Assembly (NCBI RefSeq): GCF_001598215.1
Contig: NZ_BCXJ01000001.1
Coordinates: forward strand, 682,001 to 746,000
Origin: Shouchella clausii
Lineage (GTDB): Bacteria; Bacillota; Bacilli; Bacillales; Bacillaceae_D
DNA: 64,000 bases
Reading direction: 5' to 3'
Shown one piece after another: positions 1 to 64,000 of the stretch (its first letter is position 1; each line of letters opens with the position of its first letter). The notes under the pieces were generated by a model. The model was not told the DNA's origin. It saw only the letters and a program-made list of their open reading frames with translations, and made no database searches. The translations under genes were made by a program, and so were the position numbers.

Positions 1-1038
1 TGCTTGGTATTGCCTGACTGAGTCTGTATACACCATTTCATTGTCGCCATGCCAGTCATAACCAACAGGGCCAAACTCAACGGCATTTCCGCCGTACTTC
101 GTAAAAAATTGCCCGTCGTTGGAGCCATGTTGCCCGTAAAGTGTCGCCTTTTCCAATTGTGTTTGCGCCACTAACGATTCCGCGAGCGCTTTGACAAATG
201 GATTGTCTGCTTTTGTTTTAACAGGGCTATTGCAAATATGTGTGCGTACGACGCCGTCCGTGATTCCTTTAATCTGCCTCAAAATCTCGCTAGGCGATTG
301 GTCCGGCAAATAGCGGATGTCCAGTGACATGTCGCATACGTCAGGCACTTTGTTGTAGACAGTGCCTCCCTGTAACTTAGCAAGGTTAATGGACGGTTCT
401 TTGAACATGGGAGGCGCTACCTCTTGGGCGAACGGCAATTCAAGAATGGCTTCATAGAGTGCATGTGCTTTTAATATGGCGTTATTGCCTTCCCAAGGAC
501 GGCTGCCGTGTGCAGGCTCTCCCTTGATATGAATATCAACCTGCAAGACACCCTTTGACTGAATGGCGATTCCCATGTTTGTTGGTTCGCCGCAGATGAT
601 GAAATCGCCTCTGTGCCCTTGTTCTACTAAATAGTTGGTGCCGTAAAGGCCTCCTGTTTCTTCATCAGGGACGATTTGAAGTTGAACGCGCCAAGGGAGA
701 GGCACGCCGTTTAACTCTGCCATTGTTTCCATCATCGCGGCTAAACCGGCTTTCATGTCCGCCGAACCGCGCCCATATATTTTTCCTTCCTTTGTGTATG
801 GAGAAAACTGGGATCGGCGGCCTTCAATCACGTCAATATGGCCATTAAGCACAATGGTGTTGCTCCCGCTTCCAATGCTAGAGACAAGCATAGAATAACC
901 GTTGTTAACAAGCCGTTCGACTGGCAGTCCTTTGTCACTCAGCCACTTTTCGCAAAAAGCAATCGCTTTGTTGACTCCGGCTTTGGTTGAACTATCTATG
1001 CCAATTAAATCTTTTAGCAACGGGATTGGGTCCCCCAT
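1..1038 (-). CDS. M20-family metallopeptidase (ArgE/DapE-like deacylase), C-terminus cut off by the window
   Basis: Cytoplasmic zinc hydrolase of the ArgE/DapE/acetylornithine deacetylase family, which removes an acyl group or cleaves a dipeptide-like amide. The frame is open from an ATG at 1038 (AGGAGG about 6 nt upstream) to base 1, so 346 codons are visible and the stop lies beyond the left edge. Family metal motifs are present: NGHIDV near residue 65, GRGSADMKAG near residue 90 and PDEETGG near residue 124. It lies 38 nt downstream of an ATP-grasp ligase gene on the same strand, so the two are probably co-transcribed. The substrate cannot be read from the sequence; carboxypeptidase or deacylase are both possible. 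Confidence 0.88.
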   Translation of the reverse strand, partial: MGDPIPLLKDLIGIDSSTKAGVNKAIAFCEKWLSDKGLPVERLVNNGYSMLVSSIGSGSNTIVLNGHIDVIEGRRSQFSPYTKEGKIYGRGSADMKAGLAAMMETMAELNGVPLPWRVQLQIVPDEETGGLYGTNYLVEQGHRGDFIICGEPTNMGIAIQSKGVLQVDIHIKGEPAHGSRPWEGNNAILKAHALYEAILELPFAQEVAPPMFKEPSINLAKLQGGTVYNKVPDVCDMSLDIRYLPDQSPSEILRQIKGITDGVVRTHICNSPVKTKADNPFVKALAESLVAQTQLEKATLYGQHGSNDGQFFTKYGGNAVEFGPVGYDWHGDNEMVYTDSVRQYQA

Positions 1039-1076
1039 GTTTTTCCTCCTAACTTCGCAAATGGTATGATACTCGA

Positions 1077-2126
1077 TCACCGACTTGGATGCAGTTCAGA
1101 AAATGTCTTCTCAATTGGGACAACGATGTCATGGCGAGCAAGTTCAAGATTGGGCCGTGTCGTTAGCCACTCCTCTTTGACAGTCTTCCCTGCCGTAAGA
1201 GCAATAATGGCGGATGGAACATCTGCACCAGCATGGTGAGAAAACGCATAACCGCCGCCAAATCGAGGGTTGATGTCAATGACGTAGTAATCGTCGCCAT
1301 TGAAAAACACATCGGCATTCATATATCCAGCATGACCTAAATGCTCGCCCATTTTGCGGGCAATCTCAACCAACTCAGGTTGATGGACGGTTATGCACCG
1401 ATCTACATCACCGCCTCTCATTTGCAGTTGTTTGCGGATAAACGACGCGCAGAAGCGGCCGTCTAAATCATTGAATATGTCCAGGCTGTATTTATCACCT
1501 TCGATAATTTCCTCGATTAAAATGTTGTTTTCTGCTTCTTTTGCGGTCGCATCATCTAGCGGCGACTCTTTTACCGTGTTGACGGCGTGTTGGTATGCAT
1601 GTTCAATGTCTTCGATTTTATGTGCCGTTTCCACGCCAATTGAAGCAGAGCCGTTGCGGGGCTTGATCATTAGTGGAAACGCTATCTGATTGTTAGCGAG
1701 GGCAGCTTTTACTGTTGCGATCGAGCAGTATGATTTTGGTGCTTTCACACCAATAGGGCTTAGCAATTGCCGGTAGTTGCCTTTATCGCGGACGCTGTCC
1801 ACAACGGATTGGTCAGGGGCAAAAACAGCGACTCCCTGTTCTTGAAGTTCCTTTTTGTGTGCAGCTATTTTGGGCACTTCCCAATCATTTAATGGCACAA
1901 GGCAATCAACGTTGTGTTTTTGGCAAATGGTAAGAATCGCTTCCATATAATGCTCGTCTGTTTGATGAGGAATGACATAGTTTTCGTCTCCTGCTTGTAA
2001 AGAAGGGGCGTTGTATTCTGGATCGGCGACAATTACTTTCCCTTCTATGTTTGCTTTCTTTAAAGCCTCTTGAAAGAAGCCAACAAAATCAATTCGTCTA
2101 GCACCTGATGTCAGTAATATATTCAT
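1077..2126 (-). CDS. ATP-grasp domain protein (carbamoyl-phosphate synthase-like ligase)
   Basis: A 349-residue stand-alone ATP-grasp enzyme, expected to activate a carboxylate with ATP and join it to an amine. A Rossmann-like N-terminal pre-ATP domain (MNILLTSGARR start) is followed by the ATP-binding part with MIKPRNGSASIGV at 153-165 and the metal-binding DINPRFGGGY at 284-293. It resembles the CarB half-domain but is far shorter than carbamoyl-phosphate synthase and has no neighbouring pyrimidine or arginine genes. It is followed after 38 nt by the M20 deacylase gene, which suggests a small pathway that makes and trims an amide. The ATG is preceded by AAGGAGG on the minus strand. Substrates are unknown. 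Confidence 0.85.
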   Translation of the reverse strand: MNILLTSGARRIDFVGFFQEALKKANIEGKVIVADPEYNAPSLQAGDENYVIPHQTDEHYMEAILTICQKHNVDCLVPLNDWEVPKIAAHKKELQEQGVAVFAPDQSVVDSVRDKGNYRQLLSPIGVKAPKSYCSIATVKAALANNQIAFPLMIKPRNGSASIGVETAHKIEDIEHAYQHAVNTVKESPLDDATAKEAENNILIEEIIEGDKYSLDIFNDLDGRFCASFIRKQLQMRGGDVDRCITVHQPELVEIARKMGEHLGHAGYMNADVFFNGDDYYVIDINPRFGGGYAFSHHAGADVPSAIIALTAGKTVKEEWLTTRPNLELARHDIVVPIEKTFSELHPSR

Positions 2127-2319
2127 GGCGATTGCCTCCTTCTTGAACGTTTGAAAGTTTTATACCCCGGATTTCATATTTAAATCATATTGTGATCAAC
2201 TCATTCTTTGATCATAGTATTTTCGATGCCTTTAAGACTATATTTTTGTAAATAAATGGGTGTATCAAGGTTGTTGATTCATTCATTTTCGATGTAACTC
2301 AGCGAAAGGAGACGTATCT

Positions 2320-2364
2320 ATGAAGGATGCTCGTCAAGGTTTAAATAGTGACAGTTTGTTTTAA
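2320..2364 (+). other. possible 14-codon micro-ORF upstream of the MerR gene
   Basis: ATG at 2320 stands 7 nt after a good AAAGGAGA ribosome binding site and reads 14 codons to a TAA at 2362. The ORF ends just before the -35 element of the MerR-type promoter. It may be a relic of a lost gene or a short translated leader. I recognise no family. Confidence 0.25.
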
Positions 2365-2366
2365 TC

Positions 2367-2397
2367 TTGACCTTGGACGTTACTCCAATGTTATCGT
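2367..2397 (+). promoter_or_regulatory. MerR-type promoter with 19-bp spacer and dyad
   Basis: TTGACC (2367-2372) and TATCGT (2392-2397) are separated by 19 bp. The spacer contains the dyad TTGGA-N6-TCCAA. An over-long spacer with a central dyad is the hallmark of promoters untwisted by MerR-family activators, so the adjacent MerR gene is probably autoregulated from here. Confidence 0.65.
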
Positions 2398-2422
2398 TGT
2401 ACGGGAGGGGGAGGTGGTTCGT

Positions 2423-2851
2423 ATGAAAATCAAAGATTTTGCGGACAAATATCAAATGCAAGCTGATACGATTCGTTATTATGAGAAACAGAACTTATTA
2501 AAACCAAATAGACGAGAAAATGGGTATCGGGAATATGATGAAGAATGTGAAAAACAACTACAGCTTATCATTGTGTTGAAGCAGCTAGGTTTTACCATAA
2601 AAGAGATTCAACAACTGCTGATATTAAAAGGAAAAGCCATATCAACAGAATGTAACCTTTCAACCACATCGTTATTTGAGCAAAAAGTTAGCGACCTTGA
2701 GGAAAAAATTCAGTTTTACCAACACGCATTAAAAGTATTGCAGACGCTGAAAGAGCTAATAGAGGAAGAGAAATATGCAGAAAATAAAGCCATCATTGAA
2801 GAATTGCTCGTCGTGTTTTTTGAAAGCATGCAAAAAAGGGGGATATCATGA
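2423..2851 (+). CDS. MerR-family transcriptional regulator
   Basis: A 142-residue one-component regulator. The N-terminal winged helix-turn-helix (residues 1-70, with ADTIRYYEKQNLLKP and ENGYREYDEE) is typical of MerR. Residues 75-125 form the dimerising coiled coil. There is no cysteine cluster of the metal-sensing kind, so an AdhR/YfmP-like stress or small-molecule role is more likely. I chose ATG 2423 because GGGGGAGGTGG lies just upstream; an in-frame start at 2348 would add residues unlike the family and overlap the promoter. The stop overlaps the next start (ATGA), so the two genes are translationally coupled. Confidence 0.85.
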   Translation: MKIKDFADKYQMQADTIRYYEKQNLLKPNRRENGYREYDEECEKQLQLIIVLKQLGFTIKEIQQLLILKGKAISTECNLSTTSLFEQKVSDLEEKIQFYQHALKVLQTLKELIEEEKYAENKAIIEELLVVFFESMQKRGIS

Positions 2852-3198
2852 CTGTTAATCAAATCGTCCGTGTTGAAAATGGAATGGCCTTTGCTATTTC
2901 TCTCTATATTTATATACAGCTAGGCTTTCCAATTTGGTTGTTTTTTGTCCTTCTTCTCGTTCCTGATATGACAATGATTGGTTATGCACTGAATGAAAAA
3001 ATAGGGGCAACCGTTTATAATGTCGGCCACAGTTTTACTCTCCCGCTACTGTTAACATTCTTTTCGTTCTATTTCTCAAACGATTATCTACTACTTATCT
3101 CTATCATTTGGATCGCTCATATATTTATGGATAGACTATTTGGATTTGGATTGAAGTATCCAAAGTCGTTTAAAAGCACTCACCTACAAAGACTTTAA
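2848..3198 (+). CDS. DUF4260-like small membrane protein
   Basis: A 116-residue integral membrane protein with about four hydrophobic segments (near residues 12-28, 29-46, 60-77 and 80-95). The internal GYALNEKIGATVYNVGHS and the HIFMDRLFGFGLKYP ending match my memory of the DUF4260 family. It overlaps the MerR gene by 4 nt and is probably the regulated target or partner. The function of the family is unknown; no enzymatic motif is visible. Confidence 0.75.
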   Translation: MTVNQIVRVENGMAFAISLYIYIQLGFPIWLFFVLLLVPDMTMIGYALNEKIGATVYNVGHSFTLPLLLTFFSFYFSNDYLLLISIIWIAHIFMDRLFGFGLKYPKSFKSTHLQRL

Positions 3199-3267
3199 AT
3201 GGAGACAAGTTGTGAAAGGAGTGCTTCGGGAATGGCCAAAAGCTTGCTTCCCCTGACAAAAATTACG

Positions 3268-3296
3268 TTGACTTTTTCAGTTTTTTCATGTATGGT
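3268..3296 (+). promoter_or_regulatory. sigma-A promoter of the erm leader transcript
   Basis: TTGACT (3268-3273), 17-bp spacer, TATGGT (3291-3296). Transcription would begin near 3303, giving a leader of about 370 nt before the erm start codon. The leader holds the stalling peptide ORF and several hairpins. Confidence 0.65.
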
Positions 3297-3339
3297 AAAC
3301 GAGTAATGAAGTCAAAGTACCTGGAGGATTGTTAAAAAT

Positions 3340-3381
3340 ATGTATTCAATAAGATTGCGTTTTCTCGTTTTGAACAAGTAA
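3340..3381 (+). CDS. erm leader peptide (MYSIRLRFLVLNK)
   Basis: A 13-codon ORF preceded by CTGGAGG. The peptide contains R-L-R-F and ends in LNK. The ErmD/ErmK leader peptides of bacilli carry the same MRLRF core, at which the macrolide-bound ribosome stalls. Its place, between a strong promoter and a series of hairpins ahead of erm, supports an attenuation role. It is too short for usual gene finders. The match is by eye against remembered ErmD-type leaders. Confidence 0.8.
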   Translation: MYSIRLRFLVLNK

Positions 3382-3397
3382 TTTTATATGTTCAAAG

Positions 3398-3513
3398 CTC
3401 TGCTTGCTTGCAGAGTAAACGGGAGCAGTCTGCCCATTTTTAATAATTCTTCATGGAACAAATATGCAATAGTGAAATGTGAAGAAAGGGGACTCGTTCT
3501 GCCTTTCTTTTTT
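3398..3513 (+). promoter_or_regulatory. erm leader hairpins, first attenuator
   Basis: A CTCTGC/GCAGAG stem (3398-3403 with 3410-3415) lies just downstream of the leader ORF. It is followed by AGAAAGG/CCTTTCT (3483-3489 with 3502-3508) and a run of T to 3513, which resembles an intrinsic terminator. Several alternative pairings look possible, including AAACGTT copies at 3522 and 3551. This fits transcriptional attenuation of the ermK kind, but no folding was computed. Confidence 0.5.
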
Positions 3514-3601
3514 GTGTGCCTAAACGTTCGTTGTAGGCGTATTTTGGCAAACGTTTGTTTGTGAAATGCGCTTCGGGCGTATTCTTGTTCTCGTTTACTT
3601 T

Positions 3602-3634
3602 AAGCCGCAGACGCTTTCGTCTGCGGCTTTTTTT
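3602..3634 (+). terminator. intrinsic terminator/attenuator immediately before erm
   Basis: GCCGCAGACG and CGTCTGCGGC form a perfect 10-bp stem with a CTTT loop and a T7 tail. It ends about 40 nt before the erm start and faces it. Placed here it would stop leader transcripts in the absence of inducer, unless an upstream hairpin frees the polymerase. Confidence 0.85.
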
Positions 3635-3675
3635 GTGCAGGTAGGGTTAAAAAAATGAAAAAGGAGCGAGTAGCC

Positions 3676-4521
3676 ATGACGAAAAAAATGAATAAGTATA
3701 ATGGGAAAAAACTTAGCCGTGGAGAACCTCCCAATTTTAGCGGTCAGCATTTTATGCACAATAAACGGTTGTTAAAGGAAATTGTTGATAAAGCAGAAGT
3801 CTCTGTCCGTGATACGGTTTTAGAGCTGGGGGCAGGGAAAGGCGCGTTGACGACGATTTTAAGCGAACGCGCAAACCAGGTTCTAGCCATCGAGTATGAC
3901 CAAAAATGTATTGAAGCGCTGCAATGGAAACTAGTTGGATCAAAAAACGTGTCCATTCTCCATCAAGATATCATGAAGGTGACGTTGCCAACGGAACCGT
4001 TTGTTGTTGTTTCCAACATCCCTTATGCGATCACAACAGCGATCATGAAAATGCTGTTAAACAATCCAAAAAACAAATTACAACGAGGGGCAATTGTAAT
4101 GGAGAAAGGAGCGGCAAAGCGGTTTACAAGCATTTCACCGAAAGACGCTTATGTGATGGCTTGGCATATGTGGTTTGACATCCACTACGAAAGGGGAATT
4201 TCCAGAAGTGCATTTTCGCCGCCGCCGAAAGTCGATTCTGCCCTTGTCCGCATTGTCCGCAAACCGCATCCCCTTTTTCCTTATAAAGAGGCGAAAGCGA
4301 TGCATGACTTTTTATCGTACGCACTAAACAACCCTAGAGCACCCCTTGATCAGGTATTACGAGGAATTTTTACCGCCCCTCAAGCAAAAAAAGTGCGGCA
4401 GGCAATCGGCGTCAAACCTGAGACGCCAGTGGCCATGCTTCATGCCAGGCAGTGGGCGATTGTTTGTGACGCGATGGTTCGGCATGTTCCAAAAGTGTAT
4501 TGGCCAAGGCGAAAGAGATAA
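3676..4521 (+). CDS. erm: 23S rRNA adenine-N6 methyltransferase, Erm (ErmD/K/Erm(34) branch)
   Basis: Dimethylates A2058 of 23S rRNA and so confers macrolide, lincosamide and streptogramin B resistance. The protein has 281 residues. S-adenosylmethionine motif I is LELGAGKGALT at 49-59, the acidic motif AIEYD at 71-75, HQDIM at 96-100, and the catalytic NIPY motif at 114-117; a basic RNA-binding tail ends in PRRKR. ATG 3676 is preferred because AAGGAG lies 10 nt upstream; an in-frame ATG at 3655 has no such site. Expression is probably induced through the leader peptide and attenuators upstream. I recall a chromosomal erm(34) in B. clausii, and the N-terminus looks like it, but the exact class needs alignment. 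Confidence 0.93.
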   Translation: MTKKMNKYNGKKLSRGEPPNFSGQHFMHNKRLLKEIVDKAEVSVRDTVLELGAGKGALTTILSERANQVLAIEYDQKCIEALQWKLVGSKNVSILHQDIMKVTLPTEPFVVVSNIPYAITTAIMKMLLNNPKNKLQRGAIVMEKGAAKRFTSISPKDAYVMAWHMWFDIHYERGISRSAFSPPPKVDSALVRIVRKPHPLFPYKEAKAMHDFLSYALNNPRAPLDQVLRGIFTAPQAKKVRQAIGVKPETPVAMLHARQWAIVCDAMVRHVPKVYWPRRKR

Positions 4522-4627
4522 GAGAGAATGTTAAAGAAAAAAATGGTGAGGAAATATAGACGCTGACTACGGGGATTTGCTACAATAAGTAGGAAAGAAC
4601 CAACGGGCACGGAACAGGTTAAGCACG

Positions 4628-4653
4628 AAAAGAGAGGCGGCCACCTCTCTTTT
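4628..4653 (-). terminator. terminator of the gsiB-like gene
   Basis: AAAAGAGAGG (4628-4637) pairs with CCTCTCTTTT (4644-4653). On the minus strand the stem is followed by CTTTTCG, just beyond the stop of the stress protein gene. Confidence 0.7.
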
Positions 4654-4661
4654 CCATTCGC

Positions 4662-5063
4662 TTATGAGTTGTTGCTGTTTCGTTGTCCGCCTTTTTGACC
4701 AATTTCTTGGTAGAATTCTTTGTCGTGGTTTTGACTAGTGGTTTGTCCACCTTTTTTGCCGATTTCTTGGTAGAATTCTTTGTCGTGGTTTTGGCTAGTC
4801 GTTTTACCGCCTTTTTCACCGATTTCTTGGTAGAATTCTTTGTCGTGGTTACGGCTAGTGGCTTCTCCGCCTTTTTCGCCAATTTCTTGGTAGAATTCTT
4901 TGTCATGGTTGCGGCTAGTGGCTTCTCCACCTTTTTCGCCAATTTCTTGATAGAATTCTTTGTCGTGGTTACGGCTTGTTGTTTCTCCGCCTTTTCTTCC
5001 TGCTTCCTCAACACTCATTTTTCCGTTGTTTCCATTATTGTTGCGGTTATTATTTTGTGCCAT
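4662..5063 (-). CDS. gsiB: GsiB-like general stress protein with five KGG repeats
   Basis: A 133-residue, very hydrophilic protein of the B. subtilis GsiB (KGG/Con-10, LEA-like) type, thought to protect cell contents in stress. After an Asn-rich start (residues 1-14) come five near-perfect 20-residue units built on HDKEFYQEIGEKGG (residues about 33-125). The DNA repeats every 60 bp. AAAGGAGG stands 7 nt before the ATG. A sigma-B-like promoter lies upstream at 5098-5122, as expected for gsiB. The repeat number probably varies between strains by slippage or recombination. Open frames on the other strand and in a second minus frame are shadows of the repeats. Confidence 0.88.
   Translation of the reverse strand: MAQNNNRNNNGNNGKMSVEEAGRKGGETTSRNHDKEFYQEIGEKGGEATSRNHDKEFYQEIGEKGGEATSRNHDKEFYQEIGEKGGKTTSQNHDKEFYQEIGKKGGQTTSQNHDKEFYQEIGQKGGQRNSNNS
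4700..4995. repeat. tandem 60-bp coding repeat, about five copies
   Basis: The block around GAATTCTTTGTC recurs every 60 bp at roughly 4711, 4771, 4831, 4891 and 4951. The repeats are inside the gsiB-like gene and keep frame. Confidence 0.9.
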
Positions 5064-5097
5064 TTTTAATTCCTCCTTTAAGTAGTGTGGTATTTGT

Positions 5098-5122
5098 ATA
5101 CCTCATAGAAATCAATTAAAAC
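5098..5122 (-). promoter_or_regulatory. sigma-B-like promoter of gsiB
   Basis: On the minus strand GTTTTA (5122-5117), a 13-bp spacer and AGGTAT (5103-5098) approach the sigma-B consensus GTTTAA-N12-14-GGGTAT. B. subtilis gsiB is sigma-B dependent. Confidence 0.5.
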
Positions 5123-5434
5123 CCCTTGGTTTCATTTTGCTCTAATTATCCTAGTAAAATATCTTTCATTTCTAATTCTGTATATTTTTGGGTTTTGTGT
5201 AAGTCTGTAGGTTTAAATATCGGGCAGAAGAATGGTAGGATCCTACATAGCTGGCTGTTTTGACCGTCATAACAAACGATTCATTCTGCGGTAAACCTGT
5301 CTCATTAGGAAGGAAATCGCTTCTTGTTTCGCGAAAGGGTAATCGCTAAGACACCTTTAAAGAGGATGGCCGTGTTTTGGCGTGTGGAAGACAAAACACG
5401 GATGAAAAAATAACGAAAGTGAGTGTGTGAACAA
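5123..5434. other. intergenic region without visible gene
   Basis: About 310 bp upstream of the gsiB promoter and before the PfpI-like gene. I see no coding sequence, and no promoter that I would defend. Confidence 0.5.
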
Positions 5435-5986
5435 ATGGCTAAAATGCTCATTTTGACAGGGGACGCTGTAGAGGCGCTGGAAGTGTTTTATCCGTATTAC
5501 CGTTTTCTTGAAGAAGGATTTGAAGTCGATATCGCCTCTCCTGCGGTGAAAAAGCTCTATACGGTAAACCATGATTTCGTTGAAGGGTACGAGACATTTG
5601 TAGAGAAGCCGTCCTATCAATTAGACAGCCACATTGCCTTTGAAGATGTACGGCCTGATGAATACGCGGGTTTAATCATTCCTGGGGGACGGGCGCCAGA
5701 GTATATTCGTATCCACGAGCACACAGCAGCAATTGTCAATCATTTTCTTGATAACAAGAAGCCAGTAGGAGCTATTTGTCACGCTGTACAAGTGCTAGCA
5801 GCAGTTGCAGGCGACCGCCTTAAAGGCAGAGCCCTAACAGCGTATACCGCTTGCGAGCCAGACGTGAAAGCACTAGGCGCCGAGTTTCGCAAAGAGAGCG
5901 TTTATGTCGATGGCAACCTCGTCTCCGGTCACGCCTGGGATGATCTGCCACAGTTTATGCGCGAATTTCTTAAGCTGACGCGGTAA
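5435..5986 (+). CDS. DJ-1/PfpI family protein
   Basis: A 183-residue cytoplasmic protein of the DJ-1/PfpI superfamily, in which members act as deglycases, chaperones or stress proteins. The nucleophile elbow AICHAVQVL holds the conserved cysteine (about residue 114), and LIIPGGRAPEYIR supplies the acidic and glycine-rich loop. ATG 5435 gives the usual MAKMLILTGD start; a GTG at 5423 is also possible, and neither has a strong ribosome binding site (GAAAGTGAG is the best). A good terminator follows. Related to YraA/YfkM-like proteins of bacilli; activity cannot be assigned. Confidence 0.85.
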   Translation: MAKMLILTGDAVEALEVFYPYYRFLEEGFEVDIASPAVKKLYTVNHDFVEGYETFVEKPSYQLDSHIAFEDVRPDEYAGLIIPGGRAPEYIRIHEHTAAIVNHFLDNKKPVGAICHAVQVLAAVAGDRLKGRALTAYTACEPDVKALGAEFRKESVYVDGNLVSGHAWDDLPQFMREFLKLTR

Positions 5987-6004
5987 GGTCACCGCGCCAA
6001 TAGT

Positions 6005-6036
6005 GAGGCCATCTGTCAAAGATGGCCTCTTCTTTT
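6005..6036 (+). terminator. terminator of the PfpI-like gene
   Basis: GAGGCCATCT and AGATGGCCTC form a perfect 10-bp stem with a 5-nt loop, followed by TTCTTTT. Confidence 0.9.
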
Positions 6037-6057
6037 ACTTATTTTTGCAGTCCCGTT

Positions 6058-6912
6058 TTAAACCGAAGCTTTCTCCAGTGCGAATACCGCCATTTTTGCT
6101 TTGATGACTTGTTTGATTTGTTCATTGCAAGGAATTAAATGGTTACGCAATGAGTCTGTCAAAGCGGCTTCTGCAAATTGGTGTTTGGCTGTGCGTGTCC
6201 AAGCGATTAACAATTCTGTGCCGACGTTGATCTTGACAATGCCTCTCGTTACACATTTTTGGATATCTCCATCCTTGACGCCTGTGCCGCCATGGAGGAC
6301 CAATGGGAGTGCATGGTTGTTGGCGATCGTCTCAAGCAAATCAAACTGCAGATTGGCTTTTGATTTGTATTGGCCGTGTGTCGTCCCAATAGACAAAGCG
6401 AGTGCGTCAACAGTCGCGTGTTGTAAAAACTCGTTGACTTCTTCTGGTTGAGTGAAGCTTACTTGCGCAGAATCGATCATGACCCCGTCTTCGGCGCCGC
6501 CGATTATGCCGAGTTCTGCTTCGACGGAGACGTTGTGCGGATGGGCGTACGTGCTAACTTCTACAGTTTTTTCAATATTTTCTGCTATCGGAAGTGCTGA
6601 ACCGTCAAACATCACAGAGGAATAGCCTGCATCGACTGCCTGTTTGATTTTCGCAAAATCTGTGGCATGGTCAAGATGCAGTGTAACCGGTACAGGAAGT
6701 TGCTCGGCAAGAGATTTGACGACAGCGACAAATACGTCATAGCCTACATAATCGGCTGTGCCTGCTGTTGTTTGGATAATAATCGGCAAGTTCGTTTCTC
6801 TCGCTGCATGGAGCATAGCTGGAACCATTTCTAGACAATGGGCGTTAAAGGCGCCGACGGCAATGCCTCGTTCTTTCGCGTAAGCAAGCGTTTCTTTTAA
6901 ATTTGCATACAT
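6058..6912 (-). CDS. class II ketose-bisphosphate aldolase (Fba/KbaY/GatY type)
   Basis: Zinc-dependent aldolase of 284 residues, cleaving a ketose 1,6-bisphosphate to dihydroxyacetone phosphate and glyceraldehyde 3-phosphate. LHLDHATD (about 78-85), GTTHGQYK (about 175) and LHGGTGVK (about 205) carry the metal histidines, and NVGTELL is the phosphate loop. NVGTEL resembles the tagatose aldolases KbaY/GatY rather than glycolytic FbaA. It is the last gene of a leftward operon, 18 nt after the PTS IIC gene, and presumably splits the bisphosphate made by the kinase at 8538. Whether the sugar is a fructose, tagatose or another epimer is unknown. Confidence 0.9.
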   Translation of the reverse strand: MYANLKETLAYAKERGIAVGAFNAHCLEMVPAMLHAARETNLPIIIQTTAGTADYVGYDVFVAVVKSLAEQLPVPVTLHLDHATDFAKIKQAVDAGYSSVMFDGSALPIAENIEKTVEVSTYAHPHNVSVEAELGIIGGAEDGVMIDSAQVSFTQPEEVNEFLQHATVDALALSIGTTHGQYKSKANLQFDLLETIANNHALPLVLHGGTGVKDGDIQKCVTRGIVKINVGTELLIAWTRTAKHQFAEAALTDSLRNHLIPCNEQIKQVIKAKMAVFALEKASV

Positions 6913-6930
6913 GCTATTTTCACTCCTTTT

Positions 6931-8196
6931 TTAATTGAACCATTCTAAAACGTACCCAAGCAAAATCCCAATTGTAATGACGTCGGAGTCGCTAAACGTG
7001 ACATTTTCAAGTCCAAACGACCCGAGAACAGGGATTAAAAGAGCTGGCAGCAATGTAATAAATAGACCGTGGACAATTCCGCCAATCGCTGCCCCGCGGA
7101 ATCCGCCTATTGCATTGCCAAATATGCCAGCCGTGCCGCCAGCGAAAAAGTTGGTCAGCATTCCCGGCAAAATCATGGCTAAACCGATGACCGGGAAAAA
7201 CAGCATGCCGATGACGGTGCCAATGGTGGTGAAAATAAAGCCGACAATTACGGCATTCGGCGCATATGGGAACAACACAGGGCAGTCTAGCGCTGGGACA
7301 GAATTAGGGACAACTCGCTTTGCAATTCCTTTAAATGCCGGGACAATTTCGCCAAGGAAGAGGCGGACGCCAGCGAGAAGCACGTAAACACCAACGACAA
7401 ATTGAATCGCTTGCATAAACGCAAAGACTAAATAGTGCATCCCGTCGCTGTATGCTTCGATAAAGGCTGGTCCTGCAAAAATAGTAGGGATGAGGTAAAT
7501 AGGAATCATGACAACCATCATCGATAAATACGTATCTTGCAGAAATTCCAAGCTTTTTGGCAAGTTGATGTCTTCCGTGGACTTTTCTTTGTTGCCGACA
7601 AGTTTTGCCGTGCCTGCCTGGACAAGGTAGCCAAGTGTACAATAGTGGCCTAATGCAATGTCATTTGAGCCTGTAATTTTGCGAACAAACGGTTGGGCGA
7701 TCGCTGGCATAAGCACAGCCATTGATCCAGCAATGACGCCGCCGAGTAGAATGAGCGCCAGGCCGCGGAGGCCGCCCATATAGCCGACGACGGAGCAAAC
7801 AGTCGCCATCCACAATGAGCCTTGCCCGGTTAAGAAGATGTATTTTATTGGTGTGAAGCGGGCGATTAAAAGGTTGACTGCAAACGCTAAGACCATAATC
7901 AAAGCCGTTTCTCGGCCAAGTGTTTGCTGGGCGATGCCAGCAATAGCGCCTACATCGGTGACGATGCCTCGCATCGCAAACGCTTCTTGGAAGACGTCGC
8001 CTAGAAACTGCAAAGTGCCTACAATAATTTGTGTACCTGCTAAAAGGACAAGAAAACCGAGCATTGTTTTCATTGTGCCTGACACGATTTGGCCAATTGA
8101 TTTTTTTAAGGCGATGAGGCCAATACAAGCAATGAGTGAGACGAGAATTGGCGCTTGTGATAAGATGTCGTTTACTAAAAAGTGCAAAATCTCCAT
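6931..8196 (-). CDS. PTS IIC component, ascorbate/galactitol-like (UlaA/SgaT family)
   Basis: A 421-residue membrane permease with about eleven hydrophobic segments, of the UlaA (SgaT) family that brings a sugar into the cell while IIB phosphorylates it. The sequence around TGQGSLWMATV and NAIGGFRGAAIGGIVHG is typical of the family. It follows the IIB gene by 39 nt, with GGAGG before its ATG. The ascorbate catabolic enzymes (UlaG, UlaD, UlaE, UlaF) are all absent; a sugar kinase and aldolase are present instead, so I infer a ketohexose or similar rather than ascorbate as substrate. Confidence 0.9.
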   Translation of the reverse strand: MEILHFLVNDILSQAPILVSLIACIGLIALKKSIGQIVSGTMKTMLGFLVLLAGTQIIVGTLQFLGDVFQEAFAMRGIVTDVGAIAGIAQQTLGRETALIMVLAFAVNLLIARFTPIKYIFLTGQGSLWMATVCSVVGYMGGLRGLALILLGGVIAGSMAVLMPAIAQPFVRKITGSNDIALGHYCTLGYLVQAGTAKLVGNKEKSTEDINLPKSLEFLQDTYLSMMVVMIPIYLIPTIFAGPAFIEAYSDGMHYLVFAFMQAIQFVVGVYVLLAGVRLFLGEIVPAFKGIAKRVVPNSVPALDCPVLFPYAPNAVIVGFIFTTIGTVIGMLFFPVIGLAMILPGMLTNFFAGGTAGIFGNAIGGFRGAAIGGIVHGLFITLLPALLIPVLGSFGLENVTFSDSDVITIGILLGYVLEWFN

Positions 8197-8235
8197 TGGG
8201 GCTCCTCCCTTTTCATGATTGTCTCGTTTGTTTCG

Positions 8236-8535
8236 TTATAGGGCTTGTTTTGCTTTTAGGACGGGAACAAGCTTTTCTTCAATTTCTTTTTGGTCGACAA
8301 GCCGTTTTAAATAAAGAATGTCCGCTTCAATTTGGTAGTGTTTTAATTGCGATTCAAAGTTTTGGCCAGTAATTAAAATGTCTGCCTGTTGGCTGCTCGC
8401 AGAGGATATATCACAATGGTTCAATGTTGCCTCTACTCCAAGTTTTTCGAGCACGGATTCCACCGCCATCTCACAGGCAAAGCTGCTTCCAAGTCCTGCC
8501 CCGCATACCATTAAAATCGATAGTTTTTTTGCCAT
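8236..8535 (-). CDS. PTS IIB component (UlaB-like)
   Basis: A 99-residue cytoplasmic phosphocarrier. Cys11 in VCGAGLGSS is the expected phosphorylation site and the P-loop-like motif is characteristic of the lactose/galactitol/ascorbate IIB fold. It starts 2 nt after the kinase gene ends, so translation is coupled, and its ribosome binding site (GGAGGG) lies inside that gene. It would receive phosphate from the IIA domain at the C-terminus of the regulator at 9526 and pass it to the sugar carried by the IIC protein. Confidence 0.92.
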   Translation of the reverse strand: MAKKLSILMVCGAGLGSSFACEMAVESVLEKLGVEATLNHCDISSASSQQADILITGQNFESQLKHYQIEADILYLKRLVDQKEIEEKLVPVLKAKQAL

Positions 8536-8537
8536 GA

Positions 8538-9542
8538 TTATCCCTCCAATTGGATCAGTTGGTTTTCATTAAAAGCTAGTTGCATAAACTCTTTTGCCAA
8601 AGTCGGCGATTGGTCGATTGCTGTTAGGGGAACAGCTTTGACATGCCCTTCCTTTAACGCTGCAAGAGTTGCCTTTTCGCCGTTAAGCAACGCATCGACT
8701 GCACATTTGCCCATCTGCTTGGCCATCAGGCAGTCATAGCTTGTTGGGTCACCTGCTCGTTGTGTATAGCCAAGTATGGAGAGCCGCACCCGCTTTCCTG
8801 TTGATGACTCAAGCGCTCGGGCAAGGGCAAACGACACGCCCTGGTCGCCTGCAGAAAAATGCTTGTTCAAATAGATGCCTTCCGATACGACAACGATGAC
8901 GCTTTTGCCTCGTTCTGAGCGAGTCTGTACTTCTGTAATGAACTCGTCTATATTGAGCTCATATTCAGGAAGGAGTACGATGTCTGCGCTAGCAGCAACA
9001 GCAGCTGCAAGGGGAAGTTGGCCGCAGCGCCCGCCGAAGGTTTCGACCATAAAAATCCGTCCAGGCAAGTTAGCTGCTGTTTGGCGGAGCCGATGGAGCG
9101 AATCGGCAATTGCATTGACGGCTGTGTCGTGGCCAATCGTGTATTCACTTCCACCAATATCGTTGTCAATCGTCATTGGTACAACCGCAACTGGCAAACT
9201 AGCGCTTAACGCTTTTGCCCCTTGTGCCGAACCGTTGCCGCCGCATACTATGAGGGCATCCATGCAGTCTTGCTTTAGTTTTTCGAGGACACGCTTTTGC
9301 CCCGCCTCATGGAGCATGGATGTGCTGCGGCCAGAGTGACATAGCAACTCTCCCTGAAGCACAGCCCCCCTCGCTGTCGTTGGTAATATGGCGACAGGGT
9401 CCTGCTCAATAATCCCGTCAAATCCGCCATGATAGAAATAAAGGTTAACACCCGGCGTTTGGGCAATCGCCGCAATGGCACCATTTACCCCTGGTGCATC
9501 GCCGCCGCTTGTTATTAAAGCAATGTTACGGGCCGTCGACAT
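8538..9542 (-). CDS. phosphofructokinase-A family sugar-phosphate kinase, divergent
   Basis: A 334-residue PFK-A family enzyme expected to phosphorylate a sugar 6-phosphate to the 1,6-bisphosphate. GGDAPGVNGAI near residue 14 and TIDNDIGGSEYTIG near residue 123 are the ATP/Mg and catalytic motifs, and GYTQRAGDPTSYD near residue 259 is the substrate region. Two positions differ from glycolytic enzymes: GGDGS is GGNGS, and the histidine of LGHIQRGG is a tyrosine. ATG 9542 follows AAGGGGAG and overlaps the regulator's 3' end by 17 nt. The protein is the second gene of the PTS operon, so its substrate is probably the PTS-imported sugar 6-phosphate rather than fructose 6-phosphate of glycolysis. 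Confidence 0.85.
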   Translation of the reverse strand: MSTARNIALITSGGDAPGVNGAIAAIAQTPGVNLYFYHGGFDGIIEQDPVAILPTTARGAVLQGELLCHSGRSTSMLHEAGQKRVLEKLKQDCMDALIVCGGNGSAQGAKALSASLPVAVVPMTIDNDIGGSEYTIGHDTAVNAIADSLHRLRQTAANLPGRIFMVETFGGRCGQLPLAAAVAASADIVLLPEYELNIDEFITEVQTRSERGKSVIVVVSEGIYLNKHFSAGDQGVSFALARALESSTGKRVRLSILGYTQRAGDPTSYDCLMAKQMGKCAVDALLNGEKATLAALKEGHVKAVPLTAIDQSPTLAKEFMQLAFNENQLIQLEG

Positions 9543-11646
9543 AGGCTTTCTCCCCTTCTTCGTTAAGAACGATTTTGGTTAACGTTTGCTTAGAGGTAGC
9601 AGCTTTTATTGCGTCTAACCGTTGTTCGTCATTGATTAGTTTCACAATGGAACGAAACGCTTTTAAGTGTGAAAAACTGTCAGAAGCGGCCAAGCAAATT
9701 ACAAGAAACACCGGGTCATTGTCTGGATTGCCGAATGGAATGGGCTCTGCTAGCTGGATAAAACTAACACTTAGCTCATTTACGCCATCTTCTGGCCGGG
9801 CGTGAGCAATCGCAACCCCTGGAGCAAGGACAATATAAGGCCCGTATTCTTGCACAGAGGCGATCATTGCTTCTGCGTAATTTTTTGTAATGGCGCCGCT
9901 TCTTTCTAAAGGTTTAGCGGCCGCATAAATGGCTTCTTGCCAATTGGTGGCGCGAACGTTTAGTTCAATATGGTCTTCGCTCATTAGCTCGGCTAACAAT
10001 GGCTGGATCACTCCTTCGTAAATTGGCAACTGATGTTTTTTAAACAGAGACGTTAATTCTTCCATAAACGGTTTAAGCATGAACGATTTGCTGTTTGCTT
10101 TCGCAATTTCCACGATCGACCGGAAAAAGTCTTCGTTCGATGCTGTATGTTTCTGCCGTTGCCTTTGTTTCGATTTCGCGATTTGTGCAATCGTTGTTTG
10201 GATTAAGGCTGTGTCCTCATCCTTAAAAAACGGGGACACTTGTAAGCAAGGCACGCCTTTGATGGAAAGGGGCAATGTCGTTAAGACAAAGTCAACTTGC
10301 AATTTTTGGATGACATCGACTTCATAACGGGATAATGTACCTAATACTTCAATGGAAGAAAAGCGCGTGTACAAGCTTTCCTCGATTAAACGGGCATTGG
10401 TAATGCCATGTCCGCAAATAATCACTGTCCGGTACACAAGTGTTTGCCGCTTCAGTCTCTCAGAGGCGACGCAAGTATGCATGGTCAAGTAGGCAATTTC
10501 ATCGATTGGAATCGTTAATTGCAGCGTTCGTTCTAATTCGTTTCCTGCCAAGCGGCATGCTGCAAATAAATCAGGGTATTGTTTGACAATGACATCGGCA
10601 ATCGGGTTTTCAATTGGCAGCTCGTTTTTCAGCCGTCTTGCCATTGTCTGAATATGGGCGTAAATGTTTGAAAAATATTCTTGGTCATTTATAAATGGTA
10701 GTCCTGTTTGTTTTGTGATAGAGTGCACAAAGTCCATGACAGCGACTTGGATTTGACCCCAATTCCCTTCCATTTTGAATAAGAATTGCTCTTCTTTAGC
10801 AGTCGAAAGAAATAGCGATAATACGTAAATTTCGGTGTTCGGATCGGATAATGGTTTTTGAAAATCAAATGTTTGGGCAAGAGCAAATGCTTGTTTGTCC
10901 AGTTGTTCTGGGATCATTGCCTTGTCCGTCAATAAGTAGCCCATTTTGATGCGCTTAAGCGCTAGCAATGCATACAAGCCAATTTCTAAATGAGTTTCGT
11001 ACGTAAAACGGCCATTCTTTTTCAGTTCTATTGAACGAATCCATGCCAAAGTCTGTTCCAACGCAGTGGCTTCCACCAATTTACAGCAATAATCTTCAAA
11101 AAATGTGGCTGCTTCGCTTTGTTTGAACATGTCCAAGCCTCTATTACGGCAGGCCCGTTTTAAAAACCGGAAAAGCCAACGCCGCTTCGCGAACTCGGAT
11201 CCGACAACGGCGAATCCTTCTTTCGGCAAACTGTCTAATCGCAAATTGTCGGCCAGCAGCTCTGTCCGCAGCCGCTGAATGTCTTTGTCGACTGTGCTTT
11301 TACTCACTTGCAAGTGTTCGCAAATCGAAGGGACCGTCACCTTCTCCTCGGCGTAAAAGAAAGCAAATACGAGAAAAGCTTCGCGGTCTGCGGCATCGGG
11401 AAAGTGGAGTGTGTCAGAGCCAAGAAGCTTGTGTAGCACCTCTTGATCGCAGTCATAATAAACGCCTTTTTTCCGATTCCGCTTAAGCAGAGGCTGGTGA
11501 TGATCCCTTAAATAATCATCGATTTCCTCAAGGGCATAACGGATCGTCCGCGCAGAGACTTGGAATGTTTCGGAAAGCGATTTAACGGGCACATAGCTCT
11601 TATGCCTAACAATTTCTTGGAAGATTTCTGCATGTTTGCGTCTCAT
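9526..11646 (-). CDS. PRD-containing transcriptional activator with IIB-like and IIA domains
   Basis: A 706-residue ManR/MtlR-type regulator that controls the downstream PTS operon by its own phosphorylation. Order: HTH (residues 10-60), second Mga-like HTH (95-145), PRD1 (about 195-285, His219), PRD2 (about 300-400, His331 and His390), galactitol IIB-like domain with Cys411 in VIICGHGI, and a IIA domain (555-700) with His615 in GVAIAHARPED. No separate IIA gene exists in the operon, so this IIA domain may serve transport as well as regulation. AGGAGG stands 8 nt before the ATG. It is the first gene of the operon and a cre-like site lies just upstream. Confidence 0.92.
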   Translation of the reverse strand: MRRKHAEIFQEIVRHKSYVPVKSLSETFQVSARTIRYALEEIDDYLRDHHQPLLKRNRKKGVYYDCDQEVLHKLLGSDTLHFPDAADREAFLVFAFFYAEEKVTVPSICEHLQVSKSTVDKDIQRLRTELLADNLRLDSLPKEGFAVVGSEFAKRRWLFRFLKRACRNRGLDMFKQSEAATFFEDYCCKLVEATALEQTLAWIRSIELKKNGRFTYETHLEIGLYALLALKRIKMGYLLTDKAMIPEQLDKQAFALAQTFDFQKPLSDPNTEIYVLSLFLSTAKEEQFLFKMEGNWGQIQVAVMDFVHSITKQTGLPFINDQEYFSNIYAHIQTMARRLKNELPIENPIADVIVKQYPDLFAACRLAGNELERTLQLTIPIDEIAYLTMHTCVASERLKRQTLVYRTVIICGHGITNARLIEESLYTRFSSIEVLGTLSRYEVDVIQKLQVDFVLTTLPLSIKGVPCLQVSPFFKDEDTALIQTTIAQIAKSKQRQRQKHTASNEDFFRSIVEIAKANSKSFMLKPFMEELTSLFKKHQLPIYEGVIQPLLAELMSEDHIELNVRATNWQEAIYAAAKPLERSGAITKNYAEAMIASVQEYGPYIVLAPGVAIAHARPEDGVNELSVSFIQLAEPIPFGNPDNDPVFLVICLAASDSFSHLKAFRSIVKLINDEQRLDAIKAATSKQTLTKIVLNEEGEKAYVDGP

Positions 11647-11673
11647 TCGCCACCCTCCTTTGGCTTAATCATA

Positions 11674-11687
11674 TGTGACCGCTTTCA
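11674..11687 (-). promoter_or_regulatory. candidate cre (CcpA) site
   Basis: On the minus strand TGAAAGCGGTCACA matches the cre consensus TGWAARCGYTWNCW at 12 of 14 positions. It is about 28 bp upstream of the start of the PRD regulator, in a position to block the PTS operon when glucose is present. Confidence 0.45.
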
Positions 11688-11828
11688 TAATTTGAAGCTT
11701 AAAGTTCTTCCATTTTTAGCGGCAAAGAAGTAGGCGGCTAAGGAGGTCGAAAAGGTATATAAATTTGAGAGTGATGATTGGTTCGTGAAAAGGAAGGCGA
11801 AGGGAAGCGAAGGGTTTAAGCTTATGAA

Positions 11829-11863
11829 AAAACGGCTTTCCCGAATAGGGATAAAGCCGTTTT
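11829..11863 (-). terminator. terminator of the glyoxalase-like gene
   Basis: AAAACGGCTTT (11829-11839) pairs with AAAGCCGTTTT (11853-11863). On the minus strand a T run continues after the stem, ending the transcript that comes from 12307. Confidence 0.8.
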
Positions 11864-11953
11864 AACTAGCAAAATGCACATGAGGGGGTGATTTTGGATA
11901 CTTCTATTGTCCGGATTGAGTAAATAAGTAGTTGTTACTAGTGATCGCCCACA

Positions 11954-12307
11954 TTAATACTCACACACTTCCAAGCAATTGCCATCCAAATCATAGAAGG
12001 CAAAATAACGGGCTCCATATTCTTTAAGTTCTTCTACTTGAACGCCATTGTTTTTTAAATGCTCATACGCGCTTTCGGCATCGGCCACATAGAAATTGAA
12101 GGCGCTGCGCCTTGGCTGAAAATAAACGTCCTCGTCGGTAAGAAATAACGTAATCGATGTATCGCCAAACTTAACCGATTGGTACTCTCCTTCATCTCCT
12201 TTCCAACCTGGAACTCCGCCTAGAATGTCGGTATACCATTTAAACGCCTTATCGATATCGCGAGTAGGTACAAAAACGGTGTCAATCCGTTGGAAAGTTT
12301 GTGTCAT
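11954..12307 (-). CDS. VOC-family (glyoxalase/bleomycin-resistance-like) protein
   Basis: A 117-residue single vicinal-oxygen-chelate domain. VPTRDIDKAFKWYTDILGG is the first beta-alpha-beta unit, and FAFYDLDGNCLEVCEY is the usual ending with the metal-binding glutamate. Such proteins are dioxygenases, glyoxalases or drug-binding proteins, and the sequence alone does not say which. It is transcribed alone between two terminator-bounded regions. GGAAAGGTGG precedes the ATG. Confidence 0.85.
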   Translation of the reverse strand: MTQTFQRIDTVFVPTRDIDKAFKWYTDILGGVPGWKGDEGEYQSVKFGDTSITLFLTDEDVYFQPRRSAFNFYVADAESAYEHLKNNGVQVEELKEYGARYFAFYDLDGNCLEVCEY

Positions 12308-12507
12308 TGCTAAGCCACCTTTCCTTTAATAGACATGCCTATTTGTTCTACGGACGGTAGGAAAACCCCTCTTTTGATTAGAATAACCGCTTTCTTGATA
12401 GTAAGAGACGTCTCGGTCTTCCAAAAAGCGCTGTTTACTAGCGATTTCACTCATATGATAAGATAGAAGCGTGCTTTATTTAAAAGAAATAGGAAAGGGT
12501 TAGCATT

Positions 12508-13944
12508 TTGAGGTTATTGGAATCGATTCTTGTGGTGTTGGCCATTGCCGTATTTTTATGGTTCATTGTCAGCAAAACGAAGAAGCAGAAAATGATTGTT
12601 GTTGGATTAGCAGCCCTCTATATAGTGGCAGTGCTACATGTGATGGTTGAAGGGCCAAGGTGGCAAATGACGTTTGCCTACTTGGTGCCGTTTTTGTTGA
12701 CGATAGGAGTGTTGTTTAGGAAACAAGGCAGAGGGCAAAACCGTCTTTTGCGCTGGGGCGGGTATGGGCTTGCGGCTGCCTATGGGCTGGTGATGGTGGC
12801 AACCCCTTTGCTGTTGCCTGTCTTTTCATTTGAGAAGCCAACTGGCATGTACCCCGTTGGAACAGAAACATTTTATCTGAAAGAGGAAAACAGAGAAGAC
12901 GCGCCTACTGTGGCAGGCGGGCGAGAACTGATGGTACAAGTTTGGTATCCGAGCGAGAGCCAACAGGGAAAACGGGCTCCCTATACGAAAGACGTCGGCC
13001 CGATTACAAAAGGATTGGAACAAGCACTGTCAATCCCTGCCTGGGTGTTAAGCCATCTTCGTTATGTGGATACTTACGCTATAGAAGGCAGCCAAGTTTC
13101 CGAAAATGCTGATCCGTATCCCGTGATTGTTTTCTCCCATGGCATGACAGGTTTTCGCAACCAAAATACGTTTCAGGTTGAAGAGTTGGCAAGCCATGGC
13201 TATATTGTCGTAGGCATTGACCACGCCTTTGATGCTGCTGCCACAGTCTATCCAGACGGACGAAGTGTGTTGCTCAATGAAAACCACTTGTCTGGATTCG
13301 AACAGTTGGATGCCCATATGGACATTTGGGTAAAGGACGTATCCTTTGTTTTAGACGAACTTGAAAAATGGAATGGGTCAGGCCCTGACGGCTATTTTGA
13401 AGGCAGGCTCGATTTAGAAAAAATCGGGATGTTTGGCCACTCTTATGGCGGGGCAGCAGCTGCGCAAATGCTTGCCCGCGACTCCAGAGTAAAAGTAGCT
13501 GTAAATATGGATGGGACGCTATACGGAAAAGAGCCTCCGGCAGATGGATTTGACAAGCCTTACTTGCAAATGAATGGCGAGAAAAGCATTGATAGAGCTA
13601 TTTTTGATGCAACATTGGACCAAGCTGTGGCCCAAACCGGCAAATCCCGTGCGTCCTATGAAGCTTTTTGGGATGAAAGTCAAATACGGCGGGAAACGGC
13701 GCTCCATGGCGGCGGGTATACGATGACGATTCCACATACATCCCATATGAGTTTTACAGACTTTCACTTGTTTTCACCGTTGCTTGAAAACAAAGGGGAA
13801 CATATTGAAGAAGTGCATCATCTTATCAATGACGTGAGCATTGCCTTTTTTGACGAGTTTTTAGCAGGAAAAGCAACAGGGTTGTTGCAGGAACAAGCGA
13901 AAAAACATCCGGAAATCGCCCTTGAGGCCCCGTTTGCTCCTTGA
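12508..13944 (+). CDS. membrane-anchored alpha/beta hydrolase (PAF-acetylhydrolase/dienelactone hydrolase-like)
   Basis: A 478-residue protein whose first 115 residues hold four hydrophobic segments, followed by an outward or cytosolic hydrolase domain of about 350 residues. GMFGHSYGGAAAA (near 311-323) is the nucleophile elbow with the active serine; PVIVFSHGMTGFRNQ near 208 forms the oxyanion region, and HTSHMSF near 413 is a good candidate for the catalytic histidine. The start is a TTG at 12508, 8 nt after AGGAAAGGG. It resembles the platelet-activating-factor acetylhydrolase/chlorophyllase-like esterases; the substrate is not evident. Confidence 0.85.
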   Translation: MRLLESILVVLAIAVFLWFIVSKTKKQKMIVVGLAALYIVAVLHVMVEGPRWQMTFAYLVPFLLTIGVLFRKQGRGQNRLLRWGGYGLAAAYGLVMVATPLLLPVFSFEKPTGMYPVGTETFYLKEENREDAPTVAGGRELMVQVWYPSESQQGKRAPYTKDVGPITKGLEQALSIPAWVLSHLRYVDTYAIEGSQVSENADPYPVIVFSHGMTGFRNQNTFQVEELASHGYIVVGIDHAFDAAATVYPDGRSVLLNENHLSGFEQLDAHMDIWVKDVSFVLDELEKWNGSGPDGYFEGRLDLEKIGMFGHSYGGAAAAQMLARDSRVKVAVNMDGTLYGKEPPADGFDKPYLQMNGEKSIDRAIFDATLDQAVAQTGKSRASYEAFWDESQIRRETALHGGGYTMTIPHTSHMSFTDFHLFSPLLENKGEHIEEVHHLINDVSIAFFDEFLAGKATGLLQEQAKKHPEIALEAPFAP

Positions 13945-14090
13945 TAGAGGGGAGAGAACAGACTTTAAAACATTTTTGAGATAGGATTCGTGAAGGCATT
14001 TTGCGAGGTGCTAATTGCCTTTGGAGCTGGAGGAATGTTCTTTAGCTCCATGTGGCATAAAATTAACATTGTCTCCCTCGTGCTTACAAA

Positions 14091-14121
14091 GCCAGTTGAG
14101 TTTCTTTCAACTGGCTATTTG
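14091..14121 (+). terminator. probable terminator after the alpha/beta hydrolase gene
   Basis: A 9-bp stem, GCCAGTTGA with TCAACTGGC, is followed by TATTT. The tail is short, so strength is uncertain. Confidence 0.55.
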
Positions 14122-14219
14122 CCGTTGCTCCTCATTCAGTGCTGGGCGATTAAGTAGACGGTTACGAGCGGCAGCATCACCAGCAAGCAAGAAGCGAAAA
14201 GGCGGGAGTTTTTTAACTC

Positions 14220-14233
14220 TTACAATTTTGTCA
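14220..14233 (+). promoter_or_regulatory. BceR-like operator upstream of the ABC transporter
   Basis: TTACA-ATTT-TGTCA resembles the TNACA-N4-TGTAA inverted repeat bound by BceR-type response regulators. It lies 16 bp upstream of the -35 element TTGTCA, where an activator would sit. Confidence 0.4.
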
Positions 14234-14248
14234 TGTACGCCATTTCCT

Positions 14249-14277
14249 TTGTCATCTAAATCAAAGGCAAATGTACT
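14249..14277 (+). promoter_or_regulatory. candidate promoter of the BceAB-type operon
   Basis: TTGTCA (14249-14254), 17-bp spacer, TGTACT (14272-14277), 47 nt before the ATG. The -10 element is weak, as expected for an activator-dependent promoter. Confidence 0.4.
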
Positions 14278-14323
14278 GCTTCCTCATTAAAATGAAGGTA
14301 ACATAAGAAGGAGGAAACAATCC

Positions 14324-15079
14324 ATGGTTGTACTTGAAGCCACAAATATTCGCAAACAATACGGAAACAAATGGAATAAGCAGGAAGTGTTAAAAGGACT
14401 TGACCTAACGATTGAAAAGGGCGAGTTTGTTAGCATTATGGGGGCATCGGGCTCAGGAAAGACAACGTTTTTGAATGTACTGTCGTCGATTGACCAAGTG
14501 ACAAGCGGAACGATCATTATAGATGGGAAAGACATAACCAATATGAAAGAGCGTGAGCTTGCTTGGTTTCGCCAACGGCACTTAGGGTTTGTTTTCCAAG
14601 AATACCATTTGCTTGAGACGCTTACCGTCAAAGAGAATATCCTGTTGCCATTGTCGGTTATGGGAGTGGGCAAAAAAGAAGCAGACGAAGCGTTTCGGTC
14701 TGTTGCGACAGAATTAGGCATTTACGAATTAAAAGACAAGTACCCGAATGAGCTGTCTGGCGGTCAGAAACAACGGACTTCAGCAGCCCGGGCATTTATT
14801 CACCAACCAAGTATGATTTTTGCCGATGAACCGACGGGGGCGCTCGATTCTAAATCGGCAACGGACTTGCTTAATAAACTTACTGAATTTAATCAAAAAC
14901 ACCAAGCAACGATTCTAATGGTGACGCATGATGCGGCAGCAGCCAGTTTTAGCAGCCGTGTCGTCTTTATTAAGGATGGGCAAATGCATACAGAAGTCAT
15001 GCAGCAAGGCCGAACGAGAGAAGCCCATTACGAAGAAATCATGAAAACCCAAGCCATTCTTGGGGGGATCAAGGCATGA
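14324..15079 (+). CDS. ABC transporter ATP-binding protein, BceA-type
   Basis: A 251-residue nucleotide-binding subunit that powers the adjacent permease. Walker A is GASGSGKTT at 40-48, the ABC signature LSGGQKQR at 144-151, Walker B MIFADEP at 164-170 and the switch histidine in MVTHD. It is of the MacB/BceA class used for peptide antibiotic sensing and detoxification. AGAAGGAGG lies 9 nt before the ATG, and the stop overlaps the permease start (ATGA). In bacilli these pairs are usually next to a BceRS two-component system; none is within this window near the gene. Confidence 0.92.
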
Positions 15080-16992
15080 ATACAGGCCAACTGATCATGC
15101 GCAATTTGCGGAAAAACAGCAAAACGTACGGATTGTACATTTTCTCATTAACCTTTAGTGCGGCACTCTATTTTGCCTTTGTCACGTTGCAATATGATCC
15201 GGCTCTTGACGAGGCGGCTGCATCAGTAAAAGGCGCTGCTGCCATTCGGTCCGCATCGGTCTTGCTTATCGCGATCATAGCGATCTTTTTGCTCTACGCC
15301 AATCGTTTGTTTTTAAAAAGGAGAAGCAAGGAAATCGGTTTATTTCAGTTGGTTGGCATGCGGAAAGGCCGGGTTTTTTTGGTACTATCAGGGGAAAACG
15401 TGCTCGTTTACTTTGGCGCGTTATCTGTCGGCATTGTCATTGGCTTTTATTTGTCAAAGCTGGCAATGGTAAGCCTGTACAGCATTATCGGCGTCGAAAC
15501 AGCTGCGAAACTGCATTTCTCAGGTCCTGCCCTCATCCAGACGCTGCTTGTCTTTGCGGCTATTTACGTTCTAATGATGGCATTCACGTATATCTATATC
15601 CGCAAGCAAACGATTTTGTCCTTGTTTCAAATCAAAGCAAAAACAGAAACGATCACAAAAGGTTTTAGTGCGGCCGAGATCGCGGTTGGCGTACTCGGCA
15701 TTGTATTGATTGGATTTGGCTACTGGCTATCTTCTAAATTGTTTGCAGGGCAATTCGTGACACAGAATGAATTGTTTCTTGCGATGACGACGATTTTGGC
15801 CGCCTGCATTATCGGCACATTGTTGTTCTATAAAGGAACGGTCAGCTTTGTTGCGAAAGTGATTCGCCGCAAAAAGGATGGCTATTTGAACATTCGCGAA
15901 GTGATGTCCTTGTCGTCGCTCATGTTTCGAATGAAATCAAACGCCGTGTTGCTGACTGTGATTACGACTGTGTCGGCGCTAGCGATTGGGCTGCTGTCAT
16001 TAAGTTATATTACCTATTATTCAGCAGAAAAATCTGCACAACAATGGGTGCCGACTGACTTTGCTTTTGTGAGCGGCGATGATGCAGAAGCGTTTAAAAT
16101 GAAACTCGATCAAATGAGGGTTGACTATAAAGAAAGTACAACTGAATTTATACAAGGGAATGTCAAAATAGACGAAATTATCGCTTCGTCGACGGAAATG
16201 ATGACCGGGACAGTGGAAGAAATGGCGATCACAAGCGCTGCCTATATGACAGATGTCCATGTCGCCACTGACGAAGCAGTATTAACTGGCTACAACGACT
16301 TGCTACAGCGGTTTGTCACGTTTAAAGATGAAGGCGACATTGTGATCGAACTTGGGGAAGAGACAATAAGCCAACAATATCGAGGCTTAAAGAAAGAATT
16401 TGTTATCCCTTATTTCTACCCAAGCAGCGGAATGCCGACTGTTGTTGTCAATGAAGAAACGTTTGCTTCACTGAAAAAGCAACAAGAAGCAGAGAAATCT
16501 TATGGCATTGAGATTGTAGAAGAATCAGCAGTAGTTGAGGCGAATACAGCTTATCAAGAAATGGATTTTCATGAACAAAGCGAGTCACAATGGGCGATGG
16601 CGACAAACCAAAAAGCCCATATGGGTTTATACATGTTCATTGTCGCTTTCTTAGGGCTGACGTTTTTAATTACGTCAGGCTGTATTCTCTATTTTAAGCA
16701 AGTGGATGAAACAGAAGAAGAAAAGCACAATTATACAATTTTACGCAAGCTCGGCTTTAACCGTCGCCAGTTGGAAAAAGGCAGCTATGTCAAGCAATTA
16801 TTTGCGTTCGGTATTCCACTTCTTTTAGGCTTGTCCCATAGCTATTTTGCCGTACAATCAGGCTGGTTCTTTTTTGGCGGTGAATTGTGGACGCCGATGC
16901 TGCTAGTCATGGCTGTCTATACAGCACTCTATTCGATCTTTGCTTTGCTGTCTGTGTGGCATACGAAAAAAGTGATAAAGGAGGCGCTGTAG
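15076..16992 (+). CDS. ABC transporter permease, BceB-type (FtsX-like domains)
   Basis: A 638-residue membrane protein with ten predicted segments: one near residue 20, three in 60-175, four in 195-315, and the rest at 520-630. A large extracellular domain (about residues 320-510) sits between segments 7 and 8, as in BceB/VraG/YxdM. This domain recognises peptide antibiotics such as bacitracin or defensin-like peptides, and in known systems talks to a BceS-type kinase. The drug specificity cannot be read. The gene overlaps the ATPase gene by 4 nt and is followed by a terminator. Confidence 0.9.
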
Positions 16993-17005
16993 CGATCACG
17001 AAATG

Positions 17006-17041
17006 GAAAAGCGGGCTTTTTTGTAGAATGCTCGCTTTTTC
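17006..17041 (+). terminator. terminator of the BceAB-type operon
   Basis: AAAAGCGGGC and GCTCGCTTTT pair (one G-T) around a 13-nt loop and end in a T run. Confidence 0.75.
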
Positions 17042-17168
17042 CTCTATTTTCAGTGTCGAAAAGAGCTTTGTCACTCCAATCGACACAACCGTTTTGAAGA
17101 GCTAGTTTAAATACATTGCCGGAAACGGGCACACCTCTCTTATAAAGGACACACCGTGTGCTGGCTCA

Positions 17169-18290
17169 TTAGTTGACAATGCCATGGTAAAGGATTTTCG
17201 TGTTAAGGTTAACTGAAATCGGTATTTTCGGATATAATTCTTTCCAATTGGTTTTTTGCCAATCAGAATAATAAAAAGCGCGCATATGCTTGCCAATCCC
17301 ATAATAATCACAGTTTCTTGCTTGAATAATGTTGATGACTTCCTCGCACTCCTTTGATAATTGTGCAGTAATGCGGTTGTTCAATTCATCAACGTTCTCT
17401 TGGATGTAAAGTGTGTCTTTCGGGTATTCAATCACATTCAGAGTCAATTCCACGTCGAAATCAACTTGAAATTGGCCGGCGTTGTTCTTTGTTAACTTCA
17501 TGTTTGATTTACGGTCTTCCACGTCAACAGTCGCATAATTATTTGCTTTAATTGCATACTGGTCGCTAACTTTTATATTTAAGCGTGGCTCCTTGTCTTG
17601 TTTATGACCTAATAGCAGCAAGCGCAATGTTTGGTCTGCGCTTAGTTCACCTGACATTTTGTTTTGGTTAAACAAGGCCACCCCATGCAACTCAACATTA
17701 TGGTGGTCGATTACTTGAAGAAGAGGCAAAACGAAATCGGTTCCTTTATCAAACAATAAGGAAAGAATGTCTTCTAATGAAGTTGTTGGAATATTTCCGG
17801 TATTTTCTAAGCCTTGGAGCAAGTCGCCTAAGTAATTGCTAATAAGCGGTGTTTCCGGTGTTTTAACATGAAGGGCGTCTTTAGCTGGCCCATTGACAAC
17901 GCCTATGCGTGCATTGGTTGTGCTCACAGGCGAGCGGTAATGCACATCAAGCATCGAGTAAATATTTTGTTCGGCCAATCCTCTGCTTAACAATGTGACT
18001 CGGTTTTTGGAGGCATACAGTTCGCCTGAGACTTTTCTGTCCAACTGGATGCGGCTGTCCCGGGGAGTAGTGCCGATTGCTGAGAGAATAGCCGGCGTCG
18101 TCGTCACATCGGCTCCTGCTTGAGCCTGGTTTTGTGTGCCGCCTCCAATTGTGACGATCGTCGTTTCAATTTTTCCGTCATGAGTTTGGTCGAGTGCTTG
18201 ACTATAGATTAAATTAATGTCTTTGACAAGGCGCTGGTCCCAACAGCCGGTTAACAGCAATAGCATAAAAATTGCTTGGATCGCTTTCAC
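17169..18290 (-). CDS. spore germination lipoprotein, GerAC family (C subunit)
   Basis: A 373-residue lipoprotein of the Ger receptor. The signal peptide ends at LLLTGC, where the cysteine (about residue 16) is lipidated, followed by the WDQRLVKDINLIYSQALD stretch typical of GerAC/GerBC. It lies on the outer face of the spore inner membrane and is needed for germinant response. The start is GTG 18290, overlapping the gerAB stop by 4 nt with AAAGGAGG just upstream. It is the last gene of the leftward ger operon. The germinant is unknown. Confidence 0.92.
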   Translation of the reverse strand: MKAIQAIFMLLLLTGCWDQRLVKDINLIYSQALDQTHDGKIETTIVTIGGGTQNQAQAGADVTTTPAILSAIGTTPRDSRIQLDRKVSGELYASKNRVTLLSRGLAEQNIYSMLDVHYRSPVSTTNARIGVVNGPAKDALHVKTPETPLISNYLGDLLQGLENTGNIPTTSLEDILSLLFDKGTDFVLPLLQVIDHHNVELHGVALFNQNKMSGELSADQTLRLLLLGHKQDKEPRLNIKVSDQYAIKANNYATVDVEDRKSNMKLTKNNAGQFQVDFDVELTLNVIEYPKDTLYIQENVDELNNRITAQLSKECEEVINIIQARNCDYYGIGKHMRAFYYSDWQKTNWKELYPKIPISVNLNTKILYHGIVN

Positions 18291-19375
18291 ACTGTAGACC
18301 TCCTTTTAAAAACAGCAGCAGTTATCAGGATAAACAATGGGACGATAAAGGCCATAATGGAGCCAAATTGATCTGTTCCTGTGATCATTTGTCTTACTTG
18401 GAAAATGCTGTCACGAGGGAGATTTATTAGAAAGGTGACGAGCAAAGCTAAAATGACAAATAAATGGTAACGCGATGAGCGGAAGAATGACATCGTGCCG
18501 ATCACGCCGCAATAAATAAAAATCGCATAAGTCGTTATGACAATAACAGACCAAAGGCATAGAAAAATTAAATCGATCCGCTCCACAATCGGAAAAGAAA
18601 ACGACTTGATCAAATAGAGAAAGGGTTCAGGCAATAGCTTCATTTCCCCAGCGCTAAATGTCATGTAACAGGCAAGGACAACGACTAAATAAATAAAGAA
18701 AACGAACCAATGGGCCAGTGAAACAACCTTTATTTTTTCAGCGGCAGTCGCTTTTACGTATGGAAAAATCAAGCTCATGACAATATAACCATTGATCGCA
18801 AAAGAAGCGGCCAATGTTCCTTTCATAAGCTCGCTCGGCTGTGCTAAGCCGAGGGGCAACAAATTTAATAGATCGCCATGATAAAAAAAGCCACCAATCA
18901 TGACGATTGGGATAAGGAGGATGAGCGGAGCAGCCAAGACAAACATCCGCGCCTTTTGATCAAGTGTACTTAGTATAAGCGGTAAGCATGCGGCGATCAT
19001 CAAGATCATAAAAATAGGCTCAGGCGTTCTTGTCAAAATCCAAATAACGATCAGTTGAGTGAAGCCTTGCAATACAAGCGCTGCTGTATAAACAAAATAA
19101 ACAATGTATACAAGGGTTAGGACTTTTCCGGCAAATATGCCCAATGTTTTTTCGCAGATCGAAAATAAGTGGTCATTAGGAAAGCGCTTATGGAGCAGCC
19201 ATAAGACAAAAATCGCTATTTGCACCAAAATAGCCGACATAAATAAAGAAATCCAGCCGTCTGTTTGCGCTTCCTTGTAAAGAGTATATGGCAATGAGAG
19301 AATGCCGATTCCAATTTGTGATTGCACATAAAACCAAAACAACTGTGTTTTCCCTAATCGCTTGTTTGTTTCCAT
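18287..19375 (-). CDS. spore germination transporter-like subunit, GerAB family (B subunit)
   Basis: A 362-residue APC-superfamily membrane protein with ten predicted segments; in GerAA-AB-AC receptors the B subunit binds the germinant. The N-terminal LGKTQLFWFYVQSQIGIGILSLPY is the family signature. I chose ATG 19375, 9 nt after GAGAGG; ATGs at 19381 and 19384 are also in frame, and the latter would overlap the gerAA stop as ATGA. A longer frame to 19450 reads through the end of gerAA and is not credible. Confidence 0.92.
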   Translation of the reverse strand: METNKRLGKTQLFWFYVQSQIGIGILSLPYTLYKEAQTDGWISLFMSAILVQIAIFVLWLLHKRFPNDHLFSICEKTLGIFAGKVLTLVYIVYFVYTAALVLQGFTQLIVIWILTRTPEPIFMILMIAACLPLILSTLDQKARMFVLAAPLILLIPIVMIGGFFYHGDLLNLLPLGLAQPSELMKGTLAASFAINGYIVMSLIFPYVKATAAEKIKVVSLAHWFVFFIYLVVVLACYMTFSAGEMKLLPEPFLYLIKSFSFPIVERIDLIFLCLWSVIVITTYAIFIYCGVIGTMSFFRSSRYHLFVILALLVTFLINLPRDSIFQVRQMITGTDQFGSIMAFIVPLFILITAAVFKRRSTV

Positions 19376-19380
19376 TTGCA

Positions 19381-20814
19381 TCATCCTCTCTTTCGCGACG
19401 CCCGTTTTGAATAAGGCGATGCATAACGGGTATGCCGTTGGATCAACCAATAAGGGAACCGCAGCAAACCATCTTTTACGCCTTTGAGACTAAAAGGCGC
19501 AAGCGGCAAAAAGTAAGGCGTCCCAAATGAATCAAGTTTGACGAGATGCATCAGAATAGCAAAGAAAGACAATATGACGCCAATCAAACCGAATGCAGCG
19601 CTAGCGAGCATGAGCGGGAAGCGAATGAGACGAACGACTGAACTCATCTCTGTGTTCGGAATGACATAGGAAGCTATTGCGGTAATAGCGACAACAATAA
19701 TCATCATGTTTGACACAAGTCCAGCATTGACAACGGCTTCGCCTATGACAAGTCCACCAACAATGCCGATCGTTTGACCGATCGGCGCTGGTAGCCTCAC
19801 GCCCGCTTCACGGATGAGCTCGATCGTGACTTCCATAATTAGCGCTTCAACGAGCGGCGGATATGGAATGTTTTGCAATGAGCTTTTGACGGAAATGATC
19901 AGCGGTTGAGGAATGATTTCAAAATGAAACGCAACTAAAGAAATATACAAGGATGGCACAAAAATGGCAATGAAAAGCGCCAGCAAGCGAACAGAGCGCA
20001 AAAAGCTACCTAGAAAAAAATGGAAATTATAGTCATCGACTGCCTGCAGAAAGCTAAAAAAAGAAACAGGCAAAATCAAAGCAGTCGGATTGCCTTCAAT
20101 CAAAAGCGCAATTCGTCCTTCGGCGATATTTCCAACGACAACGTCTGGTCGTTCAGAATAAAGGATTTGGGGAAAAATCGACCGTTTTGAGTCTTGAAGC
20201 AGTTCATTTATAACGCCAGGAGAAATGGTTAAATCCTGGTCGATCGCTTCTAGCTTTTTCATAATTTCTGCTAATACAGTATCAGAAGCTCTGTCGTGCA
20301 TATAGACAATAGCCACGTCTTTTTTTATCGTTTTGCCTACCTTTTTCTGACGGACAATCAGTGCTTCTGTGGCTGCTTGCCTGCGGACAAGATGAAGGTT
20401 GACTAGAAGGCTTTCGACAAAGCCCTCATGCGTTCCCTGTAGGGCGCGCTCATTCGTAGGTTCCTCGATACCCCGATTTATTGATAAGGCCGCGTCTACC
20501 ATAAAGAAAGACGGGCCACGTTCATAGAAAACAATCGCTGCTTGCCCTTTATAAAGAAGGGGCACACATTCTGCAATGGTCGCTTTTTTTTCATAGGAAG
20601 CAGAAGCGAGCGCTTCTTGAAGAGACCGCTTTGAGGCAGGGGCCTGATTCAATTGTTTGAAAAATATGTCCTCTAGCCATTTTTCGTCAACTAATGAATC
20701 CAAATACAAGACAAACCCATGCAAGCCTTGGTAGGTGAACTCACGAAAAACAAGATCGTCAGTACCGTGCACAGCTGCCGTAAATTTGTTTTTAATCTCT
20801 TTAAGTTCGCTCAT
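19381..20814 (-). CDS. spore germination protein, GerAA family (A subunit)
   Basis: A 477-residue subunit of a nutrient germinant receptor in the spore inner membrane. A soluble N-terminal domain (residues 1-235) is followed by about five transmembrane segments (about 240-430), with PYPPLVEALIMEVTIELIREAG and PAPIGQTIGIVGGLVIGEAVV as the conserved membrane signatures; the protein ends in a basic tail. ATG 20814 lies 8 nt after AGAGGG and is preferred to a GTG three codons upstream. The B and C genes follow with overlaps, so one operon makes the complete receptor. The germinant cannot be predicted. Confidence 0.93.
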   Translation of the reverse strand: MSELKEIKNKFTAAVHGTDDLVFREFTYQGLHGFVLYLDSLVDEKWLEDIFFKQLNQAPASKRSLQEALASASYEKKATIAECVPLLYKGQAAIVFYERGPSFFMVDAALSINRGIEEPTNERALQGTHEGFVESLLVNLHLVRRQAATEALIVRQKKVGKTIKKDVAIVYMHDRASDTVLAEIMKKLEAIDQDLTISPGVINELLQDSKRSIFPQILYSERPDVVVGNIAEGRIALLIEGNPTALILPVSFFSFLQAVDDYNFHFFLGSFLRSVRLLALFIAIFVPSLYISLVAFHFEIIPQPLIISVKSSLQNIPYPPLVEALIMEVTIELIREAGVRLPAPIGQTIGIVGGLVIGEAVVNAGLVSNMMIIVVAITAIASYVIPNTEMSSVVRLIRFPLMLASAAFGLIGVILSFFAILMHLVKLDSFGTPYFLPLAPFSLKGVKDGLLRFPYWLIQRHTRYASPYSKRASRKRG

Positions 20815-20843
20815 TTCGATCACCCTCTACTTGCTAATAGGCT

Positions 20844-20872
20844 TACTATTTCCTAAGAGTGGTTCTTTATAC
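20844..20872 (-). promoter_or_regulatory. possible sigma-G promoter of the ger operon
   Basis: On the minus strand GTATA (20872-20868), 17-bp spacer, AATAGTA (20850-20844). The -35 fits the forespore sigma-G pattern GHATR; the -10 matches CATNHTA at 5 of 7 positions. Ger operons are generally sigma-G dependent, which is the main support. Confidence 0.35.
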
Positions 20873-21320
20873 GGCAGCCGGGTTGATTGGATACATGAAG
20901 CTGCCACTGTTTACGTGGCTGTGCGTTGAGGAGAAAGCCATCGGCCGATGGCCTTGAGGTTCGTCTGGCTCCCCCTTTTTATAAATGATAATAAAAGGAT
21001 AAATGATGCGATTGTATGCAAATAACTGGGTGTTCTACTCTCTTTTATACTAGGTATGTGCAAAATTTGGGATAAAACGTAATTTTATTAGGTGTTTAAT
21101 CACGAATCTTTTTTCTTTATTAGCAGTTTATGCTCATTTTCTTTGCCTATTTTAATCAAACGAAGGAAGGGCGATTTTGAAAAAAGGGTTGATTGGGGAC
21201 GCTTTGTTGGCTTATAGTGGTTACTGGATTGATTGGCCTCATTTACAATCGGGGAAATGTGGGCGCTTTTTAGTGCCTGGCCTTGTATGGATGGTGCCAA
21301 ATGATGGAGGAGGAGTATTT
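20873..21320. other. intergenic region between the ger operon and the lipoprotein gene
   Basis: Contains a perfect 16-bp palindrome GCCATCGGCCGATGGC at 20937-20952 and a GCCAC/GTGGC stem just before it at 20903-20919. Neither is followed at once by a T run. The frame of the lipoprotein is open back to 21177 but has no signal sequence at that end. I see no other gene. Confidence 0.5.
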
Positions 21321-22304
21321 GTGAATAAAATGAAATGGTTTTTGCTTGTGCCTTTCAGCACGCTTGCGTTAGCGGCTTGTGGAAGCGACAACACAAGCGG
21401 TAACGGTGGGCAAGAGGCAGAGGCGGAAACTGAACCTGCAGCGGAAACGGAAGAGCTAACGGCTGAAGACGTATTAGTAAAAACAAGTGAAGCGATGGAA
21501 GCTCTCGATAGTTTTCGTATGGAAATGTCAATGGATTATGGGATGGAGTACGAGGGCCAGGCGTTCGAAATGTCCATTGGCATGACGGCTGATATGATTC
21601 AAGAGCCCCTATCGGCTTATTTGAGCACGACTATTTCCGATTCAGAAACAGGTATGGATTTTACAACAGACCAATACATGGTTGACGATATTTTTTACAT
21701 GCAAAATCCACTTGGACCAGAGTGGATGAAGTATGATATGAGCGAAGATCCAGCATTTGCAACAGAAATGGAAATCGATACGCAAGAACAGCTTGACGTA
21801 TTGAAAAGCGTCGCGGAACATATTGCCCTTGAGGAAGAGGAAGGGGCGTATGTCTTAAAAGTAGACGGATCAGATGAAGAAATGAACGCATTGGTTGAAT
21901 CTTTTATGGAAATGGGCCAAGATGACGTGCTTCCAACTGAAGAAGACATGGCATTGGAAGGCTTTGGATTAAAAAACGTTACATACACGATTTATGTCAA
22001 TAAAGAGACGTACCTTCAAGAAAAAATGGTAATGGATTTTGAGATGGCTTTTGACGATGAAAGCGAAAGTGACAGCTTTAGTATGTCTGGTACTGCCGAA
22101 GCAACTTACTCGAAATTCAATGAGTTTGACGAGATTGATATTCCGCAAGAAGTGGTAGACAATGCTGTTGATGGTGCAGAAATGGAAGCAGAATGGGAAG
22201 CTGAGCTTGAAGCCCTTGAAGACATTGAAGGCATTGAAGGCCTCGAAGATGTTGAAGGCTTCGAAGAAATTCTTGAAGACATCGAAGACGTGGATGGCGA
22301 ATAA
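21321..22304 (+). CDS. lipoprotein of the DUF6612-like family with acidic C-terminal tail
   Basis: A 327-residue exported lipoprotein. The lipobox LAAC ends at Cys19, after a hydrophobic signal FLLVPFSTLALAA. The body (residues about 45-260, EALDSFRMEMSMD onward) resembles the LolA/LppX-like DUF6612 proteins of bacilli, whose role is unknown. The last 45 residues are almost only Glu, Asp, Leu, Ile and Gly in a loose EDIEGIEG-type repeat. GTG 21321 is chosen because GGAGGAGG stands 6 nt upstream and puts the signal peptide at the very N-terminus; the frame extends to 21177 without a good start. It is monocistronic, with a terminator after it. Confidence 0.75.
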   Translation: MNKMKWFLLVPFSTLALAACGSDNTSGNGGQEAEAETEPAAETEELTAEDVLVKTSEAMEALDSFRMEMSMDYGMEYEGQAFEMSIGMTADMIQEPLSAYLSTTISDSETGMDFTTDQYMVDDIFYMQNPLGPEWMKYDMSEDPAFATEMEIDTQEQLDVLKSVAEHIALEEEEGAYVLKVDGSDEEMNALVESFMEMGQDDVLPTEEDMALEGFGLKNVTYTIYVNKETYLQEKMVMDFEMAFDDESESDSFSMSGTAEATYSKFNEFDEIDIPQEVVDNAVDGAEMEAEWEAELEALEDIEGIEGLEDVEGFEEILEDIEDVDGE

Positions 22305-22317
22305 TAACTTGCAAAAT

Positions 22318-22350
22318 CACGCGCCCTTTTGATCAAGGGCGTGTTTTTTT
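22318..22350 (+). terminator. terminator of the lipoprotein gene
   Basis: GCCCTT and AAGGGC, extended by imperfect CACGC/GTG pairing, form a stem with loop TTGATC, followed by a T7 run. Confidence 0.8.
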
Positions 22351-22392
22351 ACGCCCATTTTTTCAAAATAGCATACTCATAAAAGGCGATAT

Positions 22393-22418
22393 GTTTAATA
22401 ATCGCAATATTAGGGTTA
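22393..22418 (+). promoter_or_regulatory. sigma-B-like promoter of ectD
   Basis: GTTTAA (22393-22398), 14-bp spacer, GGGTTA (22413-22418) is close to the sigma-B consensus. A GCAACG/CGTTGC hairpin (22430-22448) would lie in the 5' leader. General stress control suits an osmoprotectant gene. Confidence 0.55.
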
Positions 22419-22479
22419 AGGAATAGGAGGCAACGAAGCAAACGTTGCTCGGACCAACACTATTTAGGAGGTTTTCATT

Positions 22480-23415
22480 ATGCAAGAAAAGGTAGATCTC
22501 TATCCTTCACGCGTTAAGGAGACCGCAACCATTATGGAAAGAAAAGATCCAATCGTTTATTCAAGGGAAAAAGGACCGCTGGCTCGTGAGGAAGTGGCTT
22601 TTTATGAGGCAAATGGGTATGTGATGTTAGAGCGGCTTTTTCAAGAAGACGAAGTGCAAATCTTGGCTAATCAATTGGAAGAAATGATGAAACAGAACCG
22701 AGAGCGGGACAGTGATGAAGTCATCAAAGAGCCTGGTAGCAATGAAATTCGCTCTGTTTTTGAAGTCCACAAAGACAACGGCTTTTTTGAAATGTTGTCT
22801 AAACATGAGCGCATTGTTGCCATTGCAGAACAACTCCTAGGCAGCCAAGTGTACATCAACCAATCGCGCGTTAATTTTAAACCTGGCTTTACGGGCAAAG
22901 AGTTTTTCTGGCATTCTGATTTTGAAACTTGGCATGTGGAAGATGGGATGCCAAATATGAGGGCTGTCAGCTGCTCGATTATACTTACGGATAACTATGA
23001 ATTTAACGGGCCTTTAATGCTCATCCCAGGCTCACATAAATGGTATGTTTCTTGTGCGGGAACAACGCCGGACAACCATTACAAATCATCATTAAAGCAG
23101 CAAGTTGCAGGAACGCCTGATCATACAAGCTTGGAATGGCTGACAGAACAAGCGGGCGGACGGATTGACCGTGCTACTGGCCCAGCCGGATCGGTGCTAT
23201 TTTTTGAGTGCAATACGATGCATGGCTCCAATGCCAATCTTTCTCCTTACCCACGGAGCAACGTCTTTTTCGTATTTAACTCCATTGAAAACCAGTTGCA
23301 GGCGCCATACTCTGGACAAAAACCACGGCCTGAATTTTTAGCGAACCGCAATGGTATTGTCCCGATTCAGCCTGTACAAGGAAACATCGCCCAACATGTC
23401 CACGCAACTAAATGA
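22480..23415 (+). CDS. ectD: ectoine hydroxylase EctD
   Basis: A 311-residue Fe(II)/2-oxoglutarate dioxygenase that converts ectoine to 5-hydroxyectoine, a compatible solute against salt and heat. The family signature runs from F142 to P158 (FFWHSDFETWHVEDGMP), with iron ligands His145, Asp147 and His248. Length and signature distinguish it from general phytanoyl-CoA dioxygenases. AGGAGG lies 8 nt upstream of the ATG. No ectABC genes are beside it, so ectoine must be made from another locus or imported. A sigma-B-like promoter precedes it. Confidence 0.93.
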   Translation: MQEKVDLYPSRVKETATIMERKDPIVYSREKGPLAREEVAFYEANGYVMLERLFQEDEVQILANQLEEMMKQNRERDSDEVIKEPGSNEIRSVFEVHKDNGFFEMLSKHERIVAIAEQLLGSQVYINQSRVNFKPGFTGKEFFWHSDFETWHVEDGMPNMRAVSCSIILTDNYEFNGPLMLIPGSHKWYVSCAGTTPDNHYKSSLKQQVAGTPDHTSLEWLTEQAGGRIDRATGPAGSVLFFECNTMHGSNANLSPYPRSNVFFVFNSIENQLQAPYSGQKPRPEFLANRNGIVPIQPVQGNIAQHVHATK

Positions 23416-23420
23416 AGTAC

Positions 23421-23449
23421 TGACCAAGCTTCCTATTGAGGCTTGGTCA
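23421..23449 (+). terminator. hairpin after ectD
   Basis: TGACCAAGC and GCTTGGTCA form a perfect 9-bp stem beginning 6 nt after the ectD stop. The following tail is weak in T. Confidence 0.55.
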
Positions 23450-23614
23450 GTCTGTTGTAAATGGCGAGCCTTGTTTCATTCTGAGCGTATGAAAACCACC
23501 GGCAAGGGTGGTAAGTGGTCGGTAGTTCACAAGTGGAGCAGTCGATTTGCAAAATTGCGCTGTTGTACACTACAATAGAATCACAGCGAAAAACCGATAA
23601 AGGTGAAACGATGA

Positions 23615-23914
23615 ATGTCTAATGTGCAATCCGTTGTACGGGCTTTGTCGATCTTAAATTTTTCTTTCCCAATACCCGGAAGGGATAAAGCGAACCGATT
23701 TAGCCAATCGGTTAATAATCAAGAAATTACAGAGGGCATCCGTTGCATTGCTTGCCCGATTATGGACTATACCGATAAAACCATAGCAAGTTTTAGCATG
23801 TCAGGACCGCTGAACCGCCTAACGAACAGCTACTTTGAACATACGTTGATTGCAAAAATGCTTGAGACAAGCGAAGCGATCTCAAGAGAATGCGGGTGGC
23901 CAGGGGAAAAACAG
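23615..23914 (+). pseudogene. IclR-family regulator, internally deleted
   Basis: The frame begins with MSNVQSVVRALSIL, the usual start of the IclR helix-turn-helix domain. After about 15 residues it jumps to the end of the effector domain, EGIRCIACPIMDYTDKTIASFSMSGP and onward to SRECGWPG. Some 120-140 residues, covering the rest of the DNA-binding domain and most of the effector domain, are missing. The junction stays in frame, and the last residues before the stop (to 23980) run into a terminator. It cannot be a working IclR repressor. The target genes it once controlled are not evident nearby. Confidence 0.75.
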
Positions 23915-23937
23915 AGTCAAAAGGTCATAATGGAATC

Positions 23938-23977
23938 AAACCACGAACAGTCCATGTTGCTGTTCGTGGTTTTTTTA
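23938..23977 (+). terminator. strong terminator after the IclR remnant
   Basis: CCACGAACAG (23941-23950) and CTGTTCGTGG (23960-23969) form a perfect stem flanked by A and T runs. Confidence 0.9.
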
Positions 23978-24024
23978 TGAGTGAGAAGGGGGGACTCGCT
24001 TTTGTCAGGAAATATGCTATATTT

Positions 24025-24043
24025 ATTGATAATGATTATCAAT
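24025..24043 (+). promoter_or_regulatory. Fur box upstream of the Btr-like gene
   Basis: TTGATAATGATTATCAA is a perfect 7-1-7 Fur box (TGATAAT-G-ATTATCA), 19 bp before the start codon. Confidence 0.9.
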
Positions 24044-24061
24044 TAACGGAGGTGTGTTCGA

Positions 24062-25594
24062 GTGAGAGATTGGAAAGAAGCAATGATCCGCTTGGAAAAA
24101 GCGACAACAAGCACTGCCTCCCCGATTCATAGCATGGCGTATGCAGACACGTATATGCTCTGCTTTGTCCAGTCCGGTTCTTTGGCGGTCCACATAAACG
24201 AAACAAAGGCATCGCTGCCACCCTATCATTTTTGTCTTTTAAAACCTGGGGATGCCTACCATTTTCTATGTGAAGGCGCGGAAATCGCCCTTTTTTGTTT
24301 CCGTATGTATGGACAGGGAGAAAACGCTGAGTTGCAACAAGCGATAAATTGGCATTTTCCAAGGCTAAAAGGATGTGCTGATGAAAAAACGGCAGCTCTA
24401 GCAGCCGCTCTTTTGAGAAAAAAGAAGCATGCGTTTTTTTGGAATCAAATCCAGTTTCCAGAATTGTTATACGGCTGTTTGGAGGAAGGCAGCAATCTTT
24501 CGATTAACGGAATTGAATTGGCAAGACAATATATTGAAGAAAATCCCCACGCCCGTATTAGCTTGAAAACGTTGGCGGGATTATCAGGCCTCCATCCTTC
24601 GTATTTAAGCGAAAAGTTTGCACAACAAACGGGCAAAAGTGTGTCACAATATGCAGCGGACGTCAAATTGACGGAAGCAAAACGGCTTATTCAAACAACG
24701 ACGCTGCCCCTTAAAGACATTGCTCATCGGATCGGCTATGACGATGAATTTTATTTTAGCCGAAAGTTTAAAAAGGAGGTTGGTCTCTCGCCTAGCCAGT
24801 ATAGGGAGAAGAAAATGCTGAGACTGGCCGCCTACGATCTGGATTCGTTGGGTGATTTGCTTGCTTTGCGGCAAATTCCATTTGCTGCACCGATGCACCC
24901 AAAATGGACAAAGCACTATTATGAGCTGTACCAGCACGAGGTTCCTGTCCACTTGAGCGCTTACCGGGCGAATCATGATTGGCAAGCCAATATGGAAAGG
25001 CTGATCGACTGGAAACCGGATGTGTTATTTGCGAAAAGGAAACTCCATGAAGAAGAAAGGGATGCCTTTACTGTCTCCATTCCTACCTTTATAGACCTTA
25101 GCAACGCTGGAAGTTGGAAAGACCAGTTTATGGTTGTTGCGGAAGCCTTACATGAACAGAATGAAGCAAAGCGGTTTCTCAGCAACTATGAAGAGACAGC
25201 AGCCGCTTGCAAACAATTGATCGAGAAAGGAAATACGGCCAGGCCTGTCATTTTGCGGATTGCAGGCGAGGCCATTTATTTGTATACAAACCTAGGCATT
25301 TCAAGTTTATTTCATGATGTTGGTTTTCGCGACTGGCAGCAATCGGTAGCACGGTTGTCTTTGCTTGAACTAAAAGAATTGGCACCGCGGTGGTTGTGGG
25401 TGCTTTGCCTCCATGACAGCCAAACAAAGGCGTTTTATGAACATGTTCGGCAAAGCGAAGAATGGAACGGGCTGCCTGCTGTAAGAACGGGCCAAGTCAA
25501 ACATTTGCCTTCTGATTTATGGTTCGAATACTCTGCCTTTGCCCAGCGGCGCAAGCTTCTTTTTCTCCGCGCCCAACTACAGTCCATGGAATAA
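24062..25594 (+). CDS. AraC-family regulator with siderophore-binding-protein domain (Btr-like)
   Basis: A 510-residue activator like B. subtilis Btr (YbbB), which senses ferri-bacillibactin and switches on feuABC-besA. Order: N-terminal cupin-like segment (1-130), two AraC helix-turn-helix motifs (about 155-255, ARISLKTLAGLSGLHPSYLS and PLKDIAHRIGYDDEFYFSRK), and a C-terminal periplasmic-binding-like domain (about 260-505) that binds the siderophore in the cytoplasm. The GTG start at 24062 has GGAGGTG 7 nt upstream, and a perfect Fur box precedes it. Its gene order with the next four genes equals the B. subtilis locus. Confidence 0.88.
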   Translation: MRDWKEAMIRLEKATTSTASPIHSMAYADTYMLCFVQSGSLAVHINETKASLPPYHFCLLKPGDAYHFLCEGAEIALFCFRMYGQGENAELQQAINWHFPRLKGCADEKTAALAAALLRKKKHAFFWNQIQFPELLYGCLEEGSNLSINGIELARQYIEENPHARISLKTLAGLSGLHPSYLSEKFAQQTGKSVSQYAADVKLTEAKRLIQTTTLPLKDIAHRIGYDDEFYFSRKFKKEVGLSPSQYREKKMLRLAAYDLDSLGDLLALRQIPFAAPMHPKWTKHYYELYQHEVPVHLSAYRANHDWQANMERLIDWKPDVLFAKRKLHEEERDAFTVSIPTFIDLSNAGSWKDQFMVVAEALHEQNEAKRFLSNYEETAAACKQLIEKGNTARPVILRIAGEAIYLYTNLGISSLFHDVGFRDWQQSVARLSLLELKELAPRWLWVLCLHDSQTKAFYEHVRQSEEWNGLPAVRTGQVKHLPSDLWFEYSAFAQRRKLLFLRAQLQSME

Positions 25595-25646
25595 CTGAAA
25601 AAATTCCATGTGCATACACACGTTGTCCCCCTATACTAATCAATAG

Positions 25647-25661
25647 TGATAATCGTTCTCA
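25647..25661 (+). promoter_or_regulatory. Fur box upstream of the feuA-like gene
   Basis: TGATAAT-C-GTTCTCA matches the 7-1-7 Fur consensus at 12 of 14 paired positions. It lies 33 bp before the start codon. Confidence 0.7.
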
Positions 25662-25694
25662 TTTAATTAGCGATAAAGAAAGGGGCTATAAACA

Positions 25695-26675
25695 ATGGAA
25701 AAAGGGTGGTTAGGGGCACTTGCCTTGGGAAGTATAGTTGTATTAACAGCTTGTGGTTCTGGAGCAGAGGGCAATGGTTCAGCTAATGAAGGAACGAAAG
25801 AGAGCAGCGGTGAACAGCAACAGGGAAATGACGAGCGAACACTCTCGTATCTTGGCCAGGACTATGTGCTGCCGGAAAACGTTGAGCGTATTGTTGTGAC
25901 GGGAGCGATGGAAGCAATGGAAGATGCTCTTGTCCTTGATGTCGAGCCGATTGGCGCCATGACCATTGGCGGTGCGTTTCCTGATATGTTTGCGCCGATT
26001 ACTGGGCAAACAGAACCCATCGGTGAAAAGACGGAACCAGATGTAGAAAAAATTTTGGGACTCGACCCAGACGTCATCTTAGCTTCAACGAAGTTTCCTC
26101 CTGAAGTCATCGAAGAGCTTGAAAAAATAGCGCCAACTGTGCAAATTTCACACATTGCGACAGACTGGGAAGACAATCTTCGCTTTTTAGCCGAGCTAAC
26201 AGGCAAACAAGAGGTGGCAGAGGAATCGATTGCCGCTTACTACGAGGAATTAGAAGAGGCGAAGGCTGTAATTGGCGATTCGTTAGAGGATCAAACGGTT
26301 TTAGCGGTCCGTGTACGAAATAACGATCTCTATATTTATCCAGAAACCGTATTTGTCAATCCGATACTTTATGAAGACTTAGGTATTGATGCGCCGGAAG
26401 TCACACAAGCTGCCGAAGTCCAAGAATTGATTTCAACGGAACAACTTGCAGAAATCAATCCCGATTATTTATTTATCCAAGATGCAGCGCAAGAAAATTC
26501 AGCAGATCAAGGCGATTTGCTCGAACAACTGCAGAATGACCCAATCTTGCAAAATGTCCCTGCCCTTGCTGAAGGACGGACGTTTGTCAATGTTGTTGAC
26601 CCATTGTCTGAAGGGGGTCCGTCTTGGAGCAGGATCGAGTTTTTAAACGAGGCTGTTGATCTCTTTGTTGATTAA
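25695..26675 (+). CDS. feuA: ferri-siderophore-binding lipoprotein (FeuA-like)
   Basis: A 326-residue solute-binding lipoprotein that presents a siderophore, probably a catecholate, to the permease. The lipobox LTAC ends at Cys20, followed by a Gly/Ser/Glu linker and the Fe-siderophore-binding fold (about 50-326, with VERIVVTGAMEAMEDALVLDV and GLDPDVILAS). AAAGGGG precedes the ATG by 9 nt. It is the first gene of an importer operon behind a Fur box. The symbol rests on gene order (btr, feuA, feuB, feuC, besA). Confidence 0.85.
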   Translation: MEKGWLGALALGSIVVLTACGSGAEGNGSANEGTKESSGEQQQGNDERTLSYLGQDYVLPENVERIVVTGAMEAMEDALVLDVEPIGAMTIGGAFPDMFAPITGQTEPIGEKTEPDVEKILGLDPDVILASTKFPPEVIEELEKIAPTVQISHIATDWEDNLRFLAELTGKQEVAEESIAAYYEELEEAKAVIGDSLEDQTVLAVRVRNNDLYIYPETVFVNPILYEDLGIDAPEVTQAAEVQELISTEQLAEINPDYLFIQDAAQENSADQGDLLEQLQNDPILQNVPALAEGRTFVNVVDPLSEGGPSWSRIEFLNEAVDLFVD

Positions 26676-27696
26676 CGGCGGCGCTTCCCGATCGGCAAGG
26701 CGAAACGTTCTATGTCTCGTCATTGGGTTTGTCGGTCTAATGGCAGCGATCGGATGGTGTTCACTTGCCATTGGCGCGAAATCAATGGAGTGGAGCACGG
26801 TCATACAAGCGCTGTTTCAGTTTGATCCAGGTAATACTGACCATCAAGTGGTATGGCGTACGCGCCTGCCACGCTTTGCCGGAGCAGCACTCATTGGTGC
26901 AAGCCTTGCGGTCTCAGGCGCGTTGATGCAAGGGATTACGCGGAACTATTTAGCTTCCCCATCCATTATGGGGGTAACCGATGGTTCACTGTTTATGATT
27001 ACAATCTTAATTGCATTGAGTCCAGGGGCGACGGGGCTCGAAATGATCTTGTTTTCCCTAGTCGGCTCTGCTGTGGGAGCAGGTACAGTTTTTGGGGTTG
27101 CCTCGCTTTTACCAAATGGGTTTTCGCCTGTCCGGCTTGCGATTTTAGGAACGATTATGGGGATGTTTTTAGGAGGAGTCGCCCAAGCGATTGCCGTCTA
27201 TTTCCAAGTCTCGCAAAACGTGAGCTTTTGGTATAGCGCCAGGCTTCACCAAATGGAACCTTCCTTATTGGCGTTGGCGCTCCCATTCTGTGTAGTAGGC
27301 ACCCTATTAGCGCTGTCTTTGTCGCGGCAAATTACTGCGCTTGCTTTAGGCGATGAAGTATCGGCAGGAATCGGGCAGCGCACTCGCTTGATTAAACGTT
27401 TAGCGTTTTTAGCAGTTGTCATTTTAACGGGCATCTCGGTTGCCTTGGCAGGGAAAATTGCCTTTGTAGGCCTGGCTATTCCCCATATTGCCCGGTTTCT
27501 GTTTGGGTATGATTACAGGAAGCTCATTCCTGCATCTGCCATATTAGGAGCGATGTTTTTGCCTCTTTGTGATGTAGCCAGCCGCCTCGTCAATTTTCCA
27601 TTTGAAACGCCTGTTGGCATCATTACATCTTTAGTTGGTGTGCCTTTTCTCTTGTATTTAATTAAAACCAAAGGAGGGAAAAGGCATGCCCTCTGA
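26656..27696 (+). CDS. feuB: siderophore ABC permease FeuB-like (FecCD family)
   Basis: A 346-residue FecCD/BtuC-type permease half with about nine transmembrane segments. The VWRTRLPRFAGAALIGASLA and GKIAFVGLAIPHIARFLFG stretches are family signatures. The frame overlaps feuA; the start is uncertain, with TTG at 26656 or 26665 and GAGG at 26649. It pairs with the FeuC-like protein. No ATPase gene follows, and in B. subtilis FeuABC uses the remote ATPase YusV, so the same is likely here. Confidence 0.88.
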   Translation: MISLLINGGASRSARRNVLCLVIGFVGLMAAIGWCSLAIGAKSMEWSTVIQALFQFDPGNTDHQVVWRTRLPRFAGAALIGASLAVSGALMQGITRNYLASPSIMGVTDGSLFMITILIALSPGATGLEMILFSLVGSAVGAGTVFGVASLLPNGFSPVRLAILGTIMGMFLGGVAQAIAVYFQVSQNVSFWYSARLHQMEPSLLALALPFCVVGTLLALSLSRQITALALGDEVSAGIGQRTRLIKRLAFLAVVILTGISVALAGKIAFVGLAIPHIARFLFGYDYRKLIPASAILGAMFLPLCDVASRLVNFPFETPVGIITSLVGVPFLLYLIKTKGGKRHAL

Positions 27697-28711
27697 TCGA
27701 AAGCGCTTTGGATGGTTTATAGTTGGGATAGCTACACTGCTCATCGTCGCAGTCTATCTTCATTTAACGAGTGGTTCATATGAGTTAACGCTTATGGAAA
27801 CGTTCAAGACATTATTTCGGCTCGAAGAAAACACCCGCTTCGACCTTGTTGTCTTTGAATTTCGCTTGCCTCGTATTGTTATGGGGGCGATCGTCGGATT
27901 TGGGCTTGGCCTTGCAGGAGCGATATTGCAAGGCATAACGCGAAATCCATTGGCTGATCCGGGCATTATAGGCATTAATGCCGGGGCAGGAGCGGCTGTT
28001 GTTTGCTTTATGTTTTTCTTTCAAGGGCAGCTGTCTACTGTCAATTGGCTTAACATACTGGCAATGCCACTATTTGCCTGGTGTGGCGGTTTGCTTGCCA
28101 TGGCATTTATTCTCGCATTTGCAATGGAAAAGGGTCGGCTCGATCCGCAAACATTTATATTGACCGGCATCGCCGTTTCAGCTGGGTTTGGAGCGCTCAC
28201 GCTGTTTTTTTCACTGAAAATGAATCCAAGAGATTACGAAATGGCCGCTGTTTGGTTAGCAGGTAGCATCTATAGCGCCAATTGGAAACATGTCGTCACA
28301 GCGCTGCCGTGGATTTTTTTATTGACGCCTGCCGCTTTATATAAGGCTAGAGTTCTCGACGTGCTTGGCTTAGCTGATACAAGTATAAAAGGGCTTGGCG
28401 TTGACTTGGCAAAAGAGCGCCGCCTCCTAATTTTGCTTAGTGTTGGGCTTGTGAGCGCATGTGTATCTGTGGCCGGAAGCATGACCTTTGTTGGTTTGCT
28501 TGCCCCTCATATAGCAAGGAGGCTTGTAGGGGTCCACCATCGGTTTCTTTTGCCTTCTAGTGGTCTTATAGGAATGACGATCGTCGTCGCTGCTGATTGG
28601 CTAGCCAAAACGATGTTTGCCCCTGCACAGCTCCCGGCCGGAATTGTCATTTCGATAATCGGCGTCCCTTATTTTGTATTTCTGTTGTTCCAAACACAAA
28701 AAGCTAGATAA
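27686..28711 (+). CDS. feuC: siderophore ABC permease FeuC-like (FecCD family)
   Basis: A 341-residue second permease half with about nine membrane segments. It carries FRLPRIVMGAIVGFGLGLAG, GAILQGITRNPLADPG and AGSMTFVGLLAPHIARRLVG, the conserved FecCD motifs. It overlaps feuB by 11 nt, with AAAGGAGGG before its ATG. It probably forms a heterodimer with FeuB and imports the siderophore bound by the FeuA-like lipoprotein. Confidence 0.9.
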   Translation: MPSDRKRFGWFIVGIATLLIVAVYLHLTSGSYELTLMETFKTLFRLEENTRFDLVVFEFRLPRIVMGAIVGFGLGLAGAILQGITRNPLADPGIIGINAGAGAAVVCFMFFFQGQLSTVNWLNILAMPLFAWCGGLLAMAFILAFAMEKGRLDPQTFILTGIAVSAGFGALTLFFSLKMNPRDYEMAAVWLAGSIYSANWKHVVTALPWIFLLTPAALYKARVLDVLGLADTSIKGLGVDLAKERRLLILLSVGLVSACVSVAGSMTFVGLLAPHIARRLVGVHHRFLLPSSGLIGMTIVVAADWLAKTMFAPAQLPAGIVISIIGVPYFVFLLFQTQKAR

Positions 28712-28740
28712 ACCGATGTACTGAAAAGGAGGTTAGTGAC

Positions 28741-29568
28741 ATGCTAAGCAATGCTGGGGCATACGTATTGCCCCATAGCGATAAGTGGGTTTTAAAAGCA
28801 AATGGCAATGAACACGTCATATTTGTATCGGTACCATCAGAACCAGCACCCGAGCGAGGATTTCCCGTGTTGTATTTGCTCGATGGCAATGCAGTGTTTG
28901 CCTCGATGACAGAGGCGCTTCGCCTCATGACACGGCCGCCACATGGTTTTTCTCCCGCGGCTGTTGTCGCCATTGGTTATGAAACCGATGGCCCGTTTTG
29001 TAGGGAAAGGCGCTTTTTTGATTATACCGTTTCTGCTACACCAGCGGAGGTTGGCACAGGCAAACATGGCGATCCTTGGCCGCCATCAGGCGGGGTAGAC
29101 GTTTTCCTCTCTATGTTGGAAAAACAGCTAATGCCTGAGCTAGAGCAAAAATATACCCTTGATCCAACAAAACGAGCATTTTTCGGCCATTCCCTCGGCG
29201 GGCTTTGCGTTCTTCATACGTTATTTACGAGAAACCACTTGTTCGACACGTATATAGCAGGAAGTCCGTCGATTTGGTGGAAAAACCGCTATATTAAAGA
29301 CACGGCAGCCGCGTATTTAGCGGAGGCAGGAAAACACGATACTGCGGCGCCGATGAAAAAGCTACTGCTTGGTGTAGGCGAAAAGGAAAAATCCCATATG
29401 GTCGAGGATGCGATCGCTCTTCATGCTCATTTAGCAAGGAATGAATCCAACATTCAACCAACCTTTTTCTCCGTGCCGGAAGCTGGACATATGAGTGTAT
29501 TGCCTACGCTGATAGGAGAAGCAATTCGTTTCTTTTTGGCTAATGGAACGGAGTCTGAACATTTATAG
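28741..29568 (+). CDS. besA: siderophore trilactone esterase (BesA/IroE-like)
   Basis: A 275-residue cytoplasmic esterase of the YbbA/BesA type that hydrolyses imported ferri-siderophore and frees iron. FFGHSLGGL (residues 147-155) holds Ser151; LYLLDGNAVF near 45 and PEAGHMSVLPT near 249 supply the oxyanion loop and the catalytic histidine. It is the fourth gene after feuA-feuB-feuC, starting 29 nt later with AAAGGAGG. In B. subtilis the same gene (ybbA) closes the feu operon. The substrate, bacillibactin or a relative, is inferred from this order. Confidence 0.85.
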   Translation: MLSNAGAYVLPHSDKWVLKANGNEHVIFVSVPSEPAPERGFPVLYLLDGNAVFASMTEALRLMTRPPHGFSPAAVVAIGYETDGPFCRERRFFDYTVSATPAEVGTGKHGDPWPPSGGVDVFLSMLEKQLMPELEQKYTLDPTKRAFFGHSLGGLCVLHTLFTRNHLFDTYIAGSPSIWWKNRYIKDTAAAYLAEAGKHDTAAPMKKLLLGVGEKEKSHMVEDAIALHAHLARNESNIQPTFFSVPEAGHMSVLPTLIGEAIRFFLANGTESEHL

Positions 29569-29687
29569 GAAACCGCCAGTAAGCTCAACAAAAGGGGGGC
29601 TCGTTCCAAAAATCGACAAGGGACAGGTCGTATTTTTTGAGAAAATCGCTTAAAAAATTTCCACCTTTAAACCTTTGCTAATTTTTC

Positions 29688-29777
29688 TTTTGTCCGTTTT
29701 GTCTAGCTTACCGAAAGCCAAACTCAGTAAAAATAAAATTTTTATTGTCTTTCGGTTTTCTAGTGTAACGGACAAAA
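29688..29777. repeat. 90-bp imperfect palindrome with nested inverted repeats
   Basis: TTTTGTCCGTT (29688-29698) is inverted as AACGGACAAAA (29767-29777). Within it ACCGAAAG (29710-29717) is inverted as CTTTCGGT (29749-29756), and the centre AAAAATAAAATTTTTATT is also palindromic. There is no coding sequence. It may be a long hairpin, a MITE-like relic or a strong terminator. Confidence 0.6.
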
Positions 29778-29787
29778 GCACTAAATA

Positions 29788-29823
29788 AAAAAAGACACGA
29801 GATTATTTTCTCGTATCTTTTAT
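29788..29823. terminator. bidirectional terminator between besA and the convergent hydrolase gene
   Basis: AAGACACGAGA and TCTCGTATCTT pair with one mismatch, with A and T runs on both sides, so it can stop transcription from either direction. Confidence 0.75.
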
Positions 29824-29866
29824 GACACAATCGCGCCCTTTAATTGAATAACATGTCTTTGACTTA

Positions 29867-30739
29867 TTATGATGCTTTTGAATAACTTGTGAGAAAGTCT
29901 ATAAGTTTCCTGTCGACAGTTTTAGCCCCTTGACCAAGCCATATTAAATGACCCCATGATTCAAGTATACATAACTCTGAATGTGGAATTTGTTGATGGG
30001 CATAATGGGGGTGTTCTAAGGAAACTGCGCCATCAAACTTACTATGCATGATAAGGGTTGGGCATGTTATATTCTTTAAATCCTTCGATGTGATTTCCTT
30101 TGTTTGTAACAAATCAATTAAAAATCCATATCCTGAGCGCTGTCTGTTATTCATCTTTCTGATTTCTTCAATATCCCCACTCACAACCTTCTCATTAATT
30201 TGTTTATTAGGAAGTTTACTGAAGGAGGGAGCCATTTTCCTAAACATAAACTTTGGAAAACAGTTAGTCATAGTTGAAGTAAGCCTCCATGTAATTTTTT
30301 CTAACCGAGGATGGAATAAAACCTGTGCCACTTTATAAATCTTGTCTGTGGGAGTATGCCACTCTTTTGTAACAGCACTTTGTAGTGTCAATGTTTTTAC
30401 TCTCTCCGGGTAATGGGAAGCAAAATATAGCCCACTTGGTCCGCCGGCGGAAACTCCAATTAGATGAACCTTTTCAATTCCTAAATGATTTAACAGCTTC
30501 ACATAGTATTTGCAGGCTAGGGATAAACTTTCCCCAATTTCTTTTGAAGTTTTTCCATACCCAGCCCTTGAGGGTGTAATGATCATGAAATCATTCTTAA
30601 TGAGTGAACCATACCCAAATTCTTCATAAGAATTTGAATGACCACCGTGTAACACTAATATTGGTTCACCTTGTTTCCCTGTGATTGAATATTCGATAGT
30701 TTGTCCATCCACAGTATATGTACCTAAAATCCTATCCAC
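29867..30739 (-). CDS. alpha/beta hydrolase
   Basis: A 290-residue hydrolase of the alpha/beta fold. HLIGVSAGGPSGLY (near residues 92-105) is the nucleophile elbow, LVLHGGHSNS near 29 the oxyanion region, and ESWGHLIWL near 260 has the catalytic histidine. The base composition is richer in A and T than that of its neighbours, and a decayed gene and a palindrome flank it, which suggests recent gain. The ATG has AAGGAGA upstream on the minus strand. The substrate is unknown. Confidence 0.85.
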   Translation of the reverse strand: MDRILGTYTVDGQTIEYSITGKQGEPILVLHGGHSNSYEEFGYGSLIKNDFMIITPSRAGYGKTSKEIGESLSLACKYYVKLLNHLGIEKVHLIGVSAGGPSGLYFASHYPERVKTLTLQSAVTKEWHTPTDKIYKVAQVLFHPRLEKITWRLTSTMTNCFPKFMFRKMAPSFSKLPNKQINEKVVSGDIEEIRKMNNRQRSGYGFLIDLLQTKEITSKDLKNITCPTLIMHSKFDGAVSLEHPHYAHQQIPHSELCILESWGHLIWLGQGAKTVDRKLIDFLTSYSKAS

Positions 30740-30811
30740 TATTCCACATCTCCTTCACATATACTGAGGTAAGTTAATTATTATACAATCTGGCCCGATT
30801 GCTGAACAACT

Positions 30812-31020
30812 TTACTTGACTGTAGCACGGTTTATAGTTGTTACTTGTTCCTTTAAAAATCGTTCAATTGCTTGCTTTACTTCACTTCACGCTCATAAAC
30901 GGCCTCTGTCGTATCTTATAGGTACGCAAAAAAAATTTTCAAGTTCTTTATAATCAATAACAGCTTTTTTATCAATCCTTTATAAAATAATTTTTCCGTT
31001 CTCAATTCCACATTGCAATA
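30812..31020 (-). pseudogene. decayed unidentified coding sequence
   Basis: On the minus strand one frame reads plausible protein broken by several stops: SKFDEKKQMKMVFLLLQCG..., then DKKAVIDYKELENFF, then KQAIERFLKEQVTTINRATVK before a TAA at 30812. A neighbouring frame bridges the gap with DTTEAVYEREVK, so a frameshift is likely. The whole is A+T rich. I do not recognise the family. Confidence 0.4.
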
Positions 31021-31143
31021 ATAGAAAAACCATCTTCATCTGCTTTTTCTCATCAAACTTACTGGCGATTCAAGGTGTAGCCAACGCTACGTTGCTTGGC
31101 TCTCAATTTCTCTCATATACGTTTCTCAGTCGTTTGTACAGCT

Positions 31144-32442
31144 TTAGTTGGTAGAGGTCAATAATTGGGCAAGTACGTCCTTTAATACTGCCGTGCCTTT
31201 TACACAGTCGTCAAGTGAGGTAAACTCCTCTGGACAATGGCTTCTTCCGTCAACACTCGGCACAAAAATCATGCCTGTATGGGGGACATGGCGGCCGACA
31301 ATCATCGCATCATGCCCAGCGCCGCTAGGGAGAGTCATCGTAGGCAAGCCTAGCTTTACTCCACTTGCTTTGATCGTCTCTTGAATAAATAGAGAGATGG
31401 GAACAGGGGCGATATCGGTTAATACTTCATAGGAAAAGTCCAGTCCTCGTTTGGCGGCAATCTCCAAACCGGCCGTTTGAATGGCTTTTACTAAGCGGTT
31501 GCGTTGTGCAAGCTCAATGTCGCGAATGTCAACAGTAAGTGTCACTTCACCGCTAATCACATTCGGCGTATTTGGATATACCGTTTGTTGGCCAACGGTA
31601 GCGACAGCGGTTTTGCTGAACTGGGCAGGGAGGCTTTCAATCGCGACCAGCCATTCTGCTCCAGCAACAGCTGCGTCTTTGCGCATGCCCATCGGCGTAT
31701 TTCCGGCATGGTCGCTTTCGCCTTTAAATGTGCCCTGGAGCCATAGCGGGCCAGCAATACCGCTAACGACACCAATTGGAATATTTGCTTTTTCCAGCTG
31801 TTTGCCTTGCTCAATATGCAATTCGATGAAGGCATAAAAGTCTTCGTGCTGCCGATGGGCTTTTGCTAGTTTGTGTGGGTCAAACCCTTGATTTTTTAAG
31901 GCATCCACTAACGTCACACCATCTTTGTCAGAGTAGCGTTCAAGGTCAGCCTCAGAAAATTCGCCCATCATCACTTGCGAGCCATAAATGCCAGTTGGAA
32001 ATCGAGATCCTTCCTCGTTTACAAAAATAATCCATTCCAACGGGCGGGGAAATGGCTTGCCTTCTTCTAGAAGCGATTCAATTGCGCATAGGGAAGCAAT
32101 CGCGCCGAGAGCGCCATCGAACGCCCCACCGTTGACAACGGTATCAATATGAGAACCAGTTGCTACGGCGCCTAGATCAGGCCGTGTTCCTTCTAACCGG
32201 CCAATAAGGTTCCCAACCTCGTCCTCTCGCATTGTAAGCCCAATACGTTTCCCCCATTGCGTGAGCAGTCGTTTTGCGTGTGCTTCCTCGTTGGTATAAG
32301 CAAGCCTCGTCACCCCTCCTGCTTTCGTACGGCCAATTTGCGATAGGGCGGTGAGGCGGGCTGCGAGTTTGTTCGGCTGGATGCCATTGAGCGCTTTTAT
32401 ATGCGTGGCATCATCGTTGAATTGTTGGCGGATAAAACTCAT
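31144..32442 (-). CDS. N-carbamoyl-L-amino acid hydrolase / allantoate amidohydrolase-like (M20)
   Basis: A 432-residue binuclear metal amidohydrolase of the hydantoinase/carbamoylase family that opens N-carbamoyl amino acids or ureides. TGSHIDTVVNGGAFDGALG carries His and Asp ligands, FVNEEGSRF the glutamates, and ELHIEQGK and GAGHDA further ligands and substrate contacts. ATG 32442 is chosen, with AAAAGGAG 6 nt upstream; six codons further upstream is a weaker ATG. It is alone on its strand; no hydantoinase gene is adjacent, so its substrate cannot be set. Confidence 0.9.
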   Translation of the reverse strand: MSFIRQQFNDDATHIKALNGIQPNKLAARLTALSQIGRTKAGGVTRLAYTNEEAHAKRLLTQWGKRIGLTMREDEVGNLIGRLEGTRPDLGAVATGSHIDTVVNGGAFDGALGAIASLCAIESLLEEGKPFPRPLEWIIFVNEEGSRFPTGIYGSQVMMGEFSEADLERYSDKDGVTLVDALKNQGFDPHKLAKAHRQHEDFYAFIELHIEQGKQLEKANIPIGVVSGIAGPLWLQGTFKGESDHAGNTPMGMRKDAAVAGAEWLVAIESLPAQFSKTAVATVGQQTVYPNTPNVISGEVTLTVDIRDIELAQRNRLVKAIQTAGLEIAAKRGLDFSYEVLTDIAPVPISLFIQETIKASGVKLGLPTMTLPSGAGHDAMIVGRHVPHTGMIFVPSVDGRSHCPEEFTSLDDCVKGTAVLKDVLAQLLTSTN

Positions 32443-32570
32443 ATTATGCTCCTTTTTCATATAAATGGTCGTCTCCCCTTATTATACACAGCCAAAGCGA
32501 GTTGTCTTTCTAAATGAGTCGAAGTCGATTATGATAAGGAAAGAGATATCGTAAAAAAGGAGGAAAAGGG

Positions 32571-33257
32571 ATGCAGAAAACCGCCATCCAAGTCATTAAA
32601 GGGCAGGGTTTTCCAAGCGGCGAGCAGCTTTCTGTTCGTGGAGGTCGCATGCTCATTGGCCGGGCAGGCCCTTCTGTCGATGTTGGCTTTGTCGATCCTT
32701 ATATTTCACGCAAGCATGCTTTAATAGAAGAAAAAGACGGCCATTATACAATAACAGACTTGAATAGCAAGCATGGTGTGGAAGTGAATCGGCTGCAAAT
32801 ACCACCAGGCAAGCCTTTTCCTCTGCACCACAGTGATTCGATCACATTGGCGAAAGGGGCAGCGGAGCTGACATTTTTGCATGGAAACGAACAACGCCAA
32901 GAACAAACGCGAGAATTAGATGCCGTCACTGACCATCGTTTGATTGTGCACAAGAGGAAGCGGCAGGTCATTGTCGGTGGCAAGCGCCTTGCATTGAGCG
33001 GCAAACATATTGAATTGCTGTTTTGCCTATATGATAATCGCAATCGTGCCGTCAGTTATGAAGAATTGAAAGTTAATGTTTGGCCAGAGCGTATGATGGC
33101 ACAAGGCGGATCGGTGCCTGATGTCGAAAAAGAAGAAGTGAATGCACTTGTTTATCGGCTCAGGAAGAAGCTAGGCGTTTACAGCAGCATGATTGTGACA
33201 GTCCCGAGGTACGGCTATATGCTTGATTTAGGAGAAGGTCGCTCAAAGAAAGCTTGA
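32571..33257 (+). CDS. FHA-domain protein with winged-helix DNA-binding domain
   Basis: A 228-residue protein joining a forkhead-associated domain (about 8-105, with LIGRAGP and YISRKHALIEE, the phosphothreonine-binding loops) to an OmpR/PhoB-type winged helix (about 125-222, GKHIELLFCLYDNRNRAVSYEEL and VNALVYRLRKKLG). Such a protein would bind DNA in response to a phosphorylated partner made by a Ser/Thr kinase. AAGGAGG precedes the ATG. The class D beta-lactamase gene follows on the same strand after 118 nt, which suggests but does not prove control of it. Confidence 0.85.
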   Translation: MQKTAIQVIKGQGFPSGEQLSVRGGRMLIGRAGPSVDVGFVDPYISRKHALIEEKDGHYTITDLNSKHGVEVNRLQIPPGKPFPLHHSDSITLAKGAAELTFLHGNEQRQEQTRELDAVTDHRLIVHKRKRQVIVGGKRLALSGKHIELLFCLYDNRNRAVSYEELKVNVWPERMMAQGGSVPDVEKEEVNALVYRLRKKLGVYSSMIVTVPRYGYMLDLGEGRSKKA

Positions 33258-33375
33258 ATCGGACATCGTAAGATTCTGAACATTATTAGGGAAACGTCAG
33301 GAAAGCATCATCTTCATGCCATGTTAATAGAGGTAGCGTCTTGCTATGCTCAAGGGAGAAGATGAGGTGAAAACA

Positions 33376-34185
33376 ATGAAGAAGGCAATAATGGCTGCGA
33401 GTGTTTTAGGTCTAGCTGGTATAGTAGCATTTATAGGCGAAGGCCAACCAGCAGATGAACCAACATTCGCAAAAGAGATTCCGAAACTAGAGGAAATTGA
33501 AGCGGAGGAATATTTTTCTGGCCATGATGGTACTTTTGTTCTTCACGATTTACAGCAGGACCGTACATTTGTGTACAACCATGAGCGTGCAGAAAAAGGA
33601 TTTCCACCGCAGTCGACTTTTAAAGTCGCAAATGCCCTAATTGGCTTGCAAACGGGGGCGGTGGAAGATGAATACGATATAAAGTACTGGGACGGCATTG
33701 AAAGAGAGCTTGACGTCTGGAATAAAGATCATACACTTGGATCTGGGCTGAGGCATTCTGTCGTTTGGTATTACCAAGCGCTTGCTAGGGATATTGGCGA
33801 AGAACAAATGCAAAAATGGCTTGATGCCATTTCTTACGGCAATCGGGATATCACGGGTGGCATTGACCAATTTTGGCTAAGCAGTTCGCTTGAGATTACC
33901 CCTCTTGAGCAAGCTGACTTTATCAGCGATTTATATTACGAAGTACTTCCGTTTTCAAAAGATGCGATAAAAACGGTGAAACGTATGATGATCGAGGAGG
34001 AAGGCGACCATTATACCCTTTATGGAAAAACGGGGCAAGGGCCGAATGTTGGCTGGTATGTCGGCTATATAGAATCTGGCAATGGCACGTATGCGTTTGT
34101 GACAAACTTAGATGGCACCAGTGCACACGCCAAAGAAATTACGTTGAGTTTGTTAGAAGAATTTCACTTAATCGGCGGGCCATGA
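33376..34185 (+). CDS. class D beta-lactamase (OXA/YbxI-like)
   Basis: A 269-residue exported serine beta-lactamase. All class D motifs are present: STFK at 80-83 (active Ser80 and the carbamylated Lys83), SVV at 128-130, YGN at 154-156, the tryptophan of QFWLSS at 167, and KTG at 218-220. Residues 1-25 form a signal peptide. ATG 33376 follows GAGGTG; the frame extends upstream to 33346 but adds a non-signal end. It resembles chromosomal YbxI/BSD-type enzymes of bacilli. No BlaR1/BlaI genes are adjacent; the FHA/winged-helix regulator upstream may act instead. A terminator follows. Confidence 0.9.
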   Translation: MKKAIMAASVLGLAGIVAFIGEGQPADEPTFAKEIPKLEEIEAEEYFSGHDGTFVLHDLQQDRTFVYNHERAEKGFPPQSTFKVANALIGLQTGAVEDEYDIKYWDGIERELDVWNKDHTLGSGLRHSVVWYYQALARDIGEEQMQKWLDAISYGNRDITGGIDQFWLSSSLEITPLEQADFISDLYYEVLPFSKDAIKTVKRMMIEEEGDHYTLYGKTGQGPNVGWYVGYIESGNGTYAFVTNLDGTSAHAKEITLSLLEEFHLIGGP

Positions 34186-34211
34186 TAAACAGAGCAGACA
34201 GGGCGATATCC

Positions 34212-34252
34212 GAGGTTGTCGACTTTGTTGACAACTTTGTTGACAACCTCTT
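34212..34252 (+). terminator. terminator of the beta-lactamase gene, with internal repeats
   Basis: GAGGTTGTC (34212-34220) pairs with GACAACCTC (34242-34250) around a loop that itself repeats GACTTTGTT/GACAACTTTGTT, so alternative stems can form. A short T run follows. Confidence 0.65.
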
Positions 34253-34312
34253 TGTGGTCATCACGATAAATAGGCATAGTCAGACTTACACGATGCGCCT
34301 CTAATCCACGTC

Positions 34313-35143
34313 TTAAAGGCTTTTCACTTCTTCCAGCAATGCTTTTAGTTGAGCAATGGCTTGCTGGCAGCAGGAAACATCACTAGAAAGAAGGGTGATT
34401 GCTTCATCAATCCGTTCTTTGTAGTGTAGCGGCTGAAGTGGAAAGGAAGAAATCATCATGACCGCTTTCTTTTCATTAATACAATATACTTCATTTTTAG
34501 CGAAGAGGACTTGATTTAGACAGGCAATTGCTCGGTAGCCATGCCCCATTAAGTACGATAAATCGTTTTTATCAACATTAGCTTCCATAAACATGAGGGA
34601 AAATGAAGCTTCAAACGCGAAAAACTGGATAAGCGTCTGTTTCATTTTTGTTGGATATGGGTCAGTCAATGCTTTCAATTGTGCGAGTCTTCCAAAAGGA
34701 TCGGTTTGAATACGAGAGATGGCTAGTTCACCCATATACATAGCATTGGCATAGCCGTGTGGATGTCCTGTTTGGTAATGCATAGTGATGGCTCCGTTAC
34801 GGCAATCGGCAATGACTTGTTCGACCCGTCTGATGTCACGCAATATGAGATCAACGTGATAGCCATTAATAACAAGCCAAGCACCGGCATTGACCCACTC
34901 ACCCCACTCCCCAAGGGCAGTAACAACACGCTCCTCTCCGTTACAATCTTGTAAAGCACGAACAGACCGATCAAGCTGTTCGGTCGTAAATCCTTGGCTG
35001 AGGTCATAATAGATGCCAATATCAATGTCAGAATCGGCGCTGTAGGTGCCTCGAGCGCGAGAACCGCCAAGGACGGTACCAACAATTCCAGGCACAGTTT
35101 TTAGTTGTTCGCCTACTTTGGCAACTAGTTCGTTTGGATCCAT
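34313..35143 (-). CDS. nucleotidyltransferase-domain protein
   Basis: A 276-residue protein with a polymerase-beta-type nucleotidyltransferase fold: GGSRARGTYSADSDIDIGIYY (about 32-52) has the GS and D-x-D catalytic residues. The remainder is helical and unlike the AadD or ANT(9) resistance enzymes, so I do not call it a resistance gene even though a beta-lactamase is next to it. ATG 35143 has GGAAGGAGC upstream; a longer frame to 35332 overlaps the divergent hemAT gene and is not credible. Related proteins are of unknown function. Confidence 0.8.
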   Translation of the reverse strand: MDPNELVAKVGEQLKTVPGIVGTVLGGSRARGTYSADSDIDIGIYYDLSQGFTTEQLDRSVRALQDCNGEERVVTALGEWGEWVNAGAWLVINGYHVDLILRDIRRVEQVIADCRNGAITMHYQTGHPHGYANAMYMGELAISRIQTDPFGRLAQLKALTDPYPTKMKQTLIQFFAFEASFSLMFMEANVDKNDLSYLMGHGYRAIACLNQVLFAKNEVYCINEKKAVMMISSFPLQPLHYKERIDEAITLLSSDVSCCQQAIAQLKALLEEVKSL

Positions 35144-35297
35144 GGCTTTTGTGCTCCTTCCGCTAAAAGGTTTCGCAAACAAAACAAGCATACACAATAA
35201 GCAGTCATTGATCAAAGCGAAGCGGAAAAAACTGGACAAAACCATACAATACTGCCGATAAAAAAGAGAAGTGTGCAAATAAGGAGGGGGCAGACCG

Positions 35298-36632
35298 ATG
35301 TTTCTAAGAAAAGCGAACAAACAGGAAAACATGCAATTGAAAAGGGCACCAGACCCTATAAAAATCGAACTGGATGAAAGTGAAAGCCAAAAACAAATTG
35401 GGTTTATCGGCTTAAATGCAAGTGACCTCGAATATATACACCTCTTGTATCCACTTGTAAACGAACATATTGCAACGATTACTGAAGCCTTTTACGAGAA
35501 GTTGCTTGAACAGCCCCATTTACGGCAGTTGGTAATGACTTATAGCAGCATTGACGCATTAAAACAAACATTAAAACAACATATTTTAGAAATGTTTGAA
35601 GGAAAGGTGGATGCCGCTTTTTTTGCTAAGCGTAAACGGATTGCTCAAACCCATGTTCGAATTGGTCTTAAAACCAAGTGGTACATTGGCGCTTTTCACA
35701 ACTTGCAGCTAGAATTACAGCAGATGATCGTCAAACACCTCAAACCTGGCAATGAACAATTTCTTGCTTTCTGCGCAGTTGGGAAGCTTATCAACTTTGA
35801 ACAACAGCTTGTTTTAGAAGCATACGAAGAGGAAGAAAGGCGGATCCGTTTAAAATTTGAGACTCATAAAGATACGTATATCAGGCAAGTGCGCCATGCT
35901 CTCCAAAACATTGAACATTTAATCGGCAAAATGGAGCAATCTGTCCATAAAGCAGCCGTCCAATCCCAATCAATTGAAACATTAACCCACAAAGGAAAAT
36001 CGAATTCCGAGCGCTCATTAGATGCTTCAAAAAATGGCCAGCAGCAAGTGGACAGGCAGAGCGGCCATATGGGTCACATCCAAGCATGTATAGAACAAAT
36101 TGAAGCTAGCATGAATGAATTGACGGCGTTATCTGTACAATTTGAGGACGTAAGTGCGAACGTTAAGCAAATGGCAGACCAAACGACACTATTGTCTCTG
36201 AATGCGAGCATTGAGGCGGCACAAGCGGGGGACTACGGAAGAGGGTTTGCCGTGGTAGCGGACCAAGTCCGCAAATTAGCAATGAAAACCAAAGACTCAA
36301 GTGGCCACGTAGCCAGTTTAGTGTCAGACGTCCATGCCCAAAGAAAGCTCGTTGAACATTCGATTGCGGAAGTGGTCCAGGCCGTTGAACAAGGAATCTC
36401 TAGTATGGAAACGATGGAGAAATGCTTTGAACAGATTCTCCATTTTGGGCAAACAAATGAAGTCCACTTTGGTGAAATTCAAAGCAGTGTTAGTCTATTG
36501 CATGTATCAATAGCGGAACAAATGAAAGCGGTTGTCTCATCATCAGCTGCTGCGATCGAACAATTGGCCGCTCAGACTGCAAATTATGAACAAACGATCG
36601 AGAAAAAGACAGAAGATGAGGAAACGACTTAA
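35298..36632 (+). CDS. hemAT: HemAT-like globin-coupled aerotaxis receptor
   Basis: A 444-residue soluble methyl-accepting chemotaxis protein that senses oxygen through haem. A globin domain (about 30-190) has the proximal histidine His119 in IAQTHVRIGL, and a coiled methyl-accepting signalling domain (about 215-440) includes the hairpin tip QTTLLSLNASIEAAQAGDYGRGFAVVADQVRKLA region. There are no transmembrane segments. The length is close to B. subtilis HemAT (432). AAGGAGG lies before the ATG. It starts divergently from the nucleotidyltransferase gene and presumably signals through CheA elsewhere. Confidence 0.93.
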   Translation: MFLRKANKQENMQLKRAPDPIKIELDESESQKQIGFIGLNASDLEYIHLLYPLVNEHIATITEAFYEKLLEQPHLRQLVMTYSSIDALKQTLKQHILEMFEGKVDAAFFAKRKRIAQTHVRIGLKTKWYIGAFHNLQLELQQMIVKHLKPGNEQFLAFCAVGKLINFEQQLVLEAYEEEERRIRLKFETHKDTYIRQVRHALQNIEHLIGKMEQSVHKAAVQSQSIETLTHKGKSNSERSLDASKNGQQQVDRQSGHMGHIQACIEQIEASMNELTALSVQFEDVSANVKQMADQTTLLSLNASIEAAQAGDYGRGFAVVADQVRKLAMKTKDSSGHVASLVSDVHAQRKLVEHSIAEVVQAVEQGISSMETMEKCFEQILHFGQTNEVHFGEIQSSVSLLHVSIAEQMKAVVSSSAAAIEQLAAQTANYEQTIEKKTEDEETT

Positions 36633-36793
36633 TCGGGATGTCCGCGAATGCTTCTCAAACGAGAACGACAAGTGGAATAGCCGTCCTCTACTGCCATAAA
36701 ACAGCTGATAACGATCAAGAAAATAAAATTCAGTAAAAACGGCGGCGATGGCTGCAACCTGAAACCTGAAAACCCTTTGGGCTAGAGCGTGTT

Positions 36794-37822
36794 TTAGTCG
36801 ATCGATTTACGGGATGAGCGCATCTGGACGGAGTGCCTTTTGATGAGTTCATGTCGGATGATACGTCCTGAACTTGCTTGCCCCGTTGCAATTGAATCAA
36901 ACAGCAAGTTTGCAGCCGTTTTGCCCATGCTAAAAAAATGTTGTGAAACGGTTGTTAAAGGGGGAACGGCCATTTTTGCGAGCTTGGTGCCATCAAAGCC
37001 GATAACGGAAAGGTCTTCTGGAATGCGAAGTCCTCTTGCAGCAGCGGCGGATATGGCACCGATGGCGAGTTCATCGCTTGCTGAAAAGACAGCTGTCAAA
37101 TTCGGATGATTGGTGTATAGTTGTTGAAAGGCTTTCTGCCCATCTTCAAAATAGAACCCTTTGTCCCAAGCAACTTTCGTAGGCACATAAGCGATTCCCG
37201 CTTCCTTTAGCGCCCGTTTGTAACCGGCCATTCGTGGCGCCCCAGCCAACAAATCAGACGGGTTCCCGCTGATCATGCCGATCTCTGTATGGCCTTGCTG
37301 AATGAAATAATGGACCGCATCATAAGCAGCCGTCTCATTGTCGACTTGGACCGCTGGTATAGTCGGGTCTTCCGAATAAGCAGAAATGGTGACAACAGGC
37401 ACACCGATTTTACGGACGATCGCTACATATTCCAATGTTAGCAGTTGGCTTGCAAACAAAATGCCGTCCACTTGCTTTTCTTGCAATAATTTTAAGTACT
37501 CTTTTGTTTTATGGCCGCTAGAGGCTGTATTGCAAATGACGATGCTTTGCCCTCTGGCATGTGCAGCTTCCTCTATGCCTTGGAGGATTTCAGCGCTGAC
37601 GAGCCCCGATATTTCTGGAAACAAGACGCCAATCGTATTGCTTTGCTTATTAATGAGGCCGCGGGCAATGGCATTAGGGGAATAACCCATTTCTTCGATT
37701 GTTTTTAGCACATGTTGTTTGGTTTTTAGGGAATAGCCAATCCCGTTGTTTAGCACGCGGGAAACGGTTGCAATCGAAACGCCTGCTTCTTTGGCTACAT
37801 CTTTAATGGTTGGTTTATTCAA
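36794..37822 (-). CDS. LacI-family transcriptional regulator
   Basis: A 342-residue repressor with an N-terminal LacI helix-turn-helix (TIKDVAKEAGVSIATVSRVLNN, residues 5-26) and a periplasmic-binding effector domain (about 60-335). The hinge YSPNAIARGL follows the usual pattern. GGGGGAATG surrounds its start. The gene stands downstream of the aldo/keto reductase gene with a 233-bp gap containing its own promoter, and no sugar genes are attached, so its effector is not evident. Confidence 0.9.
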   Translation of the reverse strand: MNKPTIKDVAKEAGVSIATVSRVLNNGIGYSLKTKQHVLKTIEEMGYSPNAIARGLINKQSNTIGVLFPEISGLVSAEILQGIEEAAHARGQSIVICNTASSGHKTKEYLKLLQEKQVDGILFASQLLTLEYVAIVRKIGVPVVTISAYSEDPTIPAVQVDNETAAYDAVHYFIQQGHTEIGMISGNPSDLLAGAPRMAGYKRALKEAGIAYVPTKVAWDKGFYFEDGQKAFQQLYTNHPNLTAVFSASDELAIGAISAAAARGLRIPEDLSVIGFDGTKLAKMAVPPLTTVSQHFFSMGKTAANLLFDSIATGQASSGRIIRHELIKRHSVQMRSSRKSID

Positions 37823-37859
37823 TCACGTCATTCCCCCTAAAACACACTTTCCTGAGTTT

Positions 37860-37894
37860 AGTATGGAAGCGTTATGATAAATAGTCAAGCGCTT
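37860..37894 (-). promoter_or_regulatory. promoter and probable operator of the LacI gene
   Basis: On the minus strand TTGACT (37888-37883), 17-bp spacer, CATACT (37865-37860). The palindrome AAGCGCTT (37887-37894) overlaps the -35 and is centred on CG, as LacI-family operators are, which suggests autoregulation. Confidence 0.5.
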
Positions 37895-37898
37895 CGAA

Positions 37899-37929
37899 GC
37901 AACACGAGTACATCCACTGTACTCGTGTT
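37899..37929. terminator. 12-bp-stem hairpin between the aldo/keto reductase and LacI genes
   Basis: AACACGAGTACA and TGTACTCGTGTT form a perfect stem with a 5-nt loop. It may end the reductase transcript, although no long T run follows. Confidence 0.5.
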
Positions 37930-38055
37930 AGACTTTGGACAAGTGCTCGAATACTCGGCATTTGCCTCGGTCATATGCTTGCTTATGAAACTACGTGTTA
38001 TTCGTATCTTCCTAGCCCTCCACTTTTTGTCTACAAGCGTTCTCAGTATGAATCG

Positions 38056-38889
38056 TTAAAACTCTTCATATTCGGCAGGATCCTGGTTTTGGATGCGGCC
38101 GTTGACTTTTGTTAGTCTATCTATTTGCTCCATTTCTTCTGTGCTTAGGGAAAAATCGAAAATCGATATGTTTTCAAGTTGGCGTTCAGGTGAAGCCGAT
38201 TTTGGCAACGGAATCGCCCCAAGTTGTACATGCCAGCGTAATATAATTTGCGAGACGCTTTTTCTGTGTGTAGCCGCAATTTGTTTGATCGCTTCGTCTT
38301 GTAGAACGGTGCTAGCGCGGCCGAGAGGGCTCCATGATTCAGTAACAATGTGATGATTGTTATCCCAAGCACGTTGGCTTTCCTGAGAAAAATAAGGGTG
38401 AAGTTCAATTTGGTTAATGCTTGGCATGACGCCCGTTTCCCGTTCTAATCGCTCTAAATGTTCAGGCAAAAAGTTACATACGCCAATTGAGCGAATAAGC
38501 CCCCATTTTTGAGCATCGATTAACGCTTGCCATGCTTCTACATATAAGACGGTTTTTGGGTTCGGCCAATGGATTAAGTATAGGTCATAATAGTCCAATC
38601 TCGCGCGCAGCAAAGATTCTTGAATGGTCACGATCGCTTGCTCATATGCTTGCCGCCGCCCTGGCAGCTTTGAAGTGATGCGCAACTGTTCCCTTGGGAC
38701 AGAACTACGCCGAATCGCTTCTCCGACAGCTCCCTCATTCTCGTAGTTGAAGGCCGAATCTAGCAGACGATAGCCAATATCAATCGCACTTACCATTGCA
38801 TTAACGCCCGCTGCTCCATTCAACGCATATGTGCCAAAGCCAATAGCTGGCAACTGCAACCCATCTTTTAGTGTGACAGTGGGGATCAT
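38056..38889 (-). CDS. aldo/keto reductase
   Basis: A 277-residue NADPH-dependent reductase of aldehydes or ketones with a (beta/alpha)8 barrel. RLLDSAFNYENEGAVGEAIR has the conserved Asp and Tyr, ITSKLPG the catalytic Lys, and LYLIHWPNP the His. The tail IPLPKSASPERQLENI binds the NADPH phosphate. ATG 38889 lies 8 nt after AAGGAG; a GTG three codons upstream is less likely. It resembles YvgN/YtbE-like enzymes of bacilli. The physiological substrate is not evident. Confidence 0.9.
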   Translation of the reverse strand: MIPTVTLKDGLQLPAIGFGTYALNGAAGVNAMVSAIDIGYRLLDSAFNYENEGAVGEAIRRSSVPREQLRITSKLPGRRQAYEQAIVTIQESLLRARLDYYDLYLIHWPNPKTVLYVEAWQALIDAQKWGLIRSIGVCNFLPEHLERLERETGVMPSINQIELHPYFSQESQRAWDNNHHIVTESWSPLGRASTVLQDEAIKQIAATHRKSVSQIILRWHVQLGAIPLPKSASPERQLENISIFDFSLSTEEMEQIDRLTKVNGRIQNQDPAEYEEF

Positions 38890-39016
38890 CTTAATCACTC
38901 CTTGTCTTTTGCCAATAGTCTAACATTGAACATTTATAAACGTCTAACCAAAGCGTTTGTTCTTTGCCGACTTTGATTGCTGTTGACGCTTTGCTTTGCT
39001 GCTGCTATAGTATTGA

Positions 39017-39031
39017 TGATAATGATTTTCA
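39017..39031 (+). promoter_or_regulatory. Fur box upstream of the second siderophore-binding protein
   Basis: TGATAAT-G-ATTTTCA matches the 7-1-7 Fur consensus at 13 of 14 paired positions and is 33 bp before the ATG. Confidence 0.8.
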
Positions 39032-39064
39032 TTCGCAAACAAATATAACGGAGGTACTCGGTTC

Positions 39065-40042
39065 ATGAAGGTTCCTGTTATTTTCAGCTCTTTCCTTGCG
39101 ACCGTACTTTTGCTTGGAGGCTGTGGCAATACGAGTTCAAACGAAGGAGAGGAGCCTAGTGGCAATCAAAACGGCGCAGCTGAGAGCGGAGAAATGCGCA
39201 CGTTTACGGCTCCCAATGGAGAAGAAATAAGCATACCTGAACATCCAGAAAGAATTGTCACTGATTTTTATGCTGGCGAGTTTTTGGCGGTTGGTGCAAA
39301 TGTAGTCGGGGCAGGTTCTTGGAGTTTTTCGAACCCGTTTATTGAAGAGGAGCTTAAAGACATAAAGGATGTGGGTGATCCGGTTAATACAGAAGAGGTT
39401 CTTGAGCTTGAGCCTGACTTAATTGTTGTGATGGACGAAGAACAATACGAGACGCTTTCTCAAATTGCACCAACCGTTGTCATTCCATACAATACAGCTA
39501 AAAATGTTGAAGAATCGTTGCAACTGTTCGGCGAACTAGCAAATGCTGAAGCAGAAGCGGATCAATTTCTAGACGGTTTTAATGAAGAGGCGGAAGCCGC
39601 TAGAGCCCGTGTAGAGGAAGTAGTAGAAGACGATGCGACATTTGGCATTTATGAATTGACGGACAAAGGCGATTTCTGGGTATTCAATGATAACGCCGGC
39701 CGTGGTGGGCAAGTGATCTACAATGCACTAGGTTTAAAGGCGCCGGAATCGATTGACGAAGAAGTAATTAAAACAGGGGAAATGAAACAATTGTCTACGG
39801 AAGTTATTCCTGATTACGCGGCTGATTATATGTTTATTACCGACTACCATCCTGAAGGGGACAGCAAGCTTCCTGAGATGGAGTCTTCTCCCATCTGGCA
39901 AGGGCTTGAGGCAGTCAAAAACAATCGTGTGTTTATCAATGATTTTGATACATTTTATCCGTATGACCCGATTTCTGTCCGTGGACAAATCGATTTAATT
40001 GCTGACATGATTGTAGAACGTGCTGAAAATAACGGCCAGTAG
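39065..40042 (+). CDS. iron-siderophore-binding lipoprotein (FhuD/YxeB-like)
   Basis: A 325-residue exported lipoprotein of the siderophore-binding family. The lipobox LGGC ends at Cys20; the mature protein starts with a Ser/Asn/Glu-rich linker, and PERIVTDFYAGEFLAVGANVVG and LELEPDLIVVMDEEQYETLSQIAPTVV are fold signatures. A near-perfect Fur box precedes it. The gene is alone: no permease or ATPase follows, so it must feed a transporter encoded elsewhere, as YxeB does for FhuBGC. Siderophore type (hydroxamate or other) is uncertain. GGAGG stands before the ATG. Confidence 0.88.
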   Translation: MKVPVIFSSFLATVLLLGGCGNTSSNEGEEPSGNQNGAAESGEMRTFTAPNGEEISIPEHPERIVTDFYAGEFLAVGANVVGAGSWSFSNPFIEEELKDIKDVGDPVNTEEVLELEPDLIVVMDEEQYETLSQIAPTVVIPYNTAKNVEESLQLFGELANAEAEADQFLDGFNEEAEAARARVEEVVEDDATFGIYELTDKGDFWVFNDNAGRGGQVIYNALGLKAPESIDEEVIKTGEMKQLSTEVIPDYAADYMFITDYHPEGDSKLPEMESSPIWQGLEAVKNNRVFINDFDTFYPYDPISVRGQIDLIADMIVERAENNGQ

Positions 40043-40075
40043 GCATTGGACAAGTTTATACGATTAAGCGATCTC

Positions 40076-40104
40076 GCTGTTCCATTTCGGTGGAACAGCT
40101 TTTT
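40076..40104 (+). terminator. terminator of the siderophore-binding protein gene
   Basis: GCTGTTCCA and TGGAACAGC, 6-nt loop, T5 tail. Confidence 0.9.
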
Positions 40105-40181
40105 CCGTTTTCATTTACCGGGGCTTGATTTGCCAGCAACTCTTTGCCAGTATACAATGAAAGAAAAAGAGGTGTGAACGG

Positions 40182-40967
40182 TTGTCAGCTCCTACGCCGG
40201 AAATCATCGAGGCTGTTTCGTTTATCCAGCGAAACCTCCATGAATCGCTTAGCTTAAACGTGATCGCCAAACATGTCGGATATAGTCCATATCATTTTGT
40301 TCGAAAATTCAAAAATGAAGTGGGGATCTCGCCGCTTTATTATGTCTCTGCCCTTCGTTTAGATAAAGCGAAAAGCCTGCTCGTCCATACAAATTTAGGG
40401 GTACGGGACATCGGTTTGGAAATCGGCCAGCAAAGCCTTGGTACGTTTACGACTCGCTTTACTGAACGAGTAGGGTTGAGCCCTGGCCGTTTTCGTGAAT
40501 CACTGGCTAGTGCAGAAGGACATTTACAAGCTCTGCAAAGGCTGCAAAAATGGCCTTCGACTCGCGCGGCTGCCTCTCCTTTAAATAGCGTAAGCGGAAC
40601 CATTACAGCAGGTTCGCCGTTTTCAGGTGTTGTGTTCGTCGGCTTATTTTCAAAGCCAATTCCTGAAGGGTTGCCATGTTACGGTACATTGCTCTCTGGC
40701 AGCGACGATTTTTGTTTTTTGAATGTTGCCCCTGGGACGTATTATTTGCTGGCAACAGCCGTTTCATGGGGGATGGAAGGCAAAGACTTTCTACTTCCGC
40801 AACAAACATTACGCGGCCGCTTAAAGACAGCGATTGTTATGCGTCCATTTGCGGCTGTAGATGGGATTCGTCTACAACTTCACCCTCCTAAACAGGATGA
40901 TCCGCCGATCTTGATTTCCTTGCCATTATTAATGAACCAATTTCTGATCGAACAGCGCAATTGGTGA
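40182..40967 (+). CDS. AraC-family regulator with C-terminal beta-rich domain
   Basis: A 261-residue protein with two N-terminal AraC helix-turn-helix motifs (residues about 20-110, SLNVIAKHVGYSPYHFVRKF and VRDIGLEIGQQSLGTFTTRF). The C-terminal half (about 140-250, SGTITAGSPFSGVVFVGLF...APGTYYLLATA) has alternating beta strands and recalls a carboxypeptidase-regulatory-like fold rather than a sugar cupin. This arrangement is unlike AraC itself, where the sensor is N-terminal. The start is TTG 40182 with AAGAGGTG 8 nt upstream. Position after an iron gene is suggestive only. Confidence 0.8.
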   Translation: MSAPTPEIIEAVSFIQRNLHESLSLNVIAKHVGYSPYHFVRKFKNEVGISPLYYVSALRLDKAKSLLVHTNLGVRDIGLEIGQQSLGTFTTRFTERVGLSPGRFRESLASAEGHLQALQRLQKWPSTRAAASPLNSVSGTITAGSPFSGVVFVGLFSKPIPEGLPCYGTLLSGSDDFCFLNVAPGTYYLLATAVSWGMEGKDFLLPQQTLRGRLKTAIVMRPFAAVDGIRLQLHPPKQDDPPILISLPLLMNQFLIEQRNW

Positions 40968-41027
40968 GAAATGGCCGTTTATTCTGTTTGGTAAGATGAG
41001 GGTAACTTGATTCAAGGAGGCGAAGAC

Positions 41028-41390
41028 ATGAAAACAGAGCAAGCACAGTTTGAACAATTGTATGCAGACTTAAATGAGGCATTTGCCAAAGGGGACGTTG
41101 ATTTTATTCTTAGCCATGCGGCGGAAGACATCCGTTGGGAAATGATAGGGGACTCTGTAGTTGAGGGGAAAGAGGAAGTCGCCAAAAGGCTAGAGTCAGT
41201 AAAAGGAATTGTGAGCGAAGAATTTACGACAAAACGGATCATTGCTTCTGGGCGTAGCGCCGCTATCGAAGGGACAATGCTGTGCCCAGATGAAACAGGA
41301 ACGAAAAGGAAAGCGGCCTTTTGTGACCTATATACACTCAATGAAAAAGGAAAGATTACGGATTTAACCGCCTATTTCTTTTTTTTATAA
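41028..41390 (+). CDS. SnoaL/NTF2-like protein
   Basis: A 120-residue single-domain protein of the NTF2-like fold. The pattern LYADLNEAFAKGDVDFILSHAAEDIRWEMIG is the usual N-terminal helix and cone. Members are epimerases, hydrolases or binding proteins; no catalytic pair can be named here. ATG 41028 is preceded by AAGGAGG. A 7-bp hairpin CGCCTGG/CCAGGCG follows at 41414. Confidence 0.8.
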   Translation: MKTEQAQFEQLYADLNEAFAKGDVDFILSHAAEDIRWEMIGDSVVEGKEEVAKRLESVKGIVSEEFTTKRIIASGRSAAIEGTMLCPDETGTKRKAAFCDLYTLNEKGKITDLTAYFFFL

Positions 41391-41413
41391 AAGAAAGACG
41401 GTTTCTATGGCCG

Positions 41414-41432
41414 CGCCTGGTTACGCCAGGCG
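41414..41432 (+). terminator. hairpin downstream of the SnoaL-like gene
   Basis: CGCCTGG and CCAGGCG, 5-nt loop. No long T run follows, so the terminator assignment is tentative. Confidence 0.4.
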
Positions 41433-41457
41433 TTGACTTTGTCATAAAATTTCGTGC

Positions 41458-41486
41458 TTGTTTTTTTAAGCGTTTGCATGTATGAT
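41458..41486 (+). promoter_or_regulatory. promoter of the LacI gene with embedded cre site
   Basis: TTGTTT (41458-41463), 17-bp spacer, TATGAT (41481-41486). Inside the spacer TTTAAGCGTTTGCA (41465-41478) matches the cre consensus TGWAARCGYTWNCW at 13 of 14 positions, so CcpA could repress transcription directly. Confidence 0.6.
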
Positions 41487-41502
41487 TTTAATAATCTTGC
41501 AA

Positions 41503-41520
41503 TTGATTTACGATAATCAA
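41503..41520 (+). promoter_or_regulatory. probable LacI operator (copy 1)
   Basis: TTGATTTACGATAATCAA, an imperfect 18-bp palindrome just downstream of the predicted start of transcription of the LacI gene. It matches copy 2 (42606) at 16 of 18 positions. Confidence 0.7.
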
Positions 41521-41541
41521 ACGAAGGCGAAGAGGGAAGAA

Positions 41542-42558
41542 ATGAAAGTCACAGCAAAAGAAATATCGAAACAACTAGGCGTTTCGATTGCTACAGTGGA
41601 TAGAGTTCTGAACAATCGCGCCAATGTCAGTGAAAAAATGCGCAAGCGCGTATTGGAAAAGGCGGAGGAAATGGGCTATGTTCCTAACCGGATGGCCAGC
41701 ATTCTCTCACGAAAAGTAACCTTTCATGTCGCTGTCGTTTATAAAGAATATCCAGCATACTTTTGGGAGCAAATTGAGGCAGGCATTGCCCAAGCTGAAT
41801 TAGAACTGCGGGACTACGGGGTCACAGTCCACCGTTTTCGCCTCCCAGTGGAGGCATTTACCGAATCACCGGAACGGATTCAAGAAATATTGGCAGATGA
41901 AACCATTGACGCCGTTGCAATCGCTGCCCTTGGCGATGCAGTTTCCCCGTATTTAAAGGCGAGTAAAAAACCTATTTGTACGTTTAATGTAGACGCACAA
42001 AACAGTGGGCGCTTATTTTATGTTGGCTGCGATTATCACTCGTCAGGAAGGTTAGCTGCTGAATTAGTGGCAAAGCTGGTCCCAGAGCAAGGGAAGGTTG
42101 GCGTGCTGTTAGGCGGAAATAATGATTACCAAGCACGGGAGAAACTAGAAGGCTTTCGTGAAGGTCTACGGGAATTTAGGCTGGAGCTTTGTAAGGCGAT
42201 TCGCCTTGAAGAACATGACTTGCCCTTCCAGCCAGGACAGCAATGGCAGAAAGAAGTTACTGGTTTGGATGGGTTATATGTAGCTACAGCAGAGTTAGGG
42301 AATGTGGCCGACTTTTTTTCAAAATACCCTGAACATCAAGTGGCGGCATTGGTTGGCCATGATATGAATGATTTGATCTACAAGCATCTTCATACGCAAA
42401 TGATTGCCGCAACGATCACTCAAGACCCAGTCAGCCAAGGCTACTTAGCAATCAAAAAATTGTTTTCTTTGATGGTGCTCGAGGAGGAAGACGCTAATCA
42501 ATCAACGATTACGAAACTGGAAATTGTCATGAAAAACAATGCCTCGTACTATACTTAA
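41542..42558 (+). CDS. LacI-family regulator of the adjacent carbohydrate operon
   Basis: A 338-residue regulator with an N-terminal LacI helix-turn-helix (TAKEISKQLGVSIATVDRVLNN at residues 3-24) and a ribose-binding-protein-like effector domain (about 60-330). Its VDRVLNN recognition helix differs from the usual VSRVLN, as is seen in a subset of sugar regulators. ATG 41542 follows AGAGGG; a longer frame to 41482 contains the promoter and operator and is not credible. The matched palindromes upstream of this gene and of the operon at 42652 mark its likely targets. Confidence 0.88.
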   Translation: MKVTAKEISKQLGVSIATVDRVLNNRANVSEKMRKRVLEKAEEMGYVPNRMASILSRKVTFHVAVVYKEYPAYFWEQIEAGIAQAELELRDYGVTVHRFRLPVEAFTESPERIQEILADETIDAVAIAALGDAVSPYLKASKKPICTFNVDAQNSGRLFYVGCDYHSSGRLAAELVAKLVPEQGKVGVLLGGNNDYQAREKLEGFREGLREFRLELCKAIRLEEHDLPFQPGQQWQKEVTGLDGLYVATAELGNVADFFSKYPEHQVAALVGHDMNDLIYKHLHTQMIAATITQDPVSQGYLAIKKLFSLMVLEEEDANQSTITKLEIVMKNNASYYT

Positions 42559-42587
42559 TCATTGGGTTATATATTCCAATGATTAAG
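42554..42587 (+). terminator. 12-bp-stem hairpin at the end of the LacI gene
   Basis: CTTAATCATTGG (42554-42565) pairs with CCAATGATTAAG (42576-42587). The stem overlaps the stop codon and is followed by TTGTTTCT. Confidence 0.6.
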
Positions 42588-42605
42588 TTGTTTCTATACT
42601 TTGTT

Positions 42606-42623
42606 TTGATTATCGATAATCAA
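42606..42623 (+). promoter_or_regulatory. probable LacI operator (copy 2)
   Basis: TTGATTATCGATAATCAA is a perfect 18-bp palindrome centred on CG, 28 bp before the oxidoreductase start codon. Confidence 0.75.
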
Positions 42624-42651
42624 TTAACTGAAAAATGGAGGTAAAGGGAAT

Positions 42652-43632
42652 ATGTTAAAAGCGATTCAAGTGGGAGTAGGGGGGTTTGGACTTTCTTGGT
42701 TTGAACTGCTCCAAACTTACCAGCATGCAGAGGTGGTAGCCATTGTCGATCCCCTCGAGGCGAATGTGCAAGCGGCATTAAAACGGGCAAATTGCAGTGC
42801 TTTATCTTTTGACAGTCTAGAAGAAGCCATCGCAAAAGTGGAAGCGGACTTTGTGTTAATTGTGACGCCGCCAACTACTCATGCCGATTTGGCGAAGACA
42901 GCCATCAAGGCTAAACTTCATGTCATGATGGAAAAACCATTGACAGACACGCTTGAGGAAGGAAAAGCATTACTGGCATTTACGAAAGCACACGCACAAA
43001 AAGTGATGGTTAGCCAAAATTATCGCTATCACCCGCAAATCCAGACGATCAAAGCGCTACTCGATCAGCAGTTGATTGGAAAGGTGGAATATGGCGATTA
43101 TTATTTTAACCGTGCCACTCGTTTTGGCGGTTGGAGGGACGAATATGCCGACATTCTTTTGCAAGACATGGCGATCCACCATTTTGACATCCTCCGTTTT
43201 CTGCTAGAAAAAGAGGCGGTTGAAGTGACAGCAGCAAGCTTCCGCCCAACATGGAGTTGGTTTAAAGGCATGCCCAATGCCCATGTAGACATCTTGTTTG
43301 AAGATGAAGTGCGAATAAGCTATACCGGTAGATGGGCTGGAAAAGGGCGTAAAACCCCTTGGAATGGAGAATTGCGTCTCGTAGGAAAAAAGGGGGCAAT
43401 TGAACTAGTCGACGACCGCGTTTACATGTACAAAGGTGAGGAAGATGAACCAACTGAGATTCAGCTTCAAACGAGTTTGTTGCCAGACCGTCTGCTGTCG
43501 CTTGATGCATTTGTTGCCGCTATTCGCCATGATACGGTGCCACCAACATCGATTGAAGACAATGTAAAAAGCCTTGAATTGACGTGGGCGGCGATTGAAG
43601 CGGCAAAGTCAGGGAAGAAATGGACTTGTTGA
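42652..43632 (+). CDS. Gfo/Idh/MocA-family oxidoreductase
   Basis: A 326-residue NAD(P)-dependent sugar or inositol dehydrogenase type. The Rossmann motif VGVGGFGLSW is near residues 7-16, and MMEKPLTDT (about 98-106) carries the EKP signature; DMAIHHFDILRF is the catalytic His region. GGAGG lies 11 nt before the ATG. It is the first gene of an operon with a sugar ABC importer and a TIM-barrel isomerase, so it probably oxidises the imported sugar or polyol. Substrate unknown. Confidence 0.9.
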   Translation: MLKAIQVGVGGFGLSWFELLQTYQHAEVVAIVDPLEANVQAALKRANCSALSFDSLEEAIAKVEADFVLIVTPPTTHADLAKTAIKAKLHVMMEKPLTDTLEEGKALLAFTKAHAQKVMVSQNYRYHPQIQTIKALLDQQLIGKVEYGDYYFNRATRFGGWRDEYADILLQDMAIHHFDILRFLLEKEAVEVTAASFRPTWSWFKGMPNAHVDILFEDEVRISYTGRWAGKGRKTPWNGELRLVGKKGAIELVDDRVYMYKGEEDEPTEIQLQTSLLPDRLLSLDAFVAAIRHDTVPPTSIEDNVKSLELTWAAIEAAKSGKKWTC

Positions 43633-43669
43633 GAACGGATTATACTCGTTAAACAGGGAGTGTTTCTTT

Positions 43670-44893
43670 ATGAAAATAGCATGTGTAGTCACGTTGGCAT
43701 GTTTGCTGTCACTTAGCGTTGCCGCTTGCAATGAAACGGCCTCGAAAGAACAAACCACTTTGACATGGTGGGATACGTATGGCAGGGACGGCACAGAACA
43801 ATCAGTCATCAATGCGATTGCCAAATATGAGAAAGCCCATCCTGATGTCAAGATCGAGCGCGTTTCTGTTCCTTTTTCAGAAATGCAGCGTAAGCTCCTC
43901 TTAGCGATGGTTGGCGGGGAGCTTCCAGATATTATGATCGTTGATAATCCGAACCATCAAGCACTCTCAGCGGCGGGGGCAACAGCTGATATTACAGAAT
44001 TGGTTGAGCAATGGGGAGAAGCAGACGAGTATTTCGAAGGTCCGTGGAAATCAACGATGTACCAAGGCCGGAATTTTGGCATTCCATTTGGAAGCAACAA
44101 TTTAGCGCTCTTTTACAACAACGACTTGCTAGAAGCAGCGGGAGTGAAGCCGCCTACGACATGGGATGAGCTGAAAGAGGCTGTTCCTCATCTTGCAGGC
44201 AAGACGGACGGTTACCCATTTTCTGTAGCTGCTGTCCGCAGTGAGGAAGGCGCCTTTCAATTTCTCCCTTTTTTATGGCAGGCAGGCGGAGATTTGGACC
44301 AGTTGGATAGCGAGGCAACGAGAGAGGCACTTGAGCTTTGGAAAGGGTTTATTGATAGCGGTTACATGTCCCGTGAAGTTCTGTCTCTCAATCAGCAGGA
44401 TATTGCCTTGCAATTTGTAAATGGGAATACAGCTATGATGGTAAATGGGACTTGGCAAGTTGAGCAATTTCGCGACTCGCTCGAATTTGAGTGGGGCGTA
44501 GTCCCTCTCCCAGCGGCTGAGGCACAGGCAACCGTCATCGGCGGCGAAAATTTTGCGATTGGCAGTTCTTCAGAGCATATTCAAGAAGCGTGGAATGTGA
44601 TCACATTTATGCAGGAAGAAGAGGTGCTGATCCAAATGGTAAAAGACAAACATTACTTGCCAGCGAGAAAAGACTTAATCCAAGACCCCTATTGGCAAGA
44701 AGATAAGATGTATGAACCGTTTGCTGACAGCATGGAGTTTGCCAGGGCAAGGGCATATGGCGAACAGTATCCAGCCATTTCCAACGAAATCCAGAACATG
44801 ATTCAAGGAGCGCTGTCTGGATCAATTCCTATTAATGAAGCGATTCAGGAAACAGCCAGTGAAGTGAACGCCCTGTTTGAGAAAAACCAATAA
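43670..44893 (+). CDS. carbohydrate ABC transporter substrate-binding lipoprotein
   Basis: A 407-residue family 1 extracellular solute-binding lipoprotein. The signal peptide ends at VAAC (Cys20). TTLTWWDTYGRDGTEQSVINA and LPDIMIVDNPNHQALS are typical of MalE/UgpB-type proteins. ATG 43670 follows GGGAG by 9 nt; an extended frame to 43595 overlaps the oxidoreductase gene. It hands the sugar to the permeases encoded downstream. Confidence 0.9.
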   Translation: MKIACVVTLACLLSLSVAACNETASKEQTTLTWWDTYGRDGTEQSVINAIAKYEKAHPDVKIERVSVPFSEMQRKLLLAMVGGELPDIMIVDNPNHQALSAAGATADITELVEQWGEADEYFEGPWKSTMYQGRNFGIPFGSNNLALFYNNDLLEAAGVKPPTTWDELKEAVPHLAGKTDGYPFSVAAVRSEEGAFQFLPFLWQAGGDLDQLDSEATREALELWKGFIDSGYMSREVLSLNQQDIALQFVNGNTAMMVNGTWQVEQFRDSLEFEWGVVPLPAAEAQATVIGGENFAIGSSSEHIQEAWNVITFMQEEEVLIQMVKDKHYLPARKDLIQDPYWQEDKMYEPFADSMEFARARAYGEQYPAISNEIQNMIQGALSGSIPINEAIQETASEVNALFEKNQ

Positions 44894-44913
44894 TAAGCTT
44901 AGGGGGAAAGCGA

Positions 44914-45849
44914 ATGGAGTCGCCACTTTCAGCCGTAAAACGGCCACGTTCGTTCAAACCGAAGAAAAGGCTGCAAAAAGATATAGTAGGAAAGTATATG
45001 TTTGTGTTGCCTGGGCTGCTTTTTTTAGCTGTTTTTATGTTGTTCCCAATCGGCTACAATGTATATTTGACGTTTCATAATGTAACTGTATTCAACATTA
45101 TGTCTGGCTACGAATTTACTTGGTTTGACAATTACAAGGCTGTTTTAACGGACACGGTGTTCTTGCAATCGGTGAAAAACTCAATTGTGTTTACGACATT
45201 ATGTTTGCTATTCCAGTTTGTCGTCGGACTGGCCTTGGCGTTATTTTTTAATAAAACATTTCCAGGCCGCGGCCTATTTCGAGCGCTCCTTTTAATGGCC
45301 TGGATGATTCCCCTTGTGATTACCGGTACGCTGTTCCAATGGATGTTCGCTGGCGAACACGGGATCATCAACCATTTTCTGTTGTGGGCAAACATCATCG
45401 AAGAGCCAATTTATTGGGTGTCGAACGAGCAGACGGCCCTTTACAGCACGATTATTGCAAACATTTGGATTGGCATTCCATTTAACATGGTCATTTTGCT
45501 GGCAGGACTCCAATCGCTGCCAACAGACATTTACGAAGCAGCCCGTGTAGATGGGGCTTCGAAATGGCGGCAGTTTTTGGCGATTACATTGCCTCTGCTA
45601 AAACCGACGTTGTTCATTTTGGTCATGCTCGGCATCATTTACACATTCAAAGTATTTGACATCATTTTGATTATGACAAAAGGCGGGCCGCTGTACGCTT
45701 CAACTGTCATGCCGTTTTATGCCTATGAACAAGCGTTTATTAACTACAACTTCAGTATCGGCGCTACGATTACAACCGTTATGCTTGCTTTGTTGATTGT
45801 TGTTTCGCTTATCTATTTACGGATTGCCAGTAAGGAGGATGCAGCATGA
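44914..45849 (+). CDS. carbohydrate ABC transporter permease (MalF/UgpA type)
   Basis: A 311-residue inner-membrane permease with six segments. EAARVDGASKWRQFLAITLPLLKPT (about 208-232) is the EAA loop that docks the ATPase. The ribosome binding site is GGGGGAAAG. It overlaps the second permease gene by 4 nt. No ATP-binding subunit gene is in the operon, so a shared MsmX-type ATPase, as in B. subtilis, is inferred. Confidence 0.92.
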   Translation: MESPLSAVKRPRSFKPKKRLQKDIVGKYMFVLPGLLFLAVFMLFPIGYNVYLTFHNVTVFNIMSGYEFTWFDNYKAVLTDTVFLQSVKNSIVFTTLCLLFQFVVGLALALFFNKTFPGRGLFRALLLMAWMIPLVITGTLFQWMFAGEHGIINHFLLWANIIEEPIYWVSNEQTALYSTIIANIWIGIPFNMVILLAGLQSLPTDIYEAARVDGASKWRQFLAITLPLLKPTLFILVMLGIIYTFKVFDIILIMTKGGPLYASTVMPFYAYEQAFINYNFSIGATITTVMLALLIVVSLIYLRIASKEDAA

Positions 45850-46679
45850 AAAAACGGTTTGTAGAAAGCCAGTATGTAGCCAGTGTCATCGGGCTTATTT
45901 CAACCATGCTGTTTTTGTTTCCTGTTTATTGGATGGTTGTCACGTCCATTAAACCAATGTCAGCGATTTTTGCGATTCCTCCACAAATCATTCCACGGGA
46001 GGTGACTACGGAGGCCTATATTGACAATATTTTAAATAACCCAGAGATTGTCCGTTTTTTTCTCAATAGTGTCGTGATTGCACTAGGCACATTGGTTCTA
46101 ACATTAGTGCTTGCTGCTCCTGTTGCTTACGCGTTAGCAAGGCTTGACATTAAGGGGAAGGGAGCCATAATTGGGGTCATGCTTGTAGCACAGATGCTGC
46201 CGAGCATCATGCTGGCACTGCCATTTTTCTTGTTGTTTTCTCATTTAGGGTTGTTAAATCATTTTATCGCTCTGATTTTGGCCAATACAACAACGGCGCT
46301 GCCGTTTGCCGTCCTTGTATTACGTCCATTCTTTATGTCCATTCCGCAAGGGTTAGAAGAAGCAGCAGCTATTGATGGAAGCAATCGTTTTTTAACGTTT
46401 GTGCGGATTATTTTGCCGTTGGCAAAACCAGGGCTGTTAACAGTCGGTGCATTTGCATTTTTGTTTGCCTGGGGTGACTTGCTGTACGCCCTTATTTTGA
46501 CAACCGATGAAAGCATTCGACCGCTTACAGTCTACTTATATACGTTTGTTGGCCAGCACGGAACGAATTGGAACAGTTTAATGGCAGTTTCTTTCGTGGC
46601 CATTATTCCGATTATCTTGATTTTTATTGCTTTTCAAAAGCATATTGTCGAGGGCATTGCGTCTGGTTCAATGAAGTAA
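45846..46679 (+). CDS. carbohydrate ABC transporter permease (MalG/UgpE type)
   Basis: A 277-residue permease with six predicted segments. EEAAAIDGSNRFLTFVRIILPLAKPG near residue 177 is the EAA loop. It starts within the stop of the first permease (ATGA). The pair forms the membrane channel of the importer. The substrate follows that of the binding protein and is not known. Confidence 0.92.
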   Translation: MKKRFVESQYVASVIGLISTMLFLFPVYWMVVTSIKPMSAIFAIPPQIIPREVTTEAYIDNILNNPEIVRFFLNSVVIALGTLVLTLVLAAPVAYALARLDIKGKGAIIGVMLVAQMLPSIMLALPFFLLFSHLGLLNHFIALILANTTTALPFAVLVLRPFFMSIPQGLEEAAAIDGSNRFLTFVRIILPLAKPGLLTVGAFAFLFAWGDLLYALILTTDESIRPLTVYLYTFVGQHGTNWNSLMAVSFVAIIPIILIFIAFQKHIVEGIASGSMK

Positions 46680-46695
46680 ATAATGGGAGGAATGA

Positions 46696-47661
46696 ATGAT
46701 GAGACTTGGTGTATTTGCTGTTTTATACGGAGAAAAGTCGTTGGTAGAGATGTTAGATCACATAAAAGAAAAGGGCCTTGATACAGTGGAAATCGCAACA
46801 GGCGGTTATGTTGGCGATGCCCATTGCCAACCAGAGGCGCTTTTAGCAGATGAAGATAAGCTTGCCACGTTTAAAGCTGCTTTTGATGAGCGGGGCATAA
46901 CGATTAGCGCCCTTAGTTGCCATGGCAATGGGCTTCATCCTAACCCGCAGGTGAGCAACGCACATGACCGTGTGTTTGAGCAAACCGTACAATTGGCTGC
47001 AAGGCTAGGTGTAGAGACTGTTGTTACTTTCTCTGGTTGTCCGGGCGAGTCGGAACATTCTCGCTATCCTGTTTGGAATACATGCCCGTGGCCCCATGAT
47101 TTTTCGGAAATGCTTGAATGGCAATGGGAAGAAAAAGTCCTTCCTTATTGGCACCAAAAGCACAGCTACGTAAAAGAACATGGTGTGCAGGTTGCAATTG
47201 AGCCACATCCTGGTTTTGTCGTGTATAACAATGAGACATTGCTGCGGCTACGTAGGGAATGCGGGAAGCAAATCGGCGCCAATTTTGACCCGAGCCATTA
47301 TTTTTGGCAAGGCATGGACCCTGCCCTTTGCATTCGTGAACTTGGAGAGGCCGTCTATCATTTTCATGCGAAAGACACGAAAATCGAGGCAGTAAACGCA
47401 AGTCGCAACGGCGTTCTTGATATGAAACCGTATCGCGATATCGCGGACCGGTCCTGGATTTTTCGTACTGTCGGTTATGGTCATAATGAAGAAGTTTGGC
47501 GAGAGATCATTAGTGCCCTTCAGCTGATTGGCTACAAGGGAGCAATGAGCATTGAGCATGAGGACGGACTGATGACAAACGAAGAAGGCTTGACGAAGGC
47601 GATCGCGTTTTTACAAACGGCCATTATTCGAAATGATGCGGGGGAGATGTGGTGGGCTTAA
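46696..47661 (+). CDS. sugar phosphate isomerase/epimerase (AP-endonuclease-2/IolE-like TIM barrel)
   Basis: A 321-residue xylose-isomerase-like TIM barrel. VAIEPHPGFVVYN and GANFDPSHYFWQGMD supply the metal-binding Glu and His/Asp, HAKDTK the last ligands, and MSIEHEDGLM the C-terminal Glu. GGGAGG stands before the start; ATG 46699 could equally be used. It is the last gene of the LacI-controlled operon and may isomerise or dehydrate the product of the oxidoreductase, as in inositol-type pathways. Confidence 0.88.
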   Translation: MMRLGVFAVLYGEKSLVEMLDHIKEKGLDTVEIATGGYVGDAHCQPEALLADEDKLATFKAAFDERGITISALSCHGNGLHPNPQVSNAHDRVFEQTVQLAARLGVETVVTFSGCPGESEHSRYPVWNTCPWPHDFSEMLEWQWEEKVLPYWHQKHSYVKEHGVQVAIEPHPGFVVYNNETLLRLRRECGKQIGANFDPSHYFWQGMDPALCIRELGEAVYHFHAKDTKIEAVNASRNGVLDMKPYRDIADRSWIFRTVGYGHNEEVWREIISALQLIGYKGAMSIEHEDGLMTNEEGLTKAIAFLQTAIIRNDAGEMWWA

Positions 47662-47808
47662 AGTAAAAACGAATATTGGGCAAGGCGAGCACGAAGTGGT
47701 GATAAATAAATTGAATCAATAAGCTTCCAATAAACCATACACAAGCAACAGGCTGATAGCGCTATAATGAGGAAGGAATGTTTCGTATTTAAAAAGGAGT
47801 TATCATCA

Positions 47809-48732
47809 ATGGGTTACATGAGTCTTGTTTTTGTGAACGTTGTCCTTCCAATTCTTATTTTAATGGCGATCGGCGCTTTGTTTCAGCGGCGTTTTCACTT
47901 TCAATTAACGCCGATTTCGAAACTTTTGACGTCTTGTTTTATGCCAGCTGCTGTGTTTTTGAACATTTATGAAGCGCAGTTTGACATGCAGTTACTAACG
48001 CAGCTGGTTTTTTATTTGCTTTTGTTCACAGGGGGCACGATGGCGCTTGGACAGCTTTTAGCGAAAGGCCTAAAATTGAAGCGTGGAGAAGGGGCAGCAT
48101 TAAAAAACAGCATATCGTTGATGAATTCCGGCAATTACGGGCTGCCTGTTAGTCAACTTATTTTTAGTACAAATCCGTTGGGCGTGTCGGTACAAATTAT
48201 TGTTCTTGTCTTTCAAAACTTGCTAACGTATACATACGGGCTTTACAACTTGTTGTCAGCGACTAAGTCGATCGTTGACATTGGCAAGTCGCTTGTAAAG
48301 CTTCCAATTGTGCATGCGCTGTTAGCGGGATTCGTTTTTCAAGCTTTTGCCTGGCCCATTCCAGGATTTGTACTCGTCCCACTTGAACAATTGGCCAATG
48401 GTTTTGTAGCGTTAGCGCTGTTTTTATTAGGTGCCCAACTTGCAGGCATTCGTTTACGTTCTTTCCATCGTGCGATCGCCTGGAGTTTGCTCGGAAGGCT
48501 CGTCGCTGGACCTGTCTTTGCCTTGCTGTTCATCTTTGCTCTCGGTATTGAGGGCGTTGTAGCCCAATCGTTGTTTATTGCTAGCTCGTTTCCTACCTCA
48601 AGAAATACGGCGACACTTGCGCTTGAGCACGAGGTAGAGCCTGAGCTCCATGCCCAAATCGTTCTTTATTCAACACTGCTCAGTTGTGTAACCGCTACAG
48701 CAGTCATTCATTTGGCGAGCGTCTTATTTTAA
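47809..48732 (+). CDS. AEC-family transporter (auxin efflux carrier family)
   Basis: A 307-residue membrane protein with ten segments of the AEC family, exporting organic acids or metabolites. The central ISLMNSGNYGLPV and GLPVSQLIF region is the conserved crossover. ATG 47809 is preceded by AAAAAGGAG; an open frame to 47767 has no such site. It is not part of the sugar operon, with a 147-bp gap before it. Substrate unknown. Confidence 0.88.
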   Translation: MGYMSLVFVNVVLPILILMAIGALFQRRFHFQLTPISKLLTSCFMPAAVFLNIYEAQFDMQLLTQLVFYLLLFTGGTMALGQLLAKGLKLKRGEGAALKNSISLMNSGNYGLPVSQLIFSTNPLGVSVQIIVLVFQNLLTYTYGLYNLLSATKSIVDIGKSLVKLPIVHALLAGFVFQAFAWPIPGFVLVPLEQLANGFVALALFLLGAQLAGIRLRSFHRAIAWSLLGRLVAGPVFALLFIFALGIEGVVAQSLFIASSFPTSRNTATLALEHEVEPELHAQIVLYSTLLSCVTATAVIHLASVLF

Positions 48733-48765
48733 TGGTGTAGGCAGGAGGCTACTGTATGTTGGCAT

Positions 48766-49020
48766 TTATCCAACGATCTCTGTTTCGGTCACCTTGATGT
48801 CGAGGAGATAGTAGCCTTCCGTATCTTGAAGCAACGTGCATAAAGCTTCCAGTTTTGCAACGACTTCATTAGAAGTCAAGGCTTTGTTATCGTTTAGGCG
48901 AATGCTTGTAGGATGGCGATTTGTCGTGTATCCCCGCTGATGATCTGCATTTGCTTGTTTGTTTGACTCGTCTTCCCGCAACTTTTCTCTAGCCGACTCA
49001 TGTGATGGTTCGTTTGACAT
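48766..49020 (-). CDS. small hydrophilic protein of unknown function
   Basis: An 84-residue protein. The N-terminal half is polar and rich in Glu, Lys, Asn and Arg, and the second half (TSNEVVAKLEALCTLLQDTEGYYLLDIKVTETEI) looks like a helix plus beta strand. I do not recognise a family. ATG 49020 follows GTGAGG by 6 nt and is preferred to a codon four places upstream. It stands alone between AEC and a response regulator. Confidence 0.65.
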   Translation of the reverse strand: MSNEPSHESAREKLREDESNKQANADHQRGYTTNRHPTSIRLNDNKALTSNEVVAKLEALCTLLQDTEGYYLLDIKVTETEIVG

Positions 49021-49108
49021 AAACATCCTCACCCTTCGATTTGTTTTTTCGCTACTTTCAATCCGTAGCGGAAAGACTAGCCATTACTATCGGAATAAGC
49101 GAAAACTT

Positions 49109-49729
49109 TCACCCCTTTGTTCTACTTTCTTCTGTATCATTTTCCATCCACTTCTTTAAAAGTTGTTTTGCCTCTTTACGGCGATGAAGACCAATTTTGC
49201 TATAAATGTTGCTGATATAGTTTCTTACAGTCCCTTCATGAATCCCCATTACTTGTGCGATTTTTTTGTTAGGGTAGTCATCCACTATGTAATCGATTAC
49301 TTTTCTCTCCATGCGGGAGAAGTGGACATGGGCCAAATGGCTCGATTCCTCTTCCAATAAATATGTATCATAAATGGACTCGCCCTGCAAGATTCTGGCT
49401 ACTTTCGCCATTAATTGTTGAAAGCTGGTTTTGGTTGATAGAAGTCCATTGACATCATAATCCCTACAAACCTTGATGTACTCGTATGTTGCCCTATCCG
49501 CCAGCACAAGCAACGGCAAATGAGGATCGCTAGCGCGCAGTTGTTTAATAAATGCGACACTGTCTGGCTGTTCTCCATAGACGATGGCGATATCTACAGA
49601 AAAATCGGCAAGACACGTTTTTATCTCTTGAGTTGAGTGGACAATGCACAGCTGACTGCCGGTTTCTGTTATACGGTAACGGAACATATCGGCCAGCAAG
49701 CTTTTTTTTGAAGTGAATAATAGGTTCAT
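49109..49729 (-). CDS. LuxR-type response regulator with degenerate receiver domain
   Basis: A 206-residue NarL-like protein. The C-terminal LuxR helix-turn-helix is clear (YPNKKIAQVMGIHEGTVRNYISNIYSKIGLHRR, about 155-187). The N-terminal receiver lacks the acidic pair normally near residue 9 (LLFTSKKSL instead) and the phosphoacceptor region reads IAIVYGEQPDS. It therefore cannot be phosphorylated in the usual way and may bind a ligand or work constitutively. No histidine kinase gene is adjacent. Confidence 0.8.
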   Translation of the reverse strand: MNLLFTSKKSLLADMFRYRITETGSQLCIVHSTQEIKTCLADFSVDIAIVYGEQPDSVAFIKQLRASDPHLPLLVLADRATYEYIKVCRDYDVNGLLSTKTSFQQLMAKVARILQGESIYDTYLLEEESSHLAHVHFSRMERKVIDYIVDDYPNKKIAQVMGIHEGTVRNYISNIYSKIGLHRRKEAKQLLKKWMENDTEESRTKG

Positions 49730-49934
49730 CGCACCATCATGACTCTAAATCAACCCTTTCCCTTAGTGGTCACACCTCTACCGTAATGTGACGACCTGTA
49801 CAATTTCTAAACATTCCGCAAAGCCTAATGGAGGTTGTATAGAAATTGTATAGATCCAAACAGTATTGTTAACCCAAAGGGCATTAAACGAAACGAGTGT
49901 GTCGGTTTTAGGAGAAGCGAGGGCGGATTAGGCA
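49730..49934. promoter_or_regulatory. divergent control region with an inverted repeat
   Basis: ACAATTTCTA near 49800 is inverted as TAGAAATTGT near 49842, on a 205-bp stretch between two divergent genes. It could be an operator or a leader hairpin. No further feature is clear. Confidence 0.35.
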
Positions 49935-50300
49935 ATGAGGATGCAGATCATACCAGTATTTAAAGTCGCGAATTTGGCTAAGAGCAAAGAATTTTATACA
50001 AAAAGGCTCGGGTTTGCAGCAAACGATATTGCAGCCGATTGTGTGGCGATCCAAAAAAAAGAAGCGATCTTCCATCTAATGGAGAGACCAGGAAGTCAAA
50101 ATGCCCACTGCCGTCTATATGTAGAAGACATTGGCGAGTTTTTTGCAGAAAGAGAGACTTCATTAGAGGAATGGAAGACACTTGGGAAATTGTGGTTAAG
50201 TGCGAATGGCCAACTCATTTTAGCGATCAAAGATACGGACGGAAATACAATTGAACTGATTGAAGGCAACCAACAACAGTTGGATTGGGCTGGCTCCTAA
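49935..50300 (+). CDS. VOC-family protein (glyoxalase/bleomycin-resistance-like)
   Basis: A 121-residue one-domain VOC protein. IIPVFKVANLAKSKEFYTKRLGF is the start of the fold, and IKDTDGNTIELIEG the metal-ligand ending. The loop FHLMERPGSQNAHCRLYV resembles bleomycin-binding proteins, but nothing fixes a substrate. The ribosome binding site is weak (GAGGGCG). Confidence 0.8.
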   Translation: MRMQIIPVFKVANLAKSKEFYTKRLGFAANDIAADCVAIQKKEAIFHLMERPGSQNAHCRLYVEDIGEFFAERETSLEEWKTLGKLWLSANGQLILAIKDTDGNTIELIEGNQQQLDWAGS

Positions 50301-50373
50301 TCTAAATGCGTGTGCATAAATTGTCCCTTTTCTCATAAGCTAAATTCAGCTTAGAAAGGAAAGAGGGCAAAAC

Positions 50374-50550
50374 ATGAGCAATAAGGACAAAAAGCACAAT
50401 AACCAATTTAAAGAAAACAGCAATCATGGCGAACACCGCAATGGCCGGTTAAGCCAAATCAAAAACCATAATGCTGCTGGCGGCGAACCAAATGAATATT
50501 TGAACAGAAAAACGGATGAGGAAGAGCATGGCCCCAACACAATCAATTAA
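50374..50550 (+). CDS. 58-residue hydrophilic protein, possibly spore-associated
   Basis: ATG 50374, preceded by AGAGGGC, reads 58 codons to TAA 50548, and a strong terminator follows 3 nt later. The protein is rich in Asn, His, Lys and Glu with no hydrophobic segment. A GCATA at 50314 and CATAAGC at 50334 (15-bp spacer) loosely resemble a forespore promoter, which is only a hint. No known family is recognised. Confidence 0.6.
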   Translation: MSNKDKKHNNQFKENSNHGEHRNGRLSQIKNHNAAGGEPNEYLNRKTDEEEHGPNTIN

Positions 50551-50552
50551 TA

Positions 50553-50582
50553 AAAGACGCTCAATGCCAGTGCGTCTTTTTT
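50553..50582 (+). terminator. terminator after the 58-codon gene
   Basis: AAAGACGC and GCGTCTTT, 11-nt loop, T run. Confidence 0.9.
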
Positions 50583-50709
50583 ATTTTTCGCTAAAAGTAA
50601 GAAATAGACATGGACAAAACGAGCCTTCCTAGCTGGATCGTATTTCCAGCAATAGTGGGCAAAAAAAGTTGCTAGCCCTCAGCGAATTATGACGATTTCT
50701 TGAATTAGT

Positions 50710-50727
50710 TTGTGAAATGTTGAACAA
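50710..50727 (+). promoter_or_regulatory. Rex-like site overlapping the doxX -35 (copy 1)
   Basis: TTGTGAA-ATGT-TGAACAA resembles the Rex consensus TTGTGAA-N4-TTCACAA, with differences in the second half. It covers the -35 hexamer. Confidence 0.5.
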
Positions 50728-50748
50728 ATAAAGGGGGTTGTGTATAGT
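50720..50748 (+). promoter_or_regulatory. sigma-A promoter of doxX
   Basis: TTGAAC (50720-50725), 17-bp spacer, TATAGT (50743-50748). Confidence 0.8.
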
Positions 50749-50762
50749 GGAGGTAGAAAGAC

Positions 50763-50780
50763 ATGTGAAAACATTCACAA
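50763..50780 (+). promoter_or_regulatory. Rex-like site downstream of the doxX promoter (copy 2)
   Basis: ATGTGAA-AACA-TTCACAA matches the Rex consensus at 13 of 14 non-spacer bases. It lies near +8 to +25, where a bound repressor would block transcription. Confidence 0.6.
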
Positions 50781-50798
50781 TCAGAAGGAGGAAATCAT

Positions 50799-51308
50799 AT
50801 GTTACATTTTTTACAAAAGACAAAAGCCGCGGCTGTGTGTTTGCTTGCTGTGAGATTATATTTAGGATGGATGTGGGTTACTTCTGGATTCGGTAAAGTA
50901 ACAGGCGGATTTGATGCTTCCGGATTCCTGGAAGCGGCAGTTGCCAATCCCGTTATGAAAGGGGAGGGACTTGCTTTTCCTCTCTACCATGCTTTTTTGG
51001 AAAACGTTGCATTGCCGAACGCAGGGTTGTTTAGCTTTTTCGTTATGTGGGGGGAAATCTTTGTTGGGATTGGCCTGATCGTTGGTTTGCTTACGCGAAG
51101 TGCTGCTTTCTTTGGAAGCACGATGAATATGTCATTTTTGTTGGCGGGCACCGTTTCCAATAACCCGGTCATGCTGATTCTATCCATTTTCATTCTTATT
51201 AGCAAAAACAATGCAGGAGCGATCGGTCTAGACCGTTATGCAGCTCCATTAATGGGGCAGTGGCCGTTATTACAAGGAAAACAGAAACGAAAAACAAAGA
51301 GCGCATGA
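50799..51308 (+). CDS. DoxX-family membrane protein
   Basis: A 169-residue membrane protein with four segments of the DoxX/quinol-related family (RLYLGWMWVTSGFGKV at the start, WGEIFVGIGLIVGLLTRSAAFFG in the middle). Family members accompany thiosulfate:quinone oxidoreductase or catechol/thiol stress responses. AGAAGGAGG lies 6 nt before the ATG. A strong promoter is bracketed by two Rex-like sites, so redox control by NADH/NAD ratio is possible. A terminator follows. Actual function is unknown. Confidence 0.88.
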   Translation: MLHFLQKTKAAAVCLLAVRLYLGWMWVTSGFGKVTGGFDASGFLEAAVANPVMKGEGLAFPLYHAFLENVALPNAGLFSFFVMWGEIFVGIGLIVGLLTRSAAFFGSTMNMSFLLAGTVSNNPVMLILSIFILISKNNAGAIGLDRYAAPLMGQWPLLQGKQKRKTKSA

Positions 51309-51337
51309 CCCTAAATAGGGCGACGCATGCTTAAGGT

Positions 51338-51367
51338 CAAGCAGCTATTGTAGCTGCTTGATTTTTT
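51338..51367 (+). terminator. terminator of doxX
   Basis: CAAGCAGCTA and TAGCTGCTTG with a 3-nt loop, followed by ATTTTTT. Confidence 0.9.
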
Positions 51368-51520
51368 ATACATAATGGCTCCAGCAAGAAAACGCTCCTC
51401 CTAGCTTTGGTAATGAAAAAGTACAGCGTTCAGCTTACAGATATTGCATGTGCTCATTTGGTGGCGCTTGTCCATACTAAGGGCAATGAAAGATAGCAAA
51501 GCCAAGGAGAAGAAGCCAGT

Positions 51521-52987
51521 ATGTTATTAAAACACTTGTTGGATATATTGGAGTACAAGGAACTTAACGGCAGCGATGCTGTTCATATAACCGGCATATC
51601 GAACAACTCAAAAACGGTGCAGCCAGGTGACTTGTTTATCGCTATTGCTGGCTATTCGATCGACGGCCACACGTTTATCGATCAGGCAATTGCAGCTGGA
51701 GCTAAAGCAGTTATTGGCGAAAAAGAAATTGGAAAACTGACTGTGCCCTATATAAAAGTGGCAGATAGCAGAAAGGCGCTTGCGTTAGCAGCAAAGCGTT
51801 TCTACAAAAATGAACAGAAGAAAGCCATCATGATTGGCATAACGGGAACAAATGGAAAAACGACAACTTCCTATATGTTAAAACACGTATTAGAAACATG
51901 TGGTCATACGTGCTCTCTGTTTGGTTCTGTCCAAAACATCGTAAACGGACAGATTTTACCTGCGACTACGAACACCACCATGGATGCTTTGGAGCTACAA
52001 AAGCAATTGGCAGCGAGCAACGACCAAGTGATTATAATGGAAGTAACTTCCCATGCTTTGATGCAGCACAGAGTTTTTGGAATCGAATTTGATTATGGGT
52101 TGTTCACTAATTTAAGCCAAGACCATTTGGATTATCATGGAACGATGGAAGCTTACTTTGGGGCAAAGCTACGGTTATTTGAACAGCTTGCGCCAGCTGG
52201 AAAAGCGGTCATTCAAGTCCAAGATGAGTGGGGGGAAGCATGTTTAGCATCTTTGAAAAAGATGGATGTGCCTTACATTTATACATTGGGCGGGGCAGAA
52301 GAGACGCTACAATTAAGCAATGTCCGGATAGGAAAGCCGATGCAAGCCACGATTGCTGAAGACCATAAAGCGTATGATTTGCAGCTGCCACTTCTAGGCG
52401 AACATAATTTGTACAATGCTGCAATGGCTTTTTTGACAGCACGCCTGCTTGGGCTGAATGCAAGAAAAATTTTGGCTGCACTTGAAAAATTCCCAGGTGT
52501 TCCTGGACGTTTTGAACTTATACACCATCCAAAAGGCGCCAATGTCGTTATTGATTATGCTCATACGGAAGAGGCCTTTTATCATTGTTTGAAAACAGCA
52601 AAAGAGTTAAGTGCCCGTCGAATCATTCATGTGTTTGGCTTTCGTGGCAACCGCGATAAGTCAAAACGGCAGGCAATGATTAACGTTTCGAAAAGGTTCT
52701 CTGACTTCATTATTTTGACAATGGATGACTTAAATGGCGAAAGCCCTGAAAGGATGAGGCAGATGCTTGAGGAGTTCCAACTTGGCAAAAATGGGGTTGT
52801 CATTCCCGACCGCACAAGCGCCATTGCCTATGCGTGGGAACGAGCGGAAAACGGGGATTGGGTTTTTATTACGGGCAAAGGGCATGAAATCTATAAGCAA
52901 TCGTACCACTTGCCAACCCAATCCGATAAAGGTACGGTACAACATTTATTGCAAAGAACAATAGCCAGCAAGATGTTGGTTGACTAA
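51521..52987 (+). CDS. MurE-like Mur ligase (paralogue outside the cell-wall cluster)
   Basis: A 488-residue enzyme of the UDP-MurNAc-tripeptide synthetase type, joining an amino acid to a UDP-activated dipeptide with ATP. N-terminal UDP-binding domain (1-95), ATP-binding GITGTNGKTTT at 106-116, MEVTSHAL near 173, HLDYHGTMEAY near 202, the expected carbamylated lysine in AKLRLF (Lys216), and a C-terminal domain (about 330-488). At the place of the DNPR motif, which holds diaminopimelate in MurE, stands MDDLNGESPERM (401-412), so the amino acid added may differ. Not near mraY, murD or ftsW. AAGGAG stands upstream. Confidence 0.85.
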   Translation: MLLKHLLDILEYKELNGSDAVHITGISNNSKTVQPGDLFIAIAGYSIDGHTFIDQAIAAGAKAVIGEKEIGKLTVPYIKVADSRKALALAAKRFYKNEQKKAIMIGITGTNGKTTTSYMLKHVLETCGHTCSLFGSVQNIVNGQILPATTNTTMDALELQKQLAASNDQVIIMEVTSHALMQHRVFGIEFDYGLFTNLSQDHLDYHGTMEAYFGAKLRLFEQLAPAGKAVIQVQDEWGEACLASLKKMDVPYIYTLGGAEETLQLSNVRIGKPMQATIAEDHKAYDLQLPLLGEHNLYNAAMAFLTARLLGLNARKILAALEKFPGVPGRFELIHHPKGANVVIDYAHTEEAFYHCLKTAKELSARRIIHVFGFRGNRDKSKRQAMINVSKRFSDFIILTMDDLNGESPERMRQMLEEFQLGKNGVVIPDRTSAIAYAWERAENGDWVFITGKGHEIYKQSYHLPTQSDKGTVQHLLQRTIASKMLVD

Positions 52988-53007
52988 AATAGGAAAGTAT
53001 TGTTCAT

Positions 53008-53850
53008 TTAGCTTAACTTTGCTTCAAAACTCAGTTTTTCCAGTGCTGCAGAGATTGATGAATAAATGCGGATATGGGTAAAGTCAATACCAAGTTGGAT
53101 CGCCGTCTGGGCAATTTCTGGACGGATGCCTGACAGCGAAGCCTTAGTTCCGACTAGTTTTAATCCATCTATTAAGGAAAAAATCTGATTGGCGACCATC
53201 GTGTCGATTACCGGTACGCCAGACAAATCAATGAGCAGTGAATCCACACGGCTGTTGACGCATTGTTCAAGAGTTTGATCAAAAATAACCTTCGCTCGAT
53301 GCGTATCAATTTCACCGATAAGCGGCAATAGCGCAATTTGCTCATTTAAATGAATAACAGGAGAACTAAGCTCTGTAATCATATCTTTCTGTGCTTGCAG
53401 CAGTTCCTCGGATAACTCCTGGTTACGGACACTAAACGCAATCATAATTTTTTTGAATGAGCGGATAATCAACTGGATCGTCTCATTGTACTGTTTCATA
53501 CTCATATCAGGATGGTGCGTTTCGACAAATTGATGAAAAACGTGTAAGTATAATGATTGTGTATTTAAAAATTCTTCCATGATTTCGGGGAGTGGCGTCT
53601 CCAAATGAGCATGGTCAGAGGCGATTTCAGTAACCCACTTATCTATGTAGATGTCGACTTCCTCATTTTCAGGATTGAAAATTTCACTAAACAGTTCGTG
53701 AAACTGGCGGTTTTGCGCTTTTAATTGCTTGATTTTTATTGGGTCAGTTGATCCATAAATACCTTCTTTCGACTTGTCCAAATTTGCATACCATGTTTCC
53801 GTCAACTCTGCAGAACGGTCTTTAAAATATTGATATAAAGACAAAGGCAT
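53008..53850 (-). CDS. rsbRD: stressosome RsbR paralogue (RsbRD-like)
   Basis: A 280-residue protein with an N-terminal helical globin-like domain (about 1-150) and a C-terminal STAS domain (about 163-277). SSPVIHLNEQIALLPLIGEIDT is the STAS start and DLSGVPVIDTMVANQIF the region with the phosphorylated threonines. Stressosome RsbR proteins, with RsbS and RsbT, start the sigma-B general stress cascade. The N-terminal domain resembles RsbRD (YqhA) rather than RsbRA. It is a single gene away from the rsb operon, as yqhA is. Confidence 0.85.
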   Translation of the reverse strand: MPLSLYQYFKDRSAELTETWYANLDKSKEGIYGSTDPIKIKQLKAQNRQFHELFSEIFNPENEEVDIYIDKWVTEIASDHAHLETPLPEIMEEFLNTQSLYLHVFHQFVETHHPDMSMKQYNETIQLIIRSFKKIMIAFSVRNQELSEELLQAQKDMITELSSPVIHLNEQIALLPLIGEIDTHRAKVIFDQTLEQCVNSRVDSLLIDLSGVPVIDTMVANQIFSLIDGLKLVGTKASLSGIRPEIAQTAIQLGIDFTHIRIYSSISAALEKLSFEAKLS

Positions 53851-54021
53851 AGGCGTTCGCTACTCCTTTTTGAATGCTGTATTTATCGTCATTATTACAG
53901 CTTTTTAAGAGCTTGTCCAGAATGGGGTCCCCAAGTAGCAGGCATGTCGCTGTTTTTAGGCTGTTCCTGTACGTAGAAAAAGACAAGGTGTCTCTTGACT
54001 TGTCTTTCTATCTCATGCTAA

Positions 54022-54040
54022 TTTGATTATGTAGTCAAAT
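54022..54040 (+). promoter_or_regulatory. candidate TetR operator, copy 1
   Basis: TTTGATTATGTAGTCAAAT, an inverted repeat with TTTGA and TCAAA arms, 33 bp before the TetR start codon. It shares TGATT-N4-AGTCAAAT with copy 2 at 54685. Confidence 0.55.
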
Positions 54041-54072
54041 TTTTGATCATATATCCAATAGGGGGAAGTCCC

Positions 54073-54663
54073 GTGGCCGAATCTTTTATCGCCGAAGCAC
54101 GCAGAGAACAGATTATCCAAGCATGCATAAGAACGCTTTCTGAAATAGGCTATAATAAAATCAGCTTAACAAAGATTGCCCAAAACGCGAAAATTAGCAC
54201 CGGTTTGATCTCCTATCATTTTGCTGATAAAGCTGACTTAATTCATCATACGCTCATGTATTTAGTTGCTGATCAGCTTCATTATATTAGTGAATGCGTA
54301 GCGGCAAGAAAGGGGGCAACTGAGCAATTAAAGGCTTTTATTGAGGCGAGCCTTGCTTATCAGGCAACCCATTACGAAAACAATATTGCCATGATTGAAA
54401 TTGTTTTCAATGCCCAAACGGAAGACGGCACTCCCTTTTATCTTTTAGCAGACCAGGAGTCCGATGGGCTCGAGATGTTATTGACCGATATTTTAATGGC
54501 TGGTAAGAATAAAAAAGAATTCACAACCGATTTCGATCCAGCCCTTGTTGCGACGATCATTCAAGGAGCGATAGGGGAGATCATGCTAAAAAATTGTGAC
54601 CACGAGCAATATGAAACATATAAAAATGAATTGACGCGGATGGCTTTAAAGATGCTGGCTTAG
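54073..54663 (+). CDS. TetR-family transcriptional regulator
   Basis: A 196-residue repressor with an N-terminal TetR helix-turn-helix (LTKIAQNAKISTGLISYHFADKADLI, about 31-57) and a ligand-binding helical domain. The start is GTG 54073, 4 nt after AGGGGGAAG. Its arm-matched operator copies lie before this gene and before the YqeB-like gene that follows, so it probably represses both. The ligand is unknown. Confidence 0.88.
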   Translation: MAESFIAEARREQIIQACIRTLSEIGYNKISLTKIAQNAKISTGLISYHFADKADLIHHTLMYLVADQLHYISECVAARKGATEQLKAFIEASLAYQATHYENNIAMIEIVFNAQTEDGTPFYLLADQESDGLEMLLTDILMAGKNKKEFTTDFDPALVATIIQGAIGEIMLKNCDHEQYETYKNELTRMALKMLA

Positions 54664-54684
54664 ACAGCCATCCATGAAATAAAA

Positions 54685-54702
54685 CTGATTGAACAGTCAA
54701 AT
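54685..54702 (+). promoter_or_regulatory. candidate TetR operator, copy 2
   Basis: CTGATTGAACAGTCAAAT, 35 bp before the start of the YqeB-like gene. It is identical to copy 1 at 13 of 17 aligned positions. Confidence 0.5.
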
Positions 54703-54736
54703 AAAAAATTGATTAAATAAAAAATGGAGGGTGAAC

Positions 54737-55408
54737 ATGCAGAACGTTACCAAACTAGGTCCGAACCGTTTTGAGCAGGGGCTTGTGTGGATAATGCCGG
54801 CTTTAGTAGGAGCGGCAATCGGCTGGTTTCTTCCAGCTATTGTTGATTTTTTGCTTAGAATGCCTTTCTTGTCTTCGCAAGGCATTTTGTTGCTCATTGA
54901 TTCGTTTTCTCCCTTATTTGTTTCCATTGCTGGAGTGGCGGTTGGCATACTGTTAGGGCTACTATTGTCAACCGCAGCTTTTCATGAATCGTTAGTGGTC
55001 GATGTTTCGGACACAGATGTAATAGTAATGAAGAACAACAAACAAAGAAAGTTTTTAAAAAAGGACATTTACGCAGTGTTTGTTGAAGAGAAGAGTCTCG
55101 TCATTCTCGGCCCAAATGGGAAAGAGCTTTATCGCGAAACGATTGATGTCAAGCAAGACAAAGTCGAGCAAGCGTTTTGGCACCATCGTTATCCATGGGT
55201 GGAGAGCGATCCATTTGCCAATGCGTACCGGCTCTGGACGCTTAGCGATGAAGCTTGTGGTGAAGCAGCCAACAAGGTTCTCTATTCGCGTCGCATTGCA
55301 TTGAGAGAAGAAGAACGCGAACAAGCAGAGCGGTTGCGGGAAGATTTGCGGGAATTAGGTATTGCTGTAAAAGACAAGGGAGAAGAGCAGTATATCCGCT
55401 TTATGTAA
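54737..55408 (+). CDS. YqeB-like membrane protein
   Basis: A 223-residue protein with two transmembrane segments (about 18-38 and 58-80), then a soluble part with a strand-rich region (85-130) and a C-terminal charged helix (about 185-223). It resembles B. subtilis YqeB, of unknown function. ATG 54737 is preceded by GGAGG 6 nt upstream and preferred to GTG 54731. It stands behind the TetR gene and a matching operator. Confidence 0.75.
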   Translation: MQNVTKLGPNRFEQGLVWIMPALVGAAIGWFLPAIVDFLLRMPFLSSQGILLLIDSFSPLFVSIAGVAVGILLGLLLSTAAFHESLVVDVSDTDVIVMKNNKQRKFLKKDIYAVFVEEKSLVILGPNGKELYRETIDVKQDKVEQAFWHHRYPWVESDPFANAYRLWTLSDEACGEAANKVLYSRRIALREEEREQAERLREDLRELGIAVKDKGEEQYIRFM

Positions 55409-55491
55409 ACAGATAATAGCCATTTTTCGAGCCTATAATTTGAAACCACTTGAGCACAGAATCGCTTTCTGTGTTTTTTTATGCCAGTCAC

Positions 55492-55520
55492 TTGACATTT
55501 TATCTACTAAGTAATACTAT
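55492..55520 (+). promoter_or_regulatory. sigma-A promoter of the padR operon
   Basis: TTGACA (55492-55497), 17-bp spacer, TACTAT (55515-55520): both hexamers are near consensus. Confidence 0.8.
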
Positions 55521-55542
55521 ATACCTGTACTTAGTAATACTA
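55506..55542 (+). promoter_or_regulatory. tandem PadR operator candidate
   Basis: ACTAAGTAATACTA (55506-55519) is repeated as ACTTAGTAATACTA (55529-55542), 23 bp apart, 13 of 14 identical. The first copy overlaps the -10, the second the start of transcription. Two helical turns apart, they suit two dimers. Confidence 0.6.
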
Positions 55543-55580
55543 AATAGCAGTGCTCTTTCATATTTATTAGCATAAAAGAG

Positions 55581-55919
55581 GTGCTTGTTATCGATAATTT
55601 AAGTTTAATGCTCAAAGGGGTCTTGCAAGGAATGATTTTGCAGCTGATTGAGCACAAAGAAATGTATGGATACGAAATTACACGCAAGCTAAACCAACTT
55701 GGTTTTACTGGCATCGTCGAAGGAACCGTTTACACTGTGCTTGTCCGTTTGGAAAAGAATAAGTTGGTCCATGTGGTGAAAAAACCTTCTGATATGGGAC
55801 CGCCGAGAAAATTTTATACGTTGAACGAGAAAGGCAAGGAAGAGCTTATGCGCTTTTGGGAAAAATGGGCGTTTTTAAGTGCACGAATTGAACAAATCAG
55901 AAATGAGGGAGAAAAATGA
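55581..55919 (+). CDS. PadR-family transcriptional regulator
   Basis: A 112-residue PadR repressor: winged helix with MYGYEITRKLNQLGF and EGTVYTVLVRLEKNKLV, and a short C-terminal dimerisation helix. GTG 55581 is given as the earliest start, but the AGAGGTG sequence covers it; a position about three codons later (ATC 55590) fits a ribosome binding site but is not a standard start codon, and ATG 55608 is also possible. Its stop overlaps the next gene (ATGA), and the likely operators lie over its own promoter. Confidence 0.82.
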   Translation: MLVIDNLSLMLKGVLQGMILQLIEHKEMYGYEITRKLNQLGFTGIVEGTVYTVLVRLEKNKLVHVVKKPSDMGPPRKFYTLNEKGKEELMRFWEKWAFLSARIEQIRNEGEK

Positions 55920-56494
55920 CTTTAAGCAAACAGGCACAAGAAAGCATTAAATCGTTCGCGAAAGAACAAGCCAGCAAGCATTTGGACAATGCGGAAATGA
56001 GCTATTTTGAAAGTTTAAGCCAAAAAAGCGGCGAAGTGAAGAAAAAACTCACCAAACAAATGGAAAAGTTTAAGCGGACATCCAAGCAAACCCTTGAAGC
56101 ACGTGAGGACTTAGAAACGTATATGGGCGATTATGTCAATGATCTTATGAGCCAAGGCTATCAAGAGGAAGAAGCGCTGGAGCTAGCCAAACAAGCATTA
56201 GCTGCTGACAGCGACAGCGACTTAGCGGCAAATCTCCAAGATAAGTATAAAACGTATTACTTAACTCAAAGCCCTGAGATGGAGGAGACAATCGGGCTGT
56301 TTTACGCAGGGTTTATGTTTGTTGGCATGGCTATTGGCGCCATGATCGGCATACTAATAGGGGCATTTGTGTTTACTACGCACTTTTTTGCCTCAGTGGC
56401 GGTAGGTACGGGGCTCGGGTTTATTTTTGGGCTCGGTTGTGGCATGCTTAAGCACGGATCTGTCGTGAACAAATCATCAATTAATGACCGTTAA
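55916..56494 (+). CDS. membrane protein co-transcribed with PadR
   Basis: A 192-residue protein: residues 1-120 are charged and helical (with ALELAKQALAADSDSDLAANLQ), and two hydrophobic segments with glycine-rich turns lie at about 124-148 and 152-175. The PadR start overlaps by 4 nt. Such PadR-membrane pairs are common in Firmicutes, and often answer envelope or drug stress. I do not recognise an exact family. Confidence 0.75.
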   Translation: MTLSKQAQESIKSFAKEQASKHLDNAEMSYFESLSQKSGEVKKKLTKQMEKFKRTSKQTLEAREDLETYMGDYVNDLMSQGYQEEEALELAKQALAADSDSDLAANLQDKYKTYYLTQSPEMEETIGLFYAGFMFVGMAIGAMIGILIGAFVFTTHFFASVAVGTGLGFIFGLGCGMLKHGSVVNKSSINDR

Positions 56495-56513
56495 GATAAA
56501 AGCGGCTCTAGTA

Positions 56514-56547
56514 AAAACTAGTTAGGCGGAAAAGCCTAACTAGTTTT
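56514..56547. terminator. bidirectional terminator between the PadR operon and the VOC gene
   Basis: AAAACTAGTTAGGC and GCCTAACTAGTTTT form a perfect 14-bp stem with a 6-nt loop. It suits both converging transcripts. Confidence 0.9.
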
Positions 56548-56623
56548 CGATATTCGGATTATTTATCATTTTTGGAAATATATCAAAAAATCATGATTTG
56601 CGATACAGTTTTTGTTTTTTCTA

Positions 56624-57022
56624 TCATTCTTTTGTATCTGGTTGATATAGGTCAAGGGCATTGCCATACAAATCTTCGAAACCTACGCCCTTTCCACCAG
56701 GAACTGGTTGTGGTTCCCCATGAAAGATCACACCCCGTGCTTTCATTTCACGATAATCCTTTTCTATATCATCACTTAAAAACATAATCAAGACTTGGTT
56801 TGCGGCTTGTTTACCAACCATCTCTACTTGCTCTGGTGTGTTGGCTTTAACTAATTCTAGCCTCGTTTCATTTGAAGTATCTGGTGAAACGGTTAGGTAC
56901 TTCCATCCCGGCGAGAACACTATTTCGTCTCGAACGATGAACCCTAATTTTTTTTTATAAAATTGTTTAGCTTCTTCAAGGTCCTTAACTAAAATAGAAA
57001 CTTGGGCTGCTTGGGTAATCAT
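56624..57022 (-). CDS. VOC-family protein
   Basis: A 132-residue single VOC domain. VSILVKDLEEAKQFYKKKLGF is the first unit, and GVGFEDLYGNALDLYQP the last. Members include glyoxalase I and dioxygenases; function is not determined. ATG 57022 follows AAAGGAGG; a frame to 57055 lacks such a site. Confidence 0.85.
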   Translation of the reverse strand: MITQAAQVSILVKDLEEAKQFYKKKLGFIVRDEIVFSPGWKYLTVSPDTSNETRLELVKANTPEQVEMVGKQAANQVLIMFLSDDIEKDYREMKARGVIFHGEPQPVPGGKGVGFEDLYGNALDLYQPDTKE

Positions 57023-57055
57023 GATGTCCTCCTTTCTTTCTGAATCACGATACAC

Positions 57056-57661
57056 TAAATGTTACCACGAAAAAGACAGTTTAATTTCTTTCAGATTGCT
57101 ACTATCTCTTAAGCTTCTCCTTTGTCCGTGTTGAAAAAATGCCACTGAGTAAAAACAGTACTGGGAGGTCTATTTCGTTTAAAAAAGTTTTTTCAAGGTT
57201 TCCTCACGATAATTCGAATACCCTTCGTTTTTTGATTTAGTATGGCTCGTGGAACCTTGATTGTGCTGTGCAACTATTCGTCCAACTCTGATCTGTTATA
57301 TACAATCAAATTTCTAGTGCTTTCGCCATTTGTTTACTCATTATGTCTCTTTATCGGACAAAGATGGACAAATTAAATTACAATCATATTACAAATCGAT
57401 TACATTTTTCTTGCTTATTCGTAGCGTTTGTTATAAAATCAAAATGGATGGAAATATATTCTATCCATTTAGCGAAAAGCAAATCCTGTTGTCTGCTTTT
57501 CGGGCAATCATAATCGAATAATCCGTTACATACGCTATCTAGGAGACTTTGAAAAAACGCGAAAAAAGAAACTTTCTGAGATTGTTTCAGTTTTTAAGTC
57601 GGATGCTGTGTTTTCTTCCTCCTAAATGAAGCAAAACGGAGTGATTGAGAGGTGTTGACGA
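57056..57661. other. gene-free, A+T-rich interval
   Basis: No credible coding sequence in 606 bp. TTTGTCCGT at about 57120 together with ACTGAGTAAAAA resembles one half of the palindrome at 29688. An AAATGG.../CCATTT hairpin lies near 57443-57472. The interval may be remnant mobile or regulatory DNA. Confidence 0.45.
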
Positions 57662-58546
57662 ATGAAACACTTTCTGGCACTGATGGCGTTTGCCTCTATT
57701 TGTGTGCTTGCCGCTTGTGGCAGTGGTGAAGAACGTGTTGCTGCTTCAGTTTCCACGCATGAGAACGTCGTCCTGGAAAAAACAATTCCTGACCTTGCCG
57801 TGACGGTTTTTTTAGGCGAGGAAGAATTTGATAAACTTCCAGTGGAGTTGGTCAACGAGGATGACCTCCGAAAATGGGCAGGAGACTTGGCCAGAGGCAA
57901 AGACGGCTTTGACCAACGGATGATACCGGCTAAATGGAATGGCCAAGAACTAGTTGGCGGCCAAGACCAAGTGACGCTCGACGAACAGAAGCTCGTTGAA
58001 GACATCCTTAGTTTAAGCGTTTGGGAGCGAGAAGTGACGCTGCCTATCGACAGGCAAGCAGTTTCTGCCACAGCGGAAGATGTAAAAAACATTGAGAATA
58101 AAACAATTGGCCACGGGCGAACAAGCTACAATAAAGGCGTTAGTGGACGCGTTGAAAACATTCGCTTGTCGACAGAAAGCGTAGACTATGTCGTTTTAGG
58201 GAGCGGTGATACCTTTACGTTTAACGGCATTGTAGGCGAACGCACGAAAGAACGGGGCTACCAAGTGGCAAGTGTCATTATGGATGGCGATTTTACAGAT
58301 GGGCTTGGCGGCGGCATCTGCCAAACATCGACGACTCTTTACAACGCCGTTCTTGATGCAGGCTTGACGGTATTGGAACGCCACCCTCATTCTCTCCCAG
58401 TTGGTTATGTAGAAGAGGGCATGGATGCGATGGTAAGCTGGGGCAGTGCGGATTTGCGCTTCCGTAATGACTTTGATTACCCAGTTGTGATCCGTGGAGG
58501 CGTCGATAAAGAGAAAGGCGAAGTCTGGTTCGACATTCGCAAATAA
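57662..58546 (+). CDS. VanW-family lipoprotein
   Basis: A 294-residue exported lipoprotein. The lipobox LAAC ends at Cys19. The VanW domain covers about 135-294, with FNGIVGERTKERGYQVA and the key GGGICQTSTTLYNAVLDAGL near 219. VanW domains are found with peptidoglycan-binding and Gram-positive germination or cell-wall proteins; their activity is unproven. A weak GAGAGG stands before the ATG. A terminator follows. Confidence 0.88.
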   Translation: MKHFLALMAFASICVLAACGSGEERVAASVSTHENVVLEKTIPDLAVTVFLGEEEFDKLPVELVNEDDLRKWAGDLARGKDGFDQRMIPAKWNGQELVGGQDQVTLDEQKLVEDILSLSVWEREVTLPIDRQAVSATAEDVKNIENKTIGHGRTSYNKGVSGRVENIRLSTESVDYVVLGSGDTFTFNGIVGERTKERGYQVASVIMDGDFTDGLGGGICQTSTTLYNAVLDAGLTVLERHPHSLPVGYVEEGMDAMVSWGSADLRFRNDFDYPVVIRGGVDKEKGEVWFDIRK

Positions 58547-58558
58547 GATTTAGGTGAG

Positions 58559-58586
58559 GAGAGCGAAATGATCGTTCTCTTTTTTT
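58559..58586 (+). terminator. terminator of the VanW gene
   Basis: GAGAGCGA and TCGTTCTC (one G-T pair), 5-nt loop, T7 run. Confidence 0.85.
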
Positions 58587-58718
58587 GTTGTCGAGGTTGA
58601 TTTCATAATAAGAAGCAGATTTCTGATCTCAGGGGCGAAGGCAAATGTCGCTTGCAAAAAGAGGGCAAGAATGGGTGCGGGAGTGAGCATCGTGAAAGGC
58701 TACAAATTATAAATATAA

Positions 58719-59012
58719 ACCATACATTTAAGGTTTTCTAGTAATATTTGGGTAAGAAATGGATCTACCTTTCGAAACCCTGACCAAATTTCAGCAGAAG
58801 TTTCAGGAAGGCCGGCTGGACCATGGGGAGTTAGAATCTACAATTCCAGGAATGAATACCAAGGTAGGATAGAAGTAAGAGATAGGGGCAACTGGATTGT
58901 TTTTCCTGCAAGACAACTTGCTCCACGTGGATATAGTTATAAATTTCAATTTTATAACAACGGCCCTGGAACAATAATTATTGAGGAAGGTATTCTCACA
59001 TACAATCGTTAA
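58719..59012 (+). pseudogene. orphan C-terminal fragment of an unidentified protein
   Basis: After an in-frame TAA at 58716 the frame is open for 97 codons to TAA at 59010, without ATG, GTG or TTG in a useful place. The product reads RNGSTFRNPDQISAEVSG..., then beta-rich blocks such as GNWIVFPARQLAPRGYSYKF and ends EEGILTYNR. The composition (Asn, Gly, Tyr, Arg) is of a folded, probably secreted domain. I take it to be the 3' end of a gene whose front is lost. Family not recognised. Confidence 0.5.
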
Positions 59013-59277
59013 AAGCAGTAACTAGTAACCTATTCTTTATGAACAGGTTACTTTTTTTAAACTTCATAACTAACGCGAAACTAGTAATGAAAAGGGCTAT
59101 CAACGAAACAATCATTAGAAACGGGTAGGGAAAAAATTTGTTTTCAAAAGCATAAATATAATGATCCAAAGATGTTACTCCTTGAATAGGAACGTTTCTC
59201 CCGTCAACCTTTTCTTTCAGGTTACGAACCTCACTTCCTACGTACCAAGTAAGAGCGAGTGAAAACAACAACATCAT
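58996..59277 (-). CDS. small two-segment membrane protein, weakly supported
   Basis: A 93-residue product with hydrophobic segments at about 1-17 and 52-73 and a basic C-terminus. There is no ribosome binding site before ATG 59277, and a TAG lies just upstream in frame. It overlaps the fragment at 58719 by 17 nt. It may be a truncated membrane protein rather than a working gene. No family recognised. Confidence 0.4.
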   Translation of the reverse strand: MMLLFSLALTWYVGSEVRNLKEKVDGRNVPIQGVTSLDHYIYAFENKFFPYPFLMIVSLIALFITSFALVMKFKKSNLFIKNRLLVTAFNDCM

Positions 59278-59843
59278 TAAAGACGAAAGACGCGCCTAAC
59301 GGCAAAGAGTATTTGTAAAAATTCATTTATTCCCCTTCCTCCCTTAAACGCTTTCATTGATTATAACACGAAAGGTTTTAAATTAACTCTTCTTTCAGAA
59401 TATGAATATATTTGGAAGGGTTGCTTTAGGTGAGCGTGATCATAAATCATTTATAGTTAGCCAATATCTTTAACTTTCTTACGACAGAAGTCTGCCCTAA
59501 GATAACGGGCATAGTTGCAACCATTGCCCCCAGTTAATTGGAGTTAGGTGGTAATAATGACGCAAGGAAGCAATCGCTTTGCCGCTAAAAAAGGCCCCAA
59601 ACAATAGACGTTTGGGACATGAATGGTGCCCTTTAGAAGGGCAAGAGAATGGAATTCGGGAGCGAGTACGGTGTAGGGGAGAATACTCGCTTCTTAAATA
59701 CTACCATATTTATCGGAAAAGTAAAGATTAAATGTTGGTTTTTTTGATATCTGCTTTTTCATCTATTTAATTGCTGTGTTTGAGCGAGCTCTGTCTGTCT
59801 CTTTTTTGATCAGCAAAGAAAGAGCGCATCTGTGGGATTTGTT
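59278..59843. other. interval without clear gene
   Basis: A 16-codon ORF at 59557 (GTGGTAATA before its ATG, basic product MTQGSNRFAAKKGPKQ) is the only coding hint; it is too short to call. The remainder shows nothing I can support. Confidence 0.4.
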
Positions 59844-60482
59844 TTATAGCGGTCCCTTGTATGTTGGGCTATTTATGGCTTTACTTATTCGGCAAGCATG
59901 CATTTTAGCACTATCGTAAGGCTCAAGCACTCTTTGAAGGAGGGAGGCGTCGGTAATATCAACATCGAGCCATGCTTCGCGGTTGCCTTCCTCTAAAATG
60001 ACAGGCATGCGGTTGTGGTATTTTGCCACTAGCTCATTGGGGCGTGTTGTAATGATCGTGCAGGAAAAGATCGCCTCACCGCTTGCGCTGTCTTGCCAAG
60101 TGTCCCATAATCCAGCGAACGTCATGAGCCGCCCATTTTCGTTTTGGAAGTGGAATGGGGTTTTATCGCTCGTCCACTCATAAAAGCCATCGGCGACAAT
60201 GAGGCAGCGTTTATAGGAAAGCAAGTGTTTAAAGGGCATAGTATCGGCAATGGTTTCCGCTCTAGCATTGATCGGTTTAGGGCCTTTGTTCTTCTGTTTT
60301 GACCAATGAGGGATAAGGCCCCAATGAAAAAAGCATGCTTTTGGCGCCGTATGAATGGCAGCGATCGCAAGAACCTCTTCGGTAGGCGCAATGTTATGGC
60401 TAGGTGGAAACGACGGAATGTCGATGCCTAACTCCTCTTCGACGTCAGTAGGTGAAGCAGTTAGCGTAAAACGTCCACACAT
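59844..60482 (-). CDS. SOS-response-associated peptidase (SRAP/YedK/HMCES family)
   Basis: A 212-residue protein that forms a thiazolidine cross-link with abasic sites in single-stranded DNA through Cys2. The sequence starts MCGRFTLTAS, and has the conserved Asn-Ala-Arg-Ala-Glu (INARAET) and ADGFYEW motifs, with HNRMPVIL near 157 carrying the histidine. AAGGAGG lies 6 nt before the ATG on the minus strand. It stands alone and shields abasic DNA during replication. Confidence 0.93.
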   Translation of the reverse strand: MCGRFTLTASPTDVEEELGIDIPSFPPSHNIAPTEEVLAIAAIHTAPKACFFHWGLIPHWSKQKNKGPKPINARAETIADTMPFKHLLSYKRCLIVADGFYEWTSDKTPFHFQNENGRLMTFAGLWDTWQDSASGEAIFSCTIITTRPNELVAKYHNRMPVILEEGNREAWLDVDITDASLLQRVLEPYDSAKMHACRISKAINSPTYKGPL

Positions 60483-60607
60483 ACAGCAAACCTCCTTTTT
60501 AACAAGTATATCCCTTTTTGCTTATTCCATAGACAAGCCTACATACCAAGTGGACAAACTTGGCATATTTCGTTCAGTTCGTCCATATATCTGTAAAAAG
60601 CGTTTAG

Positions 60608-61636
<1,029 letters not shown>

Positions 61637-61654
61637 GCGTGGGATAACCACACA

Positions 61655-61698
61655 GCAAACACTCTCCCTTCTAATAGGCAGGGGGAGTGTTTGCTTGT
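61655..61698 (+). terminator. terminator of isp
   Basis: GCAAACACTCTCCC and GGGGGAGTGTTTGC form a 14-bp stem (one G-T pair), followed by TTG. Confidence 0.8.
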
Positions 61699-61787
61699 GC
61701 ATCGCTTAGCCGTTTTGCTAAAAAATAGCGCATCTCGAAAGGGAAATTTAGTATACTGAAAGAAGTTTAATGTATCGAGGTGCTGTC

Positions 61788-62756
61788 ATGAAGGCAATGT
61801 TACTTGGCATTTTAGCCGCTTTTTTCTTTTCATTTACATTTTTATTGAACCGAATGATGGAAGTGGAAGGTGGCAGTTGGTTGTTTAGCGCGTCGTTGCG
61901 CTTTTTGTTTATGTTGCCATTTTTGTTGGTTATCGTTTATATCCGATCGGGATTCAAGGCGCTGTGGTTGTCGGTGCGCAAAAATCCGTTTCCTTGGTTT
62001 GGTTGGAGCTTTGTCGGGTTCGTCCTGTTTTATGCGCCGCTTACGTTTGCTTCAGGCTATGCGCCTGGCTGGCTTGTTGCTGGCACTTTTCAGTTGACAA
62101 TTGTCGCCGGCCTGCTGATGTCGCCGCTATTTTATCATGTTTCAGCAGATGGCAGCAGAATCAGGCAAACGCTTCCCTTACGGTCGCTTTTTTCTTCGGC
62201 TGTTATTTTCGTAGGTGTTGTCTTTATTCAAGCACAGCATGCGACCAGCATTTCTGGAAACTTGTTGTTTTCAGTCGCGCCTGTTATGATTGCTGCATTT
62301 GCTTACCCGCTCGGGAATAGAAAGATGATGGAACTTACCGATGGGCGTATCGACACCTTTTCCCGTGTTCTCGGGATGACAGTGATGACGACGCCTGTAT
62401 GGGTGGCATTGTTTGCGATAGGGACGTTTCAACACGGATTGCCGACCGCTTCACAAACGGGCCAGGCATTGATTGTCGCTATTTCTTCCGGAATCATTGC
62501 CACATTGCTTTTCTTTTATGCGACGGACCGTACACGGAAAAAACCGAATCAACTTGCCGCCGTCGAGGCAACCCAATCAGGGGAAGTCGTTTTCGCACTT
62601 ATATTGGAGCTTATCTTTTTGCAAGCATTGTTTCCTTCTCCACTTGCGCTTCTAGGCATTGGACTCATTGTCATTGGCATGGCGCTTCACAGCTTCCTCT
62701 CACGGAAAACGGCACAGCCTGCTTTAGCAAAAGCGAAGCAAAGCAATAGCGGCTAA
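61788..62756 (+). CDS. EamA/multidrug-efflux-type DMT transporter
   Basis: A 322-residue membrane protein with ten segments in two repeats, of the drug/metabolite transporter superfamily (the EmrE-related efflux branch). GGSWLFSASLRFLFMLPF near residue 30 and VEATQSGEVVFALILELIF near 260 are family traits. ATG 61788 has CGAGGTG upstream; an ATG at 61770 is less likely. The substrate is not known. Confidence 0.88.
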   Translation: MKAMLLGILAAFFFSFTFLLNRMMEVEGGSWLFSASLRFLFMLPFLLVIVYIRSGFKALWLSVRKNPFPWFGWSFVGFVLFYAPLTFASGYAPGWLVAGTFQLTIVAGLLMSPLFYHVSADGSRIRQTLPLRSLFSSAVIFVGVVFIQAQHATSISGNLLFSVAPVMIAAFAYPLGNRKMMELTDGRIDTFSRVLGMTVMTTPVWVALFAIGTFQHGLPTASQTGQALIVAISSGIIATLLFFYATDRTRKKPNQLAAVEATQSGEVVFALILELIFLQALFPSPLALLGIGLIVIGMALHSFLSRKTAQPALAKAKQSNSG

Positions 62757-63347
62757 CTCGATACTAGAGAGATTTTAGGACAAACAGATTAAGGCGAAAA
62801 ACCCACGTCTCGTAGTTTTCAAGCTGTACCCAAACGCTCGCATACGTTTCCTATCAGTCTGCGTGATTTTGTCGACCACCTCAAACCGCATCTTGCGGTT
62901 TTTTTGTTGAAAAGAAAAGTTGGGACAAGTAAGCGGATACATGTTGTCTAGACAAATCTATAGAACTATTACTTCTCTACTGTTTTACTAAAAAAGCGGA
63001 TTTTTTGCGTGAACATCATAACAAAGGAAAACATTTCCGTTAAAATACATACGTAGAGAATAGCAGTCTTAGTTGCCGCATTTCTAAAATAGCATATAGT
63101 AAGTGAGTGTTCTTTCTATCTCCCTATTTCGACCAACCCGCAATAAAGTAAAATCGATGACATCTTTTAGCTGGCAATAGGGATCCATAAAGAACATATT
63201 TCCTGCCATATAAAAAAGGAGGGAACTCTAGAAAATGCGATTCTTGTTACGAAGCCACACGTTCTTCCCTGTAAAAAGAAAAACGTTTCTTGGCTAATTA
63301 AGATCATTTTGAAGCGGGATGTAGCTTCTTTGTAGGAGGATGCACCG
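62757..63347. other. interval before the last gene
   Basis: No gene is supported in about 590 bp; open frames on the minus strand are shadows of the next gene's 5' end. A terminator is at 62884-62905. Confidence 0.55.
62884..62905 (+). terminator. terminator after the DMT transporter gene
   Basis: AACCGCA and TGCGGTT, 3-nt loop, T5 tail. Confidence 0.85.
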
Positions 63348-64000
63348 ATGAATGGAGAAAACGAAAGGGGCAAGCTTGCTGAGCTAGGCCAAGAATATAT
63401 CGGAAGCGAAAAAGGGCAAGTTTTAATCGTCGGAGACCGGGAAGAGGGGGACGGCGAAACAAATTTACAAGAGACAAGCCTAATAACGGAGAAACCGCTA
63501 TACATTGGCGGGGCCAAACAGATTGAGCTTGACTATGAAGCGGTAGCCCAATTAGGCAATTTATTGGAACGCACTGTACAGGAAAGGTTGCTTCTTGTCC
63601 GTACGCATATTAACAAGGCTAAGGACATTACTGAGCAGGAGAGCGCACGCTTCCTAGAACGAGTCAATCAGCTCCGTGAAATGTATGTAACACTTGTTGA
63701 ACAGGCAGGGGAAGGTGGGCTTTTTCAAGGGATTGGCCAAGCAAGCGGTCGCCTTACCCAAGCCATTTCTGGGGTGCAGCAGCTCATTAGCGATGCGGAA
63801 AGGTGCTGCCGTGCCCTCCGGGAGGCGCAAACGAGTGCTCCGGTGGAATTAGCTGGTTCTATCTCGCCACAGGCTGTTCAGATGGAAGACCTCTTTGCGG
63901 AAATTAGACATCTTAGTTGCCGCTTAGAAGAAGGGGCTGACCAGCTATTTCTGTTTGTTAACCATGTGTCAATGAATTATATTGAAGAAGTGTTTAGGGG
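63348..64000 (+). CDS. unrecognised helical protein, cut by the right edge
   Basis: ATG 63348 has GTAGGAGG 7 nt upstream, and 217 codons are open to the end of the window. The first 60 residues are acidic and polar (GEREEGDGETN-like composition). From about residue 60 there is a long amphipathic helical stretch (LERTVQERLLLVRTHINKAK, then LREMYVTLVEQAGEGG and DLFAEIRHLSCRLEEG), with a neighbouring Cys pair near residue 151. No transmembrane segment or known motif is seen. I cannot name the family. Confidence 0.65.
   Translation, partial: MNGENERGKLAELGQEYIGSEKGQVLIVGDREEGDGETNLQETSLITEKPLYIGGAKQIELDYEAVAQLGNLLERTVQERLLLVRTHINKAKDITEQESARFLERVNQLREMYVTLVEQAGEGGLFQGIGQASGRLTQAISGVQQLISDAERCCRALREAQTSAPVELAGSISPQAVQMEDLFAEIRHLSCRLEEGADQLFLFVNHVSMNYIEEVFR

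What the first reader, a model, noticed from the sequence alone, without database searches (positions are those of the whole stretch)
6058..11646. Ula-type PTS with a divergent phosphofructokinase and class II aldolase: substrate unknown
The IIC/IIB pair is of the ascorbate (Ula) family, but every ascorbate catabolic enzyme is missing. Instead there is a PFK-A kinase (GGNGS in place of GGDGS, Tyr in place of the active-site His) and an aldolase with a tagatose-type NVGTEL loop. The regulator carries the only IIA domain. A plausible route is import as a ketohexose 6-phosphate, phosphorylation to the 1,6-bisphosphate, and cleavage to triose phosphates. An epimer such as tagatose, psicose or sorbose fits better than ascorbate.
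Basis: partly seen in the sequence, partly recalled or inferred. Interest (0 to 1): 0.75.

Follow-up and report, generated by a model that had tools for sequence, protein, structure and literature searches.

The report
Ketose-importing sugar operon, substrate unknown
Five neighbouring genes in a soil Bacillus relative (Shouchella) look like a complete kit for importing a ketose sugar and cutting it in two; similar kits occur in several distant bacterial groups, and which sugar they use is still open.

Summary
The five genes exist as described, as one tight operon. The transporter resembles the ascorbate (Ula) type, but ascorbate is very unlikely: seven of ten reliably aligned ascorbate-contact residues are replaced, and a search for UlaG found no match in the genome. 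I compared 41 loci carrying the same IIC clade (Bacillales, Enterococcus, Streptococcus-like, Fusobacteriota, Enterobacterales). Every one encodes IIA, IIB, IIC, at least one kinase (divergent PFK 7, P-loop kinase 18, both 16) and exactly one kind of bisphosphate aldolase (class II 34, LacD-type 7). Two unrelated enzymes alternating at each step behind one transporter clade strongly support: ketose in -> ketose phosphate -> ketose bisphosphate -> DHAP plus an aldose phosphate. The PFKs, class II aldolases and IICs each form their own supported clade. Some sister Ula-type transporters lie beside allulose-6-P epimerase, transaldolase, F6P aldolase or transketolase, also pointing to ketoses. Tagatose and allulose are weakened, not excluded, because some carriers appear to have other gene sets for them; a heptulose such as sedoheptulose is a live, untested candidate. 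The mechanism is inferred from sequence; the substrate is unproven. Verdict: a real, apparently uncharacterised variant of a known PTS-kinase-aldolase design.

The parts
9526..11646 (-). Operon regulator, 706 aa: HTH/Mga - PRD - (IIB-like stretch, by eye) - EIIA_2; its C-terminal IIA domain is the only IIA of the operon and keeps the IAHARPEDG site
   Evidence: Of 41 clade-IIC loci all have a Ula-type IIA, fused to the regulator or free-standing
8538..9542 (-). Divergent PfkA-type sugar-phosphate kinase, 334 aa
   Evidence: residue table; own clade 95/95; model pLDDT 86; best PDB match 1pfk, 32% identity
8236..8535 (-). PTS IIB, 99 aa, with CGAGLGSS phosphocysteine-type motif (motif recalled)
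6931..8196 (-). PTS IIC of the Ula/GAT type, 421 aa, in a clade distinct from UlaA
   Evidence: (NF009551, 674.6 bits against cut-off 657)
6058..6912 (-). Class II ketose-bisphosphate aldolase, 284 aa, of a clade distinct from FbaA, GatY/KbaY and YdjI
11668..11696 (-). Promoter-like TTCAAA-17-TATGAT in front of the regulator (consensus match only; such matches are no commoner than in shuffles)
11674..11688 (-). cre-like site ATGAAAGCGGTCACA inside that promoter-like match; a relaxed match (TGAAAGCGGTAACA) lies at the same place in L024
   Evidence: 3 in the window, 1.8 expected by chance; 25 of 100 shuffles had 3 or more; strict match upstream of 1 of 11 related operons, L026

Best explanation
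A self-contained catabolic operon for a ketose. EI/HPr phosphate passes to the IIA domain carried on the regulator, to IIB, and to a ketose bound in a Ula-like but non-ascorbate IIC, which releases a ketose phosphate inside. The divergent PFK adds a second phosphate at C1, and the dedicated class II aldolase cleaves the bisphosphate to DHAP plus glyceraldehyde-3-P (from a D-ketohexose) or erythrose-4-P (from a heptulose). PRD phosphorylation, and perhaps CcpA at the cre-like site, control transcription. Shown by sequence: gene order, families, conserved pairing of transporter, kinase and aldolase, pocket changes, monophyly. Inferred: the reactions, their order, the position of phosphorylation, the phosphate donor and the regulation. 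Not known: the sugar.
For: 41 of 41 clade-IIC loci carry IIA, IIB, at least one kinase and exactly one kind of bisphosphate aldolase (the window and 6 loci from a PFK query carry PFK by construction, 34 came from IIB or IIC queries; all 24 of 24 clade-IIC genomes listed among 394 Enterobacterales were read). At each catalytic step two unrelated protein families alternate (PFK or P-loop kinase; class II or LacD-type aldolase) behind the same IIC clade. IIC clade 100/100, class II aldolase clade 100/100, PFK clade 95/95 beside PfkA with more distant PFKs as outgroup. Ascorbate-contact residues (list from PMC6048161, passage): 7 of 10 reliably aligned ones replaced in the window; H135->Q, Q139->W and Q195->F/Y in 18 of 18 clade members. 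No UlaG match in this genome. Other Ula-type loci carry ketose-phosphate enzymes in 12 of 29 neighbourhoods read. The PFK keeps D127, R162, E222, R243 and R252 in 16 of 16.
Against: R171 is lost in all 16 operon PFKs examined and D103 is changed in 7, so catalysis by the PFK is not certain; 16 loci carry both kinases, which simple replacement does not explain. In two loci the operon lies next to or inside an ascorbate (ula) cluster (L082, L095), which may hint at a link to ascorbate. One of the contact residues, T86, also varies in the P. multocida UlaA (PMC6048161), so it counts little. 17 of the 29 other Ula-type neighbourhoods show no recognised ketose enzyme. The IIA tree did not resolve the place of the window's fused IIA. 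A TPR-like protein in 38 of 41 loci has no role in this scheme and is absent here.
Confidence: 0.75

Rival explanations
1. The substrate is D-tagatose: a second, Ula-type tagatose PTS with PfkA- instead of PfkB-type kinase.
For: The route and the DHAP + GAP products fit; LacD-type aldolases (best NCBIfam model 'tagatose 1,6-diphosphate aldolase', below its cut-off, for the two scanned) replace the class II enzyme in 7 of 41 loci. The rival cluster L119 may serve fructose instead: its kinase scores 323.7 against the 1-phosphofructokinase cut-off of 292.
Against: This genome has the Fru-type PTS + PfkB-type kinase + GatY-like cluster L119, laid out like the B. licheniformis tagatose set (layout partly recalled), and a galactitol-type cluster (L121); Klebsiella pneumoniae has a tagatose PTS (PMC10101011, passages). 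The aldolase is outside the GatY/KbaY clade.
Confidence: 0.2
2. The substrate is D-allulose (psicose), cleaved as the 1,6-bisphosphate instead of being epimerised.
For: A sister Ula-type PTS lies directly upstream of an allulose-6-P 3-epimerase (NF007266, 364 bits against cut-off 271) in L138 and L169, so transporters of this kind may handle allulose.
Against: G691 carries both that AlsE-linked PTS and the PFK operon (L169, L082), so a second allulose system would be redundant there; many K. pneumoniae use an unrelated permease locus for psicose (PMC6020474, passages). FBA-type class II aldolases usually want 3S sugars (recalled).
Confidence: 0.15
3. The PFK-like protein is not a kinase here (sensor or remnant), and the housekeeping PfkA, or in other genomes the P-loop kinase, does the phosphorylation.
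For: R171 lost in 16 of 16, D103 changed in 7 of 16; the C-terminal half of the human platelet PFK aligned shows Gly at the same place; 18 of 41 loci manage without it.
Against: Catalytic D127 (TIDND or TVDND) and the phosphate-binding arginines are kept in 16 of 16; 7 loci, including this one, have no other recognised kinase in the operon; this genome has only one other PF00365 protein.
Confidence: 0.12
4. Ascorbate or a close relative (erythorbate, dehydroascorbate) is the substrate.
For: Ula family resemblance; the operon lies beside ula genes (ulaA, cut by the stretch, to ulaF) in L082 and between a second regulator (ulaR by position) and ulaG in L095.
Against: Seven of ten aligned contact residues replaced; no UlaG match in this genome; L082 and L095 have genuine ula genes as well as this operon; a PFK plus bisphosphate aldolase has no place in the ula route.
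Confidence: 0.04

Closest known systems
Ula (L-ascorbate) PTS, E. coli UlaABC + UlaDEFG
   Same: IIC/IIB/IIA of the same superfamily; IIC about 27% identical to E. coli UlaA; H194, D314 and F362 kept
   Different: Contact residues otherwise replaced; none of UlaDEFG beside it; followed by a kinase and a bisphosphate aldolase in all 41 loci
D-tagatose PTS of Klebsiella and B. licheniformis (TagTH/TagK/GatY; PMC10101011, passages)
   Same: Logic: PTS, then sugar-phosphate kinase, then class II aldolase to triose phosphates
   Different: Fru-like transporter and (recalled) PfkB-type kinase there; Ula-type IIC and PfkA-type kinase here; aldolase in a separate clade
Galactitol (Gat) PTS + GatY
   Same: GAT superfamily transporter and class II aldolase
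   Different: No dehydrogenase here; aldolase not GatY-like
PfkA (E. coli PFK-1)
   Same: Fold, D127, R162, E222, R243, R252
   Different: G124M, M169F/L, R171G/A in all 16 examined; sister clade to PfkA
SBP pathway (PPi-PFK + FBA on sedoheptulose-7-P; PMC7029132, abstract and passages)
   Same: PFK then aldolase acting on a ketose phosphate
   Different: There S7P arises inside the cell and the PFK is PPi-type; a sedoheptulose PTS is not mentioned in the parts I read

Membership tests
L-ascorbate (Ula) PTS system | Ascorbate-binding residues of UlaA | tested here: not met
   7 of 10 reliably aligned contact residues differ (position 410 aligned differently in two runs and is set aside; T86 also varies in P. 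multocida UlaA)
L-ascorbate (Ula) PTS system | UlaD/E/F/G catabolic enzymes in the operon or genome | tested here: not met
   None in the first 20 kb of the window; UlaG 0 matches in the genome (query is 56% identical to E. coli UlaG, but no positive genome ran in that search); UlaE only weak 22-29% matches outside the window; UlaD and UlaF not searched genome-wide
D-tagatose PTS (Tag) system | Fru-type IIBC and PfkB-type TagK (kinase type recalled) | tested here: not met
   IIC is PF03611, kinase is PF00365
D-tagatose PTS (Tag) system | Activity on tagatose phosphates | not testable with these tools
   needs assays
PfkA (F6P 1-kinase) | PFK fold and catalytic TIDND Asp | tested here: met
PfkA (F6P 1-kinase) | F6P-site residues M169, R171, H249 (roles recalled) | tested here: not met
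   F, G, Y in the window; TIGR02482 219.6 bits against cut-off 371
GatY/KbaY tagatose-bisphosphate aldolase | Phylogenetic placement with GatY/KbaY | tested here: not met
   17 operon aldolases form a separate 100/100 clade; TIGR01858 252 bits against cut-off 444
Class II ketose-bisphosphate aldolase (broad) | PF01116 / TIGR00167 above cut-off | tested here: met
   310 bits against 25.5 and 270 bits against 215.6

The most novel reading that the evidence does not exclude
The operon is a PTS for a ketoheptose such as sedoheptulose (or mannoheptulose): import as the 7-phosphate, phosphorylation to the 1,7-bisphosphate by a PFK refitted for a longer sugar, and cleavage to DHAP and erythrose-4-phosphate, that is, an SBP pathway used for eating a plant sugar. 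Sister Ula-type transporters paired with transaldolase or transketolase would be the other routes for such sugars.
Probability: 0.22. Interest if true: 0.85.

Novelty: new variant of a known kind. Interest (0 to 1): 0.6.

Why it matters
A transporter clade that NCBI's model names only 'PTS sugar transporter subunit IIC' (and that also passes an ascorbate-transporter model) proves to be paired with a ketose-phosphate kinase and an aldolase in every one of 41 loci read, across Bacillales, Enterobacterales, Enterococcus, Streptococcus-like and Fusobacteriota genomes. That gives it a pathway, defines a PFK subfamily sister to PfkA and an aldolase subfamily with no tested member known to me, suggests that other Ula-type transporters labelled ascorbate also carry ketoses, and turns 'which sugar?' into one short assay panel. 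If the sugar is a heptulose it would give an entry route for a plant sugar into bacteria.

Tried and rejected
Ascorbate as substrate: rejected on pocket residues and lack of a UlaG match. GGNGS and Tyr249 as specificity marks: rejected, since Asn is not conserved and Tyr occurs in PfkA-type sequences. A tree of PFKs without an outgroup could not show whether the operon PFKs are one clade and warned of long branches; with more distant PFKs as outgroup they are, 95/95 (14 of the 16 operon rows, L024 and L093 left out as near copies, and 8 of the 19 PfkA-type rows dropped; the tool warned of odd letter make-up in three rows). A degenerate DNA pattern for the IIB motif was too strict and, as I judge, mostly gave chance matches. 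Promoter and terminator scans were no richer than shuffles; the hairpin at 6005-6029 has its T-rich tail on the plus strand and so more likely ends the plus-strand gene 5423-5986. The IIA tree did not resolve whether the window's fused IIA groups with free-standing operon IIAs; it separates Ula-type from Gat/Fru/Mtl-type IIAs only weakly. The P-loop kinase model was too poor to search (pLDDT 41). Ten literature searches listed no paper that I recognised as describing this operon; the library lacks most subscription journals. Papers: PMC10101011 (abstract, outline, passages), PMC6048161 (passages), PMC6020474 (passages), PMC7029132 (abstract, outline, passages), PMC6685057 (one passage); the rest were seen in listings only.

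Full report
WHAT IS THERE. The window belongs to a Shouchella genome (its PFK is 100% identical to that of S. tritolerans and 90% to that of S. rhizosphaerae). Five genes on the minus strand form a tight operon: regulator 11646-9526, PFK-like 9542-8538, IIB 8535-8236, IIC 8196-6931, class II aldolase 6912-6058. Spacings are -17, 2, 39 and 18 nt. Domain searches confirm each call. The regulator has HTH/Mga, PRD and a C-terminal EIIA_2 domain. A cre-like site (11674-11688) sits inside a promoter-like match before the regulator, and a relaxed form lies at the same place in L024. Both are consensus matches only: three such cre matches in 64 kb are within chance (1.8 expected), and of 11 related operons only L026 has a strict match upstream. 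Within the genus the operon-type PFK is patchy: 3 of 12 same-genus genomes.

RELATED LOCI. From a PFK query, an IIC query on plasmids, IIB queries in 247 Enterobacterales, 398 Bacilli and 98 Fusobacteriota, and an IIC query in 394 Enterobacterales (the two Enterobacterales samples overlap), I read 41 loci, window included, whose IIC belongs to the window's clade. The count: IIA 41 of 41; kinase present 41 of 41 (PFK only 7, P-loop kinase only 18, both 16, one of these with the PFK in two frames, L042); exactly one kind of bisphosphate aldolase 41 of 41 (class II 34, LacD-type 7); a small TPR-like protein 38 of 41, absent in both Shouchella and in L097. The window and six loci found by the PFK query carry PFK by construction; the other 34 were found by IIB or IIC. 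Some of the 41 are close relatives of each other, so they are not 41 independent cases. In one search there is a clean gap between clade IICs (58% identity or more to the query, 24 genomes) and all other listed matches (48% or less), and all 24 were read. Of the genomes with an IIB match I read 30 loci in 28 of 45 matched Enterobacterales (mostly, not strictly, the better scores), and 8 of 20 matched Bacilli and 3 of 11 matched Fusobacteriota.

THE PARTS ARE SEPARATE SUBFAMILIES. IIC: the clade has 100/100 support against UlaA and other Ula-type IICs. Against the UlaA contact residues listed in PMC6048161, the window has V86, G87, Q135, G136, W139, H194, Y195, D314, L358, F362 for T, Y, H, I, Q, H, Q, D, I, F; position 410 aligned differently in two runs and is set aside, and T86 is also changed in P. 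multocida UlaA. Q135, W139 and F/Y195 hold in 18 of 18 clade members. Kinase: 16 operon PFKs share M124, F/L169, G/A171 and Y/F249 (E. coli numbering), while 19 PfkA-type sequences have G, M, R and H (Y in two). D127, R162, E222, R243 and R252 are kept in all 16. Position 103 is N, D, G or E. With five more distant PFKs (KTVDND motif, taken as PPi or mixed type but not family-checked) as outgroup, the 14 operon PFKs used form one clade (95/95), sister to PfkA. The model is PfkA-like (pLDDT 86; 1pfk, TM 0.86). The donor cannot be read off: G104 is ATP-like, Lys124 of PPi enzymes is absent (rule recalled). Aldolase: 17 operon aldolases form a 100/100 clade apart from this genome's seven other PF01116 proteins and from E. 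coli GatY, KbaY and YdjI. Its GGxED/EG and N[VI]GT segments differ from both this genome's FbaA (NVNTEN) and GatY/KbaY (NVATELK).

THE IIA ON THE REGULATOR. Every operon has a Ula-type IIA: fused to the regulator in some (window, L026, L028, L044, L094 and others) and free-standing in others (L025, L092, enterics). The fused domain keeps the active-site His in IAHARPEDG. The simplest reading is that it is the transport IIA of this operon as well as part of the regulator. This is inference: the IIA tree did not resolve it, and 18 other EIIA_2 domains exist in the genome, one of them with a second Ula-type PTS on C5 (L101).

SISTER TRANSPORTERS POINT TO KETOSES. I read 29 neighbourhoods of other Ula-type PTS. 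Beside the PTS genes, 12 have an enzyme of ketose phosphates: AlsE-type epimerase in L138 and L169 (NF007266 above cut-off); F6P aldolase in L148 and L151 (57% to FsaA); transaldolase in L149 and L150 (72-73% to TalB); split transketolase in L167, L168, L172, L173, L174 (families checked for L173 and L174 only; the others by eye); PfkB kinase plus class II aldolase in L175. In 17 I recognised none. Genome G691 holds three Ula-type PTS: ula genes (ulaA, cut by the stretch, to ulaF) and the PFK operon side by side (L082), and the AlsE-linked one (L169), so in that genome the PFK operon most likely serves neither ascorbate nor allulose. In L095 the operon sits between a second regulator (ulaR by position) and ulaG of an ascorbate cluster. 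That could be chance insertion or a shared habitat; I cannot tell.

WHICH SUGAR. The operon carries no isomerase, epimerase or reductase, so the aldolase products should be central metabolites. That admits D-ketohexoses (DHAP + GAP) and ketoheptoses of suitable shape (DHAP + erythrose-4-P). Tagatose: this genome has a MurR/RpiR-like regulator + PfkB-type kinase + Fru IIBC + IIA + GatY-like cluster (L119) and a galactitol-type cluster (L121), and Klebsiella pneumoniae has a tagatose PTS (PMC10101011), which lowers it; against that, the L119 kinase passes the 1-phosphofructokinase cut-off (323.7 against 292), so L119 may be a fructose set. Psicose: many K. pneumoniae use a permease locus with AlsE (PMC6020474), and see G691 above. 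Fructose would be redundant. Sedoheptulose: E. coli PfkA has very poor affinity for S7P (Km 2.5 mM against 0.065 mM for F6P, PMC7029132), so a dedicated PFK variant would be needed; the transaldolase- and transketolase-linked sister PTS fit S7P-like sugars; nothing shows it directly. Redundancy arguments are weak, because bacteria often keep parallel systems. My substrate odds: heptulose 0.22, tagatose 0.20, allulose 0.15, D-sorbose 0.08, fructose 0.07, other 0.28.

VERDICT. Observation real; route well supported by comparison; substrate open; a new variant of the PTS-kinase-bisphosphate aldolase design with three unassigned subfamilies.

Noticed in passing
L027:6718-7308, L044:10608-11237: Two types of small P-loop kinase (AAA_33; weaker CPT or zeta-type similarity) take the place of, or accompany, the PFK in related operons; no tested function known to me.
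   Followed up: partly
L025:10593-10988, L027:10623-10928: A small TPR-like protein lies near IIC and the aldolase in 38 of 41 operons, an unusual partner for a PTS; absent in Shouchella.
   Followed up: no
L167, L168, L172, L173, L174: Other Ula-type PTS beside a split transketolase, perhaps for another ketose such as apulose.
   Followed up: partly
L149:5513-6472, L150:4291-5247: Other Ula-type PTS directly upstream of a TalB-like transaldolase in two loci of one IIC clade, with different gene order.
   Followed up: partly
L101 (own genome C5:536846-553121): Second Ula-type PTS with IIA, IIB, IIC and a SIS-domain sugar isomerase-like protein; substrate unknown.
   Followed up: no
L045: A copy on an Enterococcus faecalis plasmid record typed as conjugative has its regulator and IIC in pieces and lies near transposase-like genes (by eye).
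   Followed up: no
L042:5625-6676: In the Klebsiella record the PFK reads in two frames; sequencing error or real frameshift not decided.
   Followed up: no
window 4662-5063: Minus-strand array of near-identical EIGEKGGEATSRNHDKEFYQ repeats (KGG-type stress protein, name recalled), open in several frames.
   Followed up: no
window 3655-4521: Erm-type 23S rRNA dimethyltransferase-like gene (recognised by eye, not searched).
   Followed up: no
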